A stretch of 64,000 nucleotides of DNA from Desulfohalovibrio reitneri (GTDB lineage Bacteria > Desulfobacterota > Desulfovibrionia > Desulfovibrionales > Desulfovibrionaceae), in NCBI RefSeq assembly GCF_000711295.1, contig NZ_JOMJ01000003.1:1375501-1439500 (forward strand), in the 5' to 3' direction. The notes under the pieces were generated by a model. That model saw only the letters and a program-made list of their open reading frames with translations, was not told where the DNA came from and did not search any database. Position numbers and translations under genes: made by a program. Each line of letters starts with the position of its first letter. Within the stretch, counting starts at the first letter, position 1. Of this stretch, positions 1 through 64,000 are shown one piece after another.

Positions 1-2
1 CG

Positions 3-335
3 CCGGAGTTTTCGGGATTCCCCTGGGTGCGTGTCTCGGCCCGGAGCGGTCGCGGACTGGACACGCTTTCCCGCGCGGCCAGGGAAATGGCCGAGGGCTC
101 GGCCGGAGCGGCCGAAGCGGCCGAGGTGGCCCCCAACCGGCGGCAGGCGCGGGCCCTGGAGCGGGCCGCCGTGGAACTGGAAGAGCTGCTCCGCGACCAG
201 TCGGCCGGGGTGCCGCCCGACCTGCTGGGCGTACGGCTGGAGTCGGCCTGTGCCGCCCTGGAGGAAGTCAGCGGCCGGATCGCTCCGGAGGACGTCCTGG
301 AGGAGGTATTCACCTCCTTCTGCATCGGCAAGTAA
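3..335 (+). CDS. mnmE: tRNA modification GTPase MnmE, C-terminal fragment (cut by window edge)
   Basis: This is the last 110 codons of a gene that begins outside the window. MnmE with MnmG (GidA) installs the 5-carboxymethylaminomethyl group on the wobble uridine of certain tRNAs in the cytoplasm. The reading frame enters with WVRVSARSGRGLDTL, which matches the end of the GTPase domain (the SAxxGxGLD segment), followed by a helical region and the family's characteristic C-terminal end FCIGK, whose cysteine is conserved in MnmE. No start is visible, so the 5' boundary is the window edge. A small gene follows after 58 bases. Identification from the FCIGK terminus is strong. Confidence 0.93.
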   Translation, partial: PEFSGFPWVRVSARSGRGLDTLSRAAREMAEGSAGAAEAAEVAPNRRQARALERAAVELEELLRDQSAGVPPDLLGVRLESACAALEEVSGRIAPEDVLEEVFTSFCIGK

Positions 336-393
336 TCATTTCGCCGCGCCCGGCCGTATGCCAAGCTGCCCAAAACGCCAACACGGGGGATGC

Positions 394-678
394 ATGACCA
401 CGGCGCAAGCGCGAGCCCAGGCCTACCTGGAGCACATCGATTTCGAGTTCACCGAAGCGGGCATGACGCCCGTGCTGACGGAGGACGCGCCGGATGAGCT
501 GCTCGACTTGGCCCGCCGCGTGGCGGGGGGCACCGGAGCCGGGGAAATGGTGGTTCTCTTCGAGGCCCTGACCACCGTCTGCGAGGCGAAGGACCCCCTT
601 CTCTGCGAAGTGGACGAGAAGGTCTGCGGCCTGGACGCCTACCACCGGCTGGTGGAGGAGCTGACGAGGGGCGGCTGA
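394..678 (+). CDS. Small acidic hypothetical protein, 94 aa
   Basis: This short frame starts at an ATG preceded by a purine-rich GGGGGA ribosome-binding site and directly follows mnmE, with which it could be co-transcribed. The protein begins MTTAQARAQAYLEHIDFEFT and is acidic, with no signal peptide or membrane segment. It has two cysteines (TTVCEAKD and DPLLCEVDE). I do not recognise the family. An in-frame extension to position 31 exists, but that part only overlaps mnmE out of frame and is not needed. Coding is supported by the site before the start and by the spacing. Confidence 0.7.
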   Translation: MTTAQARAQAYLEHIDFEFTEAGMTPVLTEDAPDELLDLARRVAGGTGAGEMVVLFEALTTVCEAKDPLLCEVDEKVCGLDAYHRLVEELTRGG

Positions 679-684
679 ACCCGC

Positions 685-810
685 TCAGGCGTTGCCGCGC
701 CTGGGCTCCTCTTCGGTTTCGAAGAGGGGGTCCAGCGCGCCGCCGAGCAGGCGGTTGACCACGTGCAGCACGGCGCCAATGAGGCGGAGGGGAACGTTTC
801 GTGATGACAT
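685..810 (-). CDS. Possible 41-aa small protein, amphipathic
   Basis: An ATG-to-TGA frame of 41 codons lies on the minus strand between the small acidic gene and the GGDEF-EAL gene. Its sequence starts MSSRNVPLRLIGAVLHVV and ends in a charged tail (ETEEEPRRGN). The middle is a hydrophobic, amphipathic stretch with a double glycine. The site before the start is weak (GGGAAAAAACC). Only the uninterrupted frame and plausible composition support it; it could be chance. Confidence 0.4.
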   Translation of the reverse strand: MSSRNVPLRLIGAVLHVVNRLLGGALDPLFETEEEPRRGNA

Positions 811-910
811 ACGGTTTTTTCCCGAACGGGAAGCGACTCTTTAGGTCATCAACCCCGGTTTGACAACCCCTTTTTCAAGCGTTGCGAAAAGCGGCTTTCA
901 GGAGCACAAC

Positions 911-3900
911 ATGCGAATGCGCGCTTTCGGCCGGTTACATCCCTTTCGCGGCCCCGCCTGGCCCGCTCTGGCCCTGGGCGTGGTGGCCCTGGTCATCTTT
1001 CCCCTGGCCCTGAACTTCGTGGTGCTGCCCCACTTCGCGGACACCGTCCGCTCCGGGGCGGAGGTCCAGTCAACCCGTCTGGCCAACCACCTGGCCGACG
1101 AGATCCACCTCAGCGAATGGTTGCGCCTGGGCAAGGACGCGCCGCCCCCAGGGACCATATTCTTCCTGCGCGGATTCATGGACGACCTGGGCGTCAACCG
1201 GGTCAACTTCTATTCCGCCGATGGGCGCCTGACGCTCTCCACGTCCGAGAAGCCTCCCTCGGCGCACATCGAGCAATCGGTGCTTGATGCGGGAATCCGT
1301 TCGGGCAAGGCCTTCTCCAGCTTGGTGCGCAAGGAGGAAGCCACAGCGGAGGGCGAGCGCTGGCAAGGCGGCGTGGTGGAAACCTACGTGCCCGTCATGG
1401 AGGGAGACCGCTACCTGGGCGCGCTGGAAATCTATCTGGATGTGTCCGCCCAGATGGCCACCCTGAACCAGGCCACCCGGCAACTGACAGTGGCCTCCCT
1501 CGGCGCCGGGGTGGTCCTGCTGCTGACCCTGGCCCTTCTGGCCAGGCGGGCCGCCGCGGGCGAGGTCGCCGTGCGGGAGTCGGAACAGCGCTACCGCAAC
1601 CTCCTGGAGCAGGCCTCGGACGGCATCTTCCTCTTCACCCCGGACGGCGAACTGCTGGAAGCCAACCAGGCGGGCCGGGAAATGGTCGGGGTCAAACGCG
1701 GAGAATCCCCGGACGTCAACCCGGCAGGGATTTTCGAGGTACCGGACTGCGACATCCCGGGCTGGTGCTTCGCCGAGCTCGTAACCGGACGGGGCGTCAC
1801 CCGGGAGGGCCGCCTTCTCTCCAGGCAGGGGGAACCGCTGGAGGTGGAAATCAACTTCAAGCGGCTGGCCGAGGACCGCGTACAGGCCATCGTCCGCGAC
1901 ATCACCCGCCGCAAGGAGGCCGAGGCCGAGGTCCGGCGGCAGCTCTCCTTCCTGCAAACCCTCATCGACGCCCTGCCTCAGCCGGTCTTCTACAAGGACA
2001 CCCGGGGCGTCTACCAGGGCTGCAACCTGGCCTTCGCAGACATGCTGGGCGTGACCCGGGATGAGGTTGTGGGCCGCACCGCCAGGGACCTGTCGCCGCC
2101 CGAAACAGCCGAGGCCTACGAACGACAGGATGAGGAACTGTTCCGCGAGTTCGGCTACCGGCAGTATGAACTCACGGTCGAGGACGACCAGAGGCGGGAG
2201 CGCGACGTGCTCCTTTCCAAGGCCGCCTACACCGACGCCGAAGGACGGCTGGCCGGGCTGGTGGGCCACTTCCTGGACATCACCGACCGCAAGGACGCCG
2301 AGCGGGCTCTGCAGCAGGCATACTCCCTGTTGGAGGACAAGGTGGAGGAACGCACCCGCCGCCTGCGCGAGGCCAACCAGGAGTTGACCCGGGAAATCGG
2401 CGAGCGCCGGGTGGCGCAGCAGGAATTGCAGCTCATGGGCCGGGTCTTCGAGCACTCCCTGGACGGCATCACCATAACCGACGTGGACGGGACCATCCTC
2501 CAGGTCAACCCCGCCTTCACCCACATCACCGGCTACACCGAGGACGAGGTGGTGGGGAAGAACCCCCGCATCCTCAAGTCCGACCGTCACGGGCCGGAGT
2601 TCTACAAGGAGATGTGGCGCTCCCTGCTGGAGACCGGGACCTGGGAGGGCGAGATATGGAACCGCCGCAAGTCCGGTGAGGCCTACCCCGAGTGGCTGTC
2701 AATCTCCGCCTTGAAGAACGCCGAGGACGAGACCACGCACTACGTGGCCGTCTTTCACGACATCACCGAAATCAAGCGCTCCGAGGAGCTGCTCAAGCAC
2801 CAAGCCTACCACGACGCCCTGACCGGCCTGCCAAACCGGCTGCTGCTGCTTGACCGCCTGGACGTGGCCATCCAGCACGCCCGGCGTCAGGACGAGCGGC
2901 TGGCGCTCATCTTCATGGACCTGGACAACTTCAAGAACATCAACGATTCCATGGGCCACTCCTTCGGCGACCTGCTGCTCATGGCCGTGGCCCACCGCCT
3001 CAAGGGCGTGCTGCGGGAGCAGGACTCCGTGGCCCGCCTGGGTGGGGACGAGTTCGTGGTCATGGTGGAGGAGGTGCGGACGGACAACGACCCCATGGTG
3101 GTGGGCGAGCGCATCATGGACGCCTTGCACGTCCCCTTCCAGATCAAGGGGCGCGACATCTACGTCACCGGGTCGGTGGGCGTGACCTACTACCCCGAGG
3201 ACGGCGACACGCCGGAAAGCCTCATCAAAAACGCGGACACGGCCATGTACCGGGCCAAGGAGGCCGGCCGCAACCAGATACGCCTCTTCACCCGGGCCAT
3301 GAACGAGCGCGCCCTGCAGCGCCTGGAACTGGAGCGGGCCATGCGGCGGGCCATCGACAACGAGGAGTTCGAGGTTTTCTACCAGCCCAAGGTGCACGCG
3401 GCCACGGGCGGCATCATCGGCATGGAGGCGCTGGTGCGCTGGCGTCGGGAGGACGGCTCCCTGGTCTCCCCGGCGGACTTCATCCCCCTGGCCGAGGAAA
3501 ACGGCATGATCGCCTCCATCGACGCCCAGGTGTTGCGCAAGGCGCTGGCCGATACCCGCGCCTGGCACGACGCGGGCCACGGCCACCTTGCCGTGGCCGT
3601 GAACCTCTCCGCGCGGCAGCTGCAGAACCCCGCCCTGCCCGAGAGCCTGGGACAGGCCATCCGCGAATCCGGGTTGGACCCCTCACTGGTGGAGTTCGAG
3701 ATCACAGAAACGGCCATCATGACCAGCGTGGAGCGCGGGGTGGAGACCCTCAGGCGCATCCGCGAGACCGGCGCCCACATCGCGGTGGACGACTTCGGCA
3801 CCGGCTACTCCTCGCTGTACTACCTCAAGCGGTTCCCCATCCGGGGTCTGAAGATCGACCGTTCCTTCACCCGCGACCTGACGCACGACCCGGACGACGC

Positions 3901-4117
3901 GGCCATCGTGCGGGCCATCATCTCCATGGCCCGCTCCCTGGGGCTGCACGTCACCGCCGAGGGCGTGGAAACCGCCGACCAGATGCACGCCCTGCGCAAG
4001 CTTGACTGCGACTTCCTGCAGGGCTACCTGCTGGCCAGGCCCATGCCCCCCGAGGAATTCGCCACCCTGTTGGAAAAAGGCGGCAGGCTGGCCGGAAGCC
4101 TCTTCACGCCAGCGTGA
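911..4117 (+). CDS. Membrane-anchored PAS-GGDEF-EAL cyclic-di-GMP signalling protein
   Basis: A 1068-residue protein that should make or degrade cyclic di-GMP in response to an extracytoplasmic signal. Order: transmembrane helix (about 15-40), periplasmic sensor region, second helix (about 192-211), three PAS domains (about 224-335, 345-460, 507-623) with a short coiled coil between the second and third, GGDEF domain (630-795) and EAL domain (808-1060). The GGDEF motif is intact at 711-715, the EAL motif at 839-841, and DDFGTGYSS begins at 960, so both cyclase and phosphodiesterase activities look possible. The ATG at 911 is preferred because AGGAG lies six bases before it; an upstream TTG at 860 has no such site. 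The 3' end overlaps the convergent rnr gene by 14 bases. Confidence 0.93.
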   Translation: MRMRAFGRLHPFRGPAWPALALGVVALVIFPLALNFVVLPHFADTVRSGAEVQSTRLANHLADEIHLSEWLRLGKDAPPPGTIFFLRGFMDDLGVNRVNFYSADGRLTLSTSEKPPSAHIEQSVLDAGIRSGKAFSSLVRKEEATAEGERWQGGVVETYVPVMEGDRYLGALEIYLDVSAQMATLNQATRQLTVASLGAGVVLLLTLALLARRAAAGEVAVRESEQRYRNLLEQASDGIFLFTPDGELLEANQAGREMVGVKRGESPDVNPAGIFEVPDCDIPGWCFAELVTGRGVTREGRLLSRQGEPLEVEINFKRLAEDRVQAIVRDITRRKEAEAEVRRQLSFLQTLIDALPQPVFYKDTRGVYQGCNLAFADMLGVTRDEVVGRTARDLSPPETAEAYERQDEELFREFGYRQYELTVEDDQRRERDVLLSKAAYTDAEGRLAGLVGHFLDITDRKDAERALQQAYSLLEDKVEERTRRLREANQELTREIGERRVAQQELQLMGRVFEHSLDGITITDVDGTILQVNPAFTHITGYTEDEVVGKNPRILKSDRHGPEFYKEMWRSLLETGTWEGEIWNRRKSGEAYPEWLSISALKNAEDETTHYVAVFHDITEIKRSEELLKHQAYHDALTGLPNRLLLLDRLDVAIQHARRQDERLALIFMDLDNFKNINDSMGHSFGDLLLMAVAHRLKGVLREQDSVARLGGDEFVVMVEEVRTDNDPMVVGERIMDALHVPFQIKGRDIYVTGSVGVTYYPEDGDTPESLIKNADTAMYRAKEAGRNQIRLFTRAMNERALQRLELERAMRRAIDNEEFEVFYQPKVHAATGGIIGMEALVRWRREDGSLVSPADFIPLAEENGMIASIDAQVLRKALADTRAWHDAGHGHLAVAVNLSARQLQNPALPESLGQAIRESGLDPSLVEFEITETAIMTSVERGVETLRRIRETGAHIAVDDFGTGYSSLYYLKRFPIRGLKIDRSFTRDLTHDPDDAAIVRAIISMARSLGLHVTAEGVETADQMHALRKLDCDFLQGYLLARPMPPEEFATLLEKGGRLAGSLFTPA

Positions 4118-6389
4118 GGTTGATCTCCAGGCGGGAGATGTTCACCTCCGCCAGGGTCACGGTCACCTTTTGCCCCAGCTTGTACTGCTTGCCGGTGCGC
4201 TCGCCCAGCATCATTTGCTGTTCCGGCAGGAAGGCGTAGTAGTCGTCGGTCATGGTGGAGAGGCGCACCAGCCCCTCGGCCATGACCTCGTTCAGCTCCA
4301 CCCAGAAGCCGAAGTCCGCCAGGGAGTTGATGACGCCGGTGAAGGTCTGGCCCTCCTTGTCGCGCAAAAAGAGCACCGTCAGCCGCTTGAGGATCTCCCG
4401 CTCCGCCTCCATGCCCACGCGCTCCTGCGCGCTGAGGTGCGCGCCCAGGTCCTTGAGCTTCTTGTGACCCATGGCCTGGCCGCCGGGCAGGTCCAGCACG
4501 CGCTTCAGGGCGCGGTGCACCTGCAGGTCGGCGTAGCGGCGGATGGGCGAGGTGAAGTGGCAGTAGCACTCGCTCGCCAGCCCGAAGTGCCCCTCGTTGG
4601 TGGGCTCGTACTTGGCCTGCATCATGGTGCGCAGGGTCAGCCGCGAGACCATGAACTCCATGTCCGTGTCCTCGGCCTCGTGCAGCAGCTGCTGCAGCCC
4701 CTTGGGGTCGATCTCCCGGGGCAGCTTGTCCACCATGTCCGTCTTGCTGAGGACCTTGTAGAGGTTGCGCACCTTCTCCTGGTCCGGCTCGGGGTGGATG
4801 CGGTAGAGCAGGCCCGCCCCCTTCTCCGTGAGGAACTCGGCCACGGCCTCGTTGGCAGCGATCATGAACTCCTCGATGATCTGGTGGGCGAAGTGGCGCA
4901 CCTTGGGGCGGATGTCCACGGTCTCGCCGTAGATGTTGAAGAGGATCTCCGGCTCGGGCAGGTCGAAATCCAGGCTGCCCCGAGCGTTGCGGCGGGCGTT
5001 GATCTTGCGGGCCAGCTCCTCGGCCAGCTCCAGCATGGGCAGCACCGGCTCCAGCCGCAGCCGCTCCTCCTCGTCGCGGTCCAGCACCGCCCGCTTCACC
5101 TGCTGGTAGGTCAGCCTGGCATGGGAGGAAATGACCGCCTGGTGAAAGCGGCTGCCACGTGGCTTGCCGCCCTCGCTCATCTCGATCTCCGCCACCATGG
5201 ACAGGCGCGGTGTGTTGGGATTGAGGGAGCACAGTCCGTTGGACAGCGCCTCCGGGAACATGGGCTCCACCGATTGTGGGAAATAGTAGGAGTTGGCGCG
5301 TTCCCGCGCCTCCTGGTCCAGGCCGGAGCCTGGGCGCACGTAATGGGCCACGTCCGCGATGGCCACCCACAGCGTGTACCCCTTGTCCTTCCGCTCCACG
5401 TAGACGGCGTCGTCAAAGTCCTTGGCCTTGGCCCCGTCGATGGTCACGAAGGGCAGGTCCGTGAGGTCCTTGCGTCCGGCCTTGTCCGCCTCGCCCGGCT
5501 CGGCGGGCAGGTCCTCGGCCTCTTGCACCACGGCCTCGGGGAACTTGGTGGGCACGCCCTTGTTGGACTTGACCAGGGACTCCTGCACGGCCACGTCGTC
5601 CTCCGGCCCGATGACCTCCAGCACCTCGCCGCGCCACAGTTCGCCCTCGATCTGCTCGTCCGGGGCAAGGGTGACGATGGTGCCCTTGGGCGGCTCCTCC
5701 TCGAAGGGGGCCATGAAGCGCACCGGCTGGCGGGGGTCGGTGGGATGGCAGAGGTACAGCCCCCGTCCCAGGGGGCGCTCCACCCGACAGGGCATGCGCT
5801 CCTGGCCTCGCTCCAGCACCCGCGCGATGCGCCCCTCGGGCGAGGCCTTGCGGCCCTTTTCGCGGGTGATGACCACAGCCACACGGTCGCCGTTCCAGGC
5901 GTCGCCGAAATCCTTGGGGTTGATGAAAATGTCGCGGCGGCGCTTGTCCTCGGGCGTGACGAACCCCACCCCGGAGCGGGTGATCTCCAGGGTGCCCGTC
6001 TGCATGCGCATGTTCTCCATGAGCCCGAAGACGTTGCGTTTAGTGCGGATGACCTTGCCCTCGTCCTGCAACTGGTCGAGGGTGTCCATCAGGCGGCCCT
6101 TCTGCTGCTTGGGAAGCTTCAACGCGCTCAGCAGATCGGACAGGCTCAGGGGGCGTCCGGCGTTGCGCAGCGCGCCCAAAACGTCCTTGGGAGAGGGGCC
6201 GCCCTTGCCGCCTGGCTTGCCGCCCTTGCCCCGGGGCTTGCCTCCGGGCTTACCGCCTTTGCCCTTGGGAGCGCCGCCTTTCGGCATGTCCTTCCCCTTG
6301 GCGGGCTTGTCCGCCTGTTCCTGTTTGGGCTGGTTGGCGTCCTGTCCGTTGTTCCGGCTCTTGCCGCCTTGCTTTTTCCTTCTGGCCAT
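4104..6389 (-). CDS. rnr: Ribonuclease R (3'-5' exoribonuclease)
   Basis: A 761-residue processive exoribonuclease of the RNB family, which degrades structured RNA and takes part in RNA quality control in the cytoplasm. The N-terminus is a low-complexity Lys/Gly-rich tail (residues about 5-65). Then come a winged-helix-like region (DVLGALRNAG, LSLSDLLSAL), cold-shock RNA-binding domains and the RNB catalytic domain with the aspartate cluster IDGAKAKDFDDA at 317-328. A C-terminal S1 domain (GVINSLADFGFWVEL) ends at NLTLA. The basic tail at the front, rather than after S1, is unusual. It lies 13 bases after lpxK on the same strand and is probably co-transcribed with it. Confidence 0.96.
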   Translation of the reverse strand: MARRKKQGGKSRNNGQDANQPKQEQADKPAKGKDMPKGGAPKGKGGKPGGKPRGKGGKPGGKGGPSPKDVLGALRNAGRPLSLSDLLSALKLPKQQKGRLMDTLDQLQDEGKVIRTKRNVFGLMENMRMQTGTLEITRSGVGFVTPEDKRRRDIFINPKDFGDAWNGDRVAVVITREKGRKASPEGRIARVLERGQERMPCRVERPLGRGLYLCHPTDPRQPVRFMAPFEEEPPKGTIVTLAPDEQIEGELWRGEVLEVIGPEDDVAVQESLVKSNKGVPTKFPEAVVQEAEDLPAEPGEADKAGRKDLTDLPFVTIDGAKAKDFDDAVYVERKDKGYTLWVAIADVAHYVRPGSGLDQEARERANSYYFPQSVEPMFPEALSNGLCSLNPNTPRLSMVAEIEMSEGGKPRGSRFHQAVISSHARLTYQQVKRAVLDRDEEERLRLEPVLPMLELAEELARKINARRNARGSLDFDLPEPEILFNIYGETVDIRPKVRHFAHQIIEEFMIAANEAVAEFLTEKGAGLLYRIHPEPDQEKVRNLYKVLSKTDMVDKLPREIDPKGLQQLLHEAEDTDMEFMVSRLTLRTMMQAKYEPTNEGHFGLASECYCHFTSPIRRYADLQVHRALKRVLDLPGGQAMGHKKLKDLGAHLSAQERVGMEAEREILKRLTVLFLRDKEGQTFTGVINSLADFGFWVELNEVMAEGLVRLSTMTDDYYAFLPEQQMMLGERTGKQYKLGQKVTVTLAEVNISRLEINLTLA

Positions 6390-6402
6390 ATGCGAAAAAT
6401 CC

Positions 6403-7473
6403 TTACTGTTTCTCGGCCCGCTCTACGCGGCCGCGCAAAAATTGATCGAAATCATCGTCCCCGATCACCGGGGAGGAAATATCCACTTTGGTAACACAAG
6501 AAACGCCCCCGGAAAACGGGGGCAGCTTGACCGCGTCCTTGGGCGTGACCACCACCCTGGCGCAGCCGCGCCGGGCCGCCTCGGCCCGGATGGCCCGCAC
6601 CGTGTCCGCGTCCATGGTGTGATGGTCGGCGAAGGCCATGATTCCCTCGGGCGGGTAGCCCAGGTGCTCGCTCACCGTGGCCTCCACCTGGCCCGGATGG
6701 GCCACGCCGCAGGCCAGCAGGTACGGTTCGCCGCCCAGGTCGGCGGTCTCGCCGCCCTCTTCCGGGTCCAGCGACCGGAACCCGCGCACGCGCAAATGGA
6801 AGGTCCAGCAGGGAGCGTCCAGCTCCGCCAGCCGCTCGCGGACCAGGTCGGCCAGGGCCCCGGGGTCGGCCCCGGGCTCCAGCTTCACCAGGAAGGCGTC
6901 CGCCCGGCGCAGGGCGAAGGCCCCCTCGCGCCAGTATCCGGCCGGGAACACCCTCCCCCAGTCCGCGGTCAGGTCCACGGGACGCAACAGGCAGAGGTTG
7001 GCGTCGCGGGCCACGCCCAGGTGCTGGAAGCCGTCGTCCAGCAGGTAGAGGTCGGGGCGGAGGTTCTCCGCCGCCCATTGCCCCCCGCGCGAGCGGACAG
7101 GGTCCACCACCACGCTGGCCGAGGGGTGCTCCCTGGCCAGCATCAGCGGCTCGTCCCCCGCCTCGTCCGGCGGGCTGTCCGGCCGCACCAGGTAGTGCTC
7201 CCCAGGCGGCGCGGCCCGGTAGCCCCGGGTCAACACGCAGGGCGAGCGGCACCACGACTCGGCCAACTCAAGCAAGCGCCCCACCATGGGGGTCTTGCCC
7301 GTGCCGCCCATGCTGATGTTGCCCACCGAAACGCACGGAGCGGGCGGCCGCCAGACCGGCTTGCGGCCCGAGGCGTAAGCGCGCTCCCGACGGCGCATCC
7401 ACTGGGAGTACAGCGATCCCATGGGAGCCAGGAGCGGCCCCAGGGTTTTCTGGATGGTCTGCAGTCTGTCCAT
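6403..7473 (-). CDS. lpxK: Tetraacyldisaccharide 4'-kinase LpxK
   Basis: A 356-residue enzyme that phosphorylates the 4' position of the lipid A disaccharide precursor at the inner membrane. The N-terminal SLYSQWMRRRERAY region is the usual membrane-associating segment. The P-loop follows in the LpxK context SVGNISMGGTGKTP (residues 49-62), then LLDDGFQHL and a conserved VVTPKDAVK near the C-terminus. Length is normal for the family. Its presence shows a lipid A-bearing outer membrane. rnr follows after 13 bases; the terminator just upstream separates it from the BI-1 gene, so its promoter must lie close to or within that terminator. Confidence 0.96.
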   Translation of the reverse strand: MDRLQTIQKTLGPLLAPMGSLYSQWMRRRERAYASGRKPVWRPPAPCVSVGNISMGGTGKTPMVGRLLELAESWCRSPCVLTRGYRAAPPGEHYLVRPDSPPDEAGDEPLMLAREHPSASVVVDPVRSRGGQWAAENLRPDLYLLDDGFQHLGVARDANLCLLRPVDLTADWGRVFPAGYWREGAFALRRADAFLVKLEPGADPGALADLVRERLAELDAPCWTFHLRVRGFRSLDPEEGGETADLGGEPYLLACGVAHPGQVEATVSEHLGYPPEGIMAFADHHTMDADTVRAIRAEAARRGCARVVVTPKDAVKLPPFSGGVSCVTKVDISSPVIGDDDFDQFLRGRVERAEKQ

Positions 7474-7481
7474 GCAAAGGA

Positions 7482-7513
7482 AAAGGGCCGGTCCCGCGCG
7501 GAACCGGCCCTTT
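7482..7513 (-). terminator. Intrinsic terminator after the BI-1 family gene
   Basis: An 11-bp stem (AAAGGGCCGGT pairing with ACCGGCCCTTT) around a GC-rich loop lies ten bases after the stop codon of the minus-strand BI-1 gene. On that strand the stem runs into TTTTCC. It should end transcription before lpxK. Confidence 0.85.
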
Positions 7514-7523
7514 GACGAGTCGC

Positions 7524-8243
7524 CTACTCGCGCCCTCCGGAGAAAAGGCTCAGCAGCATGATGAACAGGTTGATGAAGTCCAGGTACAGCCTGAGCGCGC
7601 CGTTGATGGTGGCTCGCTGCACCGCGGCCTGGTCGTCCGGGGCCACGTCGCCCATGACCCGCAGCTGCTGCGTGTCGTAGGCGGTCAGGCCGGTGAATAC
7701 CACCACCCCGATGCCGGAGATGACGAAGTCCATGGCCGCGCTCTGCAGGAAGATGTTCACCACCATGGCGATGATTATGCCGAACAACCCCATCATCAGG
7801 AAGCTGCCCCAGGAGGTCAGGTCCTTCTTGGTGGTCAGGCCGTAGACGCTCATGGCGCCGAACATGCCCGCCGTGGTGATGAAGGCCTTGAAGATGTCGC
7901 CCATGGGGTAGACGTAAAAAATGGTCGCCAGCAAGAGGCCCATCATGCCCGAGTAGAGCAGGAAAAGCCCCGAGGCCATGGCCGGAGCCAGCTTGTGCAC
8001 GGCCGCGGACAGCACGATGACCAGGGCGAACTGGCCGATGACCAAGCCGATGAGGCCCACCCCGCTGCCCAGAATGTTCTGCATGACGAACTGCGATTGC
8101 GCCCCGTACCAGGCCACCAGGGCGGTGATTGCCAAGCCGCCGCTCATCCAGGCGTACACGCCCCGCATGAAGGCGTTGACCACCTCAGGGGTGGCGCGGG
8201 TGCGCTGGCGCACGCCCCCGGCCGCGTATCCGAAACGATTCAT
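7524..8243 (-). CDS. Bax inhibitor-1/YccA family membrane protein
   Basis: A 239-residue integral membrane protein with seven hydrophobic segments, beginning MNRFGYAAGGVRQRTRATPE. The order of helices, the FMRGVYAWMSGGLAITALVA start and the AYDTQQLR motif near the C-terminus place it in the BI-1 (UPF0005, TMBIM) family. Eukaryotic members affect calcium leak and stress-induced death; bacterial roles are poorly known, possibly protease or ion regulation. An AAGGAG site precedes the ATG, and a promoter candidate lies between it and the upstream Ca2+ antiporter gene. The neighbouring calcium antiporter makes an ion-related role plausible, but that is only context. Confidence 0.93.
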   Translation of the reverse strand: MNRFGYAAGGVRQRTRATPEVVNAFMRGVYAWMSGGLAITALVAWYGAQSQFVMQNILGSGVGLIGLVIGQFALVIVLSAAVHKLAPAMASGLFLLYSGMMGLLLATIFYVYPMGDIFKAFITTAGMFGAMSVYGLTTKKDLTSWGSFLMMGLFGIIIAMVVNIFLQSAAMDFVISGIGVVVFTGLTAYDTQQLRVMGDVAPDDQAAVQRATINGALRLYLDFINLFIMLLSLFSGGRE

Positions 8244-8281
8244 GGTTGTGCTCCTTGTGCGTCGATACGTTCAACCTTACT

Positions 8282-8309
8282 CATATAATGCCCCGGGCAT
8301 CCAACGCAA
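8282..8309 (-). promoter_or_regulatory. Sigma-70-like promoter candidate for the BI-1 gene
   Basis: On the minus strand, TTGCGT and TATATG are separated by 16 bases, about 40 bases before the ATG. Four of six bases match consensus at each hexamer. It lies between the antiporter stop codon and the BI-1 start. Confidence 0.45.
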
Positions 8310-8312
8310 TAC

Positions 8313-9227
8313 TTATCCCAACCGCCCGAAAGCCATGGCCGCCACGTTCAGGGCCACAAGCACCAGCCCCTCTCTCCGGCCGATGCGCCAGCCCGTGCGC
8401 ATGAAAACCAGCACCAAGGCCACAACCCCCAGGTTGAACCAGACCACCGCCTGGGCAGAGGGCGAAACATCCAGCGGCCGCAGCATGCAGGTCAGCCCCA
8501 GCACCCCCGCGAAGTTGAACACGTTGGAGCCGATGAGGTTGCCCAGAAGCATGTCGCTGCGCCCCTTCAAGGCGGCGGAAAGGCATGTCACAAGCTCCGG
8601 CAGGCTGGTGCCGAAGGCCACCAGTGTCATGCCGATCCACCATTCGCTCACACCCAGCCCCCGGGCGATGGACGAGGCCGACTCCACCATCAGGCTGCCG
8701 CCCAGGGCCACCCCGGCGAACCCGGCCAAAAGCCGAGGATAGTCCCACCAGCGCACTTCGCGCGCTCCCGGAATATCCTGCACCGCCGACCGCGTGCGCA
8801 GCAGAATCAGCACATACCCCAACAAGAACAGCAGAAGGACCAGCCCCCCGCTGGGGCCCAGCCAGCCGAAACGAACCGCCATGCCCACCGCCGCGGTCAG
8901 CCCCAGCAGCAGCATGCCGTCGCGGTACAGCACCACCTTGCCCGCGCCCACCGGCCGCACCATGGCCACCAAACCCAGCACCAGGCCCAGATTGTAGAAA
9001 TTCGACCCCACAACGTTGGACAGGGAAATATCGGCCAGGCCGCGAATGGCGGCCGTGATGGTCACCAAAAACTCCGGCGCGCTGGTCCCGAAAGCCACCA
9101 CCGTCAAGCCGATGGCCAACTCCGACACCCCGAACCGCCGGGCCACCGCCGAAGCGCTCTCCACGATCCAGTCCGCGCTGAACCACAACAAGCCAATGGC
9201 TATGAGCAAAAAGACAGCATCGGTCAC
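8313..9227 (-). CDS. Calcium/sodium antiporter, CaCA family (YrbG-like)
   Basis: A 304-residue membrane transporter that should exchange Ca2+ for Na+ or H+ across the inner membrane. It shows the two inverted alpha repeats of the CaCA superfamily: VAFGTSAPEF with VGSNFYNLG in the first half and VAFGTSLPEL with IGSNVFNFAG in the second. The acidic Ca2+-binding glutamates (PEF, PEL) are present. The GTG at 9225-9227 is chosen because the in-frame extension to 9356 would translate the interspersed repeat (MPRVQGRAGPG...), which is clearly non-coding. The gene points away from that repeat. Confidence 0.93.
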   Translation of the reverse strand: MTDAVFLLIAIGLLWFSADWIVESASAVARRFGVSELAIGLTVVAFGTSAPEFLVTITAAIRGLADISLSNVVGSNFYNLGLVLGLVAMVRPVGAGKVVLYRDGMLLLGLTAAVGMAVRFGWLGPSGGLVLLLFLLGYVLILLRTRSAVQDIPGAREVRWWDYPRLLAGFAGVALGGSLMVESASSIARGLGVSEWWIGMTLVAFGTSLPELVTCLSAALKGRSDMLLGNLIGSNVFNFAGVLGLTCMLRPLDVSPSAQAVVWFNLGVVALVLVFMRTGWRIGRREGLVLVALNVAAMAFGRLG

Positions 9228-9305
9228 GAGGCCAGCACCTACGGCATGGACGGGCGTGAAGCAAGAAAAAGCGGAGGCGGGGGAAGCTGGAGGGAAAAGA
9301 GGGAG

Positions 9306-9659
9306 GATTTCGCCCTGCGGGCGACCAGGGCCTGCTCGGCCCTGGACCCGAGGCAAACTAAGTTTGCATATGTACCGCGTGTTGGCGCGAGGTGGTGCGC
9401 GGGAAGGGAGTACTACGGCGAACCCGCGATTGCTTGGCTATTTCACCCGGTAAATCCCAGTCCCGACCGTTTGGCTTCAGATGCGATGAACACGGGATTG
9501 GGCCACGGTCTCCCGGCTCCCGCCTGCTTGTACCCCGCTCCCGAGCGAAGCGAGCGATAAAAGGTTTGGCGGAAGGAGGATGAGGGTGCGGGAGAAGGAG
9601 GAAACCGCTTTTCCCAAAAGGGGTTTCCTCCTTCTCCCGCTGCCCTGAACACACACCCC
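9306..9659 (+). repeat. Interspersed intergenic repeat, copy A (continues past the IS3 element at 10795-10812)
   Basis: A full-length copy of the repeat family described in the findings. It opens with ATTTCGCCCTGCGGGCGACC, then the hairpin CCAGGGCC..GGCCCTGG, then the palindrome GCAAACTAAGTTTGC (9353-9367). Further on it has the GAGCGAAGCGAGCG block and a long hairpin: an 18-bp perfect stem at 9589-9606 with 9622-9639. The copy stops at CACACCCC. Its expected end, CCCCGCCAGCC, appears on the other side of the IS3 element, so the element split it. This copy's conserved end lies upstream of the antiporter start, unlike the other copies, which follow stop codons. Confidence 0.85.
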
Positions 9660-9674
9660 TGTACTGCCCCCGGT

Positions 9675-10451
9675 TTAGCAAGCCTTTTTTAAGAGAGTCC
9701 GCGAGTTGATCAGTTCCTGCTCGGTTGTCACCGGGGTTTTATACCCCAGCGCCGAGTGCAGGTAGCCTTGGTTGTATTCTTCGATCCAGGAGCCCAAGGC
9801 TTGGCAAAAGGCCGTCGGGCTACGCCATTCATTAATCCAGACCAGCTCTTCCTTCATGGTGCGCATGAAGCGCTCGGTGTCGGCATTGCCTTTTGGGTTG
9901 TTGTAGCTGGTGAAGGCGAGTTTGATGTCCATGACGCGGCAAGCCTTCATGAAGCTCGCCGAGGTCGGCTGGCAGCCGTTGTCGGCCATGAGATGAAGAC
10001 CGCCGTCGCGCACGCCTTCGGGGAACTGCCTGCCGACAGCCGCGTTGAGCGCCGAGAGCCAATGCCACGCCTTGGCCTGGTCGCCGGCGTAATGGCCGAC
10101 GACCTTCTTGGTGCGCCAATCAAGCACAATGACCACGTACAGCCAGCCGTAGCCGTCAATCTTGATTTTGGTCATGTCGATACCCCACCACTCGTTGGGT
10201 CGCGTGGGCCGGGGCTTGACGCCGGTCGGCCTGCGTTTGGCCTTGAGTCGCAGGTTGGGCTTCACCGTGAGGTCATGCTCGCTCATGAGCCGGTAGACGC
10301 GATTTTTGCCGACGACTACGCCGTCCACGAAGCGCAGAAACGCCCAGACCCGACGGTATCCCCAGAACGGATGGTCGGCCTTGATGCCGCGAATGCGGGC
10401 CAGGAGGTCGGCGTTGCGCTCGGCGACCTTTGCATATGGTCCACGCTTCAT
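9675..10451 (-). CDS. IS3-family transposase OrfB (DDE integrase domain)
   Basis: A 258-residue catalytic subunit of the IS3 transposase. The DDE triad is visible: WGIDMTKIK (first Asp), LMADNGCQP (second Asp) and NADTERFMRTMKEE (Glu), in an rve-type integrase core. HPFWGYRRVW is the usual HTH_21 segment before it. The ATG overlaps the OrfA stop codon (ATGA). The active protein is expected to be the OrfAB fusion made by -1 frameshifting at the A8 run upstream. The frame upstream of the ATG is open through that run, as expected. Confidence 0.95.
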   Translation of the reverse strand: MKRGPYAKVAERNADLLARIRGIKADHPFWGYRRVWAFLRFVDGVVVGKNRVYRLMSEHDLTVKPNLRLKAKRRPTGVKPRPTRPNEWWGIDMTKIKIDGYGWLYVVIVLDWRTKKVVGHYAGDQAKAWHWLSALNAAVGRQFPEGVRDGGLHLMADNGCQPTSASFMKACRVMDIKLAFTSYNNPKGNADTERFMRTMKEELVWINEWRSPTAFCQALGSWIEEYNQGYLHSALGYKTPVTTEQELINSRTLLKKAC

Positions 10452-10720
10452 CCGAACGGCCCGCTTTTTTTTAGCTCAATGGTCAACTCACCGATCAGGC
10501 TTTTGAGCTTCATGTTCTCGCGCTCAAGCTTGGCCGTACGCTGTGCGCCGTGCTCGGTCTCGAACGCTTTGTGCGCCTGGGCAAGGAATTGATCGCGCCA
10601 CTTGTAGTACTGGTTCTGCGAGATGGCGTACTCGGCGCACACTTCGCCCACGGGTCGTCCTCGAAGGCCTTCGAGGACGACCCGAGTCTTCTGCTCCGGG
10701 GTCCACTTCCGTCGCTTCAT
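10448..10720 (-). CDS. IS3-family transposase OrfA (helix-turn-helix)
   Basis: A 90-residue DNA-binding subunit beginning MKRRKWTPEQKTRVVLEGL, with the HTH_Tnp_1 pattern (EVCAEYAISQNQYYKWRDQF) followed by a leucine-zipper-like coiled coil (ENMKLKSLIGELTIELKK). The ATG at 10720 is preferred to an upstream start at 10759 because the extra residues do not fit the family. The coding sequence contains a 34-base perfect palindrome over the VLEGLRGRPVG codons. Confidence 0.93.
   Translation of the reverse strand: MKRRKWTPEQKTRVVLEGLRGRPVGEVCAEYAISQNQYYKWRDQFLAQAHKAFETEHGAQRTAKLERENMKLKSLIGELTIELKKSGPFG
10464..10472 (-). promoter_or_regulatory. Programmed -1 frameshift site in IS3 (A8 run then G)
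   Basis: On the minus strand the OrfA codons read CTA AAA AAA AGC. The run A-AAA-AAG is the classical IS3-type slippery heptamer. Slipping back one base gives K-K-R-A-V-R-M and continues into OrfB without a stop. Confidence 0.75.
10651..10684. repeat. 34-base perfect palindrome inside OrfA
   Basis: The 17 bases from 10651 (CGGGTCGTCCTCGAAGG) are followed immediately by their exact reverse complement. It lies wholly within OrfA codons, so the protein and the palindrome are constrained together. Confidence 0.9.
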
Positions 10721-10860
10721 GGCAAACCTCCTGCCTGTTGAGAAGCCACGGACTTCCACTTAAATCAAGGCTGTTTCAAACTGGGGGCAGGATACCCCCG
10801 CCAGCCACCATCCGTTCCCTTGCCACCAATTTCCGCCACCATTTCCTCCCCTGAATCCCT

Positions 10861-10886
10861 TTGACATCCAGTGTGTGTGCTATACA
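10861..10886 (+). promoter_or_regulatory. Promoter candidate for ettA
   Basis: TTGACA at 10861 is followed after 14 bases by TATACA, which carries the extended -10 form TGCTATACA. Spacing to the -35 is short, so the extended -10 probably matters more. The site lies 54 bases before the ettA start and just outside the IS3 element. Confidence 0.45.
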
Positions 10887-10939
10887 AAGTGAGTCGGTTA
10901 AGGTTTTCGATCAGTAACGCCAACCGGTATTGGGGAGAT

Positions 10940-12622
10940 ATGAGCGCCGAGCCCAACAAGATCATTTATTCCATGTCCCGGGTTTCCAAGTATTACGAGA
11001 AGAAGCCCATTCTGAAGGACATTTCCCTGTCGTATTTCTACGGCGCCAAGATCGGCGTCATCGGCCTGAACGGGTCGGGCAAGTCTTCGCTGCTGAAGAT
11101 CCTCGCGGGCGAGGACGACGATTTCCAGGGCACCACCGACTGCGCCCCCGGCTACACCATCGGCTACCTGGAGCAGGAGCCCCTGCTGGGCGAGACGCGC
11201 ACCGTGCGCGAGGTCGTCGAGGAAGGCGTCGGCGAGGTGGCCGATCTGCTCAAGGAATTCGAGGAGATCAACGCCAAGTTCGCCGAGCCCATGGACGACG
11301 ATGAGATGCAGAAACTCATCGAGCGCCAGGGCGAGGTGCAGGAGAAGCTGGACGCGGCCGACGCCTGGGACCTGGACTCCCGCCTGGAGCAGGCCATGGA
11401 CGCCCTGCGCTGCCCCCCCGGCGACATGCCCCTGGACAAGGTCTCCGGCGGCGAGAAGCGCCGCGTGGCCCTGTGCCGCCTGCTGCTGCGCAAGCCGGAC
11501 ATCCTGCTTCTGGACGAGCCCACCAACCACCTCGACGCCGAGACCGTGGCCTGGCTGGAGCACCACCTGCACACCTACCACGGCACCATCATCGCCGTGA
11601 CGCACGACCGCTACTTCCTGGACAACGTGGCGGGCTGGATTCTGGAGCTGGACCGGGGCCACGGCATTCCCTGGAAGGGCAACTACTCCTCCTGGCTGCA
11701 GCAGAAAGAGGAACGGATGCGCCGCGAGGAGAAATCCGAGGCCAAGCGAGTCAAGACCCTCGAACGCGAGCTGGACTGGATCAAGCAGTCCCCGCGCGGC
11801 CGCCAGGCCAAATCCAAGGCCCGCATCAACAAGTACGAGGAACTGCTCAAGGAAGGCGTGGATAAGCTGGCCGAGGACCTGGAAATCTACATTCCGCCCG
11901 GACCGCGGCTGGGCAAGAAGGCCATCCAGGCCAACGGCGTCTGCAAGGGCTACGAGGACCGCCTGCTCTTCGAGAACCTCGACTTCACCGTGCCCCCCGG
12001 AGCCGTGGTGGGCATCATCGGCCCCAACGGCGCGGGCAAGACCACCCTCTTCCGGCTCATCACCGGCAGGGAGGAGCCCGACTGCGGCGAGATCGACCTG
12101 GGCGAGTCCGTGAAGCTGGGCTACGTGGACCAGACCCGCGACGCCCTGGACGACGACAAGCCAGTGTGGGAGGTCGTGGGCGAGGGCCGCGAGGTCTTCA
12201 CCCTGGGCAACCGCGAGATCAAGACACGCTCCTATCTGGGCCGCTTCAACATCAAGGGCGCGGACCAGCAGAAGAAGGTCGGGGTCCTTTCCGGCGGTGA
12301 GCGCAACCGCGTCTTCCTGGCCAAGATGCTCAAGTCCGGCTGCAACGTCCTGCTTTTGGACGAGCCCACCAACGACCTCGACGTGAACACCATGCGGGCG
12401 CTCGAGGAAGCCATCCTCAACTTCGCCGGCTGCGTCATGGTCATCAGCCACGACCGCTGGTTCCTGGACCGCACCTGCACACACGTGCTGGCCTTCGAGG
12501 GCGATTCTCAGGTAGTCTTCTTCGACGGGAACTTTTCCGAGTACGAGGAAGACAAGAAGCAGCGCCTGGGAGAGGAAGCCCTGCAGCCGCACCGCGTCAA
12601 GTATCGCAAGCTCACCCGCTAA
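10940..12622 (+). CDS. ettA: Energy-dependent translational throttle protein EttA (ABC-F)
   Basis: A 560-residue soluble ABC-F ATPase with two ATP-binding cassettes and no membrane domain, a family that binds the ribosomal E site and gates translation by energy state. Cassette 1 has Walker A GLNGSGKSS (42-50), signature VSGGEKRRVALC and Walker B LLLDEPTNHLDAET. Cassette 2 has GPNGAGKTT, LSGGERNRVFLAK and LLLDEPTNDLDVNT. Between them is the charged linker (KSEAKRVKTLERELDWI) and arm region typical of EttA; length matches EttA. ATG 10940 has GGGGAG just upstream; the in-frame start at 10871 has no site. A 12-bp hairpin follows the stop. Confidence 0.95.
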   Translation: MSAEPNKIIYSMSRVSKYYEKKPILKDISLSYFYGAKIGVIGLNGSGKSSLLKILAGEDDDFQGTTDCAPGYTIGYLEQEPLLGETRTVREVVEEGVGEVADLLKEFEEINAKFAEPMDDDEMQKLIERQGEVQEKLDAADAWDLDSRLEQAMDALRCPPGDMPLDKVSGGEKRRVALCRLLLRKPDILLLDEPTNHLDAETVAWLEHHLHTYHGTIIAVTHDRYFLDNVAGWILELDRGHGIPWKGNYSSWLQQKEERMRREEKSEAKRVKTLERELDWIKQSPRGRQAKSKARINKYEELLKEGVDKLAEDLEIYIPPGPRLGKKAIQANGVCKGYEDRLLFENLDFTVPPGAVVGIIGPNGAGKTTLFRLITGREEPDCGEIDLGESVKLGYVDQTRDALDDDKPVWEVVGEGREVFTLGNREIKTRSYLGRFNIKGADQQKKVGVLSGGERNRVFLAKMLKSGCNVLLLDEPTNDLDVNTMRALEEAILNFAGCVMVISHDRWFLDRTCTHVLAFEGDSQVVFFDGNFSEYEEDKKQRLGEEALQPHRVKYRKLTR

Positions 12623-12634
12623 AGCGGACTATGG

Positions 12635-12664
12635 GCCGGGCGGGGGAGCGGCCCCCCGCCCGGC
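12635..12664 (+). terminator. GC-rich hairpin between ettA and the NYN gene
   Basis: A perfect 12-bp stem (GCCGGGCGGGGG with CCCCCGCCCGGC) and a 6-base loop lie 12 bases after the ettA stop. There is no T run after it, so it may be a weak terminator or a leader structure for the next gene. Confidence 0.4.
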
Positions 12665-12705
12665 GTCCCCGAGCAACCCCAAGCATCGTTTCAAGGAGAT
12701 TTTCT

Positions 12706-13980
12706 ATGTCCGATCTCGTGGCCGTTTATTGGGATTTCGAAAACCTGCACGCCGCCCTCTACGACCTGGAAAACGGCATCGGCTCCTACCGCCGCGACTG
12801 GCGCACCCGCCAACCGGAGCTGGTGGATATCGACGTCATCATGGAGTACGCCGCCTCCCTGGGCAAAGTGGTCATGAACAAGGCCTACGCCAACTGGAGC
12901 TTCTTCTATTCCTACTCCCGCAAGCTCCAGGAACACTCCATCGACCTCATCCATCTCTTCCCGCGCGGCTCCCACGCCAAAAACGGCGCGGACATCCGCC
13001 TCTCCCTGGACGTGGTTGAAGACGTCTCCCTCCTCTCCCACATTGACAAGGTCCTCATCGTGGGCGGCGACTCCGACTACGTCTCCGTGGCCCAGAAGGT
13101 CCGCTCCAAGGGCAAGGAGATCATGGGCCTGGGCGAGGAGAACTCCACCAACTTCTTCTGGGTCAAATCCTGCAACGAGTTCAAATACTACTTCAGCCTG
13201 GTCAAGAAACTCGCCCCGGAACGCAAGACCGGCCTGACAGAAATGCTCCCTGTCGAGGACGACCTCACCGAAGCCCACAAACTGCTGCGGCAGGCCGTGG
13301 TCAACATCATGTCCCGCACCGGCGGCGGCTACGCGCCCAAGGATTCGGTCAAGCCCGTCATGCAGCGGCTCGACCCCTCCTTCGACCCCACCGACTACGG
13401 CTTCGACGACTTCGATTCCTTCATCCAGTCCGCACCCTTCCTGGACATGCGCGATGACCCCGGCGGCGAGCAGGTATTCCTCAGCGAACCCGCCGAGGAC
13501 GCCGAGCCCCAGCCCCATTCCGCCCACGCCGTCCAGCCCCACGGCGACGACGTGCAGTCCGTCCTGCGCCGCCGCAAAATATTCCTGCCTCACCCCTCCA
13601 TCTTCTACGACGGACTCCTGGCAGCCCACACCCTGCTGCTCAACCACACCTACCCCAGCTTCGACTCCTTCATCGACGACCTGCTCAAGGAAATGCAGAA
13701 AATCGACGAGGACGCCCGGCGCAACGAGGCCGTCTCCCTCCACCGCCTCATGTTCAAGTCCTACTCCTTCCACCTGGACAAACAGGCCGGGACCATCGGA
13801 CTCGCCCCCTCCTCCCAAACCTTCGACGCCTTCCTCAACAACATCATCTTCATGCTCACCCGCGTCCTGCGCGAAGAAATCGGTGACGAACTCACAACCA
13901 AAGACCTCATGGAAAACATCTGCCAAGACGAACGCTGCCGACACAACTTCGAACGAGCCATCGAAAGCGTCAGCGAATAA
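12706..13980 (+). CDS. NYN-domain putative RNase with OST-HTH (LOTUS-like) domain
   Basis: A 424-residue protein with an N-terminal NYN (PIN-like) nuclease fold: YWDFENLHAAL with acidic residues near position 10, NGADIRLSLD and VGGDSDYVSVA, which together form the acidic metal site. A region beginning AHKLLRQAVVNIMSRTGGGY resembles an OST-HTH/LOTUS domain, an RNA-binding module often joined to NYN domains. The last 150 residues (from HPSIFYDGL) are helical and of unknown family. The likely role is RNA cleavage or RNA-linked regulation, inferred from domains only. AAGGAGA precedes the ATG. A strong terminator follows. Confidence 0.85.
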   Translation: MSDLVAVYWDFENLHAALYDLENGIGSYRRDWRTRQPELVDIDVIMEYAASLGKVVMNKAYANWSFFYSYSRKLQEHSIDLIHLFPRGSHAKNGADIRLSLDVVEDVSLLSHIDKVLIVGGDSDYVSVAQKVRSKGKEIMGLGEENSTNFFWVKSCNEFKYYFSLVKKLAPERKTGLTEMLPVEDDLTEAHKLLRQAVVNIMSRTGGGYAPKDSVKPVMQRLDPSFDPTDYGFDDFDSFIQSAPFLDMRDDPGGEQVFLSEPAEDAEPQPHSAHAVQPHGDDVQSVLRRRKIFLPHPSIFYDGLLAAHTLLLNHTYPSFDSFIDDLLKEMQKIDEDARRNEAVSLHRLMFKSYSFHLDKQAGTIGLAPSSQTFDAFLNNIIFMLTRVLREEIGDELTTKDLMENICQDERCRHNFERAIESVSE

Positions 13981-14002
13981 CGGGAAGCGAGAGACGACAA
14001 CC

Positions 14003-14050
14003 AGCCGCCTTGTTCCGGGGCATCCGCCCCGGAACAAGGCGGCTTTTTTT
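14003..14050 (+). terminator. Strong intrinsic terminator after the NYN gene
   Basis: An 18-bp perfect stem (AGCCGCCTTGTTCCGGGG with its complement) and a 6-base loop end in a run of T, 22 bases after the stop codon. Repeat copy B starts 18 bases later. Confidence 0.95.
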
Positions 14051-14068
14051 ATGGGGAAGAGAAGAAAG

Positions 14069-14235
14069 ATTTCGCCCTTCGGGCGACCAGGGGCTACGCG
14101 CCCCCTGGACCCTGCGGCAAAATAATTTTGCATTTGTATTCGCGTGTTGAGGAAAGGTAGCGAGTATGTCGGGGAGCACTCCGGCGAACTCGTTACGGGG
14201 GGAAATCCGCTCCTTGCTTCGCAGGTTGGCCCTCT
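14069..14235 (+). repeat. Interspersed repeat, copy B
   Basis: Forward copy opening ATTTCGCCCTTCGGGCGACC, then a hairpin with arms around CCAGGGG..CCCCTGG, and the palindrome GCAAAATAATTTTGC. Compared with other copies the palindrome arm has changed on both sides and still pairs. It follows the NYN terminator and faces copy C, so the two conserved ends point outward to two convergent genes. The boundary with copy C is uncertain. Confidence 0.8.
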
Positions 14236-14453
14236 ATTTTGGGTTATTGGAGCCAAACACCGCGCCCATGAACGAGAGAGTCCAACCAACGGGACCCTGG
14301 TTATACCCGCCTCCCACACCACGCCGCAGCATATTCGCGGACTCCTCCCGGAACGTACCCTGACTCCCTCCATCACGCGTCACAAAGTGCAGAAATTATT
14401 TCTGCCGCGGGTCCAGGGCCGCGCAGGCCCTGGTCGCCCGCAGGGCGAAATCT
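14236..14453 (-). repeat. Interspersed repeat, copy C (inverted relative to B)
   Basis: The conserved end is at 14375-14453, read on the minus strand: GGGCGACCAGGGCCTGCGC, GGCCCTGGACCC, and the palindrome GCAGAAATAATTTCTGC. It ends 12 bases after the stop of the PHP gene, which shows no other terminator, so this hairpin cluster may serve that purpose. Confidence 0.8.
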
Positions 14454-14464
14454 TCTTCCCCCCT

Positions 14465-15187
14465 CTACAATCCAAAAAGTGACAGAAAGCCGCTTTTTCC
14501 GAGGATTTTTTTGAGTCGTTCGGGGTTTTGGTGCGGTTGTGGTGGTGTGGTGCGCAGGAGGTGGTTGAGTTCGGCGGGTTCGGCGGGTGGTTGTCCGGGG
14601 AGGGAGTTGGCCAGGCAGCCAAGGGCGTTTTCCTGGTGCGCGTCGGTGTTGGTGAGCCGGACGAGGTCGAAGTCGCGGGCGGCTTGTTCGTAGAGTTCGG
14701 CGTTGGCGGGTTGTGCCTGGCCGTTGTTCCAGGTGGGTTTGGTTTTGAGGATGTTGATGGAGTTGACTTCCACGCCGTCGGCGAAGGCGAGGACGGATTC
14801 CAGGTCGGCTGTGCGGCGGTCCTGGTAGCGGAAGGGGTGCGCCACGAAGAGGAAGCAGTCGTCGCGCATGGGGCGGAGTTGTCGTTCCAGTTCGTCCAGT
14901 CCCAGGAAGGGCCGGGGGCGGAACTCCGTGGCGGGCGAGGCGCCGCGCGGTGTGAGCACGACCATGTCGAAGCCTTCGGCCACGGTTACTTCGATGCCGG
15001 GGTAGAGGCGGAGTCCGGGGAAGTGGCGCATGAGGGCGTCGATCTCCGCTTGCCCGGCCAGGTAGTGGTGGTCGGTAAGGGCCATGGCGTCCAGTCCGGC
15101 GGCGGAAGCGGTGGCGCAGGCCTTGTAGGCGGTCATGACGGAGCAGGGGGAGTGCTCGGAGGTGTGCACGTGGCAGTCCAGCAACAT
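14465..15187 (-). CDS. PHP-domain metal-dependent phosphoesterase
   Basis: A 240-residue protein of the PHP superfamily (trinuclear-metal phosphoesterases). Motifs in order: DCHVHTSEHSPCS (HxH), LTDHHYLAG, YPGIEVTV, VAHPFRYQ and RLTNTDAHQEN. All metal-binding histidines and acids expected in a free-standing PHP enzyme are present. The substrate cannot be inferred; relatives hydrolyse histidinol phosphate, nucleoside 3',5'-bisphosphate or short RNA. The ATG is at 15187 and the gene stands alone, converging on the NYN gene. The Pro/Thr-rich tail is less conserved in type. Confidence 0.88.
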   Translation of the reverse strand: MLLDCHVHTSEHSPCSVMTAYKACATASAAGLDAMALTDHHYLAGQAEIDALMRHFPGLRLYPGIEVTVAEGFDMVVLTPRGASPATEFRPRPFLGLDELERQLRPMRDDCFLFVAHPFRYQDRRTADLESVLAFADGVEVNSINILKTKPTWNNGQAQPANAELYEQAARDFDLVRLTNTDAHQENALGCLANSLPGQPPAEPAELNHLLRTTPPQPHQNPERLKKILGKSGFLSLFGL

Positions 15188-15375
15188 TGCCGCATGGTAG
15201 CACGGGCGGAGGGAAGGTCAAAGGCGCGGGACGGGCATGCGCGAGGTTTCAATCTTGCTATTTACAACCATGAAAAATTGTCTCTTGTTGTAGACTAAAT
15301 GTTGGCCTACGAATGACGGAATAGGGAAAACCAATTCCGGCTTCACCCGCCATCACCTCAAGTAAGGGAGAGACA

Positions 15376-15642
15376 ATGACTGAAGAGCTCAAGGAAACCT
15401 GGATCAAGGTTGTGGAATACGCCTCCATGCCCCACCTGGGCCTCTCGCGGAAGCTGCGCAACGGCTGCGCCATCGAGTTCAACAACGACGGCGACCCCAT
15501 GCGGGGCGACGTGGTCTTCGAGATCCAGGAGGCCTACCTGCGGGTCATCCGCGACCAGGGCACGGACGACGTCAGCGTGAGCTACTACGCCTGGGACAAG
15601 CTGGCCTCCATCAAGACCATCGGCATGCCCAAAAAGAAGTAG
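15376..15642 (+). CDS. Conserved-type small hypothetical protein, 88 aa
   Basis: An 88-residue soluble protein starting MTEELKETWIKVVEYASMP and ending in a lysine-rich KKK tail. No membrane segment, signal or cysteine is present. An AGGGAG site lies before the ATG, and an AT-rich stretch at 15250-15300 upstream suggests a promoter without clear hexamers. A terminator follows closely, so it is a single-gene unit. I do not recognise the family. Confidence 0.75.
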   Translation: MTEELKETWIKVVEYASMPHLGLSRKLRNGCAIEFNNDGDPMRGDVVFEIQEAYLRVIRDQGTDDVSVSYYAWDKLASIKTIGMPKKK

Positions 15643-15667
15643 CCGCCATCCTCCCGAAACCGAATCG

Positions 15668-15697
15668 GCGGCCCCCCGCGCCGGGGGCCGCTTTCCT
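15668..15697 (+). terminator. Intrinsic terminator after the 88-aa gene
   Basis: A 9-bp GC stem (GCGGCCCCC with GGGGGCCGC), a 6-base loop and TTTCCT follow the stop codon by 25 bases. Confidence 0.75.
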
Positions 15698-15833
15698 CCT
15701 CCCCGGGTATGTGTTCATAAATCCTTTGGAATCGCGTAACCTGTCCGCAACCATCGAAGGCGGGGAACGTGGCAGCGTGCCCTTACCGCGGCAAACCCCC
15801 ACCCCCCAACTTTTCCTTCGAGGAGGACAGGCA

Positions 15834-17318
15834 ATGAAACCCCTTCGCATCCTGCTGGCCGCCCTGGCGGTCATGGCCCTGGCGGTTCCCGCCACGGCCG
15901 AAAAGTACGACTACTCGGGCAAACCGCCCAAGTACGTATTCCTGTTCATCGGCGACGGCATGGCCTCGCCCCAGCGCATGGCCGCCACCGCCTACACCGG
16001 CGAGGAGTTGCGCATGGACCGCTTCCCCGCCCAGGGCATGACCACCACCCAGGCGGCCAACCGCTTCATCACCGGCTCCGCCGCCTCGGCCACCTCCCTG
16101 GCCTCCGGCATCAAGACCAACATCAACATGATCGGCATGGACCCCTCCGAAAGACGCGTTAAGACCCTGGCCGAGATGGCCAAGGAGCGCGGCATGAAGG
16201 TCGGCATCGTCTCCTCGGTGTCCATCGACCACGCCACCCCGGCGGCCTTCTACGCCAAGGTGCCCCACCGCTCCCAGTACCACTACGTCGACATGCAGCT
16301 GGCCGGGTCCGGCTTCGACTACTTCGGCGGCGGTGGGCTGAAGGACCCCACTGGCAAACGCAAGGGCGTTGAGCCCAAGGGCGACGCCCTGGCGCTGGCC
16401 AGGAAGAACGGCTTCAAGGTGGTGGACAACAAAAAGGACTTCATGGCCCTCAAGCCTGGCCAACGCGCCATCGCCTACAACTCCTGGCTGCAGGACTCCG
16501 GCGCCCTGCCTTACGCCATGGACATGCGCCCCGAGGACATCACCCTGCCCGAGTTCACCAAGAAGGGCATCGAGCTGCTGGACAACGACAAAGGCTTCTT
16601 CATGATGGTCGAGGGCGGCAAGATCGACTGGGCCTGCCATGCCAACGACGCGGGCGCGGCCGTGAGCAACACCATCGCCTTTGACGACGCCGTGGGCGAG
16701 GCCATGGCCTTCGCCGAGAAGCACCCCGGCGAGACCCTCATCGTGGTCACCGGCGACCACGAGTGCGGCGGCCTGACCCTGGGCTTCGCCGGCACCAAGT
16801 ACGAGACCGACTTCAAGGTGCTGGGCGGCCAGAAGGTCTCCTTCACCAAGTTCGACCAGGAAGTCCTCGGTCCCTTCAAAAAGGAAGGCGGCGGGTTCGA
16901 GGACATCAAGCCCCTCATCACCGAGAACTTCGGCCTGAAGTTCCAGGGCGATTCCAAGGCCGACGTCATGGTCCTGACCGACTACGAGCGGGCCCAGCTC
17001 ATCGAGTCCTTCCACCGCTCCATGCGCGGCCAGGAGGAGCACTCCGCCGATCCCTCCACCTACCTGCTGTACGGCGGCTACGAGCCCCTGACCGTGACCG
17101 TCACCCACATTCTCAACAACAAGGCCGGCCTGGGCTGGACCTCCTACAAGCACACCGGCGTGCCCGTACCCATCTCCGCCATGGGCGTGGGAGCCGACAT
17201 CTTCAACGGCTACTACGACAACACCGACGCAGCCAAGAAGCTCATGGCCGTCATGGGCATCGAGCCCAAGGCGCACTATGCCGAAAGCTCCGCCAAGACG
17301 AAGGTAGCCGCCAAATAG
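15834..17318 (+). CDS. phoA: Alkaline phosphatase (exported)
   Basis: A 494-residue periplasmic phosphomonoesterase. The N-terminus MKPLRILLAALAVMALAV is a signal peptide with likely cleavage after ATA. The metal and nucleophile motifs are present: FIGDGMASPQRMA, the nucleophile in ITGSAASATS (Ser82), DWACHANDAG and VTGDHECGGLTLG. GAGGAGG precedes the ATG, which rules out the longer in-frame start at 15711. An 11-bp GC terminator follows. No convincing Pho box is visible upstream, so phosphate control is unproven. Family assignment is firm; the paralogue type is not. Confidence 0.93.
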   Translation: MKPLRILLAALAVMALAVPATAEKYDYSGKPPKYVFLFIGDGMASPQRMAATAYTGEELRMDRFPAQGMTTTQAANRFITGSAASATSLASGIKTNINMIGMDPSERRVKTLAEMAKERGMKVGIVSSVSIDHATPAAFYAKVPHRSQYHYVDMQLAGSGFDYFGGGGLKDPTGKRKGVEPKGDALALARKNGFKVVDNKKDFMALKPGQRAIAYNSWLQDSGALPYAMDMRPEDITLPEFTKKGIELLDNDKGFFMMVEGGKIDWACHANDAGAAVSNTIAFDDAVGEAMAFAEKHPGETLIVVTGDHECGGLTLGFAGTKYETDFKVLGGQKVSFTKFDQEVLGPFKKEGGGFEDIKPLITENFGLKFQGDSKADVMVLTDYERAQLIESFHRSMRGQEEHSADPSTYLLYGGYEPLTVTVTHILNNKAGLGWTSYKHTGVPVPISAMGVGADIFNGYYDNTDAAKKLMAVMGIEPKAHYAESSAKTKVAAK

Positions 17319-17337
17319 CCACCCCGCACCACCTCCC

Positions 17338-17370
17338 GGGCGGCGCGGCGCGGACCGCGCCGCCCTTTTT
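17338..17370 (+). terminator. Intrinsic terminator after alkaline phosphatase
   Basis: A perfect 11-bp stem (GGGCGGCGCGG with CCGCGCCGCCC), a 6-base loop and TTTTT. Confidence 0.92.
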
Positions 17371-17393
17371 CATTTCCCCAGCGGAGCCAGACC

Positions 17394-18563
17394 ATGCCAG
17401 CCACCCGCACCGACTCCTCCCGCCGCGACCTCGCCGCAGCCCTGCTGTTCGCCGTGCTCTCCGTGGCCCTCTACTTCCTGCCCACCGGCTTCGAGGGCGC
17501 GCTGCAGGACACCCGCTCCGAGCGGGTGCGGGCCACAGTGCTGGAGACGGACGACTCCGATGTCCTGCGCCACGGCATCGTCAAGACGGGCGACCAGCAC
17601 CTCCTCCTGCGAATCGAGAACGGGCGGTTCCAGGGCGAGGTGGTCACGTCCAACAACCCCCTGCTGGGTATGATGGACCGCGACACCCTGTTCGAGGAAG
17701 GCGATTCCGCCTTCGTCACCCTCACCCTCTCCCCGGACGAGGAGCGCATCGTCAACGCCGCGCCGGAGTCGCACTACCGGCTGGACCTGGAGCTGCTCCT
17801 GCTGGGGCTGTTCGCCGGGGCGCTGCTGCTTTTCGGCGGACTCACCGGGGCCAAGGCCCTGCTATCCTTCCTCTTCGCCGCGCTCATGCTGTGGCGGGTG
17901 CTGGTGCCCCTGCTGCTCAAGGGGTGGGACCCGGTCTGGCTGGCCCTGGGCGTGGTGGCGGTCATGACCGCGGCCATCATCTTCCTGGTGGGCGGGGTCA
18001 ACCGCAAGGGGCTGACCGCCTTTCTCGGGGCTTTCCTGGGCATCCTCACCTCGGCCGCCCTAGCCGTCTTCTTCACCGGCGAGTTCGCCATTTCCGGCGC
18101 GGTCATGCCCTTTTCCGAACCCCTGCTCTACGCCGGATTCGCCCACCTGGACCTCTCCCGCATCTACATGGCCGCCGTCTTCCTGGCCGCCTCCGGCGCG
18201 GTCATGGACCTGGCCATGGACGTCTCCGCCTCCCTGCACGAGGTGGTCTGCAAGAAGCCGGACATCTCCTTCACCGAGGCCCTCAAGTCCGGCATTTCCG
18301 TGGGCCGGGCCGTAGTGGGAACCATGACCACAACCCTGCTGCTGGCCTACTCCGGCGGCTTTCTCACCCTGCTCATGGCCTTCATGGCCAAGGGCGTGCC
18401 CCTGGCCAACTTCTTCAACGTGGTCTACGTGGCCGCGGAAATCCTCAAGACCTTGGTCGGCTCCTTCGGCCTGGTCATGGTGGCTCCCTTCACCGCCCTC
18501 ATCGGGGCCTGGATATTCACCCGCCGCCCGGAGTGCCTTCCCGGCGAGGCGGAACAGCCCTGA
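17394..18563 (+). CDS. YibE/F-family membrane protein
   Basis: A 389-residue integral membrane protein. One helix lies near the N-terminus (about 13-30), followed by an extracytoplasmic domain of about 100 residues and then seven or eight helices from about 132. The conserved SASLHEVVCKKPDISF loop and GRAVVGTMTTTLLLAYSGG match the YibE/F family, found in Firmicutes and in Gram-negative anaerobes. Function is unknown; its position just before metal exporters is suggestive only. No close ribosome-binding site choice problem: ATG 17394 follows AGCGGAG. Confidence 0.88.
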   Translation: MPATRTDSSRRDLAAALLFAVLSVALYFLPTGFEGALQDTRSERVRATVLETDDSDVLRHGIVKTGDQHLLLRIENGRFQGEVVTSNNPLLGMMDRDTLFEEGDSAFVTLTLSPDEERIVNAAPESHYRLDLELLLLGLFAGALLLFGGLTGAKALLSFLFAALMLWRVLVPLLLKGWDPVWLALGVVAVMTAAIIFLVGGVNRKGLTAFLGAFLGILTSAALAVFFTGEFAISGAVMPFSEPLLYAGFAHLDLSRIYMAAVFLAASGAVMDLAMDVSASLHEVVCKKPDISFTEALKSGISVGRAVVGTMTTTLLLAYSGGFLTLLMAFMAKGVPLANFFNVVYVAAEILKTLVGSFGLVMVAPFTALIGAWIFTRRPECLPGEAEQP

Positions 18564-18627
18564 CGCCTTTTCAGGAAGCACCAAAACGGCTACCCTCGTC
18601 GGTCATGCAACCGCGAGGAGAACCGTC

Positions 18628-20276
18628 GTGAAAATAGGGCTTCTGCAGGCCAATCCACTGGTTGGCGACGTGCGTTCCAACGCGGCCAAGGTGGCCGAGC
18701 TGCACCGCCAGGCCGCCTCCGCCGGGGCCGACCTGTGCGTGGCTCCGGAACTGGCCCTGTCCGGCTACCCCCCGCGCGACCTGTTGCTGCGCGCGGGATT
18801 CGCCCGGCCTGCCGCCAGGCGGCCGCCCGGCTGGCCCGGGAGCTGGCAGACGGTCCGCCCCTGCTGGTGGGCCTGCCCTGGCCCAACGAAACCGGTGTGG
18901 GCCGCCCCCTGCACAACGCCGCGGCCCTGCTGCGCGGCGGGGAGATCGAATCGGTCTACGCCAAGCGCCTGCTGCCCACCTACGACGTCTTCGACGAGAC
19001 GCGCTATTTCGAGCCCGGCTCCGGTCCGCTGGTCATCGCGGTGGCCGGGACGCGCCTAGCCGTCACGGTCTGCGAGGACATCTGGAATGACAAGGACTTC
19101 TGGCTGGAGCGCAAGTACCACACCGACCCCGTGGCCGAGTGCCGCGACTTGGGCGCGAGGGCCGTGCTCAATCTCTCCGCCTCGCCCTTCACCCTGGGCA
19201 AGCAGGCAGTGCGGGAGGACATGCTCCGGGCCATCACCGACCACTACGGCCTGCCCGTGCTCCTGGCCAACCAGACCGGCGGCGACGACGATCTGCTCTT
19301 CGACGGACGCTCCATGGCCGCCCTGCCCGGCCGGGGGCTGACCGCCCGGGCCATGGGCTTCGCCGAGGACGTGCTGCTGGTGGACCTGGACGAGGGCGGC
19401 GGCGTGGCCGAGGACGATTTCTCCCCCGAGGCGGAGGCGCACAACGCCCTGGTCATGGGCACCCGCGATTTCATGACCAAGCAGGGCTTCTCCACCGCCG
19501 TGCTGGGCCTCTCCGGCGGGGTGGACTCCACCCTCACCGCGGCCGTGGCCGCCGAGGCCATCGGCCCGGAGAACGTCCTGGGCGTGCTCATGCCCTCCCC
19601 CCACACATCGCAAGAGTCCCTGGACGACGCCGCCGACCTGGCCGCCAACCTCGGCATGGAGACCCTCACCCTGCCCATCGGCGGCCTCATGGACGGCTTC
19701 GGCTCCGCCCTGGCCGAGCCCTTCGCCGGGCTTCAGCCGGGCGTCACGGAAGAGAACATCCAGGCCCGCATCCGGGGGGTGCTGCTCATGGCCCTGTCCA
19801 ACAAGTTCGGCCGCTTCCTGCTGACCACCGGCAACAAGAGCGAGCTGGCAGTGGGCTACTGCACCATCTACGGCGACATGTGCGGCGGGCTGGCCGTGCT
19901 GGGCGACGTGCCCAAGGTCCTGGTCTACGGCGTCTGCCGCCGCATGAACGCTCTGGCCGGGCGCGAGGTCATCCCTCAAAACGTGCTGGACAAGGCCCCC
20001 ACGGCCGAGCTGCGCCCGGACCAGAAGGACCAGGACAGCCTGCCGCCTTATGAGGAACTGGATCCCATCGTGGACGGCCTGACCCGGGGCGAAACCCCGC
20101 GCCAGCTGGCCGAACGCGGGGTGGACCTCGAGCTGGCCCGCCGGGTGGAGACCATGATGCGCCGCGCCGAGTTCAAGCGCCGCCAGGCCCCGCCCGCTTT
20201 GAAGATAACAGACCGCGCCTTTGGCACCGGCTGGCGCATGCCCCTGGCCGCGAGGCTCCCCGAGGACGAATCGTGA
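18628..20276 (+). CDS. nadE: Glutamine-dependent NAD+ synthetase, interrupted by an apparent one-base deletion
   Basis: The protein has a nitrilase-type glutaminase domain and an NAD synthetase domain, converting deamido-NAD to NAD+. The first 60 codons (MKIGLLQANPLVGDV..., catalytic Glu in VAPELALSGY) are in one frame. From about 18806 the match continues one frame over (ACRQAAARLARELAD..., Lys in YAKRLLPTYD, Cys in VTVCEDIWN). The synthetase P-loop LGLSGGVDSTL is intact, as is the rest to LPEDES. Restoring one base in the GG at 18806-18807 gives RAGFARACRQ and a normal full-length enzyme. Since NAD synthesis is essential, a sequencing error or very recent change is likely. It overlaps the next gene by four bases (GTGA). 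Confidence 0.88.
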
Positions 20277-21247
20277 ACCGCGACGACATCGAATACTGGC
20301 TGCACGAACACGACTTCAGCCACGCTTCCGCCGACCGCCACGAGCGCAACACCCGCCTGGTCATACTGCTCACCCTGGTCACCATGGTGGCCGAGATCGC
20401 GGGCGGCTTGGCCTTCAACTCCATGGCCCTGCTGGCCGACGGCTGGCACATGGCCTCCCACGCCGGGGCCCTGGGCGTCACCGCCATGGCCTACGCCGTG
20501 GCCCGCCGCCACTCCGCCAACCGCCGCTTCACCTTCGGCACCGGCAAGGTGGGCGCGCTGGGCGGCTTCGCCTCGGCCGTGCTGCTCATCGGCGTGGCCC
20601 TGTTCATGGTTTGGGAGTCCGTGGAGCGGCTCATCAACCCTCTGCCCATCAACTTCGGCTGGGCCATGGGCGTGGCGGTCATCGGGCTGGTGGTCAACCT
20701 GGCCTCGGCCTGGCTGCTGGGCCACCACGGCCACGACCACGGGCACGGGCACGGGCACGGGCACGGGCACGGGCACGGGCACGCCCACCACGAACACCAC
20801 CATCACCACGAGCACGACCACAACATCCGCGCCGCCTACATCCACGTGCTGGCCGACGCCCTCACCTCGGTGCTGGCCATCGTGGCCCTGCTGGCGGGCA
20901 AGCTGGCGGGCTGGACCTTCCTCGACCCCGTCATGGGCATCGTTGGCGCGGCGGTCATCACCCGCTGGGGCTGGGGGCTGGTGCGCGACACCGGGGCCAT
21001 GCTGCTGGACTACTCCGACGACCCCGGCCTGGAGGACCGCATGCGGGCCGCCCTGGAGTGCGACGGGGAATGCCGCCTGACCGACCTGCACGTCTGGCGC
21101 GTGGGGCCGGGCCATCTGGCCGCCCAGGTCTCCCTGGCCGCCGAGCACCCCAAGACCCCGGACGAGTACAAGGCCGCCCTGGACAAGGTGGCCTCCCTCT
21201 CCCACATCACGGTGGAGGTGAACCCCGTGTCCGGAAGCGGGAACTAG
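20273..21247 (+). CDS. dmeF: Cation diffusion facilitator (DmeF-like) metal exporter
   Basis: A 324-residue CDF-family transporter, probably exporting Co2+, Ni2+ or Zn2+ from the cytoplasm. The CDF metal site is visible as LADGWHMASHAGAL (D and H of site A), repeated as HVLADALTS in the second half, with the usual FGTGKVGALGGF helix. The loop between helices IV and V is extremely His-rich (HHGHDHGHGH... then HHEHHHHHEHDH), encoded partly by a tandem six-base repeat. The long His loop and the HAGAL motif fit the DmeF subgroup (cobalt/nickel). GTG start overlaps nadE; mntP follows after three bases, suggesting a metal-efflux operon. Confidence 0.9.
   Translation: MNRDDIEYWLHEHDFSHASADRHERNTRLVILLTLVTMVAEIAGGLAFNSMALLADGWHMASHAGALGVTAMAYAVARRHSANRRFTFGTGKVGALGGFASAVLLIGVALFMVWESVERLINPLPINFGWAMGVAVIGLVVNLASAWLLGHHGHDHGHGHGHGHGHGHGHAHHEHHHHHEHDHNIRAAYIHVLADALTSVLAIVALLAGKLAGWTFLDPVMGIVGAAVITRWGWGLVRDTGAMLLDYSDDPGLEDRMRAALECDGECRLTDLHVWRVGPGHLAAQVSLAAEHPKTPDEYKAALDKVASLSHITVEVNPVSGSGN
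20741..20782 (+). repeat. Tandem GGGCAC repeat, seven units, encoding (Gly-His)7
   Basis: Seven perfect copies of a six-base unit sit inside the cation exporter gene and encode part of the His-rich loop. Unit number could change by slippage without breaking the frame. Confidence 0.95.
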
Positions 21248-21250
21248 CCC

Positions 21251-21817
21251 GTGGGCTGGCTCCGCGTCCTTTCCCTGGCCGTGGCCCTGGCCATGGACGC
21301 CCTGGCCGTGGCCGCGGCCACCGGCGCCACCCGGCCGCGCGTCTCCGCACGGGCCACCTTCCGGCTGGCCTTCCATTTCGGCCTCTTCCAGGGCGGCATG
21401 ACCGCTCTGGGCTGGCTGGGCGGCACCGCCCTGCGCCCTTTCATCGAGGGCTTCGCCCACTGGGCCGCCTTCATCCTGCTCTTCCTGGTGGGCGCCAACA
21501 TGCTCCGCGAAGCCCTCTTCCCGGACGAGGACCACACCCGCCCCGACCCCACCCGGGGCGCCACCCTCGTCCTGCTTTCCGTGGCCACCAGCCTGGACGC
21601 CCTGGCTGTGGGCCTCTCCCTGGCCCTGCTTGGCCAGCCGGTCCTCTTCCCCTCCCTGGTCATCGGCGTGGTGGCCCTGCTCTTCACCGCGGCCGGGCTG
21701 CACGCCGGCAACTTCCTGGCCCGCATGCTGCCCGTGGGCAGGCTGGCCGACGCCGCCGGCGGCCTCATCCTCTGGACCATCGGAGTGCGAATCCTGGCCG
21801 AACACGACGTGCTGTGA
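21251..21817 (+). CDS. mntP: Manganese efflux pump MntP family
   Basis: A 188-residue protein with six helices arranged as two repeats, each with the family aspartate motif: ALAMDALAVAAATGA near the start and VATSLDALAVGLSLAL in the middle. This is the MntP (YebN) Mn2+ exporter pattern. GTG at 21251 is three bases after the exporter stop codon. No Mn riboswitch (yybP-ykoY) is visible; transcription probably comes from upstream. Confidence 0.92.
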   Translation: MGWLRVLSLAVALAMDALAVAAATGATRPRVSARATFRLAFHFGLFQGGMTALGWLGGTALRPFIEGFAHWAAFILLFLVGANMLREALFPDEDHTRPDPTRGATLVLLSVATSLDALAVGLSLALLGQPVLFPSLVIGVVALLFTAAGLHAGNFLARMLPVGRLADAAGGLILWTIGVRILAEHDVL

Positions 21818-21863
21818 TTGACAAGCCCCCCGAAACATGGGGATAGAAAAGAGTGGAGTCCCC

Positions 21864-23351
21864 ATGCGTCCGGAAGAGGAACTGCGCCTGGCCAAGGAAA
21901 TCGTGGACCACAGCCCCGTGGTCCTCTTCCGACGTCTGCCCGCGCCCGAATACACCCTGGTCTACGTCTCGGAAAACGTCCGCCGCTTCGGCTACAAGGC
22001 GTCCGACTTCCTCGAGGGCAAGATCACCTGGAACGACCTGGTCCACCCGGACGACCTGGAGCGGCTCGGCCGCGAGGTTGAGGAACACGCCGCCGCCGAA
22101 CGCACCAGCTACTGCCAGGAATACCGCGTGCGCACCTCCAACGGCGAAGTCCGCCACGTGGAGGACACCACCCGCGCCCTGCGCGACGAAAGCGGCCAGG
22201 TCACCCACTACGAAGGCGTGGTGGTCGACGTCACCGAGCGCAAGCTGGCCGAAGACGCCCTGCGCCGCAGCGAGGAAAAGTTCCGCCGCATCGTGGAGAC
22301 CGCGGCCGAGGGCTTCCTGCTCATGGACCCCCACCTGCGCATCCTCGACGCCAACCAGGCATACTGCCGCATGCTGGGCTTCAGCCGCGAGGAGATTCTG
22401 GGGCTCACCCCCATGGAACTCGCCACCGACGAATACCGCCGCTTTCTCAAATACAACCGCGAGTGGCTCCTCAGCAACGACCAGCGCGTGCTGGAGGGCT
22501 CCCTCCGCGCCAAGGACGGGCGCAAGGTGCCCATCCTGGTCAAGTCCAACACCCTCACCGGAGACAACGGCGAACTCTGGGGCCACGTGGCCTTCGTCTC
22601 CGACCTCACCGAGCAGAAACACTCCCTGGCCCTGGCCGCCGAAGTCCAGCGCTCCCTCCTGCCCACGGAAATGCCCCAACTCGATGGCCTGCAGGTGGCC
22701 GCCCGCGCCCTGCCCTGCCAGGAACTCGGCGGGGACTACTACGACATCCTGGCCGCCTCCGGCCCGGACAACGCCCCCCTGACCGTCTTTCTCGGCGACA
22801 TCTCCGGACACGGCGTGGACTCCGCCCTGCTCATGGCCACCGCCCGCTCTTCCCTGCGTTCCCACCTCATGCGCTCCAAATCCCTGGGCGACGCCCTGCG
22901 CCGGGTCAACCGCGATCTCTTCACCGACTTCGAGGCCACCTCCAGCTTCATGACCATGATCGGACTCTCCGTCACCCCCCAGGGCGAAATGCGCTGGGCC
23001 CGCGCCGGACACGACCCGCCCATCATCTACGACCCCGCCATGGACGCCTTCGCCTCTATCCTCGGCCACGGCCTCCCCCTGGGCGTGGACCAGACCTCCC
23101 GCTACCCGGACAACGAACTCACCCCGCTGCCCCAGGGCTGCATCATCGCCATGGGCACCGACGGCATCTGGGAAGCCGCCTCCCGCGAAGGCGACTACTT
23201 CGGCAAGGAACGCTTCCAGGAAATCGTCCGCGCCCACGCCCACCAAACCGCCCAGGAAATCCTCGACGCCGTCTTCAGCCAGGTCGCCTCCTTCACCGCC
23301 GGACGACCCCAGGACGACGACATCACCCTGGCCGTGGTGAAAATCGGGTAG
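21864..23351 (+). CDS. PAS-PAS-PP2C (SpoIIE/RsbU-type) serine phosphatase
   Basis: A 495-residue cytoplasmic protein: PAS domain (about 15-125), second PAS (about 130-245), and a C-terminal PPM/SpoIIE phosphatase (about 250-495). The phosphatase shows VQRSLLPTEMPQLDG, CQELGGDYYDI, LGDISGHGVDSALLM, MGTDGIWEA and DDDITLAVV, so the metal-binding aspartates are present. Such proteins usually dephosphorylate an anti-sigma-factor antagonist (STAS protein); no partner is nearby. ATG 21864 has GTGGAG at a good distance; ATG 21837 does not. Repeat copy D begins 18 bases after the stop. Confidence 0.92.
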   Translation: MRPEEELRLAKEIVDHSPVVLFRRLPAPEYTLVYVSENVRRFGYKASDFLEGKITWNDLVHPDDLERLGREVEEHAAAERTSYCQEYRVRTSNGEVRHVEDTTRALRDESGQVTHYEGVVVDVTERKLAEDALRRSEEKFRRIVETAAEGFLLMDPHLRILDANQAYCRMLGFSREEILGLTPMELATDEYRRFLKYNREWLLSNDQRVLEGSLRAKDGRKVPILVKSNTLTGDNGELWGHVAFVSDLTEQKHSLALAAEVQRSLLPTEMPQLDGLQVAARALPCQELGGDYYDILAASGPDNAPLTVFLGDISGHGVDSALLMATARSSLRSHLMRSKSLGDALRRVNRDLFTDFEATSSFMTMIGLSVTPQGEMRWARAGHDPPIIYDPAMDAFASILGHGLPLGVDQTSRYPDNELTPLPQGCIIAMGTDGIWEAASREGDYFGKERFQEIVRAHAHQTAQEILDAVFSQVASFTAGRPQDDDITLAVVKIG

Positions 23352-23368
23352 AAGAAGAGAAGGTTAAG

Positions 23369-23702
23369 CATTTCGCCCTGCGGGCGACCAGGGGGCTGCG
23401 CGCCTCCTGGACCCTGCGGCAAAGTAACTTTGCATGTGTATCGCGTGATGAAGCGCGTCAGGGGAGATACCAGGAAGCGCCCCGGCGAATTTGCGTTCGC
23501 GGGATGGGGTCTACCCGGCCCCCACCCTGGCCGGTTGATTCCAGATGCGTTGAACACGAAATTGAAAGACGGCACCCCGGTTCTTACGCCTGTACCACGC
23601 CCCCGAGCGAAGCGAGCGGCAAAGAGTTTTGAGGAAGGATGGAGGGAGTTTGGAGGAGGAAGTATCCTGCCCCAATGTCCTGAACGTCCACCCCGCCAGC
23701 CT
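23369..23702 (+). repeat. Interspersed repeat, copy D (full length)
   Basis: Opens ATTTCGCCCTGCGGGCGACC, then an arm pair around CCAGGGGGC..GCCTCCTGG, and palindrome GCAAAGTAACTTTGC. It includes the GAGCGAAGCGAGCGG block and ends CCTGAACGTCCACCCC-GCCAGCC, showing the uninterrupted form of the end that the IS3 element splits in copy A. The following 70 bases are pyrimidine-rich. Together this accounts for the gap between the phosphatase and pyrophosphorylase genes. Confidence 0.88.
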
Positions 23703-23869
23703 TCCCCCTTTCCCCGCACCCCGTTTTCACCCGTCTCACCGTTTTCTCTCCACTCCCTCCCCTTTATCATTCGCCATGGAAATACGAGTGTGGCATCATG
23801 AAAACAAAGCCCCTCCGCCCGGTTCCGTCACGGGGGGCGGATGCGACCAAACTGTGGGAGGAGCACAGC

Positions 23870-25252
23870 ATGAGCCATATCGAGACCTTCAAGAAGAAGA
23901 TGCGCGGCGACGGGTTGCCCGAGTCCGTCGTCTCCGCTTTCACCGGCCTGTACCAGCGCCTCGCCTCGGGCGAGCGCGGCATGATTCCCGAGTCCGACCT
24001 CTCGCCGCTGACCCCGGACGAGGTGCCCAGCCTAGCCACCAGCCGGGAGCACGCAGCCAAGGGGCTGGAGCTGGCCGACCAGGCCGTGGTGCTCAAGCTT
24101 AACGGCGGCCTGGGGACCTCCATGGGGCTGGACAAGGCCAAGTCCCTGCTGCCGGTGAAAAACGGGCTCACCTTCCTGGACATCATCCGCCGCCAGGTGG
24201 AGCGGTTCCGAGGCGACACCGGAGCCTGCCTGCCCCTGGTGCTGATGAACTCCTTCAATACCGAGGACGACTCCCTGGCCGCCCTGGGCGACTTCGGCAA
24301 CCCCACGGGCGTGCCCCTGTCCTTTCTGCAGAACCGCTTCCCCAAGGTCATGGCCGACGATCTCTCCCCGGCGGAGTGGCCTGACAATCCGTCCCTGGAG
24401 TGGAACCCGCCCGGGCACGGCGACCTGTACGCCGCCCTGAAGAGTTCCGGCACCCTGGACGCCCTGCTTGAGCGCGGCTACCACTACGCCTTCGTGTCCA
24501 ACGCGGACAACCTCGGGGCCTCCTTCGACCCCGCCCTGCTGGGCCTCATGGCCGAGACCGGCGCGCCCTTCCTCATGGAGGTCGCCCGCCGCACCAAGGA
24601 CGACCGCAAGGGCGGCCATCTGGCCCGCGCCGAGGACGGACGGCTGGTGCTGCGCGAGGTGGCCCAGACCCCGGACGGCGACCTGGACGCCTTCCAGGAC
24701 ATCGACCGCCACCGCTACTTTAACACCAACTCCGTCTGGGTGGACCTGCGCGCCCTGAACAGGCTGCTGGAGGAGGAAGGCGAGGTGTCACTCTCCCTCA
24801 TCGCCAACTCCAAGACCATCGACCCCCGCGATCCGGACTCGCCCAAGGTGTTCCAGCTCGAGACCGCCATGGGCTCGGCCATCTCCGGTTTCCCCGGCGC
24901 CGCCGTGGTGGAGGTGCCCCGCTCCCGTTTCCTGCCGGTCAAGACCACCGACGACCTGCTGCGCGTCATGTCCGACAACTACCGGCTCGACGACCGCTTC
25001 AACCTCATCCACACCGGGCACACCACCCGCGTGGAACTGGACTCCCGCTACTACAAGAAGATCGACGAGTTCCTCCGCCGTTTCCCCGCGGGCGTGCCCT
25101 CCCTGGCCAACTGCCAGCTCCTGCGCGTGCGCGGCGACGTGTTTTTCGAAACCGCCCCCTCCCTGCACGGCGAAGTGGTGGTGGAAAACACCGGAGGCCT
25201 CCCCGCCCGCATCCGCCGCACCGAAATGCGCGGACGCGAAGTGCTGGCGTAG
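23870..25252 (+). CDS. UTP--glucose-1-phosphate uridylyltransferase, UDPGP (eukaryote-like) family
   Basis: A 460-residue enzyme making UDP-glucose from UTP and glucose 1-phosphate. It belongs to the eukaryote-type UDPGP family, not the GalU family, shown by VVLKLNGGLGTSMGL with DKAKSLLPV at about 77-100, LMNSFNTEDD, HGDLYAALKSSG, VSNADNLGA and RYFNTNSVWV. It feeds surface polysaccharide or storage carbohydrate synthesis. GGGAGGAG before ATG 23870 decides the start over an in-frame ATG at 23798. A terminator follows. Desulfovibrio-type bacteria commonly carry this form, as I recall. Confidence 0.94.
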   Translation: MSHIETFKKKMRGDGLPESVVSAFTGLYQRLASGERGMIPESDLSPLTPDEVPSLATSREHAAKGLELADQAVVLKLNGGLGTSMGLDKAKSLLPVKNGLTFLDIIRRQVERFRGDTGACLPLVLMNSFNTEDDSLAALGDFGNPTGVPLSFLQNRFPKVMADDLSPAEWPDNPSLEWNPPGHGDLYAALKSSGTLDALLERGYHYAFVSNADNLGASFDPALLGLMAETGAPFLMEVARRTKDDRKGGHLARAEDGRLVLREVAQTPDGDLDAFQDIDRHRYFNTNSVWVDLRALNRLLEEEGEVSLSLIANSKTIDPRDPDSPKVFQLETAMGSAISGFPGAAVVEVPRSRFLPVKTTDDLLRVMSDNYRLDDRFNLIHTGHTTRVELDSRYYKKIDEFLRRFPAGVPSLANCQLLRVRGDVFFETAPSLHGEVVVENTGGLPARIRRTEMRGREVLA

Positions 25253-25270
25253 AATGGGGCTGGATGAATG

Positions 25271-25312
25271 AAAGGCGGGCGGCTGGGTTTGACCCCACCG
25301 TCCGCCTTTTTT
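25271..25312 (+). terminator. Intrinsic terminator after the UDPGP gene
   Basis: A 12-bp stem with one G-U pair (AAAGGCGGGCGG with CCGTCCGCCTTT), an inner TGGGT/ACCCCA stem and a T6 run, 18 bases after the stop. Repeat copy E follows. Confidence 0.88.
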
Positions 25313-25330
25313 GTGTAGGAAAAACAGGGG

Positions 25331-25480
25331 TATTTCGCCCTGCGGGCGACCAGGGGGCTACGCGCACCCTGGCCCTGCGGCAAAGTAACCTTGCATGTGT
25401 GTTCGCGGGGTGGAGCGCGTCAGGACGAGGTCGGGGAGCACCCCGGCGCATGCGTCGCTGTGCGCTGTGTCCTGTGTATC
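25331..25480 (+). repeat. Interspersed repeat, copy E (partial)
   Basis: Has the conserved end ATTTCGCCCTGCGGGCGACC, a degraded hairpin CCAGGGGG..CCCTGG, and palindrome GCAAAGTAACCTTGC with one mismatch. Similarity fades after the GGAGCACCCCGGCG stretch, so the distal half is missing. Confidence 0.78.
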
Positions 25481-25546
25481 CACCCACGCCGAAGAACCCG
25501 TTGCGGCGGACGGAACAGGACTTATATCCACTGCAAGGAGCATCCC

Positions 25547-25645
25547 ATGTGCGTCATCTTCTTCCTGCCCCTGGCCTTTGTGGCCGCCGCCCTGGCCATC
25601 CTGGTCTCCATGGGGGCCGAGGAGGCGAAAAAGGCCCGGAAGTAG
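25547..25645 (+). CDS. Putative 32-aa single-helix membrane protein
   Basis: A 33-codon frame with AAGGAG seven bases before the ATG. The product is one hydrophobic helix (starting MCVIFFLPLAFVAAALAIL) followed by a charged tail EEAKKARK, which fits an inner-membrane small protein with its tail in the cytoplasm. A GC-rich hairpin (CGGGGGC with GCCCCCG, 25661-25679) follows. The strong site and the topology support coding; no family is recognised. Confidence 0.55.
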   Translation: MCVIFFLPLAFVAAALAILVSMGAEEAKKARK

Positions 25646-25877
25646 TGCTCTCCGGGAACACGGGGGCATCCGGCCCCCGAAAGGGGGGCGCGCTTCGCTC
25701 CGATTCACCTTCGCGCCCCCAGCACCCCCCCCCGGCACCGCCGTTCCCCCGCCATCACTCGCCGTTCACCTGATTGAAGCACGTGTTATCATGGATTCCC
25801 TGGCGTTGATGGTGTATGTCTGGGGCTTGCTTCGTTGTGCCGCGCGGCGGGCTTGATTGTCGCGCGGAGGGAGAGTG

Positions 25878-28322
<2,445 letters not shown>

Positions 28323-28787
28323 CTAGGCCTCTTCACCCAGGTAGGCGGCCGCGCCCTCCACGCCCCTGCGGCGGCGGATTTCCTCGGCCACTTCCGAGGG
28401 CACGCACTTCTTGTTCACCGGGTTGAGATAGGTGGGCAGCGACTTGGCCAGGACGATGGCCGCCGGGATGCCCAGAATGCTCAGGAACAGGCTGACCACC
28501 TGCAGGGTCGCGAACGCCGCCAGCACCAGGCCGATTGGTAGCCACAGCACCATGATCACGGTGGAGTAGGCCTTCCACTTCGGATGCCGCGTGTCCTTCA
28601 ATACGGTGCCGGAGATCATCTCCCTGCCGAAGGGAAGGAAAAGGAATTTGCCCAGCTCCATGCAGCCCAGGCCGATGGGCGCGGGGATGACCAGCATGGT
28701 GAGCAGCAGACCGAGAAGCCAGGTGACTCCGGCGGTGACGAAGCCGAGAAACGGGATGTGCCAAAGCAGATTGCCGAGCAGCCGCAT
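28323..28787 (-). CDS. yccF: YccF-domain inner membrane protein
   Basis: A 154-residue membrane protein with two copies of the YccF-type hairpin: the family start MRLLGNLLWHIPFLGF, the APIGLGCMELGKF loop, and a second half with LSILGIPAAIVLAKSLPTYLNP. Function unknown. GGAGG before the ATG at 28787 fixes the start; the 23-residue extension to 28856 lacks a site. The cytoplasmic tail (about 35 residues) is charged and ends GEEA. It is divergent from purD, sharing a 169-base promoter region. Confidence 0.8.
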   Translation of the reverse strand: MRLLGNLLWHIPFLGFVTAGVTWLLGLLLTMLVIPAPIGLGCMELGKFLFLPFGREMISGTVLKDTRHPKWKAYSTVIMVLWLPIGLVLAAFATLQVVSLFLSILGIPAAIVLAKSLPTYLNPVNKKCVPSEVAEEIRRRRGVEGAAAYLGEEA

Positions 28788-28956
28788 AACGAAACCCTCC
28801 TCCCTGAAAATGCAGCCGAAACGGGAACATGCATAGAATATCCGCCACCAAATCACAACACCCTATATTTCCGGGCCAAGCCCGCGCGTTGCCACCGCGG
28901 GCCTCCTGCGGTAGTTTCCCCCTTCCTTCAACCCCAAACCCCGAGGAGCGCGCCAC

Positions 28957-30252
28957 GTGCATGTCCTCCTGGTCGGCTCGGGCGGCCGCGAACACGCCCT
29001 TGCCTGGAAGCTTTCCCAATCACCGCTGGTGGACAGCCTGTCCATCGCCCCCGGCAACCCCGGCACGGCCGAGTTCGGCCGCAACGTGGACATCGATCCC
29101 GACGACATCCGCTCCCTGGTGGACTACGCCAAAAGAAAGGATGTGGGCCTGTGCGTGCCCGGGCCGGAGCTGCCCCTGACCAAGGGGCTGGCCAACGCCC
29201 TGCATGATGCCGGCATCCCCTGCTTCGGGCCCACCGAGTTCTGCGCCCGGCTGGAGGGCTCCAAGGCCTTCGCCAAAGAGGTCATGCTGGAGACCGGGGT
29301 GCCCACGGCCCACTTCGCAAGCTTCGAAGACTTCCGCCAAGCGCGAGACTTCGTGCGCGAGACCGGCGCGCCGCTGGTCATCAAGGCCGACGGCCTGGCC
29401 TCGGGCAAGGGGGTCATCATCTGCGAGTCCGTGCAGCGCGCCGAGCACGTGCTGGAGCAGGTCATGGTGCACAAGGAGTTCGGCGGCGCGGGCGACAAGG
29501 TGGTCATCGAGGAACTGCTGGTGGGCGAAGAAGTCTCCTTCCTGGCCTTCTGCGACGGCGAAACCAGCGCCGTGATGCCCACCTCCCAGGACCACAAGCC
29601 CGTGGGCGAGGGCGACACCGGCCCCAACACCGGCGGCATGGGCGCCTACTCCCCGGCGCACATCCTGCCCGAGGACCACTATGAGACCGTCCGCCGCCAG
29701 GTCATCGACCCGGTCCTGAGCTACATGCGGGCCAAGGGCCATCCCTTCGTGGGGGTGCTCTACGCCGGGCTCATCATCACCGCCGACGGCGCCAAGGTGC
29801 TGGAGTACAACGTGCGCTTCGGCGATCCCGAGTGCCAGCCGCTGATGATGCGCCTGGACTCCGATCTGGCCGAGATCATGTTGGCCTGCACCAAGGGCGG
29901 GCTGAACGGCACCAGCGTGTCCTGGAAGCCGGAGACCGCCCTTTCCGTGGTCCTCTCGGCCAAGGGCTACCCCGGCCCCTGCTCCAAGGGCATGCGCATT
30001 ACCGGAATCGAGCGGGCCGAGGCCCCGGGCGGGGTCAAGGTATTCCAGGCCGGCACCGACCTCAACGGCGAGGGCAATCTCGTCACCTCCGGCGGGCGGG
30101 TGCTCAACGTCACCGCCCTGGGCAAGGGGCTGGAGCGCGCCCGAGAGGCCGCCTACAAGGCGGTGGAAGCCATTGATTTCGAGGAACAGTACTGCCGTTT
30201 CGACATCGGCCAAAAAGGCCTGAAATGGGAACCCGAGGAGGAATCCCTGTGA
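28957..30252 (+). CDS. purD: Phosphoribosylamine--glycine ligase
   Basis: A 431-residue ATP-grasp enzyme for the second step of purine synthesis (phosphoribosylamine + glycine + ATP to GAR). Starts MHVLLVGSGGREHALAW, with PGNPGTAEFG, PLVIKADGLASGKGVII (ATP-grasp loop), GPNTGGMGAYSPA and VLEYNVRFGDPECQ, all typical. Length is normal. The GTG at 28957 has GAGGAG upstream. It is followed by purE with a four-base overlap (GTGA), so the two purine genes are translationally coupled. Confidence 0.97.
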   Translation: MHVLLVGSGGREHALAWKLSQSPLVDSLSIAPGNPGTAEFGRNVDIDPDDIRSLVDYAKRKDVGLCVPGPELPLTKGLANALHDAGIPCFGPTEFCARLEGSKAFAKEVMLETGVPTAHFASFEDFRQARDFVRETGAPLVIKADGLASGKGVIICESVQRAEHVLEQVMVHKEFGGAGDKVVIEELLVGEEVSFLAFCDGETSAVMPTSQDHKPVGEGDTGPNTGGMGAYSPAHILPEDHYETVRRQVIDPVLSYMRAKGHPFVGVLYAGLIITADGAKVLEYNVRFGDPECQPLMMRLDSDLAEIMLACTKGGLNGTSVSWKPETALSVVLSAKGYPGPCSKGMRITGIERAEAPGGVKVFQAGTDLNGEGNLVTSGGRVLNVTALGKGLERAREAAYKAVEAIDFEEQYCRFDIGQKGLKWEPEEESL

Positions 30253-30749
30253 GCGACGCACCTCTTGTGGCCATTTTCATCGGTTCCATCTCGGACAAGG
30301 ACGTCATGCGCTCCTGCAGCGACACCCTGTCCTCCCTGGACATCCCCCACCGCTTCACCGTGGCCTCGGCCCACCGCACCCCGGAGCGCACCGCCGGACT
30401 GGTGGACGAGCTGGAAGGCCAGGGCTGCCGGGTATTCATCTGCGGCGCGGGCATGGCCGCACACCTGGCCGGGGCGGTGGCCGCCAAGACCATCCGCCCG
30501 GTCATCGGCGTGCCCATCAACGCCTCCCCGCTGCAGGGCATGGACGCCCTGCTGGCCACCGTGCAGATGCCCCCGGGCTTCCCCGTGGCCACCGTGGCCC
30601 TGGACAAGGCCGGGGCCAAGAACGCAGCCCACCTGGCCGCCCAGATCCTGGCCCTGTCCGACCCGGACTTGGCCAAGCGGATCATGGAGCTGCGCCAGGG
30701 CTTCAAGGACGGCGTGGAAAAAGCCGCGAACGAGCTGGAAAACGAGTAG
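30249..30749 (+). CDS. purE: N5-carboxyaminoimidazole ribonucleotide mutase
   Basis: A 166-residue enzyme of purine synthesis. FIGSISDKDVMRSCSDTL, SAHRTPERT, FICGAGMAAHLAG, VIGVPINASPLQGMDALL and MPPGFPVATVAL are the PurE substrate-loop motifs, although the family SGSxSD is GSISD here. GTG at 30249 overlaps the purD stop and has GGAGGAA before it. No purK is present beside it, so whether it works as a class I or class II enzyme cannot be judged from context. Confidence 0.94.
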   Translation: MSDAPLVAIFIGSISDKDVMRSCSDTLSSLDIPHRFTVASAHRTPERTAGLVDELEGQGCRVFICGAGMAAHLAGAVAAKTIRPVIGVPINASPLQGMDALLATVQMPPGFPVATVALDKAGAKNAAHLAAQILALSDPDLAKRIMELRQGFKDGVEKAANELENE

Positions 30750-30765
30750 TCCGTTTTTCGCTCCC

Positions 30766-30789
30766 GGGAGGCGGCCCGTTCCGCCTCCC
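30766..30789 (+). terminator. Hairpin after purE
   Basis: A perfect 9-bp stem (GGGAGGCGG with CCGCCTCCC) and 6-base loop follow the stop by 16 bases. No T run follows, so it is at best a weak terminator. Confidence 0.45.
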
Positions 30790-30842
30790 CGCCTTGCCCC
30801 GTACCCGCCGTTGCCCTAGGATGGCGGGTATGGAGGAAGAAC

Positions 30843-31304
30843 ATGTCCCATTTGCGACTTGAGGAATATCTGCGTCCCGAGTGGGCCGACCACGCCGGGC
30901 AGCTTTCCATGCGGGGGCTGCCCGGCTTGTTCCTATCCGCGGCCGAGGCCATCCTGGGCGACTGCGGCCTGGACATCCACCGGGGCGGCGGCAGCCTGCT
31001 GCGCGCACGGCAGGCCGCCTACCGGCTGCGCCGCCTGGAGAAGGTGGGCGAACCCGTGCGCGTGGAGAGCATGGTCATCGAGGTGGAGCGGGACGCGGTG
31101 CGTTTCTTCCACGTGCTCTACCGGGTGCGGGTGGGCAACCGGCTGGCCACGGCTGACGAGGTGGTGCGGCAGGAAACCCCGCACGGCGACCCCGTGGACT
31201 TTCCCGACGAGGTGCGCCGCGAATTGGAGGCCATAAAGGCCCGCCACGACGAACTGGCGCGGCCCGAGGGGCTGGGGCAGGGCGTCTGTTTCTCCCAGCC
31301 TTGA
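30843..31304 (+). CDS. Hot-dog fold thioesterase-like protein
   Basis: A 153-residue protein with the pattern of single-domain acyl-CoA thioesterases: LRPEWADHAGQLSMRG (Asp/His region corresponding to YADTD-type starts), a helix SAAEAILGDCGLDIHR, then strands RVESMVIEVERDAVRFFH and YRVRVGNRLATADEVV. It begins with a clear site (GGAGGAAG). The substrate is not indicated. The helicase gene starts 32 bases later on the same strand. Confidence 0.75.
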   Translation: MSHLRLEEYLRPEWADHAGQLSMRGLPGLFLSAAEAILGDCGLDIHRGGGSLLRARQAAYRLRRLEKVGEPVRVESMVIEVERDAVRFFHVLYRVRVGNRLATADEVVRQETPHGDPVDFPDEVRRELEAIKARHDELARPEGLGQGVCFSQP

Positions 31305-31335
31305 CACCGGGGCCGCGCCCCCCCATGTTCCCCCG

Positions 31336-33474
31336 GTGCAAATCGACTACCGCTCCCGACTGAACGAGGCCCAGTACGAGGCCGCCACCCATCGCGGCTC
31401 ACCCCTGCTGGTCATCGCCGGGGCGGGCTCGGGCAAGACCCGCACCATCGTCTACCGCCTGGCCAGGCTGGTGGAGGAAGGCGTGCCGCCCGAGTCCATC
31501 CTGCTGCTGACCTTCACCCGCAAGGCCTCCTTCGAGATGGTCTCCCGCGCCTCCACCCTTTTGGGGCGGGGACTGGCCTCGGTGCCCGGCGGCACCTTCC
31601 ATTCCTTCGCCTTCGCCACCCTGCGCCGCCACGCGGCCGAGCTGGGGGTGAACCCCGCCTTCACCGTGCTGGACAAGGCGGACGCCTCCTCCCTGGCCAA
31701 GGACGCCCGCGACCGGCTGGAGTTGGGCAAGGGCGACAAGAGCTTTCCCAAAAAGGACACCCTGGTGGAGGTGGTCTCCAAGTCGCGCAACAAGGAGCTG
31801 AACGTCTCCGACCTGGTCTCCCGCGAGTACCCGCACCTGCTGCCATACTGCGAGGACCTGGAGGAGATCGCCCACGCCTACCGCAACCTCAAGCGCAACC
31901 ACGGGCTGTTCGACTACGACGACCTGCTCTTCGAACTGGAGCGGCTGCTGCTGGCCAACCCCAAGGTGCTGGAGACGGTGCGCCGCCGCTTCAACCACGT
32001 CATGGTGGACGAGTTCCAGGACACCAACCTGGTGCAGGCGCGGCTTGTCAAGCTCATCGCCGGCGACCACGGCGAGGTGGCCGCGGTGGGCGACGACGCC
32101 CAGTCCATCTACGCCTTCCGGGGGGCCAACGTGGCCAATATCCTGCGCTTCGGCGAGGAGTTTCCCGGAGCGCGGGTGGTGCGGCTGGAGCGCAACTACC
32201 GCTCCACCCAGCCCATTCTGGACCTGACCAACACCATCCTGGAAAACGCCCGCGAAAAGTACGACAAGCACCTCTACACCGAGCGGGCCACCAGCCACCG
32301 CCCCCGCGTCTACCGCACCCACTCCGACGCCTCCCAGGCGCGGGCCGTGCTGCAGCGCGTCTCCGAGCTGAAGCGCGAGCACGGGCTGGACACCGGGGAC
32401 ATCGCCGTGCTCTTCCGGGCGGGCTTCATGAGCTATCTGCTGGAAGTGGAACTGAACAAGCTGGGCTTTCCCTTCGTCAAATACGGCGGCATCAAGTTCA
32501 CCGAGGCGGCCCACATCAAGGACGCCCTGGCCTACATGCGGCTGGCCTGCAACCCCTCGGACCTGGCCGCCTGGAACCGCGCGCTGGGCCATGTCAAGGG
32601 CGTGGGCCCCAAGACCGTGCCCAAGGTCATCGAGGCCGTGCTGCGGGGCGACGCCGACTGGCTGGCCAAGCGCACGGCCAAGAACCAGCAGCTCGGCGAC
32701 CTGCTCCGCTTTCTGGATACCCTGCGGCGCGACCCCGGCCGCCCCGCGCACGCCCTGGAGGCCATCGCCGAATTCTACCTGCCCATCATGCGCCGCGCCT
32801 ACCCGGACGACTACCCGCGCCGCCAGCAGGGGCTGGACGAGCTGGCCTCCATCGCCTCCGGCTACCAGGACTGTCCCTCCTTCCTGGCCGACGTCTCCCT
32901 GGAGAACCCGGGCGAGGATCGCGAGGCCCCGCCGGAGGACGCCTTGGTGCTGTCCACCATCCACTCGGCCAAGGGATTGCAGTTCAAGGCCGTCATGGTG
33001 CTGGACCTAGCTGAGGAGCGCTTTCCCGGCAAACGGGCCATGCACCGCATGGAGGACATGGAGGAGGAGCGGCGGCTGATGTACGTGGCCTGCACCCGGG
33101 CCATGGACCACCTGGACCTCTTCGTGCCCGAGGCGGTCTGGGTGCGCCACCTGGAGCGCAACGAGCCGGTTCGCCCCTCCCCCTTCGTCACCGAACTTCC
33201 GGCCGAACTGTACGACGATTACCGCGAGACCTTCGGCGGCGGCTTCGAAATGGCCCGGCCGCGCGGCATGCCCGAGCCGCCGACCTCCGCGCCCACCACC
33301 GGCGGTCCGGCCAAGGGCGGCGACGGAGGCGCGCTGCCCATGGGCTACTGCCGCCACGCCATCTACGGCCGCGGCAAGATCATCCAGCACATCCCCCCGG
33401 ACAAGTACCGGGTCAACTTCCAGGATTTCGGCCTGAAGGTCATCGTGGGCCGCTTCCTGGAGCCGGAGGAGTAG
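31336..33474 (+). CDS. UvrD/Rep/PcrA-family superfamily 1 DNA helicase
   Basis: A 712-residue 3'-5' DNA helicase for repair or replication restart. Motifs in order: I VIAGAGSGKTRTIVYRLA, Ia LLLTFTRKA, II VMVDEFQDTN, III VGDDAQSIYAFRGA, IV VRLERNYRST, V LVLSTIHSAKGLQF, VI RRLMYVACTRAMDHL. The last 45 residues (from YCRHAIYGRGKIIQHI) form the PcrA/UvrD-type Tudor-like tail that contacts RNA polymerase in PcrA. GTG start at 31336. The stop codon directly touches the thiL ATG, indicating coupling. Confidence 0.94.
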   Translation: MQIDYRSRLNEAQYEAATHRGSPLLVIAGAGSGKTRTIVYRLARLVEEGVPPESILLLTFTRKASFEMVSRASTLLGRGLASVPGGTFHSFAFATLRRHAAELGVNPAFTVLDKADASSLAKDARDRLELGKGDKSFPKKDTLVEVVSKSRNKELNVSDLVSREYPHLLPYCEDLEEIAHAYRNLKRNHGLFDYDDLLFELERLLLANPKVLETVRRRFNHVMVDEFQDTNLVQARLVKLIAGDHGEVAAVGDDAQSIYAFRGANVANILRFGEEFPGARVVRLERNYRSTQPILDLTNTILENAREKYDKHLYTERATSHRPRVYRTHSDASQARAVLQRVSELKREHGLDTGDIAVLFRAGFMSYLLEVELNKLGFPFVKYGGIKFTEAAHIKDALAYMRLACNPSDLAAWNRALGHVKGVGPKTVPKVIEAVLRGDADWLAKRTAKNQQLGDLLRFLDTLRRDPGRPAHALEAIAEFYLPIMRRAYPDDYPRRQQGLDELASIASGYQDCPSFLADVSLENPGEDREAPPEDALVLSTIHSAKGLQFKAVMVLDLAEERFPGKRAMHRMEDMEEERRLMYVACTRAMDHLDLFVPEAVWVRHLERNEPVRPSPFVTELPAELYDDYRETFGGGFEMARPRGMPEPPTSAPTTGGPAKGGDGGALPMGYCRHAIYGRGKIIQHIPPDKYRVNFQDFGLKVIVGRFLEPEE

Positions 33475-34437
33475 ATGGCCCTCGCCTCGGAAAACGAATT
33501 CCTGGCCATGGTGGACGACATCTTTCCCGCGGCCCACGACCACATGGAGCTGGGCCGGGGGGACGACTGCGCCGTGTTGCGCTGCCCCTCCCGCCTGTGC
33601 CTGACCACCGACGCCTTTCTGGAGGACGTGCATTTCCGCCGCGCCTACTTCACCCCGGAGGAGGCCGGACGCAAGGCCCTGCTGGTCAACGTCTCCGACT
33701 TGGCGGGCATGGGCGCGCAACCACTGGGCTTCTCCCTGGACCTGCTCATCCCCCCCGGCCTGCCGGACGACTGGTGGCGGCGCGCCCTCGAGGGCATGCG
33801 CGACGTGGCCGTGGAGGCGGGCATGGCCCTGGTGGGCGGCGACCTGTCCGTGGCCGCGCAGGTGGGCTTCTGCGTCACCGCCTGGGGCGGGCCGTGGGCC
33901 GAACGCGCTCTGGCGCGGGGGCAGGCTCGGCCGGGCGACACCCTCTTCGCCGTGGGCCCCCTGGGGCTGGCCCGGGCCGGACTACTGGCCCTGGAGCGCA
34001 TGGGCCGCGAGGATGCGGAGGCCGACTCGCCCGAGGCGGTTTGCCATCATCTCTCCCCGCCGCTGTTGTTACAGGCCTCCCGCAGGCTCTCCGCCATCCC
34101 CGGTGTGCGCGGGCTGATGGACGTCTCCGACGGACTGGCCCGCGACGTGCCCCGCTTCCTGGCCCCGGAGACCGGGGCGCTCATCGACCTCTCACCGGAT
34201 GCCCTTCACCCCGAAGTCCGCCGCGCCGCGGCCGGGGCCGGGGACAAGGCGCCCCTCTTCGCTTACCTGGGCGGGGAGGACTACGCCCTGCTCGGGGCCT
34301 GCGCCCCTGCGGCTCGGGAGGCCGCGCAATCCGCCGGGGCATGCATACTTGGGGTTGTCACGGACAGCCCAGGCGTTATCCTCTTGAACGAAGAACCAGC
34401 CCCGGTGCGGGGTTTCGACCATTTCGAGGAAGACTGA
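33475..34437 (+). CDS. thiL: Thiamine-monophosphate kinase
   Basis: A 320-residue enzyme that phosphorylates thiamine monophosphate to the active cofactor. It has the ThiL order GRGDDCAVLR, TTDAFLEDVHF, LVNVSDLAGMGA, GMALVGGDLSVA, LMDVSDGLARDV and LGGEDYALLGA. The ATG immediately follows the helicase stop, and the TGA overlaps the next ATG (TGATG). No other thiamine genes lie in the window. Confidence 0.95.
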   Translation: MALASENEFLAMVDDIFPAAHDHMELGRGDDCAVLRCPSRLCLTTDAFLEDVHFRRAYFTPEEAGRKALLVNVSDLAGMGAQPLGFSLDLLIPPGLPDDWWRRALEGMRDVAVEAGMALVGGDLSVAAQVGFCVTAWGGPWAERALARGQARPGDTLFAVGPLGLARAGLLALERMGREDAEADSPEAVCHHLSPPLLLQASRRLSAIPGVRGLMDVSDGLARDVPRFLAPETGALIDLSPDALHPEVRRAAAGAGDKAPLFAYLGGEDYALLGACAPAAREAAQSAGACILGVVTDSPGVILLNEEPAPVRGFDHFEED

Positions 34438-35438
34438 TGCGGTTCGAACCCGTGGCCCATGTTCGCTCCATACTGGCAGACCGCGCCAGGGCCCCCAAGC
34501 AGGGCCGCGAAGGCGCGCCCGACGCCGTCCTTGAGTTCGAGGAAAAGTATCTGCCCGCTCTTGACGGTCTCAAGACGGGCGACGAGGTCTGGCTGCTCTG
34601 CCATTTCCACCAGGCCGACCGCGACACCCTGTCCGTGCATCCGCGCGGCGACCCGGCCAACCCGCGCACCGGCGTCTTCAACACCCGCTCGCCCGACCGG
34701 CCCAACCCCATCGGCCTGCACAAGGTGACCATCCGCGCCATGGACGGCGCCCGCCTCGCCGTGGGCCCGCTGGAGGCCGTGGACGGCACCCCGGTGCTGG
34801 ACGTCAAGCCGGTCATCCCGGGCGAGTCCGGCCCCTCCGGCGACGGCCGCCACCCCGAGGACCTGCTGGCCAGGGCCGGAAGGCTGGGCTGGCGGCGCGG
34901 CCTCTTCGCCGGGTTCAACGGCAACCTTTCCCTGCGGCCTGAGGACGAACCGGAGGTCATGGTGGTCACCGCCTCGGGCGCGGCCAAGCGCTCCCTGCAG
35001 CCCTCCGACTTCGCCCGCGTGCGCCTTTCCGACGGCGCGCACCTTTCCGGCCCCGCGCCCTCCACCGAGGCCAGGGCCCACCAGGCCGTGTACAACCGCC
35101 GCCAGGAAGCCCGGGCCATCGTCCACACCCATCCCCCGCACCTGCTGGCCCTGGACCTTGCCGAGGGGATGGCCGGGCTGCGCGCTCTGCCGCTCTTCGA
35201 GGCGGACATGTTCTGCTGCAAGCTGGCGGAATGCCCGGCAATCCCCCCCGGCGGCGAGGACCTGGCCCGGGCAGTGGCCCGCTCCGCCGGGGAGTTGGGC
35301 GAGGGAATGGGAGCGGTGTTCATGGGCCGCCACGGCCTGCTGGCTTTCGGACCGGACCCGCTCTCCGCCCTGGCCCTGTCCGAGGAGCTTGAGGCCCTGG
35401 CCAAGATCCGGCTGCTCAGCCGCGCGGGAGGCGCATGA
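34437..35438 (+). CDS. Fusion of TrmO-like tRNA methyltransferase (TsaA) domain and class II aldolase domain
   Basis: A 333-residue protein with two unrelated enzyme domains. Residues 1-130 are TsaA/TrmO-like, the SAM-dependent enzyme that N6-methylates t6A37 in tRNA: EPVAHVRSIL, DEVWLLCHFHQAD, GVFNTRSPDRPNPIGLHKV, GTPVLDVKP. Residues about 140-330 are class II aldolase/adducin-like: GNLSLRPED, VTASGAAKRSL, STEARAHQAVY, AIVHTHPPHLLAL (metal histidines) and GAVFMGRHGLLAFG. The domains join in one frame with no stop or start between them. Overlaps thiL by one base and the HD-GYP gene by four. Substrate of the aldolase half is unknown. Confidence 0.88.
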   Translation: MRFEPVAHVRSILADRARAPKQGREGAPDAVLEFEEKYLPALDGLKTGDEVWLLCHFHQADRDTLSVHPRGDPANPRTGVFNTRSPDRPNPIGLHKVTIRAMDGARLAVGPLEAVDGTPVLDVKPVIPGESGPSGDGRHPEDLLARAGRLGWRRGLFAGFNGNLSLRPEDEPEVMVVTASGAAKRSLQPSDFARVRLSDGAHLSGPAPSTEARAHQAVYNRRQEARAIVHTHPPHLLALDLAEGMAGLRALPLFEADMFCCKLAECPAIPPGGEDLARAVARSAGELGEGMGAVFMGRHGLLAFGPDPLSALALSEELEALAKIRLLSRAGGA

Positions 35439-36439
35439 CGCCCAACCCCAATGATCCCCTGGGCGGCGAGGCCACCGGTCGCGACTTCTTCGCCGTCTCC
35501 CCGCTGATGCTCTTCCCCGAGACCCAGCCGGAATTCCGCGTCTACCTCAAGCAGGAAGGCCGCTACGTCCTCTTCACCTCGGAATCAGACCGTTTCGACG
35601 AGCCCACCCGCCAAAGCCTCTTCAACCTGGGCATCCAACGGGTCTACGTGCCCCAGGAACAGCGCCGCCGCTACGCCCGTTACCTGCAGGACAACCTGGG
35701 CCGCATCCTGGGCGACCCGGAAATAGCCCTGGAGGAACGCGCCTCCACCTTCGTCAGCGCCTCCAACGACATCCTGCGCGAGGTGTTCTCCAAGCGGCTG
35801 CCCGAACGCGTCTCCAAAGTCCTCTTCAGCCGCGTGCAGAAACTCGTGGAGGACTCCATCGGCTTTTTGGGGCGCGAGGAATCCCTCAAGTCCATCGCCC
35901 GCCTCATCTCCCGCGACTACCAGTCCTTCACCCACTCGGTGAACGTCTACGCCTTCGCCGCCTCCGTGCTGCACACCTACGGACTGGACCACGACAAAAT
36001 GGTCGAGGCCGGCGTGGGCGCGCTCATGCACGACGTGGGCAAGGCCAAACTCCCCCAGCGCATCCTGGACAACCAGGGCGCGCCCATGACCCCGGAGGAC
36101 GAGCAGACCTTCCGCACCCACCCCATCCACGGGGTCTCCCTCTGCTCCAACCTGCCCCTCACCCAGGAATCCACCAACATCATCCTCTTCCACCACGAAC
36201 GACACGACGGCCAGGGCTACCCCGGCGGCATGGCCGGCAACGCCATCCCCCTGCCTGTGCGCGTGGTCTCCGTCTGCGACGTCTACGACAACCTCACCAC
36301 AAGCCGCCCCCAGGCCAAAGCGCGCACACCCTTCATGGCCCTCAAACACATGCGCGAAGACATGCAGGGCGCCTTCGACATCGACGTATTCAAACGCATG
36401 GTTCTCGTTCTCTCCGGCGCGGACATCGTGCAGGAATAG
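35435..36439 (+). CDS. HD-GYP domain cyclic-di-GMP phosphodiesterase
   Basis: A 334-residue protein with an N-terminal region resembling DUF3391 (MLFPETQPEFRVYLK.., YVPQEQRRRYARYL) and a C-terminal HD-GYP domain. The metal site is intact: LMHDVGKAKLP (His199-Asp200), then FHHERHDGQGYPGGM and VSVCDVYDNLTT. It should hydrolyse cyclic di-GMP to GMP. ATG overlaps the previous stop (ATGA), so it is in the thiL-fusion operon. A strong terminator follows. Confidence 0.93.
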   Translation: MTPNPNDPLGGEATGRDFFAVSPLMLFPETQPEFRVYLKQEGRYVLFTSESDRFDEPTRQSLFNLGIQRVYVPQEQRRRYARYLQDNLGRILGDPEIALEERASTFVSASNDILREVFSKRLPERVSKVLFSRVQKLVEDSIGFLGREESLKSIARLISRDYQSFTHSVNVYAFAASVLHTYGLDHDKMVEAGVGALMHDVGKAKLPQRILDNQGAPMTPEDEQTFRTHPIHGVSLCSNLPLTQESTNIILFHHERHDGQGYPGGMAGNAIPLPVRVVSVCDVYDNLTTSRPQAKARTPFMALKHMREDMQGAFDIDVFKRMVLVLSGADIVQE

Positions 36440-36451
36440 GCTGGTTAATGG

Positions 36452-36492
36452 GCTGGCAACGCGGCTCATACCGCGTTGCCAGCACGATTTTT
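36452..36492 (+). terminator. Intrinsic terminator after the HD-GYP gene
   Basis: A perfect 13-bp stem (GCTGGCAACGCGG with its complement), a 6-base loop and ACGATTTTT. It begins 12 bases after the stop. Confidence 0.88.
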
Positions 36493-36510
36493 CGTGGTCG
36501 CAGGGGAATG

Positions 36511-36880
36511 GAGGATGGCTGGCGAGGGTTGACGTTCAGGGCAGCGGGAGAGGGAGGAAAAACCCTTTAAAAAGGGTTCTTTCCTCCCTCTCCCGCACCC
36601 TCACCCTCCTTTTCCTAAACTTTTTGCCGCTCGCTTCGCTCGGGGGCGGGGGGCGGGCAGTTGGGAGCCGGTGGATTTCTGCTCAATCTCGCGTCCCACG
36701 CATCTGGATGCCAAACGACCGGGACTGGATTTTGTCGAGTGGACGAGCACTCTTGGCGTACCTTCGCGGGCTACTCCCGTTCCACTCCCTGACGCGCACC
36801 AACACGCGTCACACATGCAAAGTTACTTTGCCGCAGGGTCCAGGGGGCGCGCAGCCCCCTGGTCGCCCGAAGGGCGAAAT
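36511..36880 (-). repeat. Interspersed repeat, copy F (full length, 370 bp)
   Basis: Minus-orientation copy. From its distal end: GGCTGGCGAGGGTTGACG, then a long hairpin (16-bp outer stem 36545-36560 with 36580-36595 plus an 8-bp inner stem), the CGCTCGCTTCGCTCG block, and at the conserved end palindrome GCAAAGTTACTTTGC, stem CCAGGGGGC..GCCCCCTGG and GGGCGAAAT. A second copy (G) follows directly in the same orientation. Confidence 0.88.
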
Positions 36881-36904
36881 CTTCCTTTCTTGATTGCAGG
36901 CAGC

Positions 36905-37161
36905 TTGCCGCTCGCTTCGCTCGGGGGCGGGGGGCGGGCAGGTGGGAGCTGGGGAATTTCTGCTCAATCTCGCGTTCAACGCATCGCGAGCCAAACGGCC
37001 GCGGCTGTATTCTACCGGCTGGACACGCTCCACAATCGCAGGTTCGCCGGAGTTCTCACTTGTATCTTTCTGATGCTCGCCAACACGCGATACACATGCA
37101 AAGTCACTTTGCCGCAGGGTCCAGGGGGCGCGCAGCCCCTGGTCGCCCGCCAGGGCGAAAT
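36905..37161 (-). repeat. Interspersed repeat, copy G (tandem to F)
   Basis: Same orientation as F but lacking the distal hairpin; it starts at GCCGCTCGCTTCGCTCG. Conserved end: GCAAAGTCACTTTGC, CAGGGGGCGCGCAGCCCCTG and GGGCGAAAT. It stops 33 bases after the wrbA stop codon, with no separate terminator there. Confidence 0.85.
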
Positions 37162-37193
37162 CATCCCTTTCTTTCCTTCTCTCCAACGATTGG

Positions 37194-37805
37194 TCAGCCG
37201 CGCAGTTTTTTGGCGATTTCGCAGGCGTGGCGGGCCTGGAAGCGCACGCCTTCCAGTTCGTTTTCCGATGGGGTGCGGCCGCCGTCCGGTCCGGCGATGG
37301 TGGAGGCTCCGTAGGGGGAGCAGCCGGAGACCTCGTCGACGCGGGTCTGTCCCTGGAAGGAGTACGGCAGGCCGGTGATGACGAAGCCCTGGTGGAGCAG
37401 GGTGATGTGGAAGGAGAGGATGGTTGATTCCTGTCCGCCGTGCTGGGTGTTGGAGGAGGCGAATACGGTGCCCACCTTGCCCACCAGCGCGCCTTTGGCC
37501 CACAGGCCGCCGGTGGAGTCGAAGAACATGCGCATCTGGCCGATCATGTTGCCGAAGCGGGTGGGCGTGCCGAAGATGTAGCAGTCGTAGTCGCCGAACT
37601 CGTCTCGGTCGATGACCGGCACGTCCTGTTGCATGTCGATGGTCTGCCGCGCGCCCATCTTTTCGATGACCTCGCCGGAGAGGATTTCCGGCACCCGGGC
37701 TAGGCTGACCTCGTTGCCTTCGATGGACCGCGCGGCCTCGGCGGCTTCTTGGGCCATGCGGTGGATGTGGCCGTACATGGAGTAGTACAGGACGAGCGTT
37801 TTCAT
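37194..37805 (-). CDS. wrbA: NAD(P)H:quinone oxidoreductase, WrbA type
   Basis: A 203-residue flavodoxin-like FMN enzyme for two-electron quinone reduction. LVLYYSMYGHIHRMA is the FMN phosphate loop; IIFGTPTRFGNM appears as YIFGTPTRFGNMIGQMR, and SSNTQHGGQE, SPYGASTIAGPDG complete the WrbA pattern. GGGGAG before the ATG. It stands alone and may help in oxygen defence, which is an inference from the family. Confidence 0.94.
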   Translation of the reverse strand: MKTLVLYYSMYGHIHRMAQEAAEAARSIEGNEVSLARVPEILSGEVIEKMGARQTIDMQQDVPVIDRDEFGDYDCYIFGTPTRFGNMIGQMRMFFDSTGGLWAKGALVGKVGTVFASSNTQHGGQESTILSFHITLLHQGFVITGLPYSFQGQTRVDEVSGCSPYGASTIAGPDGGRTPSENELEGVRFQARHACEIAKKLRG

Positions 37806-37892
37806 GGTTTTCTCCCCAATTGGCGGTGTATTGGTTTGGATTCCGCAAAGGGAATTCCGTACAGGCTACCACAAGACGGCGAAAAGAAAACC

Positions 37893-38189
37893 TCAGGTCA
37901 TGTCGCGCATGGAGCCGAAGTAGGCCTCCGGGTCCCAGTCCTCCTGCCCCAGCATGCCGCCAATCTGCTCGAAAAAGGCGTCCCAGCCGTTTATCTCGCC
38001 CAGTTTTTTCCCGTTCTTGAATACCTTGAAGATGGTCCCGGCCGGGCACTTGGTGAGGTTGATTTCCACGTCCGCTCCCGAGGGCATGGTTTCTCGCCAG
38101 GGCGCGGACCAGGAGGTCTGGTCTCCCTCGGTCTTCTTGTACTTCTCGAAAAAGGCCTCGAACGCCTGTTGCATCTCTTCACGGTTCAT
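37893..38189 (-). CDS. Small hypothetical protein, 98 aa
   Basis: A 98-residue soluble protein beginning MNREEMQQAFEAFFEKYK, with a lysine-rich mid section (FKVFKNGKKLGEINGWDAF) and an acidic, aromatic end (WDPEAYFGSM). AAGGAG precedes the ATG at 38189, and a much longer in-frame start at 39257 only shadows the cca gene. I do not recognise the family. It is divergent from cca with a 93-base shared upstream region. Confidence 0.72.
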   Translation of the reverse strand: MNREEMQQAFEAFFEKYKKTEGDQTSWSAPWRETMPSGADVEINLTKCPAGTIFKVFKNGKKLGEINGWDAFFEQIGGMLGQEDWDPEAYFGSMRDMT

Positions 38190-38282
38190 GACCGCTCCTT
38201 TTTCCGCTTCCCATAGCACGCCCGGACGGTTGGCGTCCTCCCCCTCTTCCCATATGCGCCCACTTTTGCGTACCTTCCGGCC

Positions 38283-39323
38283 ATGCGAGTCTATCTTGTG
38301 GGCGGGGCGGTGCGAGACAGGCTGTTGGGCCGCGACTGCGGAGACCGCGACTGGGTGGTGCTGGACGCGGACAAGGACGGGTTCCTGGCCGCCTACCCGC
38401 GCGCCAGGCCTGTGGGGCGCAAGGGCATCACCTGGATATGGCGGGGGGAGGAGTACACCCTTTCCGAGGCGGACTCCATCGAGGAGGACCTGGCCACCCG
38501 CGACCTGACCATCAACGCCCTGGCCGAGGACGAGGCGGGCCGCGTGACGGCCGCACCCGGCGCGCTGGACGATCTGAAGGCCAAGCTGCTGCGGCCCGTG
38601 GCCGAGGCCAATTTCCTGGCCGACCCCCTCCGCGCCGTGCGCGCCGCCAGGCTGGCCTGCTGCTTTCCGGATTTCGAGGTCACTGACGAATTGATCCAGG
38701 CCATGCGGGCCGTGGCCGAACAGGGCGACCTGGCCAAGATGGCCGCCGAGCGCGTGGGCATGGAAACGCGCAAGGCCTGCGCCTCGTCCGCTCCCGGCCG
38801 CTACCTGTCCCTGCTGGCCCATGGGCACTGCCTGCGCCCCTGGCTGTGGGAACTGGCCGAGGGCGAACGCTGGCGCATCGCAGCCGCCAACATGGAGGCC
38901 GCGCCGCGCCCGGATAACAAGGAGGAACGGGAACTCCTGCGCTGGATGGCCCTGTGCGCCGCCCTGCTGCCCGGCGAGGCCCAGGCCCTGGGCAAACGCC
39001 TCAAGCTCACCGTGGAGCTGCGCCGCGCCGGAGACACCGCGGCCGAAACCATCCCCCGCCTGCGGGACTACGCCACCCTGCCGCCAGAGGACAAGGCCTG
39101 GCTCCTGCCCATGCTGGCCGCCCGCAACCTGGCCCCCCAGCATTTCCAGCTCGCCCGCGCCCTGGGCGGCAACACCGCCCTGGACCGCGCCGAAACCGAC
39201 CTGCAAACCGCCCTCGACGTCAAACTCCCCCCGGAATGGCGCGAACTCGGCCGCCAATCCGGCGAGGAAATCCTCCGCCGCCGGACCGAAGCTCTGAAAA
39301 ACGAGGCCGGGGAAGAGGCGTAG
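38283..39323 (+). CDS. cca: CCA tRNA nucleotidyltransferase family protein
   Basis: A 346-residue nucleotidyltransferase of the poly(A) polymerase/CCA-adding superfamily. VYLVGGAVRDRLLGRDCGDRDWVV provides the nucleotidyl-transfer motif, followed by EEDLATRDLTINALAEDE and a PLRAVRAARLACCF neck. It should add or repair the CCA end of tRNAs. The C-terminal half lacks a recognisable HD domain and is shorter than E. coli Cca. No cytosolic partner is adjacent. Repeat copy H starts eight bases after the stop. Confidence 0.9.
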   Translation: MRVYLVGGAVRDRLLGRDCGDRDWVVLDADKDGFLAAYPRARPVGRKGITWIWRGEEYTLSEADSIEEDLATRDLTINALAEDEAGRVTAAPGALDDLKAKLLRPVAEANFLADPLRAVRAARLACCFPDFEVTDELIQAMRAVAEQGDLAKMAAERVGMETRKACASSAPGRYLSLLAHGHCLRPWLWELAEGERWRIAAANMEAAPRPDNKEERELLRWMALCAALLPGEAQALGKRLKLTVELRRAGDTAAETIPRLRDYATLPPEDKAWLLPMLAARNLAPQHFQLARALGGNTALDRAETDLQTALDVKLPPEWRELGRQSGEEILRRRTEALKNEAGEEA

Positions 39324-39330
39324 GGGTATG

Positions 39331-39580
39331 GAAGGTGGCTGGCGGGGGTGCGCGTTCCGGACAACGGGAGACAGCAGCCCAATTCAGCATTCAGCGCATC
39401 TGAAACCAGACGACCAGGGCAGAATTTTACCGGCTGAAATAGCCCAACAATCGCCAATTCGCCGAAGCGCTCCCTGGTATCCGCCACTGACGCGCGCCAA
39501 CCCGCGAAAACACATGCAAAGGTAGTTTGCCGCAGGGTCCAGGGGGCGCGCAGCCCCTGGTCGGCCGCCAGGGCGAAAAT
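39331..39580 (-). repeat. Interspersed repeat, copy H
   Basis: Minus orientation, 250 bp. Distal end GGCTGGCGGGGGTGCG; conserved end GCAAAGGTAGTTTGC (imperfect), CAGGGGGCGCGCAGCCCCTG and GGGCGAAAAT. The conserved end lies 16 bases after the stop of the Nif11-like gene, which has no other terminator. Confidence 0.85.
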
Positions 39581-39595
39581 CTTCCCCGCTTCCTC

Positions 39596-39853
39596 TCACC
39601 TGGGACATTCGCCCTTTTTTTCGCAGGAGCGGAGCAGGGCCAGGAGGGTGGCGGCCATGTCGCCGGGCACGTCGCCGGGGTCGGTGGTGGCGGGGTGGTC
39701 GCGCATGGCTTGCTCGAGTTCCTTGGAGGTGAAGCGGTAGCCTTGTTCGGCCAGCCAGTCCGCGTGCCGTCCGTTGGCCACGGCCCTGGCCAGTCCGGCG
39801 CGGAGGCCGGGGTCTTGGTAGGCGTCGTGTATGAAGGCGGCGGCGTCGCGCAT
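39596..39853 (-). CDS. Nif11-like leader-type small protein, 85 aa
   Basis: An 85-residue protein whose first 52 residues follow the Nif11 pattern: AAFIHDAYQDPGLRAGLA, ADWLAEQGYRFTSKELEQAM. Nif11 domains occur in nitrogen-fixation-linked proteins and as leaders of ribosomally made, modified peptides. The rest (ALLRSCEKKGECPR at the end) has two cysteines that could be a short core, but there is no GG-type cleavage site. No modification enzyme or exporter is adjacent. GGAGGA precedes the ATG at 39853. Confidence 0.78.
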   Translation of the reverse strand: MRDAAAFIHDAYQDPGLRAGLARAVANGRHADWLAEQGYRFTSKELEQAMRDHPATTDPGDVPGDMAATLLALLRSCEKKGECPR

Positions 39854-40006
39854 TAGGTGTCCTCCGGATGATTTTTTCACTGCTCGCAGAATCCGACTTT
39901 GCCACGCCGGTGTCAACGAGGAAGCGGCGTGGAGGGGAGGTGGCGGCCGGGCGTCGTTGGCGGGCGGGGGCTTCCCTCGGTGGCCGATATCCCGTATTGC
40001 TTCGGC

Positions 40007-40764
40007 ATGGTCAACCGGATTGCGGTCCTGTGCCTGGCGCTTTGGCTGGCGTCGTTTTCGGGCACCGCGGACGCGGACACGCCGCCCCACGATCCGGGCG
40101 CGAGCGAGTTCGTCATCAATTCCAGTTATTCACCCCCTTTCTCCACCCCGGACGGCGAAGGCTACTTCGACAAAGTGGTGCGGGAGGCCTTCCGGCGGGC
40201 GGGTCTGCGGGCCAAGACCCGCATGATGCCCGCCGAGCGCAGCTTGCGCGATGCGGCTTCCGGCATGGCCGACGGGGATGTGGGCCGGATGTTCGAAGTG
40301 GCCGGGATGTATCCCCAGCTCGTACTGGTGAGCGAGCCGGTTCTGCCCACGCGGCGCTTTGTGGCCTTCGCGAGCCATGCGGGCGCGGCGATGGATCCGC
40401 CGGGTTGGCAGGGGTTGGGGCCCTGGCGGGTGGGCTACGTCAACGGCTGGAAAATTTTCGAGAAAAGGGCGCACTTGGCTCGCGAGGCGGTGGCTGTGGA
40501 CAACCTGGAGCAGCTCTTCACCATGCTGGGCAAGGGCCGCATCGACCTGGCCCTGTGCGCCGAGACCGACGGGCTGCTGACCGCGCGGCGGCTGGGGCTT
40601 TCCGTGCGGGTGCTGCGGCCCCCTCTGGCGGAGATGCCCATGTACCTGTTGCTCAACAAGGCCCACGCGGGCACCGTGGAACGGCTGGAGCAGGTGCTTC
40701 GCTTCATGCGGCTTGACGGCACGTTGAAGCGATTCAGAGAGGAGACCCTTCCCACGGGACCGTA

Positions 40765-40765
<1 letters not shown>
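40007..40765 (+). CDS. Periplasmic solute-binding protein, family 3 type
   Basis: A 252-residue exported protein. Signal peptide MVNRIAVLCLALWLASF, then the family-3 start FVINSSYSPPFSTPDGEGYF, PAERSLRDAASGMADGD and YLLLNKAHAGTVERL. It resembles amino-acid-binding proteins of ABC transporters, but no permease is nearby. Instead the stop codon overlaps the start of a hybrid kinase (TAATG), suggesting it presents a ligand to that kinase. The start is not well marked; no good ribosome-binding site is seen. Confidence 0.85.
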
Positions 40766-43110
<2,345 letters not shown>

Positions 43111-43120
43111 AGCGGCGGCC

Positions 43121-43664
43121 CTATCCCGGCAACATCCGCAACAACCGCTCCAGCACCCGCCGCGCGAACCCGACGGCCACGCCGGCCCCGCGCCGGGGAG
43201 GTCCGGGTCGGCGCGGGCGGCCAGCGCCGGGCGCCTGGCCAAAGCCTCCCGCGCGGCCAGGAACGCGGCCCGGCCGGTGAACCCGGCGCACTGCTGAAAA
43301 TGCGCCTTGGCGTCGCCGTCCGCCTTTTTGCTCAAGACCCGGCAGCAGGTGGATCCCGCCTCCGCCTTGAAGGCGTCGTGCAGCGCCCTGCCCGCCTCGC
43401 GGATTTCCTTGCGCGAGGCGCCCTCGCGCCACAGCAGCACGGACACCCCGGCCACCGCGCCGGACACCGCCCCGCACAAACACCCGGCCCGCCCAGCCCG
43501 ATGGGCAGCCCGGCCATCACGGCCTGCGCCTGATCCGGGTCGAGCGGCCCGGCAAAGACCTCGTTGAGGGCGGCCAGCACCGCCTCGGAGCACAGCATGC
43601 GCCGGGAGCGATACAGCCCCTCCGCCCGTTCGGCGGCGATATCGGCCAGTGAGTTCGCGTCCAT
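43121..43664 (-). pseudogene. C-GCAxxG-C-C family (redox-type) protein gene with two apparent frameshifts
   Basis: The protein would begin MDANSLADIAAERAEGL with the family features LCSEAVLAALNEVF, GLPIGLGG, then in another frame CLCGAVSGAVAGVSVLL and STCCRVL...QCAGFTGRAAF, and finally in the third frame GVAVGFARRVLERLLRML before a stop at 43121. The first break is near 43486-43488 and the second near 43185-43198. Each is explained by loss of one base in a short C/G run. The cysteines typical of this family (thought to be redox-active or cluster-binding) are all present across the frames. Either the gene is decaying or the sequence has two base-calling errors. Confidence 0.7.
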
Positions 43665-43836
43665 GCCCTACCGCTACGCTCCGGGAAGCGCCAAGTAAAC
43701 CGGGGAATCGGGGGCTTCACCGTTTTTCCAAACTTGACAATCCAGCCCCAGTTATCGGACAGAAATAAGCGCCCGCCTTCTCAATACGGGGAAGACGGTT
43801 CCGCCGGGAGGCGACCCGGCCCTGCCTGCAAGGGGA

Positions 43837-44040
43837 ATGGACATGCTCGGATTCGCTGGGCTCGACGTGGCCCTGGCCTATTGGCTCTGTCTGGTTTCGG
43901 CCGCGGTGTGCGTGGTCTACGGGGTGGTTCACTGGAACGACCGCGTGGACAGCGACCCGTTTAAGATGCGCAAGATCATCCTGCCCAAGCGGGCCCGCAA
44001 AGGCCGTGACGGCGACTCCGCCGGGGGAGGCGCGTCGTGA
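43837..44040 (+). CDS. Symporter small accessory protein
   Basis: A 67-residue protein with one transmembrane helix (about 12-31, AYWLCLVSAAVCVVYGVV), then NDRVDSDPF and a basic tail (KRARKGRDGD). This layout matches the short proteins found directly before SLC5-type symporters in sulfate reducers and related bacteria, as I recall. AAGGGGA precedes the ATG, and the stop overlaps the symporter start (GTGA), so the two are made together. It is probably a subunit of the transporter. Confidence 0.85.
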   Translation: MDMLGFAGLDVALAYWLCLVSAAVCVVYGVVHWNDRVDSDPFKMRKIILPKRARKGRDGDSAGGGAS

Positions 44041-45659
44041 CGGTCAAGCTCCTGGTCATTTTGCTCTACCTGGGCGCGGTCTTCTACCTGGGCTGGCGCG
44101 GCTGGCGCGAGACCAAACAGGCCGCGGACTACCTGCTGGCCGGACGGCGCATGAACCCCTACATCATGTCCATGTCCTACGCCGCCACCTTCATCTCCAC
44201 CTCGGCCATCATCGGCTTCGGCGGGGCGGCGGCGCTGTTCGGATTCTCCCTGCTCTGGCTGACGTTCCTCAACGTCTTCGCCGGGGTCTTCATCGCCATG
44301 ATCTTCTTCGGCCGCCGCACCCGCCGCATGGGGCTGGCCCTGGACTCCCACACCTTCCCCGAGCTGCTGGGGCGGCGCTACAAGTCCAGGTTCATTCAGG
44401 GCTTCTCCGGGGCCATCGTCTTTCTCTTCATCCCCCTGTACGCGGCCGCCGTGCTCATCGGCATCAGCCGCATGATCGAGGTGGGCCTGGGCGTGCCCTA
44501 CGCCTGGGCGCTGGTCTTTTTCACCGTGATCATCGCGGTGTACACCATCTCCGGCGGGCTGAAGGCGGTCATGTACACGGACGCCTTCCAGGGTACCATC
44601 ATGGTGGCCATGATGCTCATCCTGCTGTTCACCACCTACTCCCTGCTGGGCGGGGTGGGCGAGGCGCACCAGACATTGACCGACCTGGCCCCGCTCATGC
44701 CCGAGTCCCTGAAAAAAGGAGGCATGATCTCCTGGACGCAGGGACCGGCCTTCGGCTCGCCGCTGTGGCTGGTCATCTACACCACCATCGTCTACGGCGT
44801 GGGCATCGGCGTGCTGGCCCAGCCGCAGCTGGCCCTGCGCTTCATGACCGTCTCCTCGGACCGCGACCTGGCACGGGCCACCCTCTACGGCGGCCTCTTC
44901 ATCCCCCTGCTCACCGGCGTGGCCTTCGCCGTGGGCGCGCTGTCCAACGCCATCTTCCACCAGAAGTTCGGCAAGATATCCATCGCCATGGCCGGGGGGA
45001 ACATCGACAAGATCATCCCCACCTACATCGAGAACATCATGCCGGACTGGTTCTCGGCGCTGTTCCTCATGGCCATGTTCGCCGCGGCCATGTCCACCCT
45101 CTCCAGCCAGTACCACGCGGGCGGCGCCTCCCTGGGCCGCGACGTCATCGAGCAGGCCATGGGGCGGGGGCGCAAGGACTCCATCACCGGATCGCGCATC
45201 GGCACGGTGGTGGCCATCCTCATGGCGCTCATCTGGGCCTGGGTGCTGCCCGGCTCGGTCATCGCGCGCGCCACGGCCTTCTTCTTCGGCCTCTGCGCGG
45301 CCTCCTTCCTGCCCATCTACTGCCTGGGCCTGTACTGGAAGGGCATGACCCGCGCGGGCGCCGCCGCTTCCCTGGTGCTGGGCTTCTGTTCCTCCATGTT
45401 CTGGCTTTTGTTCGTGCACGAAAAGGAGGCCGCGGCCATCGGCCTAAGCCAGGCGCTGTTCGGCCAGGCCACCCTGGTTTCCTCGTTCGCCAAGGGGTCG
45501 TGGGTGTGGCTCTTGCAGTTCGTGGACCCCAACGTGGTGGCCCTGCCGGTTTCGGCCCTGGCGGCGGTGGTGGTCAGCCTGCTGACGCGCAAGCTGGACC
45601 CGGACCACGTGGCTCTCTGCTGGCGGGGGTTGCGGGCGAAATCCGGGGAGGGATTATAA
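44037..45659 (+). CDS. Sodium:solute symporter, SSS (SLC5) family
   Basis: A 540-residue transporter with about 13 helices. AADYLLAGRRMNPYIMSMSYAATF is the usual first conserved block, followed by FISTSAIIGFGGAAALFG, SGGLKAVMYTDAFQG and GVLAQPQLALRFMTV, and AAAMSTLSSQYHAGGASLGRD (sodium-site region). It imports an organic solute with Na+; the substrate cannot be read from sequence. The binding-protein and kinase genes downstream suggest regulated uptake, but their ligand need not be the same. Confidence 0.92.
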   Translation: MTVKLLVILLYLGAVFYLGWRGWRETKQAADYLLAGRRMNPYIMSMSYAATFISTSAIIGFGGAAALFGFSLLWLTFLNVFAGVFIAMIFFGRRTRRMGLALDSHTFPELLGRRYKSRFIQGFSGAIVFLFIPLYAAAVLIGISRMIEVGLGVPYAWALVFFTVIIAVYTISGGLKAVMYTDAFQGTIMVAMMLILLFTTYSLLGGVGEAHQTLTDLAPLMPESLKKGGMISWTQGPAFGSPLWLVIYTTIVYGVGIGVLAQPQLALRFMTVSSDRDLARATLYGGLFIPLLTGVAFAVGALSNAIFHQKFGKISIAMAGGNIDKIIPTYIENIMPDWFSALFLMAMFAAAMSTLSSQYHAGGASLGRDVIEQAMGRGRKDSITGSRIGTVVAILMALIWAWVLPGSVIARATAFFFGLCAASFLPIYCLGLYWKGMTRAGAAASLVLGFCSSMFWLLFVHEKEAAAIGLSQALFGQATLVSSFAKGSWVWLLQFVDPNVVALPVSALAAVVVSLLTRKLDPDHVALCWRGLRAKSGEGL

Positions 45660-45741
45660 TCCTTCCACTTTTTCCGCGCCCCTGGTAGGCAGGACCACCG
45701 TCCCCTGACTGGTCCGGGGGCGGCAGGCTGGAGGGGTCGCT

Positions 45742-46956
45742 GTGCCGAAACGTTTCCTGCCGCTGCTGCTGGCCGTGTTGCTGTGTTCCCCGGCGGCCGC
45801 CGCCGAGCCCATCCTGCTGGGCATGTCCGGCGCCTTCACCGGCCCCTCCCGGGGGCTGGGCATCGAACTCTACAGGGGGTCCATGGCCTACTTCAACCAG
45901 CTGGAGGCTTCCTCCGGCGGGCTGCTGGGCCGCCCCGTCCGCATCAAAACCCTCGATGACGGCTACGACCCGGTCCCGGCCATGGAGAACACCATCGACT
46001 TCATCGAGGGCGGCGAGGCGCTGGCCCTCTTCAACTACGTGGGCACGCCCACCACCACACGCGTCCTGCCCCTGCTCAAGCACTACAGCGACCGCGGCAT
46101 CCTTCTCTTCTTCCCCTTCTCCGGGGCCCAGCCCCAGCGCGAGCCGCCATACGCGGAATACGTTTTCAACCTGCGCGACTCCTACCGGCGGGAGACCTCC
46201 CGCCTGGTGGACAAGTTCGTGGAGTTGGGCCGGGAGCGTATCGCCGTGTTCTACCAAGCGGACGCCTACGGCCGCAGCGGCTGGGACGGAGTGCGGCGGG
46301 CCCTGGACGACCACGGCCTGTCCATGGCCGCCGAGGCCACGTACCGGCGCGGACATCCCTTCCAGCGCTCCACCGCCGACCAGGTGGAACTCATCAAGGC
46401 TGGGAACCCCGAAGCGATTATCTCCGTGGGCTCCTACGAAGCCTGCGCCGCCTTCATCCGCGACGCCCGCGACGCGGGACTGGACGCGCCCATCGCCAAC
46501 CTCAGCTTCGTGGGCAGCGAGAACCTGCTGGCGCTGCTGCGGAGCCTTGGCGAGGACCGCTACACCCGCCGCCTCATCAACACCCAGGTGGTGCCCAGCT
46601 ACGAGGACGAGAGCCTGAGCGCGGTGCGGGAATACCGCCGCGCCATGGACGAGTTCGCGCCCGCCCCGCCGGAAGGGGCGGCCAAGGGGTACGCCCCCCT
46701 GCGCTACAGCTTCGTCAGCTTCGAGGGCTACCTCAACGCCAAAACCTTCGCGGCCCTGGTCCGCCGCAACGGCCGAGTGCCGGACAGGAAGGACATGCGG
46801 TGCGCGGCGGAGGGTCTGCGCCAGTTCGACCTGGGCGTGGGCGCGCCGGTCTCCTTCGGCCCGGACGACCACCAGGGCCTCAAGCGCATCTACTTCACCA
46901 CCGTCAAGGACGGCGTTTTCGTGCCGGTGCGCGACTGGACCGGGTGGACCCAATGA
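45742..46956 (+). CDS. Periplasmic binding protein, branched-chain amino acid/urea (family 6) type
   Basis: A 404-residue exported protein. Signal peptide MPKRFLPLLLAVLLCSPAAA; then ILLGMSGAFTGPSRGLGIEL, RIKTLDDGYDPVPAMEN, FNYVGTPTTTRVLPL and VGSYEACAAFIRDARDAG, the Peripla_BP_6 pattern of LivJ/UrtA-type proteins. No ABC transporter genes follow. Instead its stop overlaps a hybrid kinase gene by four bases (ATGA), so it probably delivers a ligand signal to that kinase. GTG 45742 has GGAGG upstream. Confidence 0.9.
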   Translation: MPKRFLPLLLAVLLCSPAAAAEPILLGMSGAFTGPSRGLGIELYRGSMAYFNQLEASSGGLLGRPVRIKTLDDGYDPVPAMENTIDFIEGGEALALFNYVGTPTTTRVLPLLKHYSDRGILLFFPFSGAQPQREPPYAEYVFNLRDSYRRETSRLVDKFVELGRERIAVFYQADAYGRSGWDGVRRALDDHGLSMAAEATYRRGHPFQRSTADQVELIKAGNPEAIISVGSYEACAAFIRDARDAGLDAPIANLSFVGSENLLALLRSLGEDRYTRRLINTQVVPSYEDESLSAVREYRRAMDEFAPAPPEGAAKGYAPLRYSFVSFEGYLNAKTFAALVRRNGRVPDRKDMRCAAEGLRQFDLGVGAPVSFGPDDHQGLKRIYFTTVKDGVFVPVRDWTGWTQ

Positions 46957-49460
46957 AGCGCCGCATCTCCCCCCTCTTTCAGCGCACCCTGCTGCTGACC
47001 ATCCTCCTCTTCGGCGTCATCGCCGTGTCCATCTCCGTGCTCTCCGCCTGGAGCCTGCACCGCAACATGACAGAGGAGTACATCAGCAAGGGCGAGGCCA
47101 TCGCCCAGTCCATCGCCACCTCCTCGGTGGAGGTGCTGCTCAACCGCGACGCCTCCACGGCGCAAGCCATGGTGGACCAGTACCTGGAAATCCACGGCAC
47201 GGCCTACGTCCTGGTCTCCGATGCCTCGGGCAGGCCCATCGCCCACACCTTCGTGCCCCGGGTGCCGCCCTCTGTGGAGCGGCTGCGTCCCTCACCCAAG
47301 GGCTTCACCGTCACCGACATCAAGACCGCCGAGGGCAGCTACATCGACGTCTCCAAACCCATCCTGGCCGGGGTGGCCGGGACGGTGCACGTGGGCATGG
47401 ACCGGGGCCTCATCCACGAGTACATCCTCGACGCGGTGGCCCGGCAGCAAGCCCTGCTTCTGGCCATCATGGCCGTGGCCATCGTGGCTCTGTACCTGGG
47501 GGTGCGGCGGGTCTCCCTGCCCCTGAGCGCCCTCACGGACTACGCCGAACGCCTCTCCCGCCACGACTTCGACGCCCCCATGCCAGTGCGCTCCCGCCAC
47601 GAGATCGGCCAGCTGGCCACCACGCTCCAGAACATGGCCGACGAGATCAAGGGGCTGGTGGGGGACATGCAAAGCCGGGTGGACGCCTCCACCTCCGAAT
47701 TGCGCGGAAACCTGCTCTTCACCCAGGCCATCATCGACAACCTGGCCGACGGCCTGCTGGTCACGGACATCAACGGCCGCATCTCCCGCTTCAACCCCAT
47801 GCTCCTGCGCATGTTCGGCTTCGCCGAGGACGCGGACCTCGGCGGCAAGGACGTCTCCCTGATGTTCCCCCTGGACCTCTCCGCCCTGGCCGAAGAAGCC
47901 GCCACCTGCGGCGACGAGGTGCTGACCGCCGAAGTGGCCCTGGCCGAAGGCAACACCGGCAAGGCCCTGGCCCGCCCCATCCAGGAGGAGGAGTCGGAGG
48001 GAGCCCAGGCGGCCTGCCTGGGCGCGGTCGTCGTCATCCGCGACGTGACCAGGGAGAAGGAGATCGACCGCATGAAAACCGACTTCATCACTACGGTCTC
48101 CCACGAGCTGCGCACCCCGCTGACCTCTGTGCTGGGCTTCGCCAAGATCATCCAGCGCAGGCTGACGGACGTCATCTTCCCCTCCCTGGGTGAACGGCCG
48201 GAAAAGAAGATCGCCCGGGCCGTGGACCAAGTGGCGGACAACATTTCCATCATCGTCTCCGAGGGCGAGCGTCTCACCGAGCTGATCAACGATGTGCTGG
48301 ACATATCCAAGATGGAGGCCGGCAAGATCGAGTGGCGCATGCGCGAGACGAACATGGGCGAACTGGTGCGGCAGTCCATGGCCAGCGTGGAATACCTTCT
48401 GCGCGACAAGAACCTGGACGCGGAGACGGACATCGAGCCCGGACTGCCAAGAGTGCGGGTGGACCGCGACCGCTTGGTGCAGGTGGTCATCAACCTCCTC
48501 TCCAACGCCATCAAGTTCACGGAGCACGGCCGCGTGGCCGTGTCGGTACGAAGCCGCCAGGACCGCCTCGTGGTGTCGGTGGAGGACACCGGCGCGGGCA
48601 TCCCGGCCAAGGACCAGGAACTCGTCTTCGACCGCTTCCGCCAGTCCGGCGACACCCTCACGGAAAAGCCCAAGGGCACCGGCCTGGGCCTGCCCATCTG
48701 CCGCTACATCGTGGAGTCCCACGGCGGGACCATCTGGGTTGAGAGCCATCCCGGCGAGGGCAGCGCCTTCCACTTCAGCATACCGGTCCTGGCGCGCGCG
48801 GAGGACGAAACGGGACGGGCGGCCGCGCCCATCCGGCGGGCGGCCCTGAACCGCCCCCAGCGGGACGACCGGCGCCCCTGGCGGCTATTGGTGGTTGACG
48901 ACGACCAGGCCGTGCGCACCTACCTGGCGCAGCTGCTGCGTAGCGAGGGCTTCGCGGTGGACGAGGCGGCCAACGGGCTGCAGGCCCTGGACCGCGCCGT
49001 GACCAACCCGCCCGACCTCATCACCATGGACCTGATGATGCCCGGCATGGACGGCGGCACGGTCATAACCTCCCTGCGGCAGAACGCCGCCACCCGCCGA
49101 ATTCCGGTGCTGGTCATCACCGCCCTGCAGGACGAGCCGGTCATCGGAGCGGACGCGCGGCTGCTCAAGCCCATCCACGAGGACCAGCTTCTGGAGACCA
49201 TCAACGCCCTGCTGCACAACGACCGGCTGGCGCCGAGGCCCTGCATGGTCATCGCCCGCGAGGAGCACGCCTCGGTCAAGGAGCGGCTGCCCATGCTCTG
49301 CCCCGGCCAAGTGGTCACTTGCCCGCCGGAGGAGATCGAAGAGAAGATCAACGGCGGCTTCGAGGGCACCATCTTCATCCCCGCCTCCATCGGCGGCACC
49401 ATCGACCTGGGCAAGCTGGCCAAGGCCAGCAGCGTGCAGCTCGTCATCCTGCCGGAGTAG
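46953..49460 (+). CDS. Membrane hybrid sensor histidine kinase with receiver and extra C-terminal domain
   Basis: An 835-residue kinase. Helix 1 (about 10-33), periplasmic domain (about 120 residues), helix 2 (about 158-180), HAMP (about 180-235, ALTDYAERLSRHDFDAPM), PAS (about 260-365), kinase core with His384 (FITTVSHELRTPL), ATPase motifs NLLSNAIKFT, DTGAGI and GTGLGLPI, receiver with Asp693 (LITMDLMMPGMDG). About 90 residues after the receiver (PRPCMVIAREEHASV to LVILPE) match no domain I know. Translationally coupled to the upstream binding protein. Converges with the molybdopterin enzyme gene. Confidence 0.92.
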   Translation: MKRRISPLFQRTLLLTILLFGVIAVSISVLSAWSLHRNMTEEYISKGEAIAQSIATSSVEVLLNRDASTAQAMVDQYLEIHGTAYVLVSDASGRPIAHTFVPRVPPSVERLRPSPKGFTVTDIKTAEGSYIDVSKPILAGVAGTVHVGMDRGLIHEYILDAVARQQALLLAIMAVAIVALYLGVRRVSLPLSALTDYAERLSRHDFDAPMPVRSRHEIGQLATTLQNMADEIKGLVGDMQSRVDASTSELRGNLLFTQAIIDNLADGLLVTDINGRISRFNPMLLRMFGFAEDADLGGKDVSLMFPLDLSALAEEAATCGDEVLTAEVALAEGNTGKALARPIQEEESEGAQAACLGAVVVIRDVTREKEIDRMKTDFITTVSHELRTPLTSVLGFAKIIQRRLTDVIFPSLGERPEKKIARAVDQVADNISIIVSEGERLTELINDVLDISKMEAGKIEWRMRETNMGELVRQSMASVEYLLRDKNLDAETDIEPGLPRVRVDRDRLVQVVINLLSNAIKFTEHGRVAVSVRSRQDRLVVSVEDTGAGIPAKDQELVFDRFRQSGDTLTEKPKGTGLGLPICRYIVESHGGTIWVESHPGEGSAFHFSIPVLARAEDETGRAAAPIRRAALNRPQRDDRRPWRLLVVDDDQAVRTYLAQLLRSEGFAVDEAANGLQALDRAVTNPPDLITMDLMMPGMDGGTVITSLRQNAATRRIPVLVITALQDEPVIGADARLLKPIHEDQLLETINALLHNDRLAPRPCMVIAREEHASVKERLPMLCPGQVVTCPPEEIEEKINGGFEGTIFIPASIGGTIDLGKLAKASSVQLVILPE

Positions 49461-49475
49461 ACCCGGCGAACCACT

Positions 49476-51401
49476 TCAGTCCGCCTTCTCCAGCCGGATG
49501 CGCGTGGCGTAGTAGGCCGTGCCCTCTCCCGCGCGGGAGACGACGTCCACAGTGAGCAGGTTGATTCCGTGCCCTTGGGCGGCCCAGCCACCCCTGCGGG
49601 TGACGGCGGTGTCCGTTCGCAGCCCCTCGTCCAGCCGCACACGCACCCGCAGCTCGCCCACCGGGCTCACCGCCAGCGCCTCCGCGCCGTCAGCCAGGCC
49701 GTGGGCGGCCTCGGGGTGGACCCGCAGTTCCGGCAACCCCTGGAAGTCATCGGGCGCGGCCTCGGAATTCAGCCGTTTGGGGTCGCCCGGGCTGAGCAGC
49801 CGCAGGGGATAGGCCCCGGGATCGCAGGCTTCGGTCTCCTCCTCCAGCCTGTCCAGGAAGCGGAAGCGGCCCGTCGGGCTGGGGAAGGATTCCCGGTAGG
49901 GGACCACGGGCTCGCCCAGCCGCACCGGCCCGGCCAGCACGTCCTCCAGGCTGAAGCCGTCCCGCTCCGCCGCCGGGCGGATGAGCTCCCGCAGCCACTC
50001 CCGCCTGGAGCGGCCCCAGTGGCCGCCAAGGCCCATGCGCCGGGCCAGGTCGCGGAACATGTCGCAGGCCGGGCGGCACTCCCCGCGCGGCTCGGAAACC
50101 GGATTGACCGGGCCGAGGTGGTTGTGGCCGAAGGAGGCCACCACATCCAGCTCCTCCGGAAACATGGTGGCTGGCAGCAGCAGGTCCGAGGCGCGGGCCG
50201 TGTCGTCCGGGAAATGCCCGATGTAGACCCGGAAATCCGCCCGGGCGAAGCCTTCGGCCACCCGGTTGGTGTCCGGAGCCATGGCCAGGGGGTTGGCCGC
50301 GGTGACGCAGATCATGCGCACCCGGGGGGCGGCTCCCACAAGCTCGCGGCCGATGCGCGGCATGAGCAGGCGGCGGCGAGCCACACCCATGCCCGCGACC
50401 TCCGGGTCGAAGGGGCCGTACTCCTCGAACCCCTGGGAGACGCCACCGCCGGGCAGCCCCAGATTGCCGGTGGCCGCGCCCAGGGCGTCGATGGCCCGCA
50501 CCGCCTGGTGGGCCCACTCATGCCGGTGCAGCCCCCAGCCCAACAGGGTGGCGCAGGGCCGCTCCAGGTACGCCCGGGCCAGCATGTCCGGCTCGCCCTC
50601 CCCGACTCCGGCCCGGGCGGCGCACTCCGCCTCGGTGTGTGCCGCCAGAATGGCTTCGTAGGCAGCGAAATGCTCGCTCCGCCGCCCGATGAACTCCATG
50701 TCGAAGCCGCCCAGCCGCCGGGCCGCCAGGGCCGCGCCCAGGGCCAGCCACAGGTCGCCACCCGGCCTGGGGGCGATTCGCTTTTCCGCCAGGGTGGCTG
50801 TCTCGCTGGGCAGGGGATCCACCAGCAGCACCCGCGCGCCAGCCTTGGCGCACCGCCGCACCAGACGCGCCAGCCAAGGCTGGGTGGCCGCGGGGTTGCG
50901 CCCCCACAGCACGATGCTCGCGGCGTTCTCCAGGTCGGCCGGATCGTGGGAAACGCGGGGCGACCCCACGTCCATCTCCTGGGCGGCCTGCCCCGTGCCC
51001 CCACACAGGCTGCCGCGCAACCCGGTCACGCCGCCGAGGTCGGCGAAAAAACGCTGGACGAGCAGCATCAGCCCGGTGCGCTGGCCGTAGCCCTGGTAGT
51101 TGAGCACGGCCTCCGGGCCGTGGTGGCGAATGGTTTCCTCAAGCCGCGCGGCCACCGCGTCCAAGGCCTCGTCCCAGCATATCCGGGACCAGCCTCCCCC
51201 GCTTCGAAGCAAGGGGTGCAGCAGCCTGTCGGGGTGGTTGACCCGCCCGGGATAGCGGGTGGCCTTGGCGCAGGCAGCGCCTTGCGCCAGGGGGTGTTCC
51301 GGGTCGCCGCGCAGCTCCGCCAGCCGCCCGTTCTTCGCCCGGCCGAGGAGTCCGCAGGTTCCGGGGCAATCGCGCGTGCATGTTGTGCGAATGGTGTTCA
51401 C
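49476..51401 (-). CDS. Molybdopterin-dependent oxidoreductase (DMSO reductase superfamily), single-subunit
   Basis: A 641-residue protein with an N-terminal [4Fe-4S] motif (CTRDCPGTC ... GAACAKA) and the domains of bis-molybdopterin guanine dinucleotide enzymes: AEKRIAPRPGGDLWLALGAAL, LLLPATMFPEELDVV, and the C-terminal dinucleotide-binding domain (LRLLSPGDPKRLNSE, FQGLPELRVHP). The metal-ligand position may be Cys in GSLCGGTG. There is no Tat signal, so it is cytoplasmic. Electron-transfer subunits are not adjacent. The substrate is unknown. Divergent from the downstream kinase gene, with 119 bases between. Confidence 0.9.
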   Translation of the reverse strand: MNTIRTTCTRDCPGTCGLLGRAKNGRLAELRGDPEHPLAQGAACAKATRYPGRVNHPDRLLHPLLRSGGGWSRICWDEALDAVAARLEETIRHHGPEAVLNYQGYGQRTGLMLLVQRFFADLGGVTGLRGSLCGGTGQAAQEMDVGSPRVSHDPADLENAASIVLWGRNPAATQPWLARLVRRCAKAGARVLLVDPLPSETATLAEKRIAPRPGGDLWLALGAALAARRLGGFDMEFIGRRSEHFAAYEAILAAHTEAECAARAGVGEGEPDMLARAYLERPCATLLGWGLHRHEWAHQAVRAIDALGAATGNLGLPGGGVSQGFEEYGPFDPEVAGMGVARRRLLMPRIGRELVGAAPRVRMICVTAANPLAMAPDTNRVAEGFARADFRVYIGHFPDDTARASDLLLPATMFPEELDVVASFGHNHLGPVNPVSEPRGECRPACDMFRDLARRMGLGGHWGRSRREWLRELIRPAAERDGFSLEDVLAGPVRLGEPVVPYRESFPSPTGRFRFLDRLEEETEACDPGAYPLRLLSPGDPKRLNSEAAPDDFQGLPELRVHPEAAHGLADGAEALAVSPVGELRVRVRLDEGLRTDTAVTRRGGWAAQGHGINLLTVDVVSRAGEGTAYYATRIRLEKAD

Positions 51402-51520
51402 TCTGCATTCCGATGGGTTGGATACGATGCTCGCAGGCTACTCCCCGGGAGGCTGGAGGGGCAAGCCGGAATGATGATTCTTGTTCATTTTCCGCCCGGA
51501 GTGCGGTAGATGGATGGAAA

Positions 51521-54499
51521 ATGGCATCCGAAGAATGGGGACATATAGGGGAAGCTCCCCCCCTTCTGGGATGGCGCCATCTGCTGGTGTTCGTGTTGCT
51601 GGCCGCGGCGCTGTATGTGGGGGGCTGGTGGATCCTCGGCCTGTGGCACGCGGGCGAGGACGAGCGGCTGCGCCTGCGCAAAACACAGGCCGCGGCCAAC
51701 GCCCTGTGGGAGGAAGTGGCCGAATACCCCGGTCGCATGATGCGCCTGACCTCCCTCGACCCGTTGGAATACGCCCTGAACGGGGACGGACCCGACCACC
51801 GCACCGGGGTCATCCTGGACGCTGCCAGGGAACTGCTGGCGGCCAGCGCGGTCTTCCTCCTCGATGACAAGGGCATGCCCGTCATGACCAGCCCCAGGGA
51901 GCACATACGGCTCGTTTCCGGCAACTCCCTGGCCTACCGCTCCTACTTCCGCGAGGCCATGCAGGGCCGGCCGTCGGTAAGCCTTGAACTGAGCGCCCAC
52001 TTCAGGGATATCGGCGCCTACATCGCCGCCCCCGTCCACGCTGGCCGGGCGAACCCGGTGGGCATCGCCGTATGCAAGCTGGACTCCTCCCGTTTCGACA
52101 AAATCCTGGAAGCACACCCCGTGCCCATGGCCCTGCTCTCCCCCGAGGGCATCGTCTTCGCCACCAACCAGCCGGACTGGACGCTCCGCACAGCCGCCCC
52201 CCTCTCCACGGATGAGGCACGCCGGCTGGGCCCCGGCTTCCGGAACGAGTCGGTGGACGCCCTGCCGGTGGACATCTCCAAGGACCGCGTCACCCACGAC
52301 GGCAGGGACATGCTGGTGCGGCGGGCGGAAATGCCCGGCTTGCCGGGCTGGCGGCTGGCCGCCCTTTTCCCGGCCAGGGACCTTTTCGCCCCGGAACGGG
52401 TCCTCCCGGCGGCATCCCTGCTCATGGCCGCCCTGGCCGTGCTGGCCTTGGCCTACCGCGAGCGCGCCCACAGCGAGGACACGGCCCGCCTCCAGGCGGA
52501 ACGGGCCCTGCGTCGGGCCAACGAACAGCTGGAGGAGCGGGTGGCCGCCCGCACAGAGGAGTTGGAGCGGACCAACACAAATCTTCGCCAGGAAATGGAC
52601 GCCCGGCTCCGGGCAGAGGAGGAGGCCGCCTCCTTCGGCCACATGCTGGACGCCTCCCTCAACGAAATCTACCTCCTGGATCCGGAGAATCTCCGCATCC
52701 TGCACGCCAACCGGGGCGCCGCCAGGAAGCTGGGCTACGACGCCCAGCGGCTGACCTCCATGCGGCTTAGGGAAATCATCCGCGACTTCGACGGGCTGCG
52801 CGTACCCGAGCTGATCTCGCCGTTGCTCTCCGGCGAGCTGGAGCAGGTGGAACTGGAGGCGGAGATGCGCCACAAGGACGGCTCCACTTCAATCACCCAC
52901 GGCACCCTGCAGAGCATGGACCTGCACGGGAAGCGGGTCCTCCTTCTGGTGGGCGCGGACGTAACCAGCCGCAGGCGGGCCGAGTCCGCCCTGCGCGCCT
53001 CCGAGGCCCTCTTCCGCAGCCTGGTGGAGGAAGCCCCGGTGGGCATTGTGCTCACCGACCTCGACGGTCGGCTGCGCGAGGTCAACCCGGCCATGGAGCG
53101 GATGCTCGGCTACGAACACGGCGAATTGGTCGGGCTCGGGCTGTCCACCCTCTACGATGCGGACGACCTGCGGGAACTGCCCCTGCAGCGCCAGCGCATC
53201 ATCGACGAGGGAACGGTGCGGCTTGAACGGCGGCTGCGGCGCAAGGACGGGGGGGTGTTCCCCGTGCTTACCGTGGCCCGCATGCTCTCCAAGGACGCCG
53301 TGCTTCTCCTCTACCAGGACATGACCCGCGAGAAACGGCTGCTGCGCGACCAGGAAGAGGCGCGCATCCAGGCGGAGAACGTCTCCCTGGCCAAGAGCCA
53401 GTTCCTGGCCAACATGAGCCACGAGATCCGCACTCCCCTGCACGGCATGCTGGGCATGGCCGAACTGCTGCTGGCCGACACGAAAAACCCCTCCCTGGTA
53501 GAAGAATACGCCGGGAATATCCGCGAAGCGGGCACGAACCTCCTAAGCCTGCTGGAGGATATCCTGGACATGGCCCGCATCGAGGCGGACAGGCTGTCGG
53601 TGGAGGAAGCCCCGGTGGAGTTGCGGCCTTTGGCGCGAAGCGTGCTGGGCATGTTCGCCATCGAGGCGGGCAAGCGGGACCTGAGCCTGACCTTCGAACC
53701 GGCCCCGGACCTTCCCGAGTTGGTGTACACCGACCAGGGAAGGCTGCGCCAGGTGCTGGTCAATCTGGTGGGAAACGCGGTCAAGTTCACCGAGCGGGGG
53801 GCCGTGACCGTCATCGCGCGGCCCACGGAACAGGGATCGGACCGAGTGCTCTTCGAAGTGCGGGACACCGGGCCGGGCATCCCCCCGGAGCAGCAGGAGG
53901 CCATGTTCGAGGTATTCCGCCAGGCCGACGCCTCCTACTCCCGCCCCAAGGCCGGGAGCGGCCTTGGGCTGACCATCTCACGCAAGCTGGCCGGACTGTT
54001 GGGTGGATGGCTCTGGGTTGAATCCACGCCCGGCCAGGGCAGTTCCTTCTTTCTGACCATCACCGCCCGCCCCGTTGACTCCGCGTCGGCCCCACCACCG
54101 GCCGAACCACGCGACACCTCCCCGATGCGGGTCCTGCTGGCCGAGGACAATCGCGTCAACCAGCTCATGACCCGGCGCATGCTGGAAAGACATGGCCACT
54201 CCGTGCTAACCGCCTCGGACGGGGACGAGGCCCTGGACATCCTGGCCCGCGAACGGGTGGACCTGGTGCTCATGGACATCTCCATGCCGCGCCTTGACGG
54301 GCTGGAGGCCACGCGGCGCATCCGGCGGGGCGGAGCCGTTCTGGACCCATCGGTGCCGGTGGTGGCGCTCACCGCCCACGCCATGACGGGAGATCGGGAG
54401 GAGTTCCTGGCCGAGGGCATGGACGCCTACCTGGCCAAGCCCTTTGAATGGGAGGACCTCGCCTGGGTGCTGGCCGACCTGTCGCCGAGGCGGGAATAG
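51521..54499 (+). CDS. Double-Cache membrane hybrid sensor histidine kinase
   Basis: A 992-residue kinase. Helix 1 (about 19-39), a large periplasmic double-Cache sensor region (about 250 residues) resembling DctB-type sensors ([39 protein letters not shown]), helix 2 (about 290-310), coiled coil, PAS (about 365-480), PAS (about 490-605), kinase core with His634 ([15 protein letters not shown]), ATPase motifs [16 protein letters not shown] and GSGLGLTI, receiver with Asp919 ([12 protein letters not shown]). A 47-codon extension upstream to 51380 lacks a site and was left out. Followed after 21 bases by a binding-protein gene. Confidence 0.92.
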
Positions 54500-54520
54500 A
54501 CCAGCGACGAAGGAGACCCC

Positions 54521-55378
54521 ATGGACGCGCCGACCATTCCCTCTCAGCGACGCGACGACCTCATCGGCCTTGACGGCCTGGACAAGGCCGACCTTCTTCT
54601 CTTTCTGGCCGGCAACCAGTTCATGGCCACGCCGGACCTGCTGGACGCCTTCCGCGCCGCCCATCCCGGGGTGGAACACATCTACTGCCAGACCCTGCCG
54701 CCGGGTCTGCAGCTGCGCCAGATACTCGCGGGCAAGGCCCGGTTCGACGGCCGGGAAATCACCGGCCGGGCCGACCTCTACGTGCCCGTCTCCGACGAGG
54801 CCGTTGACGAACTCGCCCGCGCCGGGCTGACCGAGCCCGCCCGCTGCCCTGTCTACCTGCGCAATCGGCTGGCTCTCATGGTCGCCAAGGGCAACCCCCT
54901 GGACATCCGCTCCCCGGCCGATCTTGCCCGGCCCGGCGTGCGGCTCTCGCAGCCCGACCCTGAGCTGGAGCACATCGGCTGCCACATTTTGGAGATGTAC
55001 CGCCGAGCGGGCGGCGAGGATCTGGTGCGGACAATCATGGAGGACAAAAAGGCGGATGGCTCAACCAGGCCGACCACCGTGCACCACCGCGAAACGCCGC
55101 GCCGCATCCTGGACGGCGAGGCCGACGCCGGGCCGGTCTGGATCACCGAGGGGCTGCACGCCGCCCGTCAGGGACTGGACCTGGAGACGGTGGAACTCCC
55201 CGAGGACCTGGACATGCGCGACCAAGCGGCCTACCGCGCCTGCCCCGTCTCCTCCGGCCGCAACCCGGTGAACGCCAGGACCTTCACCGATTTCCTCTTC
55301 AGCCAAGAAGCCCGCGACATCTTCCGCCACTTCGGCTTTCTGCCGGAAAATCGCCCCGCTACCCCACCCGGCCCATGA
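54521..55378 (+). CDS. ModA-like substrate-binding domain protein without signal peptide
   Basis: A 285-residue protein resembling ModA/type II binding proteins: LLFLAGNQFMATPDLLDAF, YVPVSDEAVDEL, RNRLALMVAKGNPLDIRSPADLARPGVRLSQP, and the C-terminal TDFLFSQEARDIFRHFGF. The start (MDAPTIPSQRR) is charged and has no signal peptide, and no upstream in-frame start gives one, so it should stay in the cytoplasm. GAAGGAGA precedes the ATG. It lies 21 bases after the hybrid kinase gene and near a molybdopterin enzyme, suggesting a molybdate- or oxyanion-linked cytoplasmic role; that is inference. Confidence 0.82.
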   Translation: MDAPTIPSQRRDDLIGLDGLDKADLLLFLAGNQFMATPDLLDAFRAAHPGVEHIYCQTLPPGLQLRQILAGKARFDGREITGRADLYVPVSDEAVDELARAGLTEPARCPVYLRNRLALMVAKGNPLDIRSPADLARPGVRLSQPDPELEHIGCHILEMYRRAGGEDLVRTIMEDKKADGSTRPTTVHHRETPRRILDGEADAGPVWITEGLHAARQGLDLETVELPEDLDMRDQAAYRACPVSSGRNPVNARTFTDFLFSQEARDIFRHFGFLPENRPATPPGP

Positions 55379-56212
55379 TCTCGTAGCACAGCCGGGCGGC
55401 GGTGAAGTCCGGGTGGTGCAGGCCGGTGATGGGGGCCAATTCCACCACGTCCGCGCCTAGCAAGCGCCTGTCCTCCAGGCCGATGCGGTCCAGCACGGCC
55501 ATGGCCAACCGCCAGTCCAGCCCGCCAGGCACCGGCGTGCCCGTGGCGGGCATCAGCGAGGGATCCAGGCCGTCGACGTCAAAGGTCAGCCAGACCTCCC
55601 GGGGAAAATCCTTGGGCAGCATGGGCCCATGCACGCCGCGCTTGAGCGCCGTTTTGCCATCCAGGTGCGGAATCCGCGCCTGACGCCGGAACTCGTGCTC
55701 CTCCCGGCACATGGCCCGCACGCCCACCTGGAACACCGGCAGGCTTAGCTCAACCGCCCGGCGCATGACGCAGGCGTGCGACCACCTGCTGCCCTCGTAT
55801 TCCTCCCGCAGGTCGGCGTGGGCGTCCACCTGCACCACGCCCACGTCCCGGCCCGACTCGGCCAGAGCGGCGAAGGCCCCCACGCTCACGGTGTGCTCCC
55901 CGCCCAACAGCAGGGGAAACGAGCCGCCCCTCAGGGCCGCGCCCACCGCCTCCTGAATCCGGGGCAACGCCCCCTCGGGCGAATCCCCGGGAGCGCACAA
56001 GCCATCCGACGTCCACACCCCCCGCTCGCCCGGACTGCCCAGGTCGGGGTCCAAAAACAACTCCAACTCCCCGAAGCCGCCAGAATCGCCTCCGGCCCCC
56101 GGGCCGTCCCCGCGCCGTAGCTCACCGTGGCCTCCAACGGCGCGGGCAAAACATGAAAAAACGCCGACCCCGGCTCGCCATTCCCAATCTCGCTGTACAG
56201 AAAATGCCTCAT
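55359..56212 (-). CDS. speB: Agmatinase/arginase-family ureohydrolase with one apparent frameshift
   Basis: A manganese ureohydrolase related to agmatinase (SpeB). The N-terminus starts MRHFLYSEIGNGEPGSAFF and runs through SYGAGTARGPEAILAAS. At the C run 56069-56072 the frame breaks, and the rest is found one frame over: GELELFLDPDLG, LLGGEHTVSVGAF, VQVDAHADLREEY, WSHACVMRRA, TFDVDGLDPSLMPATGTPVPGG. All metal-binding His/Asp positions (GGEH, DAHAD, DVDGLDPS) are present. One extra G restores SGELELF and a normal 284-residue protein. Overlaps the convergent ModA-like gene by 20 bases. No clear ribosome-binding site. Confidence 0.83.
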
Positions 56213-56478
56213 GGCCAGGAAAATATGGATTGGGAAGGAAAAAGGGAAGAGGAAGCGAGGGGAGCAAGGGGGGTGGATGGTGGTTGGCCGGGGTGCAAGT
56301 TCAGGGCACGCGGCGGGCGCCGGGAGACGGCAGCCCAATTCAGCGTTCAGCGCATTTGCGGCCAAACGGCCGGGGCGTGGTTGTACCGGGTAGGCGCGCT
56401 CCACGGTCGCCAGTGCGCCGGGATGTTCCTTGACCGCGATACCATCTCGCACCAACACGCGTTACACATGCAAACTTA

Positions 56479-57398
56479 GAACTTATCCGTAAATAATTCC
56501 TGTCTTTCTCAGAGCGATGATGATGGCGGCCGCCAAATGGGTTAATGCCAAATGAGCTGAATGCAGCTTTTCAAACCTGACCAGAAGCTTCCTGAAGCGA
56601 TTAAGCCAAGACAGGCTCACTTCTACAACCCACCTTCGTGGCTTGAATTCAGGGTTGCGTTCCTTCTCTGCGATCTCTTCACCACGCGGCCGAACATGGG
56701 GGAGATACCCTGCGTTCTCAATTACTTGCCGTGCGTTGTCGCCGGTGTAGCCTGCATCGGCACAGAGGTTATCTACCACCTCTGGCTCGAAAGGCCCGCC
56801 CACGACTTTGCCTTTCAACACATTCTCCAACTGGGATACATCATGTCGATTTGCGCCTGTTACAACGATCGACAACGGGACGCCACGCTCGTCCACAAGA
56901 ATGTGGCGTTTGGAACCTTTTTTTCCCCGGTCTGTCGGATTTCTGCCACCCGCCTCACAGGCCAAAGGTGCTTTAAGCGCACCCCCGTCAACGGCTTGCC
57001 ATTCCCAAGCAATCCCCATCATTTCATCATATTCAGCGAGACCTGCTTGCCAAAGCGACAGAAAAAAGCCTTGCTTTTCCCACTTTCTGAAATAGGCATG
57101 GATAGAGCTTGGGCTCCCAAACACTTCTTTGGGTAAGGCCTTCCATTGAATCCCAGTGCGCAAAACATATACGATGGCCTCAAAAACTCTCCGAGGCGGG
57201 AGAGGCTTTCCACCGCCCCCTGGTTTTCGCTTGTATTTCCTCGTGGTATCATGTTGAGGTACAGGAATGTGCGGCTCGACAATAGCCCAGAATTCATCAG
57301 AAACTTCCCAAGATTGAACTCGCTTTCCCATGCGTCCTCCTCTTTTGAGGAGAATGCTCGAACTGTTCAGTTTAGTCTATTTATTTACGGATAAGTTC
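56479..57398 (-). mobile_element. IS5-family insertion sequence, 920 bp
   Basis: Perfect 18-bp terminal inverted repeats (GAACTTATCCGTAAATAA at 56479-56496 and its complement at 57381-57398) flank one transposase gene. The left flank reads CTTAG and the right CTTTG if the outermost G/C is excluded, an imperfect match, so the target duplication cannot be stated. It is inserted in the palindrome of repeat copy I. A+T content is higher than in neighbouring genes, in line with transfer from elsewhere. Confidence 0.93.
56483..57331 (-). CDS. IS5-family DDE transposase
   Basis: A 282-residue transposase in one unbroken frame. N-terminal part WEVSDEFWAIVEPHI and LPPRRVFEAIVYVLRTGIQWKALPKEVFG is typical of IS5-type elements. 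Catalytic residues: Asp in WQAVDGGALKAP, Asp in LCADAGYTGDNA, and Glu in RRWVVEVSLSWLNRFRKL. The TAA stop falls inside the left inverted repeat. The frame is complete, so the element may be able to move. Confidence 0.95.
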   Translation of the reverse strand: MGKRVQSWEVSDEFWAIVEPHIPVPQHDTTRKYKRKPGGGGKPLPPRRVFEAIVYVLRTGIQWKALPKEVFGSPSSIHAYFRKWEKQGFFLSLWQAGLAEYDEMMGIAWEWQAVDGGALKAPLACEAGGRNPTDRGKKGSKRHILVDERGVPLSIVVTGANRHDVSQLENVLKGKVVGGPFEPEVVDNLCADAGYTGDNARQVIENAGYLPHVRPRGEEIAEKERNPEFKPRRWVVEVSLSWLNRFRKLLVRFEKLHSAHLALTHLAAAIIIALRKTGIIYG

Positions 57399-57479
57399 TT
57401 TGGTTTGCTGCGGACGACCAGGGCCGCGCAGGCCCTGGTCGCCCGCAGGACGAAATCTTCATCTGCATCTTGCCACACA

Positions 57480-57522
57480 AAAAGCCGCCCCTCCTAGCTT
57501 AAAGCCCGGAGGGGCGGCTTTT
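57480..57522 (-). terminator. Intrinsic terminator after the peroxiredoxin gene
   Basis: A perfect 15-bp stem (AAAAGCCGCCCCTCC with GGAGGGGCGGCTTTT) around a 13-base loop, ending in T on both strands, 21 bases after the stop. Confidence 0.92.
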
Positions 57523-57543
57523 CAGCCCTGGTCTTTTAAATCA

Positions 57544-58194
57544 CTACTCGTTGAGGGATTCGTAGACCTTGCCGACCTGGATTTCGGAGGGGGTGAGGGT
57601 TTTTTCGCCCGGGGTCCATTTGGCCGGGCAGGCCTCGTTGGGGTTTTCCTTGAGGTAGGTATTGGCCTGCATTTTCCGCACGAGTTCGTCGGCATTGCGG
57701 CCCACGTTGTAGTAGGTGGTTTCGGAACCCACGAGCATGCCTTCGGGGTTGATGATGAAGGTGCCGCGCAGGGCCAGGCCGGTGTCGCAGTCGTACACGC
57801 CGAAGTAGCGGGAGACCTTGCCCGTGGGGTCTGCGCCCATCTTGTAGCGTACGTTCTGCAGCAGGCGCTCGTCGTTTTTCCAGGCCATGTGGGTGAACTC
57901 GGTGTCGGTGGACACGGAGACCAGCTCGCAGCCGAGTTTCTTCAGTTCCTCGTGTTTTTCCGCGAGGTCCGCCAGCTCGGTGGGACAGACGAAGGTGAAG
58001 TCGGCGGGGTAGAAGACGAGGACGATCCACTTGCCCTCGGCCAGGGTCTTTTCCGAGGAGAAGTCGGCGAAGAATCCCTCCTCGGGGTCGAATACCTTCA
58101 TTTCGAAGTGTTCGATGGGCTTGCCGACCTTGGCGTGTTGGATGGGGTGGTGTCCGTGTTCGTGGCCGTGATGGTGTTCCTTGCCGCAACTCAT
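57544..58194 (-). CDS. 2-Cys peroxiredoxin (AhpC/TSA family) with His-rich N-terminus
   Basis: A 216-residue thiol peroxidase that reduces H2O2 and organic peroxides. The peroxidatic Cys is in FYPADFTFVCPTELAD and the resolving Cys in NEACPAKWTPG, with the GTFIINPEG strand. The first 20 residues, MSCGKEHHHGHEHGHHPIQH, form a metal-binding-type tail that typical AhpC proteins lack. AGGAG precedes the ATG, and a good sigma-70-like promoter lies upstream. No partner reductase (AhpF) is adjacent. A role in oxygen defence fits an anaerobe. Confidence 0.94.
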   Translation of the reverse strand: MSCGKEHHHGHEHGHHPIQHAKVGKPIEHFEMKVFDPEEGFFADFSSEKTLAEGKWIVLVFYPADFTFVCPTELADLAEKHEELKKLGCELVSVSTDTEFTHMAWKNDERLLQNVRYKMGADPTGKVSRYFGVYDCDTGLALRGTFIINPEGMLVGSETTYYNVGRNADELVRKMQANTYLKENPNEACPAKWTPGEKTLTPSEIQVGKVYESLNE

Positions 58195-58240
58195 GATGAT
58201 GCTCCTGAAGGGGTTGGGAATCGGGATTTCTCAGCCTATT

Positions 58241-58269
58241 TTGATATTCGGCGGCCTGCAGCGCGTCAA
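58241..58269 (-). promoter_or_regulatory. Sigma-70-like promoter for the peroxiredoxin gene
   Basis: On the minus strand TTGACG and TATCAA are 17 bases apart (five and four matches to consensus), 46 bases before the ATG. No clear PerR-type box was seen. Confidence 0.6.
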
Positions 58270-58558
58270 GTCCGGGGGGATTGTCCGGGCGACACGGAAT
58301 CGTCACGGTGCGGGGGTAGGTATGACGTGGTGGCCGGAGACTTCGCCCGGCCGAGGCAGCCAAAGGTAACGCCGGAATTGAACCCGCACCCCATCTTCTC
58401 CCCGCCGCGCCCGTCCAGGCGCGCTCTCCGGGGCGACAATCGTCTGAAACAGTTCCCGAGCCTTGACTGGCGGTATAATTTACCGGTTCATGCCCGTGAC
58501 CCGGGCTTGCCAAAATCGTGGCCGCCGGATACTCGGTAAGGGAAGATCTCCGAACCGG
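58270..58558 (+). other. Leader region before the PIN-PhoH gene
   Basis: No gene is supported here. It holds a perfect TATAAT at 58474-58479 about 80 bases before the PhoH start, but no convincing -35 at normal spacing (TTGACT lies only five bases before it). A possible ribosome-binding site AAGGGAAGA is at 58538-58546. Confidence 0.4.
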
Positions 58559-59812
58559 ATGGAGAGAATGCAAGCCAATACCCCCTACGTGATCGAGGGC
58601 GGTTCCGCCGCCAAGGCCCAATCCCCCGCCAAGAAGAAGTTCGTCGTCGACACCAACGTCCTGCTGGAGGACCCCGGGGCGCTGCTGCAACTGCGAAACG
58701 GGGTGGAGAACGACGTCTTCATCCCCTACCACGTGCTCCTGGAGCTGAATAAGCTCAAGAAGGACCCCCGCCTGGGCCACATCGTGACCAAGGTGGTGAA
58801 GATCCTGGCGGAGAACCCGGACGCGTACACCGTGCTCAAGCCGGGCCGCATCGCCGAGAGCTTCCAGAGCCACGTGGACAACTTCATCCTGGAGGAAATC
58901 GCCGAGTCCGGCCTGGACCAGCCCATCCTGGTGACCAACGACCGCATTCTGCAGCTGCAGGCCGACGCCCAGGGCATTTCCTCGGAGAACTACAAGGACT
59001 CCGTGCCCTTCAAGTCGGACGCGGAGTACTTCACGGGATTTCTGGGGCCGGAGGACCTGCCCATCGCCAACAGCTTCCGCTGGGACGAGGGCAGGCCGGT
59101 GTTCAACGGGCCGGAGGGGGAGAAGGTCATCTCCTACCAGCACAAGGTCTGGAACATCACGCCGCGCAACGTGTACCAGAACCTGGCCCTGGAGCTGATG
59201 ACCAACCCGGGCATAGACCTCGTCTCCGTGCAGTCCGAGGCGGGCTACGGCAAGTCCTTCCTGGCCCTGGCCGCCGCCCTGCACCTCTCCCTGGAGAAGA
59301 AGAGCCACGGCAAGATCTACGTGGTCAAACCCATGATAGAGATTGGCCAGAAGCTGGGCTACCTGCCCGGACGGGTGGAGGAGAAGATGGAGCCGTACAC
59401 CAAGTACGTCACCGATCTGGTGATGAAGCTCCACCAGACCCGCCCGGCCAACCGGCTTTTCCACTCGGCCGACACCTACCCCCCGCAGTTCGACCCCAAG
59501 AAGTTCGAGTTGCTGCCCATGGCCTACATCCGGGGCATGACCATCGAGCACTCCGTGGTCATCATCGACGAGATGCAGAACATGTCCCGCTCCGAGTGCC
59601 GTGCCCTGCTCTCCCGCATGGGCGAAGGGGTGAAGTGCTTCTGCCTGGGCGACACCCGGCAGGTGGACAACCCCTACCTGAACCAGGAGAACAACGGCCT
59701 GAACTGGGTGGTGAAGAAGTTCAAGGGCTCGGACAACTACGCCCACCTGGTGCTCAAGGGCGAAAAGTCCCGGGGGCCCATCACCGACCTGGTCATCAAA
59801 AACGGCCTGTAG
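58559..59812 (+). CDS. PIN-PhoH fusion protein (PhoH2-like ATPase/RNase)
   Basis: A 417-residue protein with an N-terminal PIN RNase domain (VVDTNVLLEDPGA, LLELNKLKKD, LVTNDRILQLQA, acidic site intact) and a C-terminal PhoH P-loop ATPase (VQSEAGYGKSFLALAAALHL; VVIIDEMQNMSRSEC; GDTRQVDNPYL). PhoH2 proteins are RNA helicase/RNases, in some species linked to toxin-antitoxin roles; no antitoxin-like gene is adjacent. Two starts nine bases apart (58559, 58568) are possible. The farther one is used because of the AAGGGA site upstream. A terminator follows. Confidence 0.92.
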   Translation: MERMQANTPYVIEGGSAAKAQSPAKKKFVVDTNVLLEDPGALLQLRNGVENDVFIPYHVLLELNKLKKDPRLGHIVTKVVKILAENPDAYTVLKPGRIAESFQSHVDNFILEEIAESGLDQPILVTNDRILQLQADAQGISSENYKDSVPFKSDAEYFTGFLGPEDLPIANSFRWDEGRPVFNGPEGEKVISYQHKVWNITPRNVYQNLALELMTNPGIDLVSVQSEAGYGKSFLALAAALHLSLEKKSHGKIYVVKPMIEIGQKLGYLPGRVEEKMEPYTKYVTDLVMKLHQTRPANRLFHSADTYPPQFDPKKFELLPMAYIRGMTIEHSVVIIDEMQNMSRSECRALLSRMGEGVKCFCLGDTRQVDNPYLNQENNGLNWVVKKFKGSDNYAHLVLKGEKSRGPITDLVIKNGL

Positions 59813-59835
59813 GCCGCCCGCGCATCCGCCTTCCC

Positions 59836-59869
59836 AAGCCGCCCCGGTTCAAGCCGGGGCGGCTTTTTT
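59836..59869 (+). terminator. Intrinsic terminator after the PIN-PhoH gene
   Basis: A perfect 12-bp stem (AAGCCGCCCCGG with CCGGGGCGGCTT), a 6-base loop and a T run. Confidence 0.93.
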
Positions 59870-59937
59870 CAATCACACAGGTTGCATTATAACATGCCGC
59901 AGGCTGACATTTTTCCTACGCCGGGTTACAAGGAACC

Positions 59938-60798
59938 ATGGACTCGGCAAGTGTCCGGCGCCTCATAGAGGCCTTCACCGACTCCTCCGCCAACCGGCTG
60001 GCGCCGGGACGGGACGAACCCGCCTTCGACCCGCCGCTGGTGGGCTTCGCCAGGGGCGACGACCCGCTCTGGGACTTCCTCAAGAAAGACATCGGCGAGT
60101 TCTTCTGGACCCCGGAGGAAGCCTTCGCCAACGCCTTCCCGGACGACCCGGCCGAAGGCGCCGACCTGCGCGTCATCTCCTGGGTGCTGCCGCAGACGGG
60201 GGCCACCAAGGCGGCCCAGGCCAAGCGGAAGGAATTCCCGGCCCCGGAATGGAGCATGGTGCGGCTGCACGGCGAGGCCATCAACGAGGCCCTGCGACGC
60301 CACATGGTCAACGCCCTGGCCTCCTGGGACGTGGCCGCCTGCGCCCCGGCCCTGTCGCCGGAATTCCAGCGGGAATACAGCGACAAGTACCAGTACGCCT
60401 CCCGCTGGTCCGAACGGCACGCCGCCTTCATGGCGGGGCACGGCACCTTCGGCCTGTGCGACGCCCTCATCACCCCCGTGGGCAAGGCTCACCGGGTGGG
60501 CTCCGTGGTGGCCAGGGTGGACCTGCCGGCCTCGCCCCGCCCCTGGACCGACCACCACGCCCACTGCCTCCATTTCACCAAGAACCGCTGCCGCGCCTGC
60601 GCCAAACGCTGCCCCGCGGGGGCCATCTCCGAACACGGCCACGACAAGGAAAAATGCCGCGCCTACATCCGGGGCACCACCGCCCTCCACGTGGAACACC
60701 GCCAGCTCGGCGTCCGCGTCTCCTCCTGCGGCCTCTGCCAGGCGGGCGTCCCCTGCGCCGACGGTTTTCCCGGGGTAAAGAAAAACAAGAGCGGTTGA
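59938..60798 (+). CDS. QueG-like iron-sulfur protein (epoxyqueuosine reductase-related)
   Basis: A 286-residue cytoplasmic protein with two cysteine clusters near the C-terminus: NRCRACAKRCPAG with EKCRAY, and SSCGLCQAGVPC, suggesting two [4Fe-4S] clusters like those of QueG. The middle VISWVLPQTG..., RHMVNALASWDV and GTFGLCDALITPVGKAHRVGSVV match the region found in QueG and corrinoid reductases. The usual N-terminal cobalamin-binding part of QueG is not clear, so a true epoxyqueuosine reductase role is doubtful. Repeat copy J follows. Confidence 0.78.
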   Translation: MDSASVRRLIEAFTDSSANRLAPGRDEPAFDPPLVGFARGDDPLWDFLKKDIGEFFWTPEEAFANAFPDDPAEGADLRVISWVLPQTGATKAAQAKRKEFPAPEWSMVRLHGEAINEALRRHMVNALASWDVAACAPALSPEFQREYSDKYQYASRWSERHAAFMAGHGTFGLCDALITPVGKAHRVGSVVARVDLPASPRPWTDHHAHCLHFTKNRCRACAKRCPAGAISEHGHDKEKCRAYIRGTTALHVEHRQLGVRVSSCGLCQAGVPCADGFPGVKKNKSG

Positions 60799-60834
60799 GG
60801 CGGCCTGAACCGCAATCCGTCGTGGGAATCAGGG

Positions 60835-61093
60835 AATGCTGGTTGGCCGGCTCGGGTGCGGGGGGTGCGGGCATGTGGTGGCCCGAGGGAACGCAGCCCA
60901 ATTCCGCGTTGAACGCACCTGAAGCCAAACGGTCAGGCGGGCGGGATTGTACCAGCCTAGAATTCCCGCAATCGCGCGTTCGCCGGGGTGCTTCCTTGCC
61001 GCGCGCCACCACTCGCCAACACGCGAACACACATGCAAAGTTAGTTTGCCGAGGGTCCAGGGCCGCGCAGGCCCTGGTCGCCCGCAGGGCGAA
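60835..61093 (-). repeat. Interspersed repeat, copy J
   Basis: Minus orientation. Distal end GCTGGTTGGCCGGCTCGGG; conserved end GCAAAGTTAGTTTGC, CAGGGCCGCGCAGGCCCTG, GGGCGAAA. It ends 31 bases after the shikimate kinase stop, with no other terminator. The gap between the QueG-like and shikimate kinase genes (325 bases) is filled by this copy. Confidence 0.87.
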
Positions 61094-61123
61094 ACCTTCC
61101 CTCTCTCCCTTCTTTCCCTCTTC

Positions 61124-61759
61124 CTACAAACGCAACTTCTCTTTCAGGTCCTCCACAATCTCTTCCGGCGTCCTGGAGGCTTGGAGGATGCCGTCGATAA
61201 CCTGGTAGTAGAGGGGTTCGCGTTCGTTGAGGGTCTGGCGGAGTTCTTCTTCGGGGGCGAGTTCGGTGAGGGGGGGCCGCTGGTCGGACTGGGGGTGTGC
61301 TTCCAGGCGGTCGGCGAGGGTCTTGAGGTCGGCCAGGAGGTAGTAGGTCCTGCCGTTTTGGCGGAGGAGTCCGCGGTTGTCTTCGCGCAGGACGATGCCG
61401 CCGCCGGTGGCCACGATCTGGCCGGAGTCGCTGCAGATTTCGGCCAGGGTGTCGTGTTCGATCTGTCGGAAGGCGTCCCAGCCCTGTTCGGCCACGATTT
61501 CGGCGATGGGGCGTCCGGCTTTTTCCACCACGCGGGCGTCGGTGTCCACGAAGGTCTTGCCCAGGTTCTCCGCGGCCAGGCGGGCGATGGTGGATTTTCC
61601 GGAGCCGCGCAGACCGACCAGGAAGACGTTTTTCGGCGGAGCGGCTTCCAGGTTGGGGTTGGTTGCGCGCCCGCTGGCGGAATAGACCATGGTCAGGTTT
61701 TCGTCCCGCACAGAGTGTTTTTTCATTACGGCGTCTTTGGGGCGAACGTTGCGGGCCAT
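61124..61759 (-). CDS. aroK: Shikimate kinase with N-terminal extension
   Basis: A 211-residue enzyme that phosphorylates shikimate in aromatic amino acid synthesis. The kinase core begins near residue 43: VFLVGLRGSGKSTIARLAAENLG (P-loop), VDTDARVVEKAGRPIAEI, FRQIEHDTLAEI, ATGGGIVLRE and the lid with RPPLT. The first 42 residues (MARNVRPKDAVMKKHSVRD...) are an extension not found in E. coli AroK or AroL. AGGAGG before ATG 61759 sets the start. It diverges from the XXXCH gene with a 240-base gap in which no clear promoter was found. Confidence 0.92.
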   Translation of the reverse strand: MARNVRPKDAVMKKHSVRDENLTMVYSASGRATNPNLEAAPPKNVFLVGLRGSGKSTIARLAAENLGKTFVDTDARVVEKAGRPIAEIVAEQGWDAFRQIEHDTLAEICSDSGQIVATGGGIVLREDNRGLLRQNGRTYYLLADLKTLADRLEAHPQSDQRPPLTELAPEEELRQTLNEREPLYYQVIDGILQASRTPEEIVEDLKEKLRL

Positions 61760-61999
61760 GTGGTCCTCCTGGCGGTTGCTTCGGGCAGTGTGGAGGATGC
61801 ATCGGCGCGGGGGAGATGGCAAGTGGCTTTCCCGCGCGTGTTACGGCAATGTGGCGGACGCCGTTCACGGAGGAAACTGGTGATTTTCTCGACTGATGTG
61901 GTATACAGGTTGACGCGCTCCCGGCGGTTGGAATCCCCGGCGGCGCGATTCGCCAACAGCGCGCCCCTTGCGGGACGCCAAGATACAGGGAGGCATCAG

Positions 62000-62644
62000 A
62001 TGTCCAACAAGACGAAGATGGAATTCGCGGTCCCCCGTTCCGCCGTGGGGGACGTGCTGCGCAACGTGGCCGACGGGCTCGAGTCGGGCAACTTGACTCT
62101 CGGTGAGCATCCAGTGGAGTTCGCCTCCATCAACAAGCTCAAGGTCAGTCTCAAGGAATCCGGCGATTCCTATTTCGTTTCGGTGTCCATGAAATACGAG
62201 CCCGAGGCCTTGGTGTGTTCCTGCGGCGTGGAAGGCTGCGTCTGCGGCCTGACGCCGGAAGAGGCCAAGGCCCGCCGCGAGGCCGAGGGCGACGCGGACG
62301 AAGATGACGAGAGCGAGCCGGCGGCGGAGCGTCGGGCGCTGGCCAAGGGCGACGGCAAGCCCAAGTACACCAGCCTGAAGAAGGGCATGAAGAAGGACTG
62401 GAAGGCCATCCTCGAGGCGCTGGAGGGCGGGGTTTTTCCCGACCCGGGCATCGCCTCCAAGTTCATGGACGACTTCGACCTGATGCTTACCTACCCCGAC
62501 GAGGGCGAGGAGTACTACGACGTGAACCGCCGCGCCATGGACGTGTTTCGCCGCGCCATGGAGTCAGGCGGGGTGGAGGAAACCAGGCAGGCTGCGGCCC
62601 GGCTTGAGGAGTTGAAGAAACAGTGCCACGACAAGTACAAGTGA
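62000..62644 (+). CDS. XXXCH/amphi-Trp domain protein (GAK-system type)
   Basis: A 214-residue protein. The first 65 residues (KTKMEFAVPRSAVGDVL, VADGLESGNLTL, SINKLKVSLKES) resemble an amphi-Trp domain. A cysteine cluster follows at 73-82 (CSCGVEGCVC), then an acidic segment and a helical C-terminal domain ending KKQCHDKYK, which matches the XXXCH domain defined in TIGRFAMs for GAK-system proteins as I recall it. Function unknown. AGGGAGG precedes the ATG. The PHP-like gene follows after 72 bases. Confidence 0.8.
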   Translation: MSNKTKMEFAVPRSAVGDVLRNVADGLESGNLTLGEHPVEFASINKLKVSLKESGDSYFVSVSMKYEPEALVCSCGVEGCVCGLTPEEAKARREAEGDADEDDESEPAAERRALAKGDGKPKYTSLKKGMKKDWKAILEALEGGVFPDPGIASKFMDDFDLMLTYPDEGEEYYDVNRRAMDVFRRAMESGGVEETRQAAARLEELKKQCHDKYK

Positions 62645-62716
62645 AGGCGGACGCGCGGCGGGGAAGTTCGCGTCCGGACCCGGCCGCAACCCGGCCGTAA
62701 CAATGGAGTGGTAGCC

Positions 62717-63901
62717 ATGAGCCCGATGGAAGCAGTCAAGTTGAGACCGCAGGGGGAGCGGTGCGTCACGGTTGATCTGGACGCCATACCGCCCGAGGTC
62801 ACGGAGGCCGACGAGGAGATATTCTTTCGCATCATCTCCACGGACCTCACCCAGGAGCAGCTGGACCGGGTGGCCGTGCCCAGCCAGACGCATCCCAAGC
62901 AGGAGAACGTCCTGGCCGTCCACTGGCACCCCGAGTTCGTGCCCATGGACACCATCCGGCGGCGGGTGGAGGCCATTTATCCCAACAAGCGGCACGAGTT
63001 GATCATTCCCACCCAGCACAACGAATTGCTGTGGTGGGATGACTACGCCGGGGTTGAGGTGGACTGCTACTCCTCCGGTTTCAACCGCAAGGTGCAGCTT
63101 CTGCTGCACTTCCGGCGGGACCGGGTGGAGGGGCCCAACCAGGCCAGCATGCTCAAGGCCATGCTGAACCACACCTTCAAGTACCGCTCCTCGCAGCTGT
63201 TCGACTTCATGCACGCCGTCACCTCCCCGGACAAGGAGGTCGTGCGCCAGAAGGCCGCCCGCCAGACCAACACCGAGGCGGACGTGGTGGCCTTCACCGG
63301 GCTGTACGTGGGCAAGATCCAGCGCATGCTGGAGGACAACTGGAGCCGGGTGCCCAAGGGGTCCATCAAGAACAAGCTGCTGCGCAATTTCTTCGACGAG
63401 TTGCGGGCGGAGTACGACGAAACCCTGATCAACCACGCCCAGGTCTACCTCAAGGCGATCAAGAAGCTGGTCAAGGCGGAGTTCTCCCTGCAGTACTTCT
63501 ACCGGGCCACGGAGATCATCGAGGAGGCCCGCAGCCTGGGCGCGGGTATCGTCATCCCCCACCCGGAGCAGTTCTGGCCCATCCTGCTGGCGGACTACGA
63601 CGTGGATGGCATCGAGGTCTGGAACCCGCAGTCCATGGAGTACACCGAGTTCCTCATCCGGGCGGTGAACCGCCAGAACGAATACTGCGGCCGGGCCGAG
63701 CGGCCCCTGCTCATCTTCATGGGCGACGACTGCCACATGAGCGAAAAGGTCAAGGACCCGGAATTTCAGGACAAGGAGAAGGTCGCCCGGGAGATAGGAC
63801 TGCAGCCCGCCTGGGACGACCTCATCGTGCGCAAGAGCCTCATCCTGTGCGGCGTGTCCCGCCAGCAGGTCATGGACGAATACGCCGAGCGCCTCGGCTG
63901 A
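62717..63901 (+). CDS. PHP-like hydrolase-type protein in the GAK-like cluster
   Basis: A 394-residue soluble protein with the spaced motifs of a PHP-type phosphoesterase in altered form: VHWHPEFVPMDTI (HxH, 69-71), IPTQHNELLWWDDY, GVEVDCYSS, IVIPHPEQFWPI, GIEVWNPQS and FMGDDCHMSEK. The motif set resembles PHP enzymes, but the surrounding sequence differs from standard families, so the activity is uncertain. ATG 62717 has GGAG at eight bases; a GTG at 62708 is an alternative. Thirteen bases separate it from the next gene. Confidence 0.82.
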   Translation: MSPMEAVKLRPQGERCVTVDLDAIPPEVTEADEEIFFRIISTDLTQEQLDRVAVPSQTHPKQENVLAVHWHPEFVPMDTIRRRVEAIYPNKRHELIIPTQHNELLWWDDYAGVEVDCYSSGFNRKVQLLLHFRRDRVEGPNQASMLKAMLNHTFKYRSSQLFDFMHAVTSPDKEVVRQKAARQTNTEADVVAFTGLYVGKIQRMLEDNWSRVPKGSIKNKLLRNFFDELRAEYDETLINHAQVYLKAIKKLVKAEFSLQYFYRATEIIEEARSLGAGIVIPHPEQFWPILLADYDVDGIEVWNPQSMEYTEFLIRAVNRQNEYCGRAERPLLIFMGDDCHMSEKVKDPEFQDKEKVAREIGLQPAWDDLIVRKSLILCGVSRQQVMDEYAERLG

Positions 63902-63914
63902 GCGAGAGGACGAC

Positions 63915-64000
63915 GTGAGCGACGACAACGAATTCAAGTACGAGTCCGTGCAGGACGTGGAGACCATCACCCGCTACCTGGACGCCCTGGCCGACGGGTT
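63915..64000 (+). CDS. Amphi-Trp domain protein, 5' part only (cut by window edge)
   Basis: A GTG start with GAGAGG upstream, 13 bases after the PHP-like gene. The visible residues MSDDNEFKYESVQDVETITR and YLDALADGF match the start of the amphi-Trp domain (a charged strand, then a helix with LADGL/F). The rest lies outside the window. With the two genes before it, this looks like the opening of a GAK-type gene cluster. Confidence 0.6.
   Translation, partial: MSDDNEFKYESVQDVETITRYLDALADG

Follow-up and report, generated by a model that had tools for sequence, protein, structure and literature searches.

A repeat of hairpins at gene ends

Positions 23369-23440 (forward strand) of the window, by which we mean the whole 64,000-nucleotide stretch of Desulfohalovibrio reitneri DNA analyzed here, form the 5' part of an intergenic repeat. 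The copy under study, the other copies in the window, and the insertion sequences (ISs) associated with the repeat are listed in Table 1.

Table 1. Features of the repeat and of the ISs that enter it (window positions, unless another stretch is named)
Feature	Position	Strand	Remarks
Upstream gene of studied copy, PAS/SpoIIE-type	21837-23351		Pfam; stop 15 nt before core
Core of studied copy (H1-H4 region)	23366-23473	+	R1 match, 114.1 bits
H1 hairpin TCGCCC-TGC-GGGCGA	23373-23387	+	from sequence
H2 hairpin CCAGGGGGC-TGCGC-GCCTCCTGG	23388-23410	+	from sequence and family counts; one G.T pair
H4 outer helix CCTGCG/CGCGTG enclosing H3	23413-23447	+	weak here; consensus CCTGCG/CGCGGG
H3 hairpin GCAAAGT-A-ACTTTGC	23419-23433	+	from sequence; IS target in other copies
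Conserved tail motif CCGAGCGAAGCGAGCGG	23603-23619	+	H5 after tail degenerate in this copy
Copy with GCAAACT/AGTTTGC	9303-9407	+	5' neighbor gene on opposite strand
H5 long hairpin of the 9303 copy	9588-9640	+	
Copy with GCAAAAT/ATTTTGC	14065-14172	+	stop 85 nt upstream
Copy with GCAGAAAT/ATTTCTGC	14348-14455	-	stop 10 nt upstream
Repeat copy	25328-25435	+	stop 76 nt upstream
H5 long hairpin of the 36777-36884 copy	36544-36596	-	
Tandem pair, second copy	36777-36884	-	
Tandem pair, first copy	37058-37165	-	stop 29 nt upstream
Repeat copy	39475-39583	-	stop 13 nt upstream
IS transposase (IS4/5-type) inserted in H3	56483-57331	-	remainder of cut copy below 56480
Left part of copy, IS-cut in H3	57376-57460	-	H2 arms lengthened outwards, mirroring left-hand sequence
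Repeat copy	60994-61099	-	stop 25 nt upstream
Places of the IS4/5-type element	window 56470-57410; L163; L174; L170; L182		
Sites of the second IS	L122, L123, L124, L132, L152, L177; L141		in H5; L141 in middle part

Using a covariance model (R1) built from an alignment of 45 copies (A1), we obtained 120 matches in the D. reitneri genome (150 candidates were scored). On the window and 59 fetched stretches R1 gave 129 matches, 104 of them at 50 bits or more. Ten of the 129 lie in the window, nine at 86 bits or above and one, cut by an IS, at 41.5 bits; besides these ten there is one weak match on the reverse strand. The full element is up to ~430 nt long. Its conserved core spans some 95-110 nt (outside the core the full-length MAFFT alignment was too gappy) and contains the short hairpins H1 to H3 together with a putative outer helix, H4; next come a middle part of lower conservation and, at the 3' end, the long hairpin H5. 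The tail motif CCGAGCGAAGCGAGC is found near +240 and H5 near +285, this long hairpin being present in 25 of the 44 copies with the motif. Tandem copies exist (L146, for example, has three with a period of 246 nt). In four copies (L130, L133, L156:2001 and L169:6271) H1 and H2 are replaced by another 5' half (AAATCGCCCTCCGGGGCGATTT or similar); these chimeric copies are two repeat types joined.

Only one of the 104 copies overlaps a called gene. (Genes were called with our own codon-usage caller, independently of any annotation.) A same-strand gene lies upstream of 73 of the 104 (p=5e-5), with the stop codon within 100 nt in 57 cases and within 30 nt in 31; for the other 31 copies the 5' neighbor is on the opposite strand (within 100 nt in 7). 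The repeat is a REP-like family of multi-hairpin intergenic elements, situated mostly just 3' of stop codons in the orientation of the gene. REP sequences of enterobacteria and Pseudomonas are likewise placed at gene 3' ends.

No Rfam family scored above its gathering threshold in the window, and nothing except a tRNA did so in the 15 loci scanned. An e-value-based Rfam scan gave sub-threshold matches only, mostly to miRNA-type hairpins, which we took as chance, and a tRNA scan of the window found none. The core matched none of 38 relatives by blastn, and its exact species-specific pattern had no match in a contig database from which records close to this genome are possibly absent.

Of 199 genomes from the family (presumably the Desulfovibrionaceae), 68 contain a unit of the same H1/H2 architecture, TGCCTCCGGCGGCC[H2]GGAxxCC, with up to 152 per genome and none for the reversed control. 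At the level of the class it was found in 64 of 297 genomes; those outside the family are four genomes, from one other family, with a single match each. The named carriers are mainly Desulfovibrio (including Desulfovibrio sp. Ct408_bin78), Solidesulfovibrio, Fundidesulfovibrio, and Desulfocurvus. The name given to the family follows from the unit coordinates in its genome G202, which coincide with those in L259, a stretch of Desulfovibrio sp. Ct408_bin78. In D. reitneri itself the exact unit has no match and a diverged form is present, two copies (L128:2001 and L176:2001) containing a TGCCTCCGGCGGC piece. Because the architecture is shared, R1 gives matches of 20-35 bits in the relatives, and these two copies carry TGCCTCCGGCGGC, the units of the relatives probably belong to the same element lineage as the D. 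reitneri repeat. Consistent with the location at gene 3' ends seen here, 104 of 137 units in relatives follow a same-strand gene, 23 have an opposite-strand neighbor, 7 have no neighbor, and 3 lie in a gene, a sample weighted to two genomes; counting units with a called neighbor, the proportion is 104 of 127 (p=2e-13).

Joint changes in the hairpin arms

Paired bases that change jointly are generally considered the best indication that an RNA fold is functional. The first-pass annotation of this DNA had reported that the palindrome arms of the repeat differ together between copies, and each arm pair that it named is indeed present in copies of the window (GCAAAGT/ACTTTGC, GCAAACT/AGTTTGC, GCAAAAT/ATTTTGC, and GCAGAAAT/ATTTCTGC). 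The switch that it described in the second stem also recurs, H2 being CCAGGGGGC/GCCCCCTGG or CCAGGGCC/GGCCCTGG among copies. The paired changes are real, but they become more varied and less tidy once more copies are added.

H3 could be parsed in 98 of 103 non-identical copies; the parse required four of the five outer pairs, and its counts therefore lean to paired arms. H3 is unchanged in 36 of the 98. Another 39 differ solely by broken pairs, for the most part a C.C at pair six, and 22 have one to four pairs in which both bases are changed, seven of the 22 having a broken pair as well; with one further copy that has longer arms (17 nt), a change in both arms is seen in 23 of the 98. The left arms include the step series AAAGT, AAAAT, AAGAT, AGGAT, GGGAT; the right arms change to match, save for a single broken inner pair in the GGGAT form. 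Among the rows of A1, the sixth H3 pair is G-C in 25, A-U in 3, C-G in 2, and unpaired in 15, and for the H2 pair 32-40 there are 37 rows with G-C and 8 with C-G. H5 is the hairpin that covaries best. Both sides are changed in 16 of its 28 pairs (at most 7 in slid controls). The cells so changed number 74; shuffling gave 26 and sliding no more than 19. Percentages for H5 are biased upwards, however, because its 24 rows were picked for a good hairpin.

To these counts we added an R-scape-like test of our own, in which a G statistic with average-product correction is compared with a null obtained by redistributing parsimony changes on a FastTree tree. For the core, the four chimeric copies were left out and identical cores were merged (99 of 104). 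In the test of every pair of core columns, H2 pair 29-37 passed with E=0.000, and so did a non-pair that adjoins it, 37-41 (E=0.045). When only the 28 proposed core pairs were counted, the H3 pairs 58-62 and 56-64 passed as well (E about 0.004 and 0.026). In H5, 4 of 23 pairs had E<0.05; among the 1153 other pairs the corresponding threshold was exceeded by 2. Thus the outcome that the first-pass annotation had named as fatal to its claim, a loss of significant covariation once many copies are aligned, did not occur: three of the 28 pairs in the core passed, and in H5 four of the 23. Note that two classes, which MAFFT had aligned with a shift, largely governed the structure-blind all-pairs test of the core, and we therefore relied on string counts too. 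Structure-blind folding of 45 copies with RNAalifold recovered H1, part of H2, and H3, with a covariation term of only -0.16; few copies alone are therefore unconvincing.

Joint changes were also evident in the relatives. Their H2 comprises 59 distinct strings from 137 occurrences in the fetched loci, and in its three arm pairs 175 of 177 cells are Watson-Crick. (The search pattern forces purine or pyrimidine but not which, and the count is uncorrected for the tree.) A few further mismatched H2 arms occur among the unit matches listed.

In most copies with a short H2, a loop CTCGG goes together with ACCCGAG downstream of H2, and a loop CGCGG with ACCCGCG; the loop might form an alternative helix with these bases. 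The column pair 34-51 is G-C in 75 rows and T-A in 15 (E=2.5 over all pairs). Long-range pairing of the H2 tail is seen in 7 of the 137 stretches from relatives. In the relatives (L186-L295) the two letters after the GGA of H2 follow the arm without pairing to it: AT comes after a 3' arm TTT, AC after CTT, CC after CCT or CCC, and CT after TCT, across all 59 distinct strings, with a few exceptions among the matches listed (e.g. G188 and G195).

Origin of the paired changes

Selection on an RNA fold, on either strand, should favor one of the two mismatches G.U and A.C, which makes their numbers informative. They were 6 and 5 in H1, 4 and 13 in H2, and 3 and 7 in H3, or 13 versus 25 for H1 to H3, a count that omits the copies that could not be parsed, mostly those with the short H1 form. 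In H5 there were 10 G.U and 5 A.C without L123 and L139, which MAFFT had mis-slid (8 G.U and 8 A.C cells), and 18 and 13 with both. All hairpins taken together give 23 G.U against 30 A.C (p=0.41); G.U is not in excess. Note that the lean to A.C in H2 could hint at the other strand.

Several copies carry mirrored sequence beyond the paired arms. In L142:4721 the H2 arms are 12 bp longer, such that the left neighbor of the hairpin has become the reverse complement of the right neighbor; in 79 of the 82 parsed copies (of 114) the flank starts with a mismatch and there is no such extension. Mirroring in the opposite direction, in which the right neighbor of H2 copies the left, is seen in window:57376 and L163:2001, both cut by an IS and possibly of common origin. 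The H5 hairpins of L133 (2371-2432) and L156 (8019-8076) are lengthened by a mirrored right flank, and the H2 loop is inverted in L124:4351 and L145:2001. Mirrored stems and inversions of whole loops are the footprints of template switching according to Monttinen and Loytynoja (PMC8794818); both a mirrored flank and an inverted loop are found among the copies.

The first-pass annotation had read the paired changes as implying either selection on the fold or copying by a mechanism that keeps the arms symmetrical. Because there is no preference for G.U and because mirror extensions and inverted loops are present, the second of these is favored over the first; covariation here need not entail selection. 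We are inclined, by a modest degree, to the view that the arms covary mainly through template-switch copying, one arm being mirrored onto the other. DNA that is single-stranded at replication would fold back one arm, which would then template the other (template switching, or quasi-palindrome correction); this could mirror point changes, changes in run length, and even flanks, and could occasionally turn a loop round. Spread from site to site would presumably need some mobilizing or gene-conversion process, and the hairpins also serve as IS targets. Against template switching stand the 39 of 98 H3 copies with broken pairs only; since many H3 copies keep unpaired bases, correction would be far from complete. 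Moreover, clear mirror extensions are few (the 12-bp case, the two IS-cut copies, and the two H5 cases), and the stepwise intermediates of H3 fit slow compensation too. A use of the hairpins at mRNA 3' ends is possible, but the pairing can be explained without it. The placement after genes suggests some function beyond what template switching explains.

We considered whether the changes might instead be compensatory, with copies transcribed as 3' UTRs whose hairpins shield mRNA 3' ends or aid termination. Such selection at the RNA level would account for the frequency with which copies follow a gene on their own strand (73 of 104, the stop being no more than 30 nt away in 31 of them), for the same tendency in relatives (104 of 127), and for the nearly invariable Watson-Crick pairing that H2 keeps in different genera (175 Watson-Crick cells out of 177, from 59 distinct strings). 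Moreover, the sense strand of the studied copy folds better relative to shuffles (z -2.59) than does the other strand (z -1.07). However, G.U is no commoner than A.C (23 versus 30), 31 of the 104 copies have their 5' neighbor on the opposite strand, and Rfam matches were lacking in the window and, apart from a tRNA, in the 15 scanned loci. In the one copy scanned, no terminator-like site (hairpin plus T run) was found at 23330-23860, and the minimum free energy fold of the studied copy differs from the drawn fold of four hairpins. We therefore regard RNA-level selection as the cause of the pairing as rather unlikely, though the strongest of the alternatives.

Much less probable is transposition of single-stranded DNA, in which REP/REPIN units would be moved, and kept symmetrical, by a Y1 (RAYT/IS200-like) transposase recognizing the strand in its folded state. 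The REP-like copy number, the location at gene 3' ends, and the tandem copies fit this scheme, as do the inverted order of units in relatives (35 distinct stretches with a closing CCGCCGGAGGCA) and the compensatory changes in REPIN spacers reported in PMC3116915. But Y1_Tnp (PF01797) was not found in the D. reitneri genome (96.9% complete, 5 contigs), Y1 is present in 9 of the 18 genomes with at least 20 units against 74 of 199 overall (p=0.31), and the mismatches have no overall strand bias. We accordingly rejected a link to RAYT, units and Y1 not being associated in the family. Slightly more improbable still is the idea that real covariation is absent and that a few subfamilies with different arms, amplified by recent copying, mimic paired changes. 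Much of the core signal does come from two large classes, and over all core pairs only 29-37 passed cleanly, the non-pair 37-41 (E=0.045) passing too; yet the classes and outer pairs of H5 differ, there are several distinct H3 series, and other genera show the same joint changes (in counts made without tree correction).

If template switching does underlie the pairing, the sort of covariation that is accepted as proving a functional RNA can come about where the RNA has no function, a caution against naming new RNAs from repeats on covariation alone. With somewhat less assurance than for the mechanism itself, one may see in the family a natural record of template switching, whose hairpins covary as DNA copying mirrors them. 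The rate and direction of mirroring could then be read from ~100 copies and from hundreds of units in related genera, and the mirrored flanks, turned loops, and lack of G.U preference would offer a place to separate mutation from selection.

Known systems, insertion sequences, and distribution along the genome

The repeat resembles the REP sequences and BIMEs of enterobacteria and Pseudomonas in its many intergenic palindromic copies, its genome-specific sequence, and its use as an IS target, as these are set out in PMC1525189. Unlike REP, for which the same paper gives a unit length of 21-65 bases, the element is longer and has four or five hairpins; single hairpins fit that range, whereas the core is about 95-110 nt. 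Inverted pairs of units in relatives recall the REPIN/RAYT system, whose spacers have compensatory changes according to PMC3116915, but no Y1 transposase was found in the D. reitneri genome and the family shows no Y1 association. The mirrored stems, multi-base joint changes, and inverted loops are like the template-switch mutations of RNA hairpins in PMC8794818; the cases in that paper were inferred in RNA genes over deep time, whereas here there are ~100 sister copies that share a single genome and fall outside the families of Rfam. The word Desulfovibrio does not occur in the four repeat papers that were searched for it, PMC1525189 and PMC3116915 among them. In our searches of open-licence papers we found no published account of this repeat, which is widespread at gene ends in a family of sulfate reducers.

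The IS4/5-type element (Pfam DUF4096, DDE_Tnp_1) occurs in five places and in four of them cuts H3 at its center. The fifth copy adjoins GTGTTCCCCGCACACGCGGGGATGAACCG, a sequence that resembles a CRISPR repeat. A second IS, with left end CTGCCCCCAGTTTGAAACAGCCTTGAT, has 17 long matches genome-wide. Of 14 left ends seen, 7 mark an insertion into H5 or another part of the element; the stretches had been chosen around copies and controls, which biases this sample. For ISPsy8, insertion into a REP hairpin at its axis of symmetry is known, and ISNm1106 is listed as a case from the IS5 family (PMC1525189); unlike these, the insertions at four of five places here concern a new host and a new repeat.

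Along contig C3 the copies are unevenly distributed. Only 2 of 93 lie below 1.0 Mb and 87 lie between 1.2 and 2.4 Mb, with the copies avoiding 0-1.14 Mb; 200 kb sampled from the copy-poor region gave no match above 20 bits. A DnaA-type gene is located at C3:476883, and GC skew was too weak to decide on a replication-strand explanation of the uneven placement. Near the edge where copies start, the stretch L355 (C3:1120000-1130000) has a GC content of 0.436, compared with about 0.65 elsewhere.

Follow-up and report, generated by a model that had tools for sequence, protein, structure and literature searches.

The GAK system is a named bacterial gene set defined by five protein models: amphi-Trp (TIGR04354), HprK_rel_B (TIGR04355), grasp_GAK (TIGR04356), CofD_rel_GAK (TIGR04357) and XXXCH (TIGR04358). 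No reported function was found in the literature searched: queries with the GAK names and model accessions returned nothing relevant and no experiment on any GAK gene, and D. vulgaris and D. alaskensis fitness studies mentioned no GAK component in their main texts under the terms used. The 'ATP-grasp' of a Desulfovibrio nitrate-resistance cluster, considered as a possible GAK member, is actually a PEP/pyruvate-binding enzyme. A related system is the Pho regulon (PhoB, PstSCAB, PhoU), whose PhoB box in D. vulgaris has been tested by EMSA and has an 11-bp period (PMC3333781, PMC6456213). To the GAK set, the present analysis adds two constant components, a likely fold for XXXCH and a first regulatory context, low phosphate, which makes GAK function testable in culturable sulfate reducers.

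The window, i.e. the whole 64-kb stretch of DNA analyzed here (C3:1375501–1439500 of the genome), ends in three tandem genes that almost certainly open a GAK operon, as judged from model matches and gene order. The relevant features, within and beyond the window, are the following.

62000–62644, + strand: gene for the XXXCH protein (214 aa; C-terminal end KKQCHDKYK), with an amphi-Trp-like front (residues ~6–56), an acidic linker and a C-terminal four-helix XXXCH domain (~118–214); TIGR04358, 69.1 bits (cut-off 40); sole XXXCH copy in the genome
62717–63901, + strand: gene for the PHP-like protein (394 aa), a predicted metal-dependent hydrolase and constant member of the GAK set, for which no family model exists
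63915–64000, + strand: amphi-Trp gene, truncated where the window ends; full gene (93 aa) at L002:2916–3197; TIGR04354, 64.8 bits (cut-off 31)
L002:3201–4835, outside the window: PhoU/APH-like kinase (544 aa), with PhoU and APH Pfam matches
L002:4989–5867, outside the window: GAK ATP-grasp; TIGR04356, 456 bits (cut-off 300)
L002:5864–6940, outside the window: HprK-related kinase B; TIGR04355, 534 bits (cut-off 200)
C3:2011804–2012907: CofD-like GAK gene; TIGR04357, 534 bits (cut-off 340)
58463–59812, + strand: PIN-PhoH protein gene (PF02562, 1.7e-40; PF13638), upstream of the cluster; an associated neighbor, not a core part
58289–58306, + strand: tentative candidate Pho box GCGACACGGAATCGTCAC, ahead of PhoH; 12.7 bits

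A preliminary description of the window had proposed a GAK locus, and all five models, TIGR04354 to TIGR04358, are indeed passed in this genome. Its gene ends and intergenic gaps (72 bases from XXXCH to PHP-like, 13 bases from PHP-like to amphi-Trp) proved exact, and TIGR04358 bears out its reading of an XXXCH-ended protein terminating in KKQCHDKYK. Of its amphi-Trp calls, that of the truncated gene holds when the full gene is scored, whereas the front of the XXXCH protein reaches only 26 bits with TIGR04354, below the cut-off of 31. It had also anticipated ATP-grasp, HprK-related and CofD-like genes past position 64000. The amphi-Trp gene, the PhoU-domain kinase, the ATP-grasp and the HprK-related kinase B follow in this order over ~3 kb past the window, but the CofD-like gene lies ~570 kb from the cluster, at a separate locus, in which respect this genome differs from the system as defined. 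Since both the ATP-grasp and the HprK-related gene lie within 3 kb, GAK membership stands.

Among the best 80 of 220 relatives of the PHP-like protein in GTDB, a selection in which distant homologs without GAK may be under-counted, the usual gene order was (XXXCH)–PHP–amphi-Trp–PhoU/kinase–ATP-grasp–HprK_B–CofD, with the PhoU kinase present at 78 and the ATP-grasp at ~68 of the 80 loci. The same order was seen in loci fetched by the ATP-grasp, often with extra amphi-Trp or XXXCH genes behind. Co-occurrence was assessed with a single set of 297 genomes from the phylum, used for every search: the PHP-like protein and the PhoU kinase were both present in 21 genomes and each alone in two, while the PHP-like protein and the GAK ATP-grasp shared 18 (PHP alone in five, ATP-grasp alone in two). 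That the tandem is accidental, with PHP as an unrelated neighbor, has nothing in its favor and can practically be dismissed, given a gene order kept in ~90 loci from several phyla and co-occurrence p-values of ~1e-22 to 1e-28 (Fisher values that ignore kinship). Both the conserved order and the co-occurrence uphold the earlier proposal of the PHP-like protein as a GAK component; missing from the component list given then was the PhoU-domain kinase, which is just as constant.

Among the exceptions, in two genomes (G179 and G275) the locus sits at a contig end, and four of the five genomes with PHP and no ATP-grasp belong to one family (f77), in which PHP is diverged. In G202 and G282 of this family, PHP adjoins the PhoU kinase without amphi-Trp, ATP-grasp, HprK or CofD, and in two members of the window's own family (G197 and G257) the operon is split into XXXCH–PHP–amphi-Trp–PhoU kinase and ATP-grasp–HprK_B–CofD. 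Such isolated pairs and split operons point to two sub-modules, with PHP and the kinase as a separable core. By these distributions, the PHP-like protein and the PhoU/APH kinase are constant GAK members, yet no NCBIfam model names either as such.

The label 'PHP-like', taken over from the preliminary description, is backed by motif order and one weak fold match but not by a family assignment: Pfam and NCBIfam returned no match for this protein and 16 relatives, a PF02811 search of the genome matched other proteins only, and hhalign against a PHP-GT4 family was not significant, though the motif register agrees. Conserved motifs comprise HWHPE, PTQHN, GxExD, HP(E)QFWPILL, DGxEVWNP and MGDDxH, and the candidate metal ligands (HxH, H101, E114, H131, H282 and DxH) show ≥97% conservation across 97 sequences. 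The best Foldseek match of the AF2 model was a PHP phosphoesterase (3e0f; probability 0.98, E 4.9e-3) at a low TM score of 0.31–0.40. A PHP-type enzyme is thus probable.

A link to phosphate emerged upstream of the operons. When GTNAY direct repeats in the 400 bp upstream, on the same strand as the operon, were compared at spacings of 7 to 22, the 11-bp spacing occurred in 24 of 92 operons and each other spacing in one to six; the stricter GTNAC pattern gave 14 operons at 11 bp vs. 0–5 elsewhere. In these relatives start codons are approximate; domain matches served to position the upstream windows, and the set includes several MAG contigs. The 11-bp period matches that of the EMSA-tested D. 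vulgaris site, and this published consensus and the spacing comparison constitute the independent checks on the box. An initial scan with E. coli boxes had yielded a weak signal (11 of 94 above the level reached by 5% of controls), and the GTMAY pattern was chosen after viewing its best sites, rendering partly circular both the GTMAY counts (21 matches in 18 loci, where downstream coding sequence predicts 0.18 and own-genome frequency ~0.07) and the motif derived from them. In leave-one-out scoring, this motif reached ≥12 bits at 33 of 93 operons on the operon strand vs. four on the reverse strand, and it scored ≥10.8 bits in six of ten pstS upstream regions in GAK loci. An exact 11-bp repeat was lacking in 68 of the 92 operons, and 17 of the 24 repeat-bearing operons had no pst gene nearby. 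On the PHP tree, many of whose forks are weakly supported, at least 10 changes in the box and at least 12 in pst linkage are required, so neither reflects a single inherited event.

Neighboring genes tell a similar story. In an unbiased clustering of adjacent ORFs, both PIN-PhoH and Pst genes ranked high among families that recur; the rest of the high-ranking ones, identified by eye, were large multi-copy families such as regulators and chemoreceptors. A PIN-PhoH gene lies near ~20 other GAK loci. Pst genes occur within 10 kb at 14 loci, several of them co-directional and close, e.g. at L105, where PstSCAB, a 220-aa ORF, XXXCH and PHP follow in succession. Among fully flanked loci, six of 44 have Pst transporter genes, with ~0.2–0.3 expected, an estimate based on the 47 PstB genes of 43 genomes. 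In two Desulfobacteraceae, a gene that looks ArsC-like by eye lies between pst–phoU and the GAK operon (L075:5364–5807 and L087:8199–8627).

The PhoU part of the GAK kinase aligns with the structure 4q25 (1.7e-20), and the APH-type HGD, N and D(L)HR residues of this protein are invariant or nearly so. Together, the boxes at 24 of 92 operons, the recurrent Pst/PhoU neighbors and the PhoU domain make the operon look like part of the Pho regulon, and in many species it is very probably under Pho control. The parallels to that regulon are thus the 11-bp-period boxes in relatives, the pst, phoU and arsC neighbors in several lineages, and the PhoU domain within the kinase. The window's own copy departs from this pattern: its upstream region contains no convincing Pho box (best score 6.4 bits), and its downstream neighbors are nif rather than pst genes. 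In the same genome, the phoB promoter region carries a box of 13.4 bits, and the 12.7-bit site ahead of PhoH is the top score in the window, using the motif from GAK and pstS upstream regions. For lack of a box at the window's own operon, a phosphate role in this genome is predicted by homology to relatives, whose regulation is itself deduced from sequence. Downstream of the genome's own HprK_B, from L002:7549 (C3:1444048), lie nifE and a radical SAM/FeMo-co gene; a link to nitrogen fixation was considered, but with no nif family among the recurrent neighbors listed for other loci this arrangement was taken as local.

Our favored reading, to which we assign a probability of roughly 55%, is that in sulfate reducers, and in some bacteria besides them, the GAK operon serves the phosphate-starvation (Pho) response as one of its modules. 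The boxes suggest phosphate control, not what the GAK enzymes do, and the following scheme is a conjecture. PhoB would induce the operon when phosphate is scarce, and the PhoU domain of the kinase would report phosphate status. The kinase and the PHP-like hydrolase could work against each other, one attaching phosphate to a common target and the other taking it off, an antagonism we advance tentatively. The second sub-module, consisting of a RimK/LysX-like ATP-grasp, an HprK-like kinase B and a YvcK-like nucleotide-binding protein, may contribute ligation and phosphorylation of that same target. Being small and non-catalytic, the amphi-Trp and XXXCH proteins would be the likeliest targets or adaptors, although that amphi-Trp proteins in particular are substrates is a doubtful point.

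The enzymes of the second sub-module also bear on a different explanation. The nearest matches of the ATP-grasp are amino-acid/glutamate ligases (MptN at 134 bits, LysX and RimK), and by sequence it is of the RimK/LysX/MptN type. GAK might be a biosynthetic pathway, not a regulatory module, in which two kinases, the ATP-grasp ligase, the CofD/YvcK-fold protein and the PHP hydrolase produce a compound required under phosphate scarcity, either a small molecule or a phosphorus-free replacement, for instance for the envelope. Phosphate-limited D. alaskensis replaces >90% of its phospholipids (PMC5193443), as such a pathway would accommodate, and a gene fusing PHP to a GT4 glycosyltransferase (~805 aa; PHP part recognized by motif, GT4 part by Pfam) recurs near eight GAK loci (L048, L093, L097, L099, L110, L131, L136 and, more distantly, L121); the fusion might encode an Agt-like enzyme that makes phosphorus-free lipids. 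We nevertheless regard biosynthesis as rather unlikely: the amphi-Trp and XXXCH proteins have no recognizable catalytic residues, the PhoU domain is a regulatory part, and the CofD-like protein matches YvcK structures instead of CofD, aligning with UPF0052 structures (2ppv, 1.8e-33), which places it nearer to YvcK than to CofD. This alignment recalls the YvcK (UPF0052), HprK and Crh proteins of Firmicutes, as does the HprK_B protein, which keeps Walker A and the ND(R) motif. The likeness is one of sequence; amphi-Trp, considered as an HPr-like substrate of HprK, retrieved no HPr relative in a PDB search.

The XXXCH domain raises a further alternative. When this domain alone was scanned in 46 relatives, Cytochrom_C_2 matched in 24 (best 6.7e-7) and Cytochrom_B562 in 19, and a PDB profile search placed cytochromes c' on top (8e-5; weaker, at 7.8e-4, with a larger alignment). 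Its AF2 model comprises four helices, for which Foldseek listed cytochrome c'-like proteins first, with non-significant E-values. A divergent cytochrome c'/b562-type four-helix bundle is therefore its likely fold. Of 62 XXXCH sequences, all retain the haem-ligand-like His210 and nearly all Cys209, with Met (55) or Leu (7) at residue 130 in helix 1; this conservation suggests haem binding. Hence GAK might perform redox- or gas-responsive protein modification, with the XXXCH protein binding haem b as the sensor and phosphate as one input of several. We consider this improbable. Like cytochromes c'/b562, the domain has a four-helix bundle and a C-terminal CH motif, but it lacks the first Cys of CXXCH, shows no evident signal peptide and is fused to an amphi-Trp-like front. 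Moreover, it is chiefly along the C-terminal helices that the sequences match, haem binding is itself a prediction, and at about one-third of loci no XXXCH gene was found next to PHP. Combining the favored Pho reading with such a sensor, GAK could constitute an unrecognized branch of the bacterial response to phosphate starvation, a PhoB-induced two-module machine in which the PhoU-domain kinase and PHP-like hydrolase set amphi-Trp phosphorylation, with a cytochrome c'-like haem sensor in the cytoplasm as the gate; in this complete form the proposal is unlikely.

Several relatives carry unusual PHP genes. At L140 (G222) and L141 (G242), a protein of ~305 aa (FGGWLT..FL(I/V)DCG) directly precedes a diverged PHP, replacing the GAK genes. 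In-frame stops (TGA/TAG) interrupt PHP at L038 (G042:C113) and L047 (G122:C131), and at L038 also the PhoU kinase, identifying these copies as decaying or mis-sequenced. In three Nitratidesulfovibrio-like loci (L107, L120 and L134), the PHP match falls into two segments, as if the protein contained an insertion.
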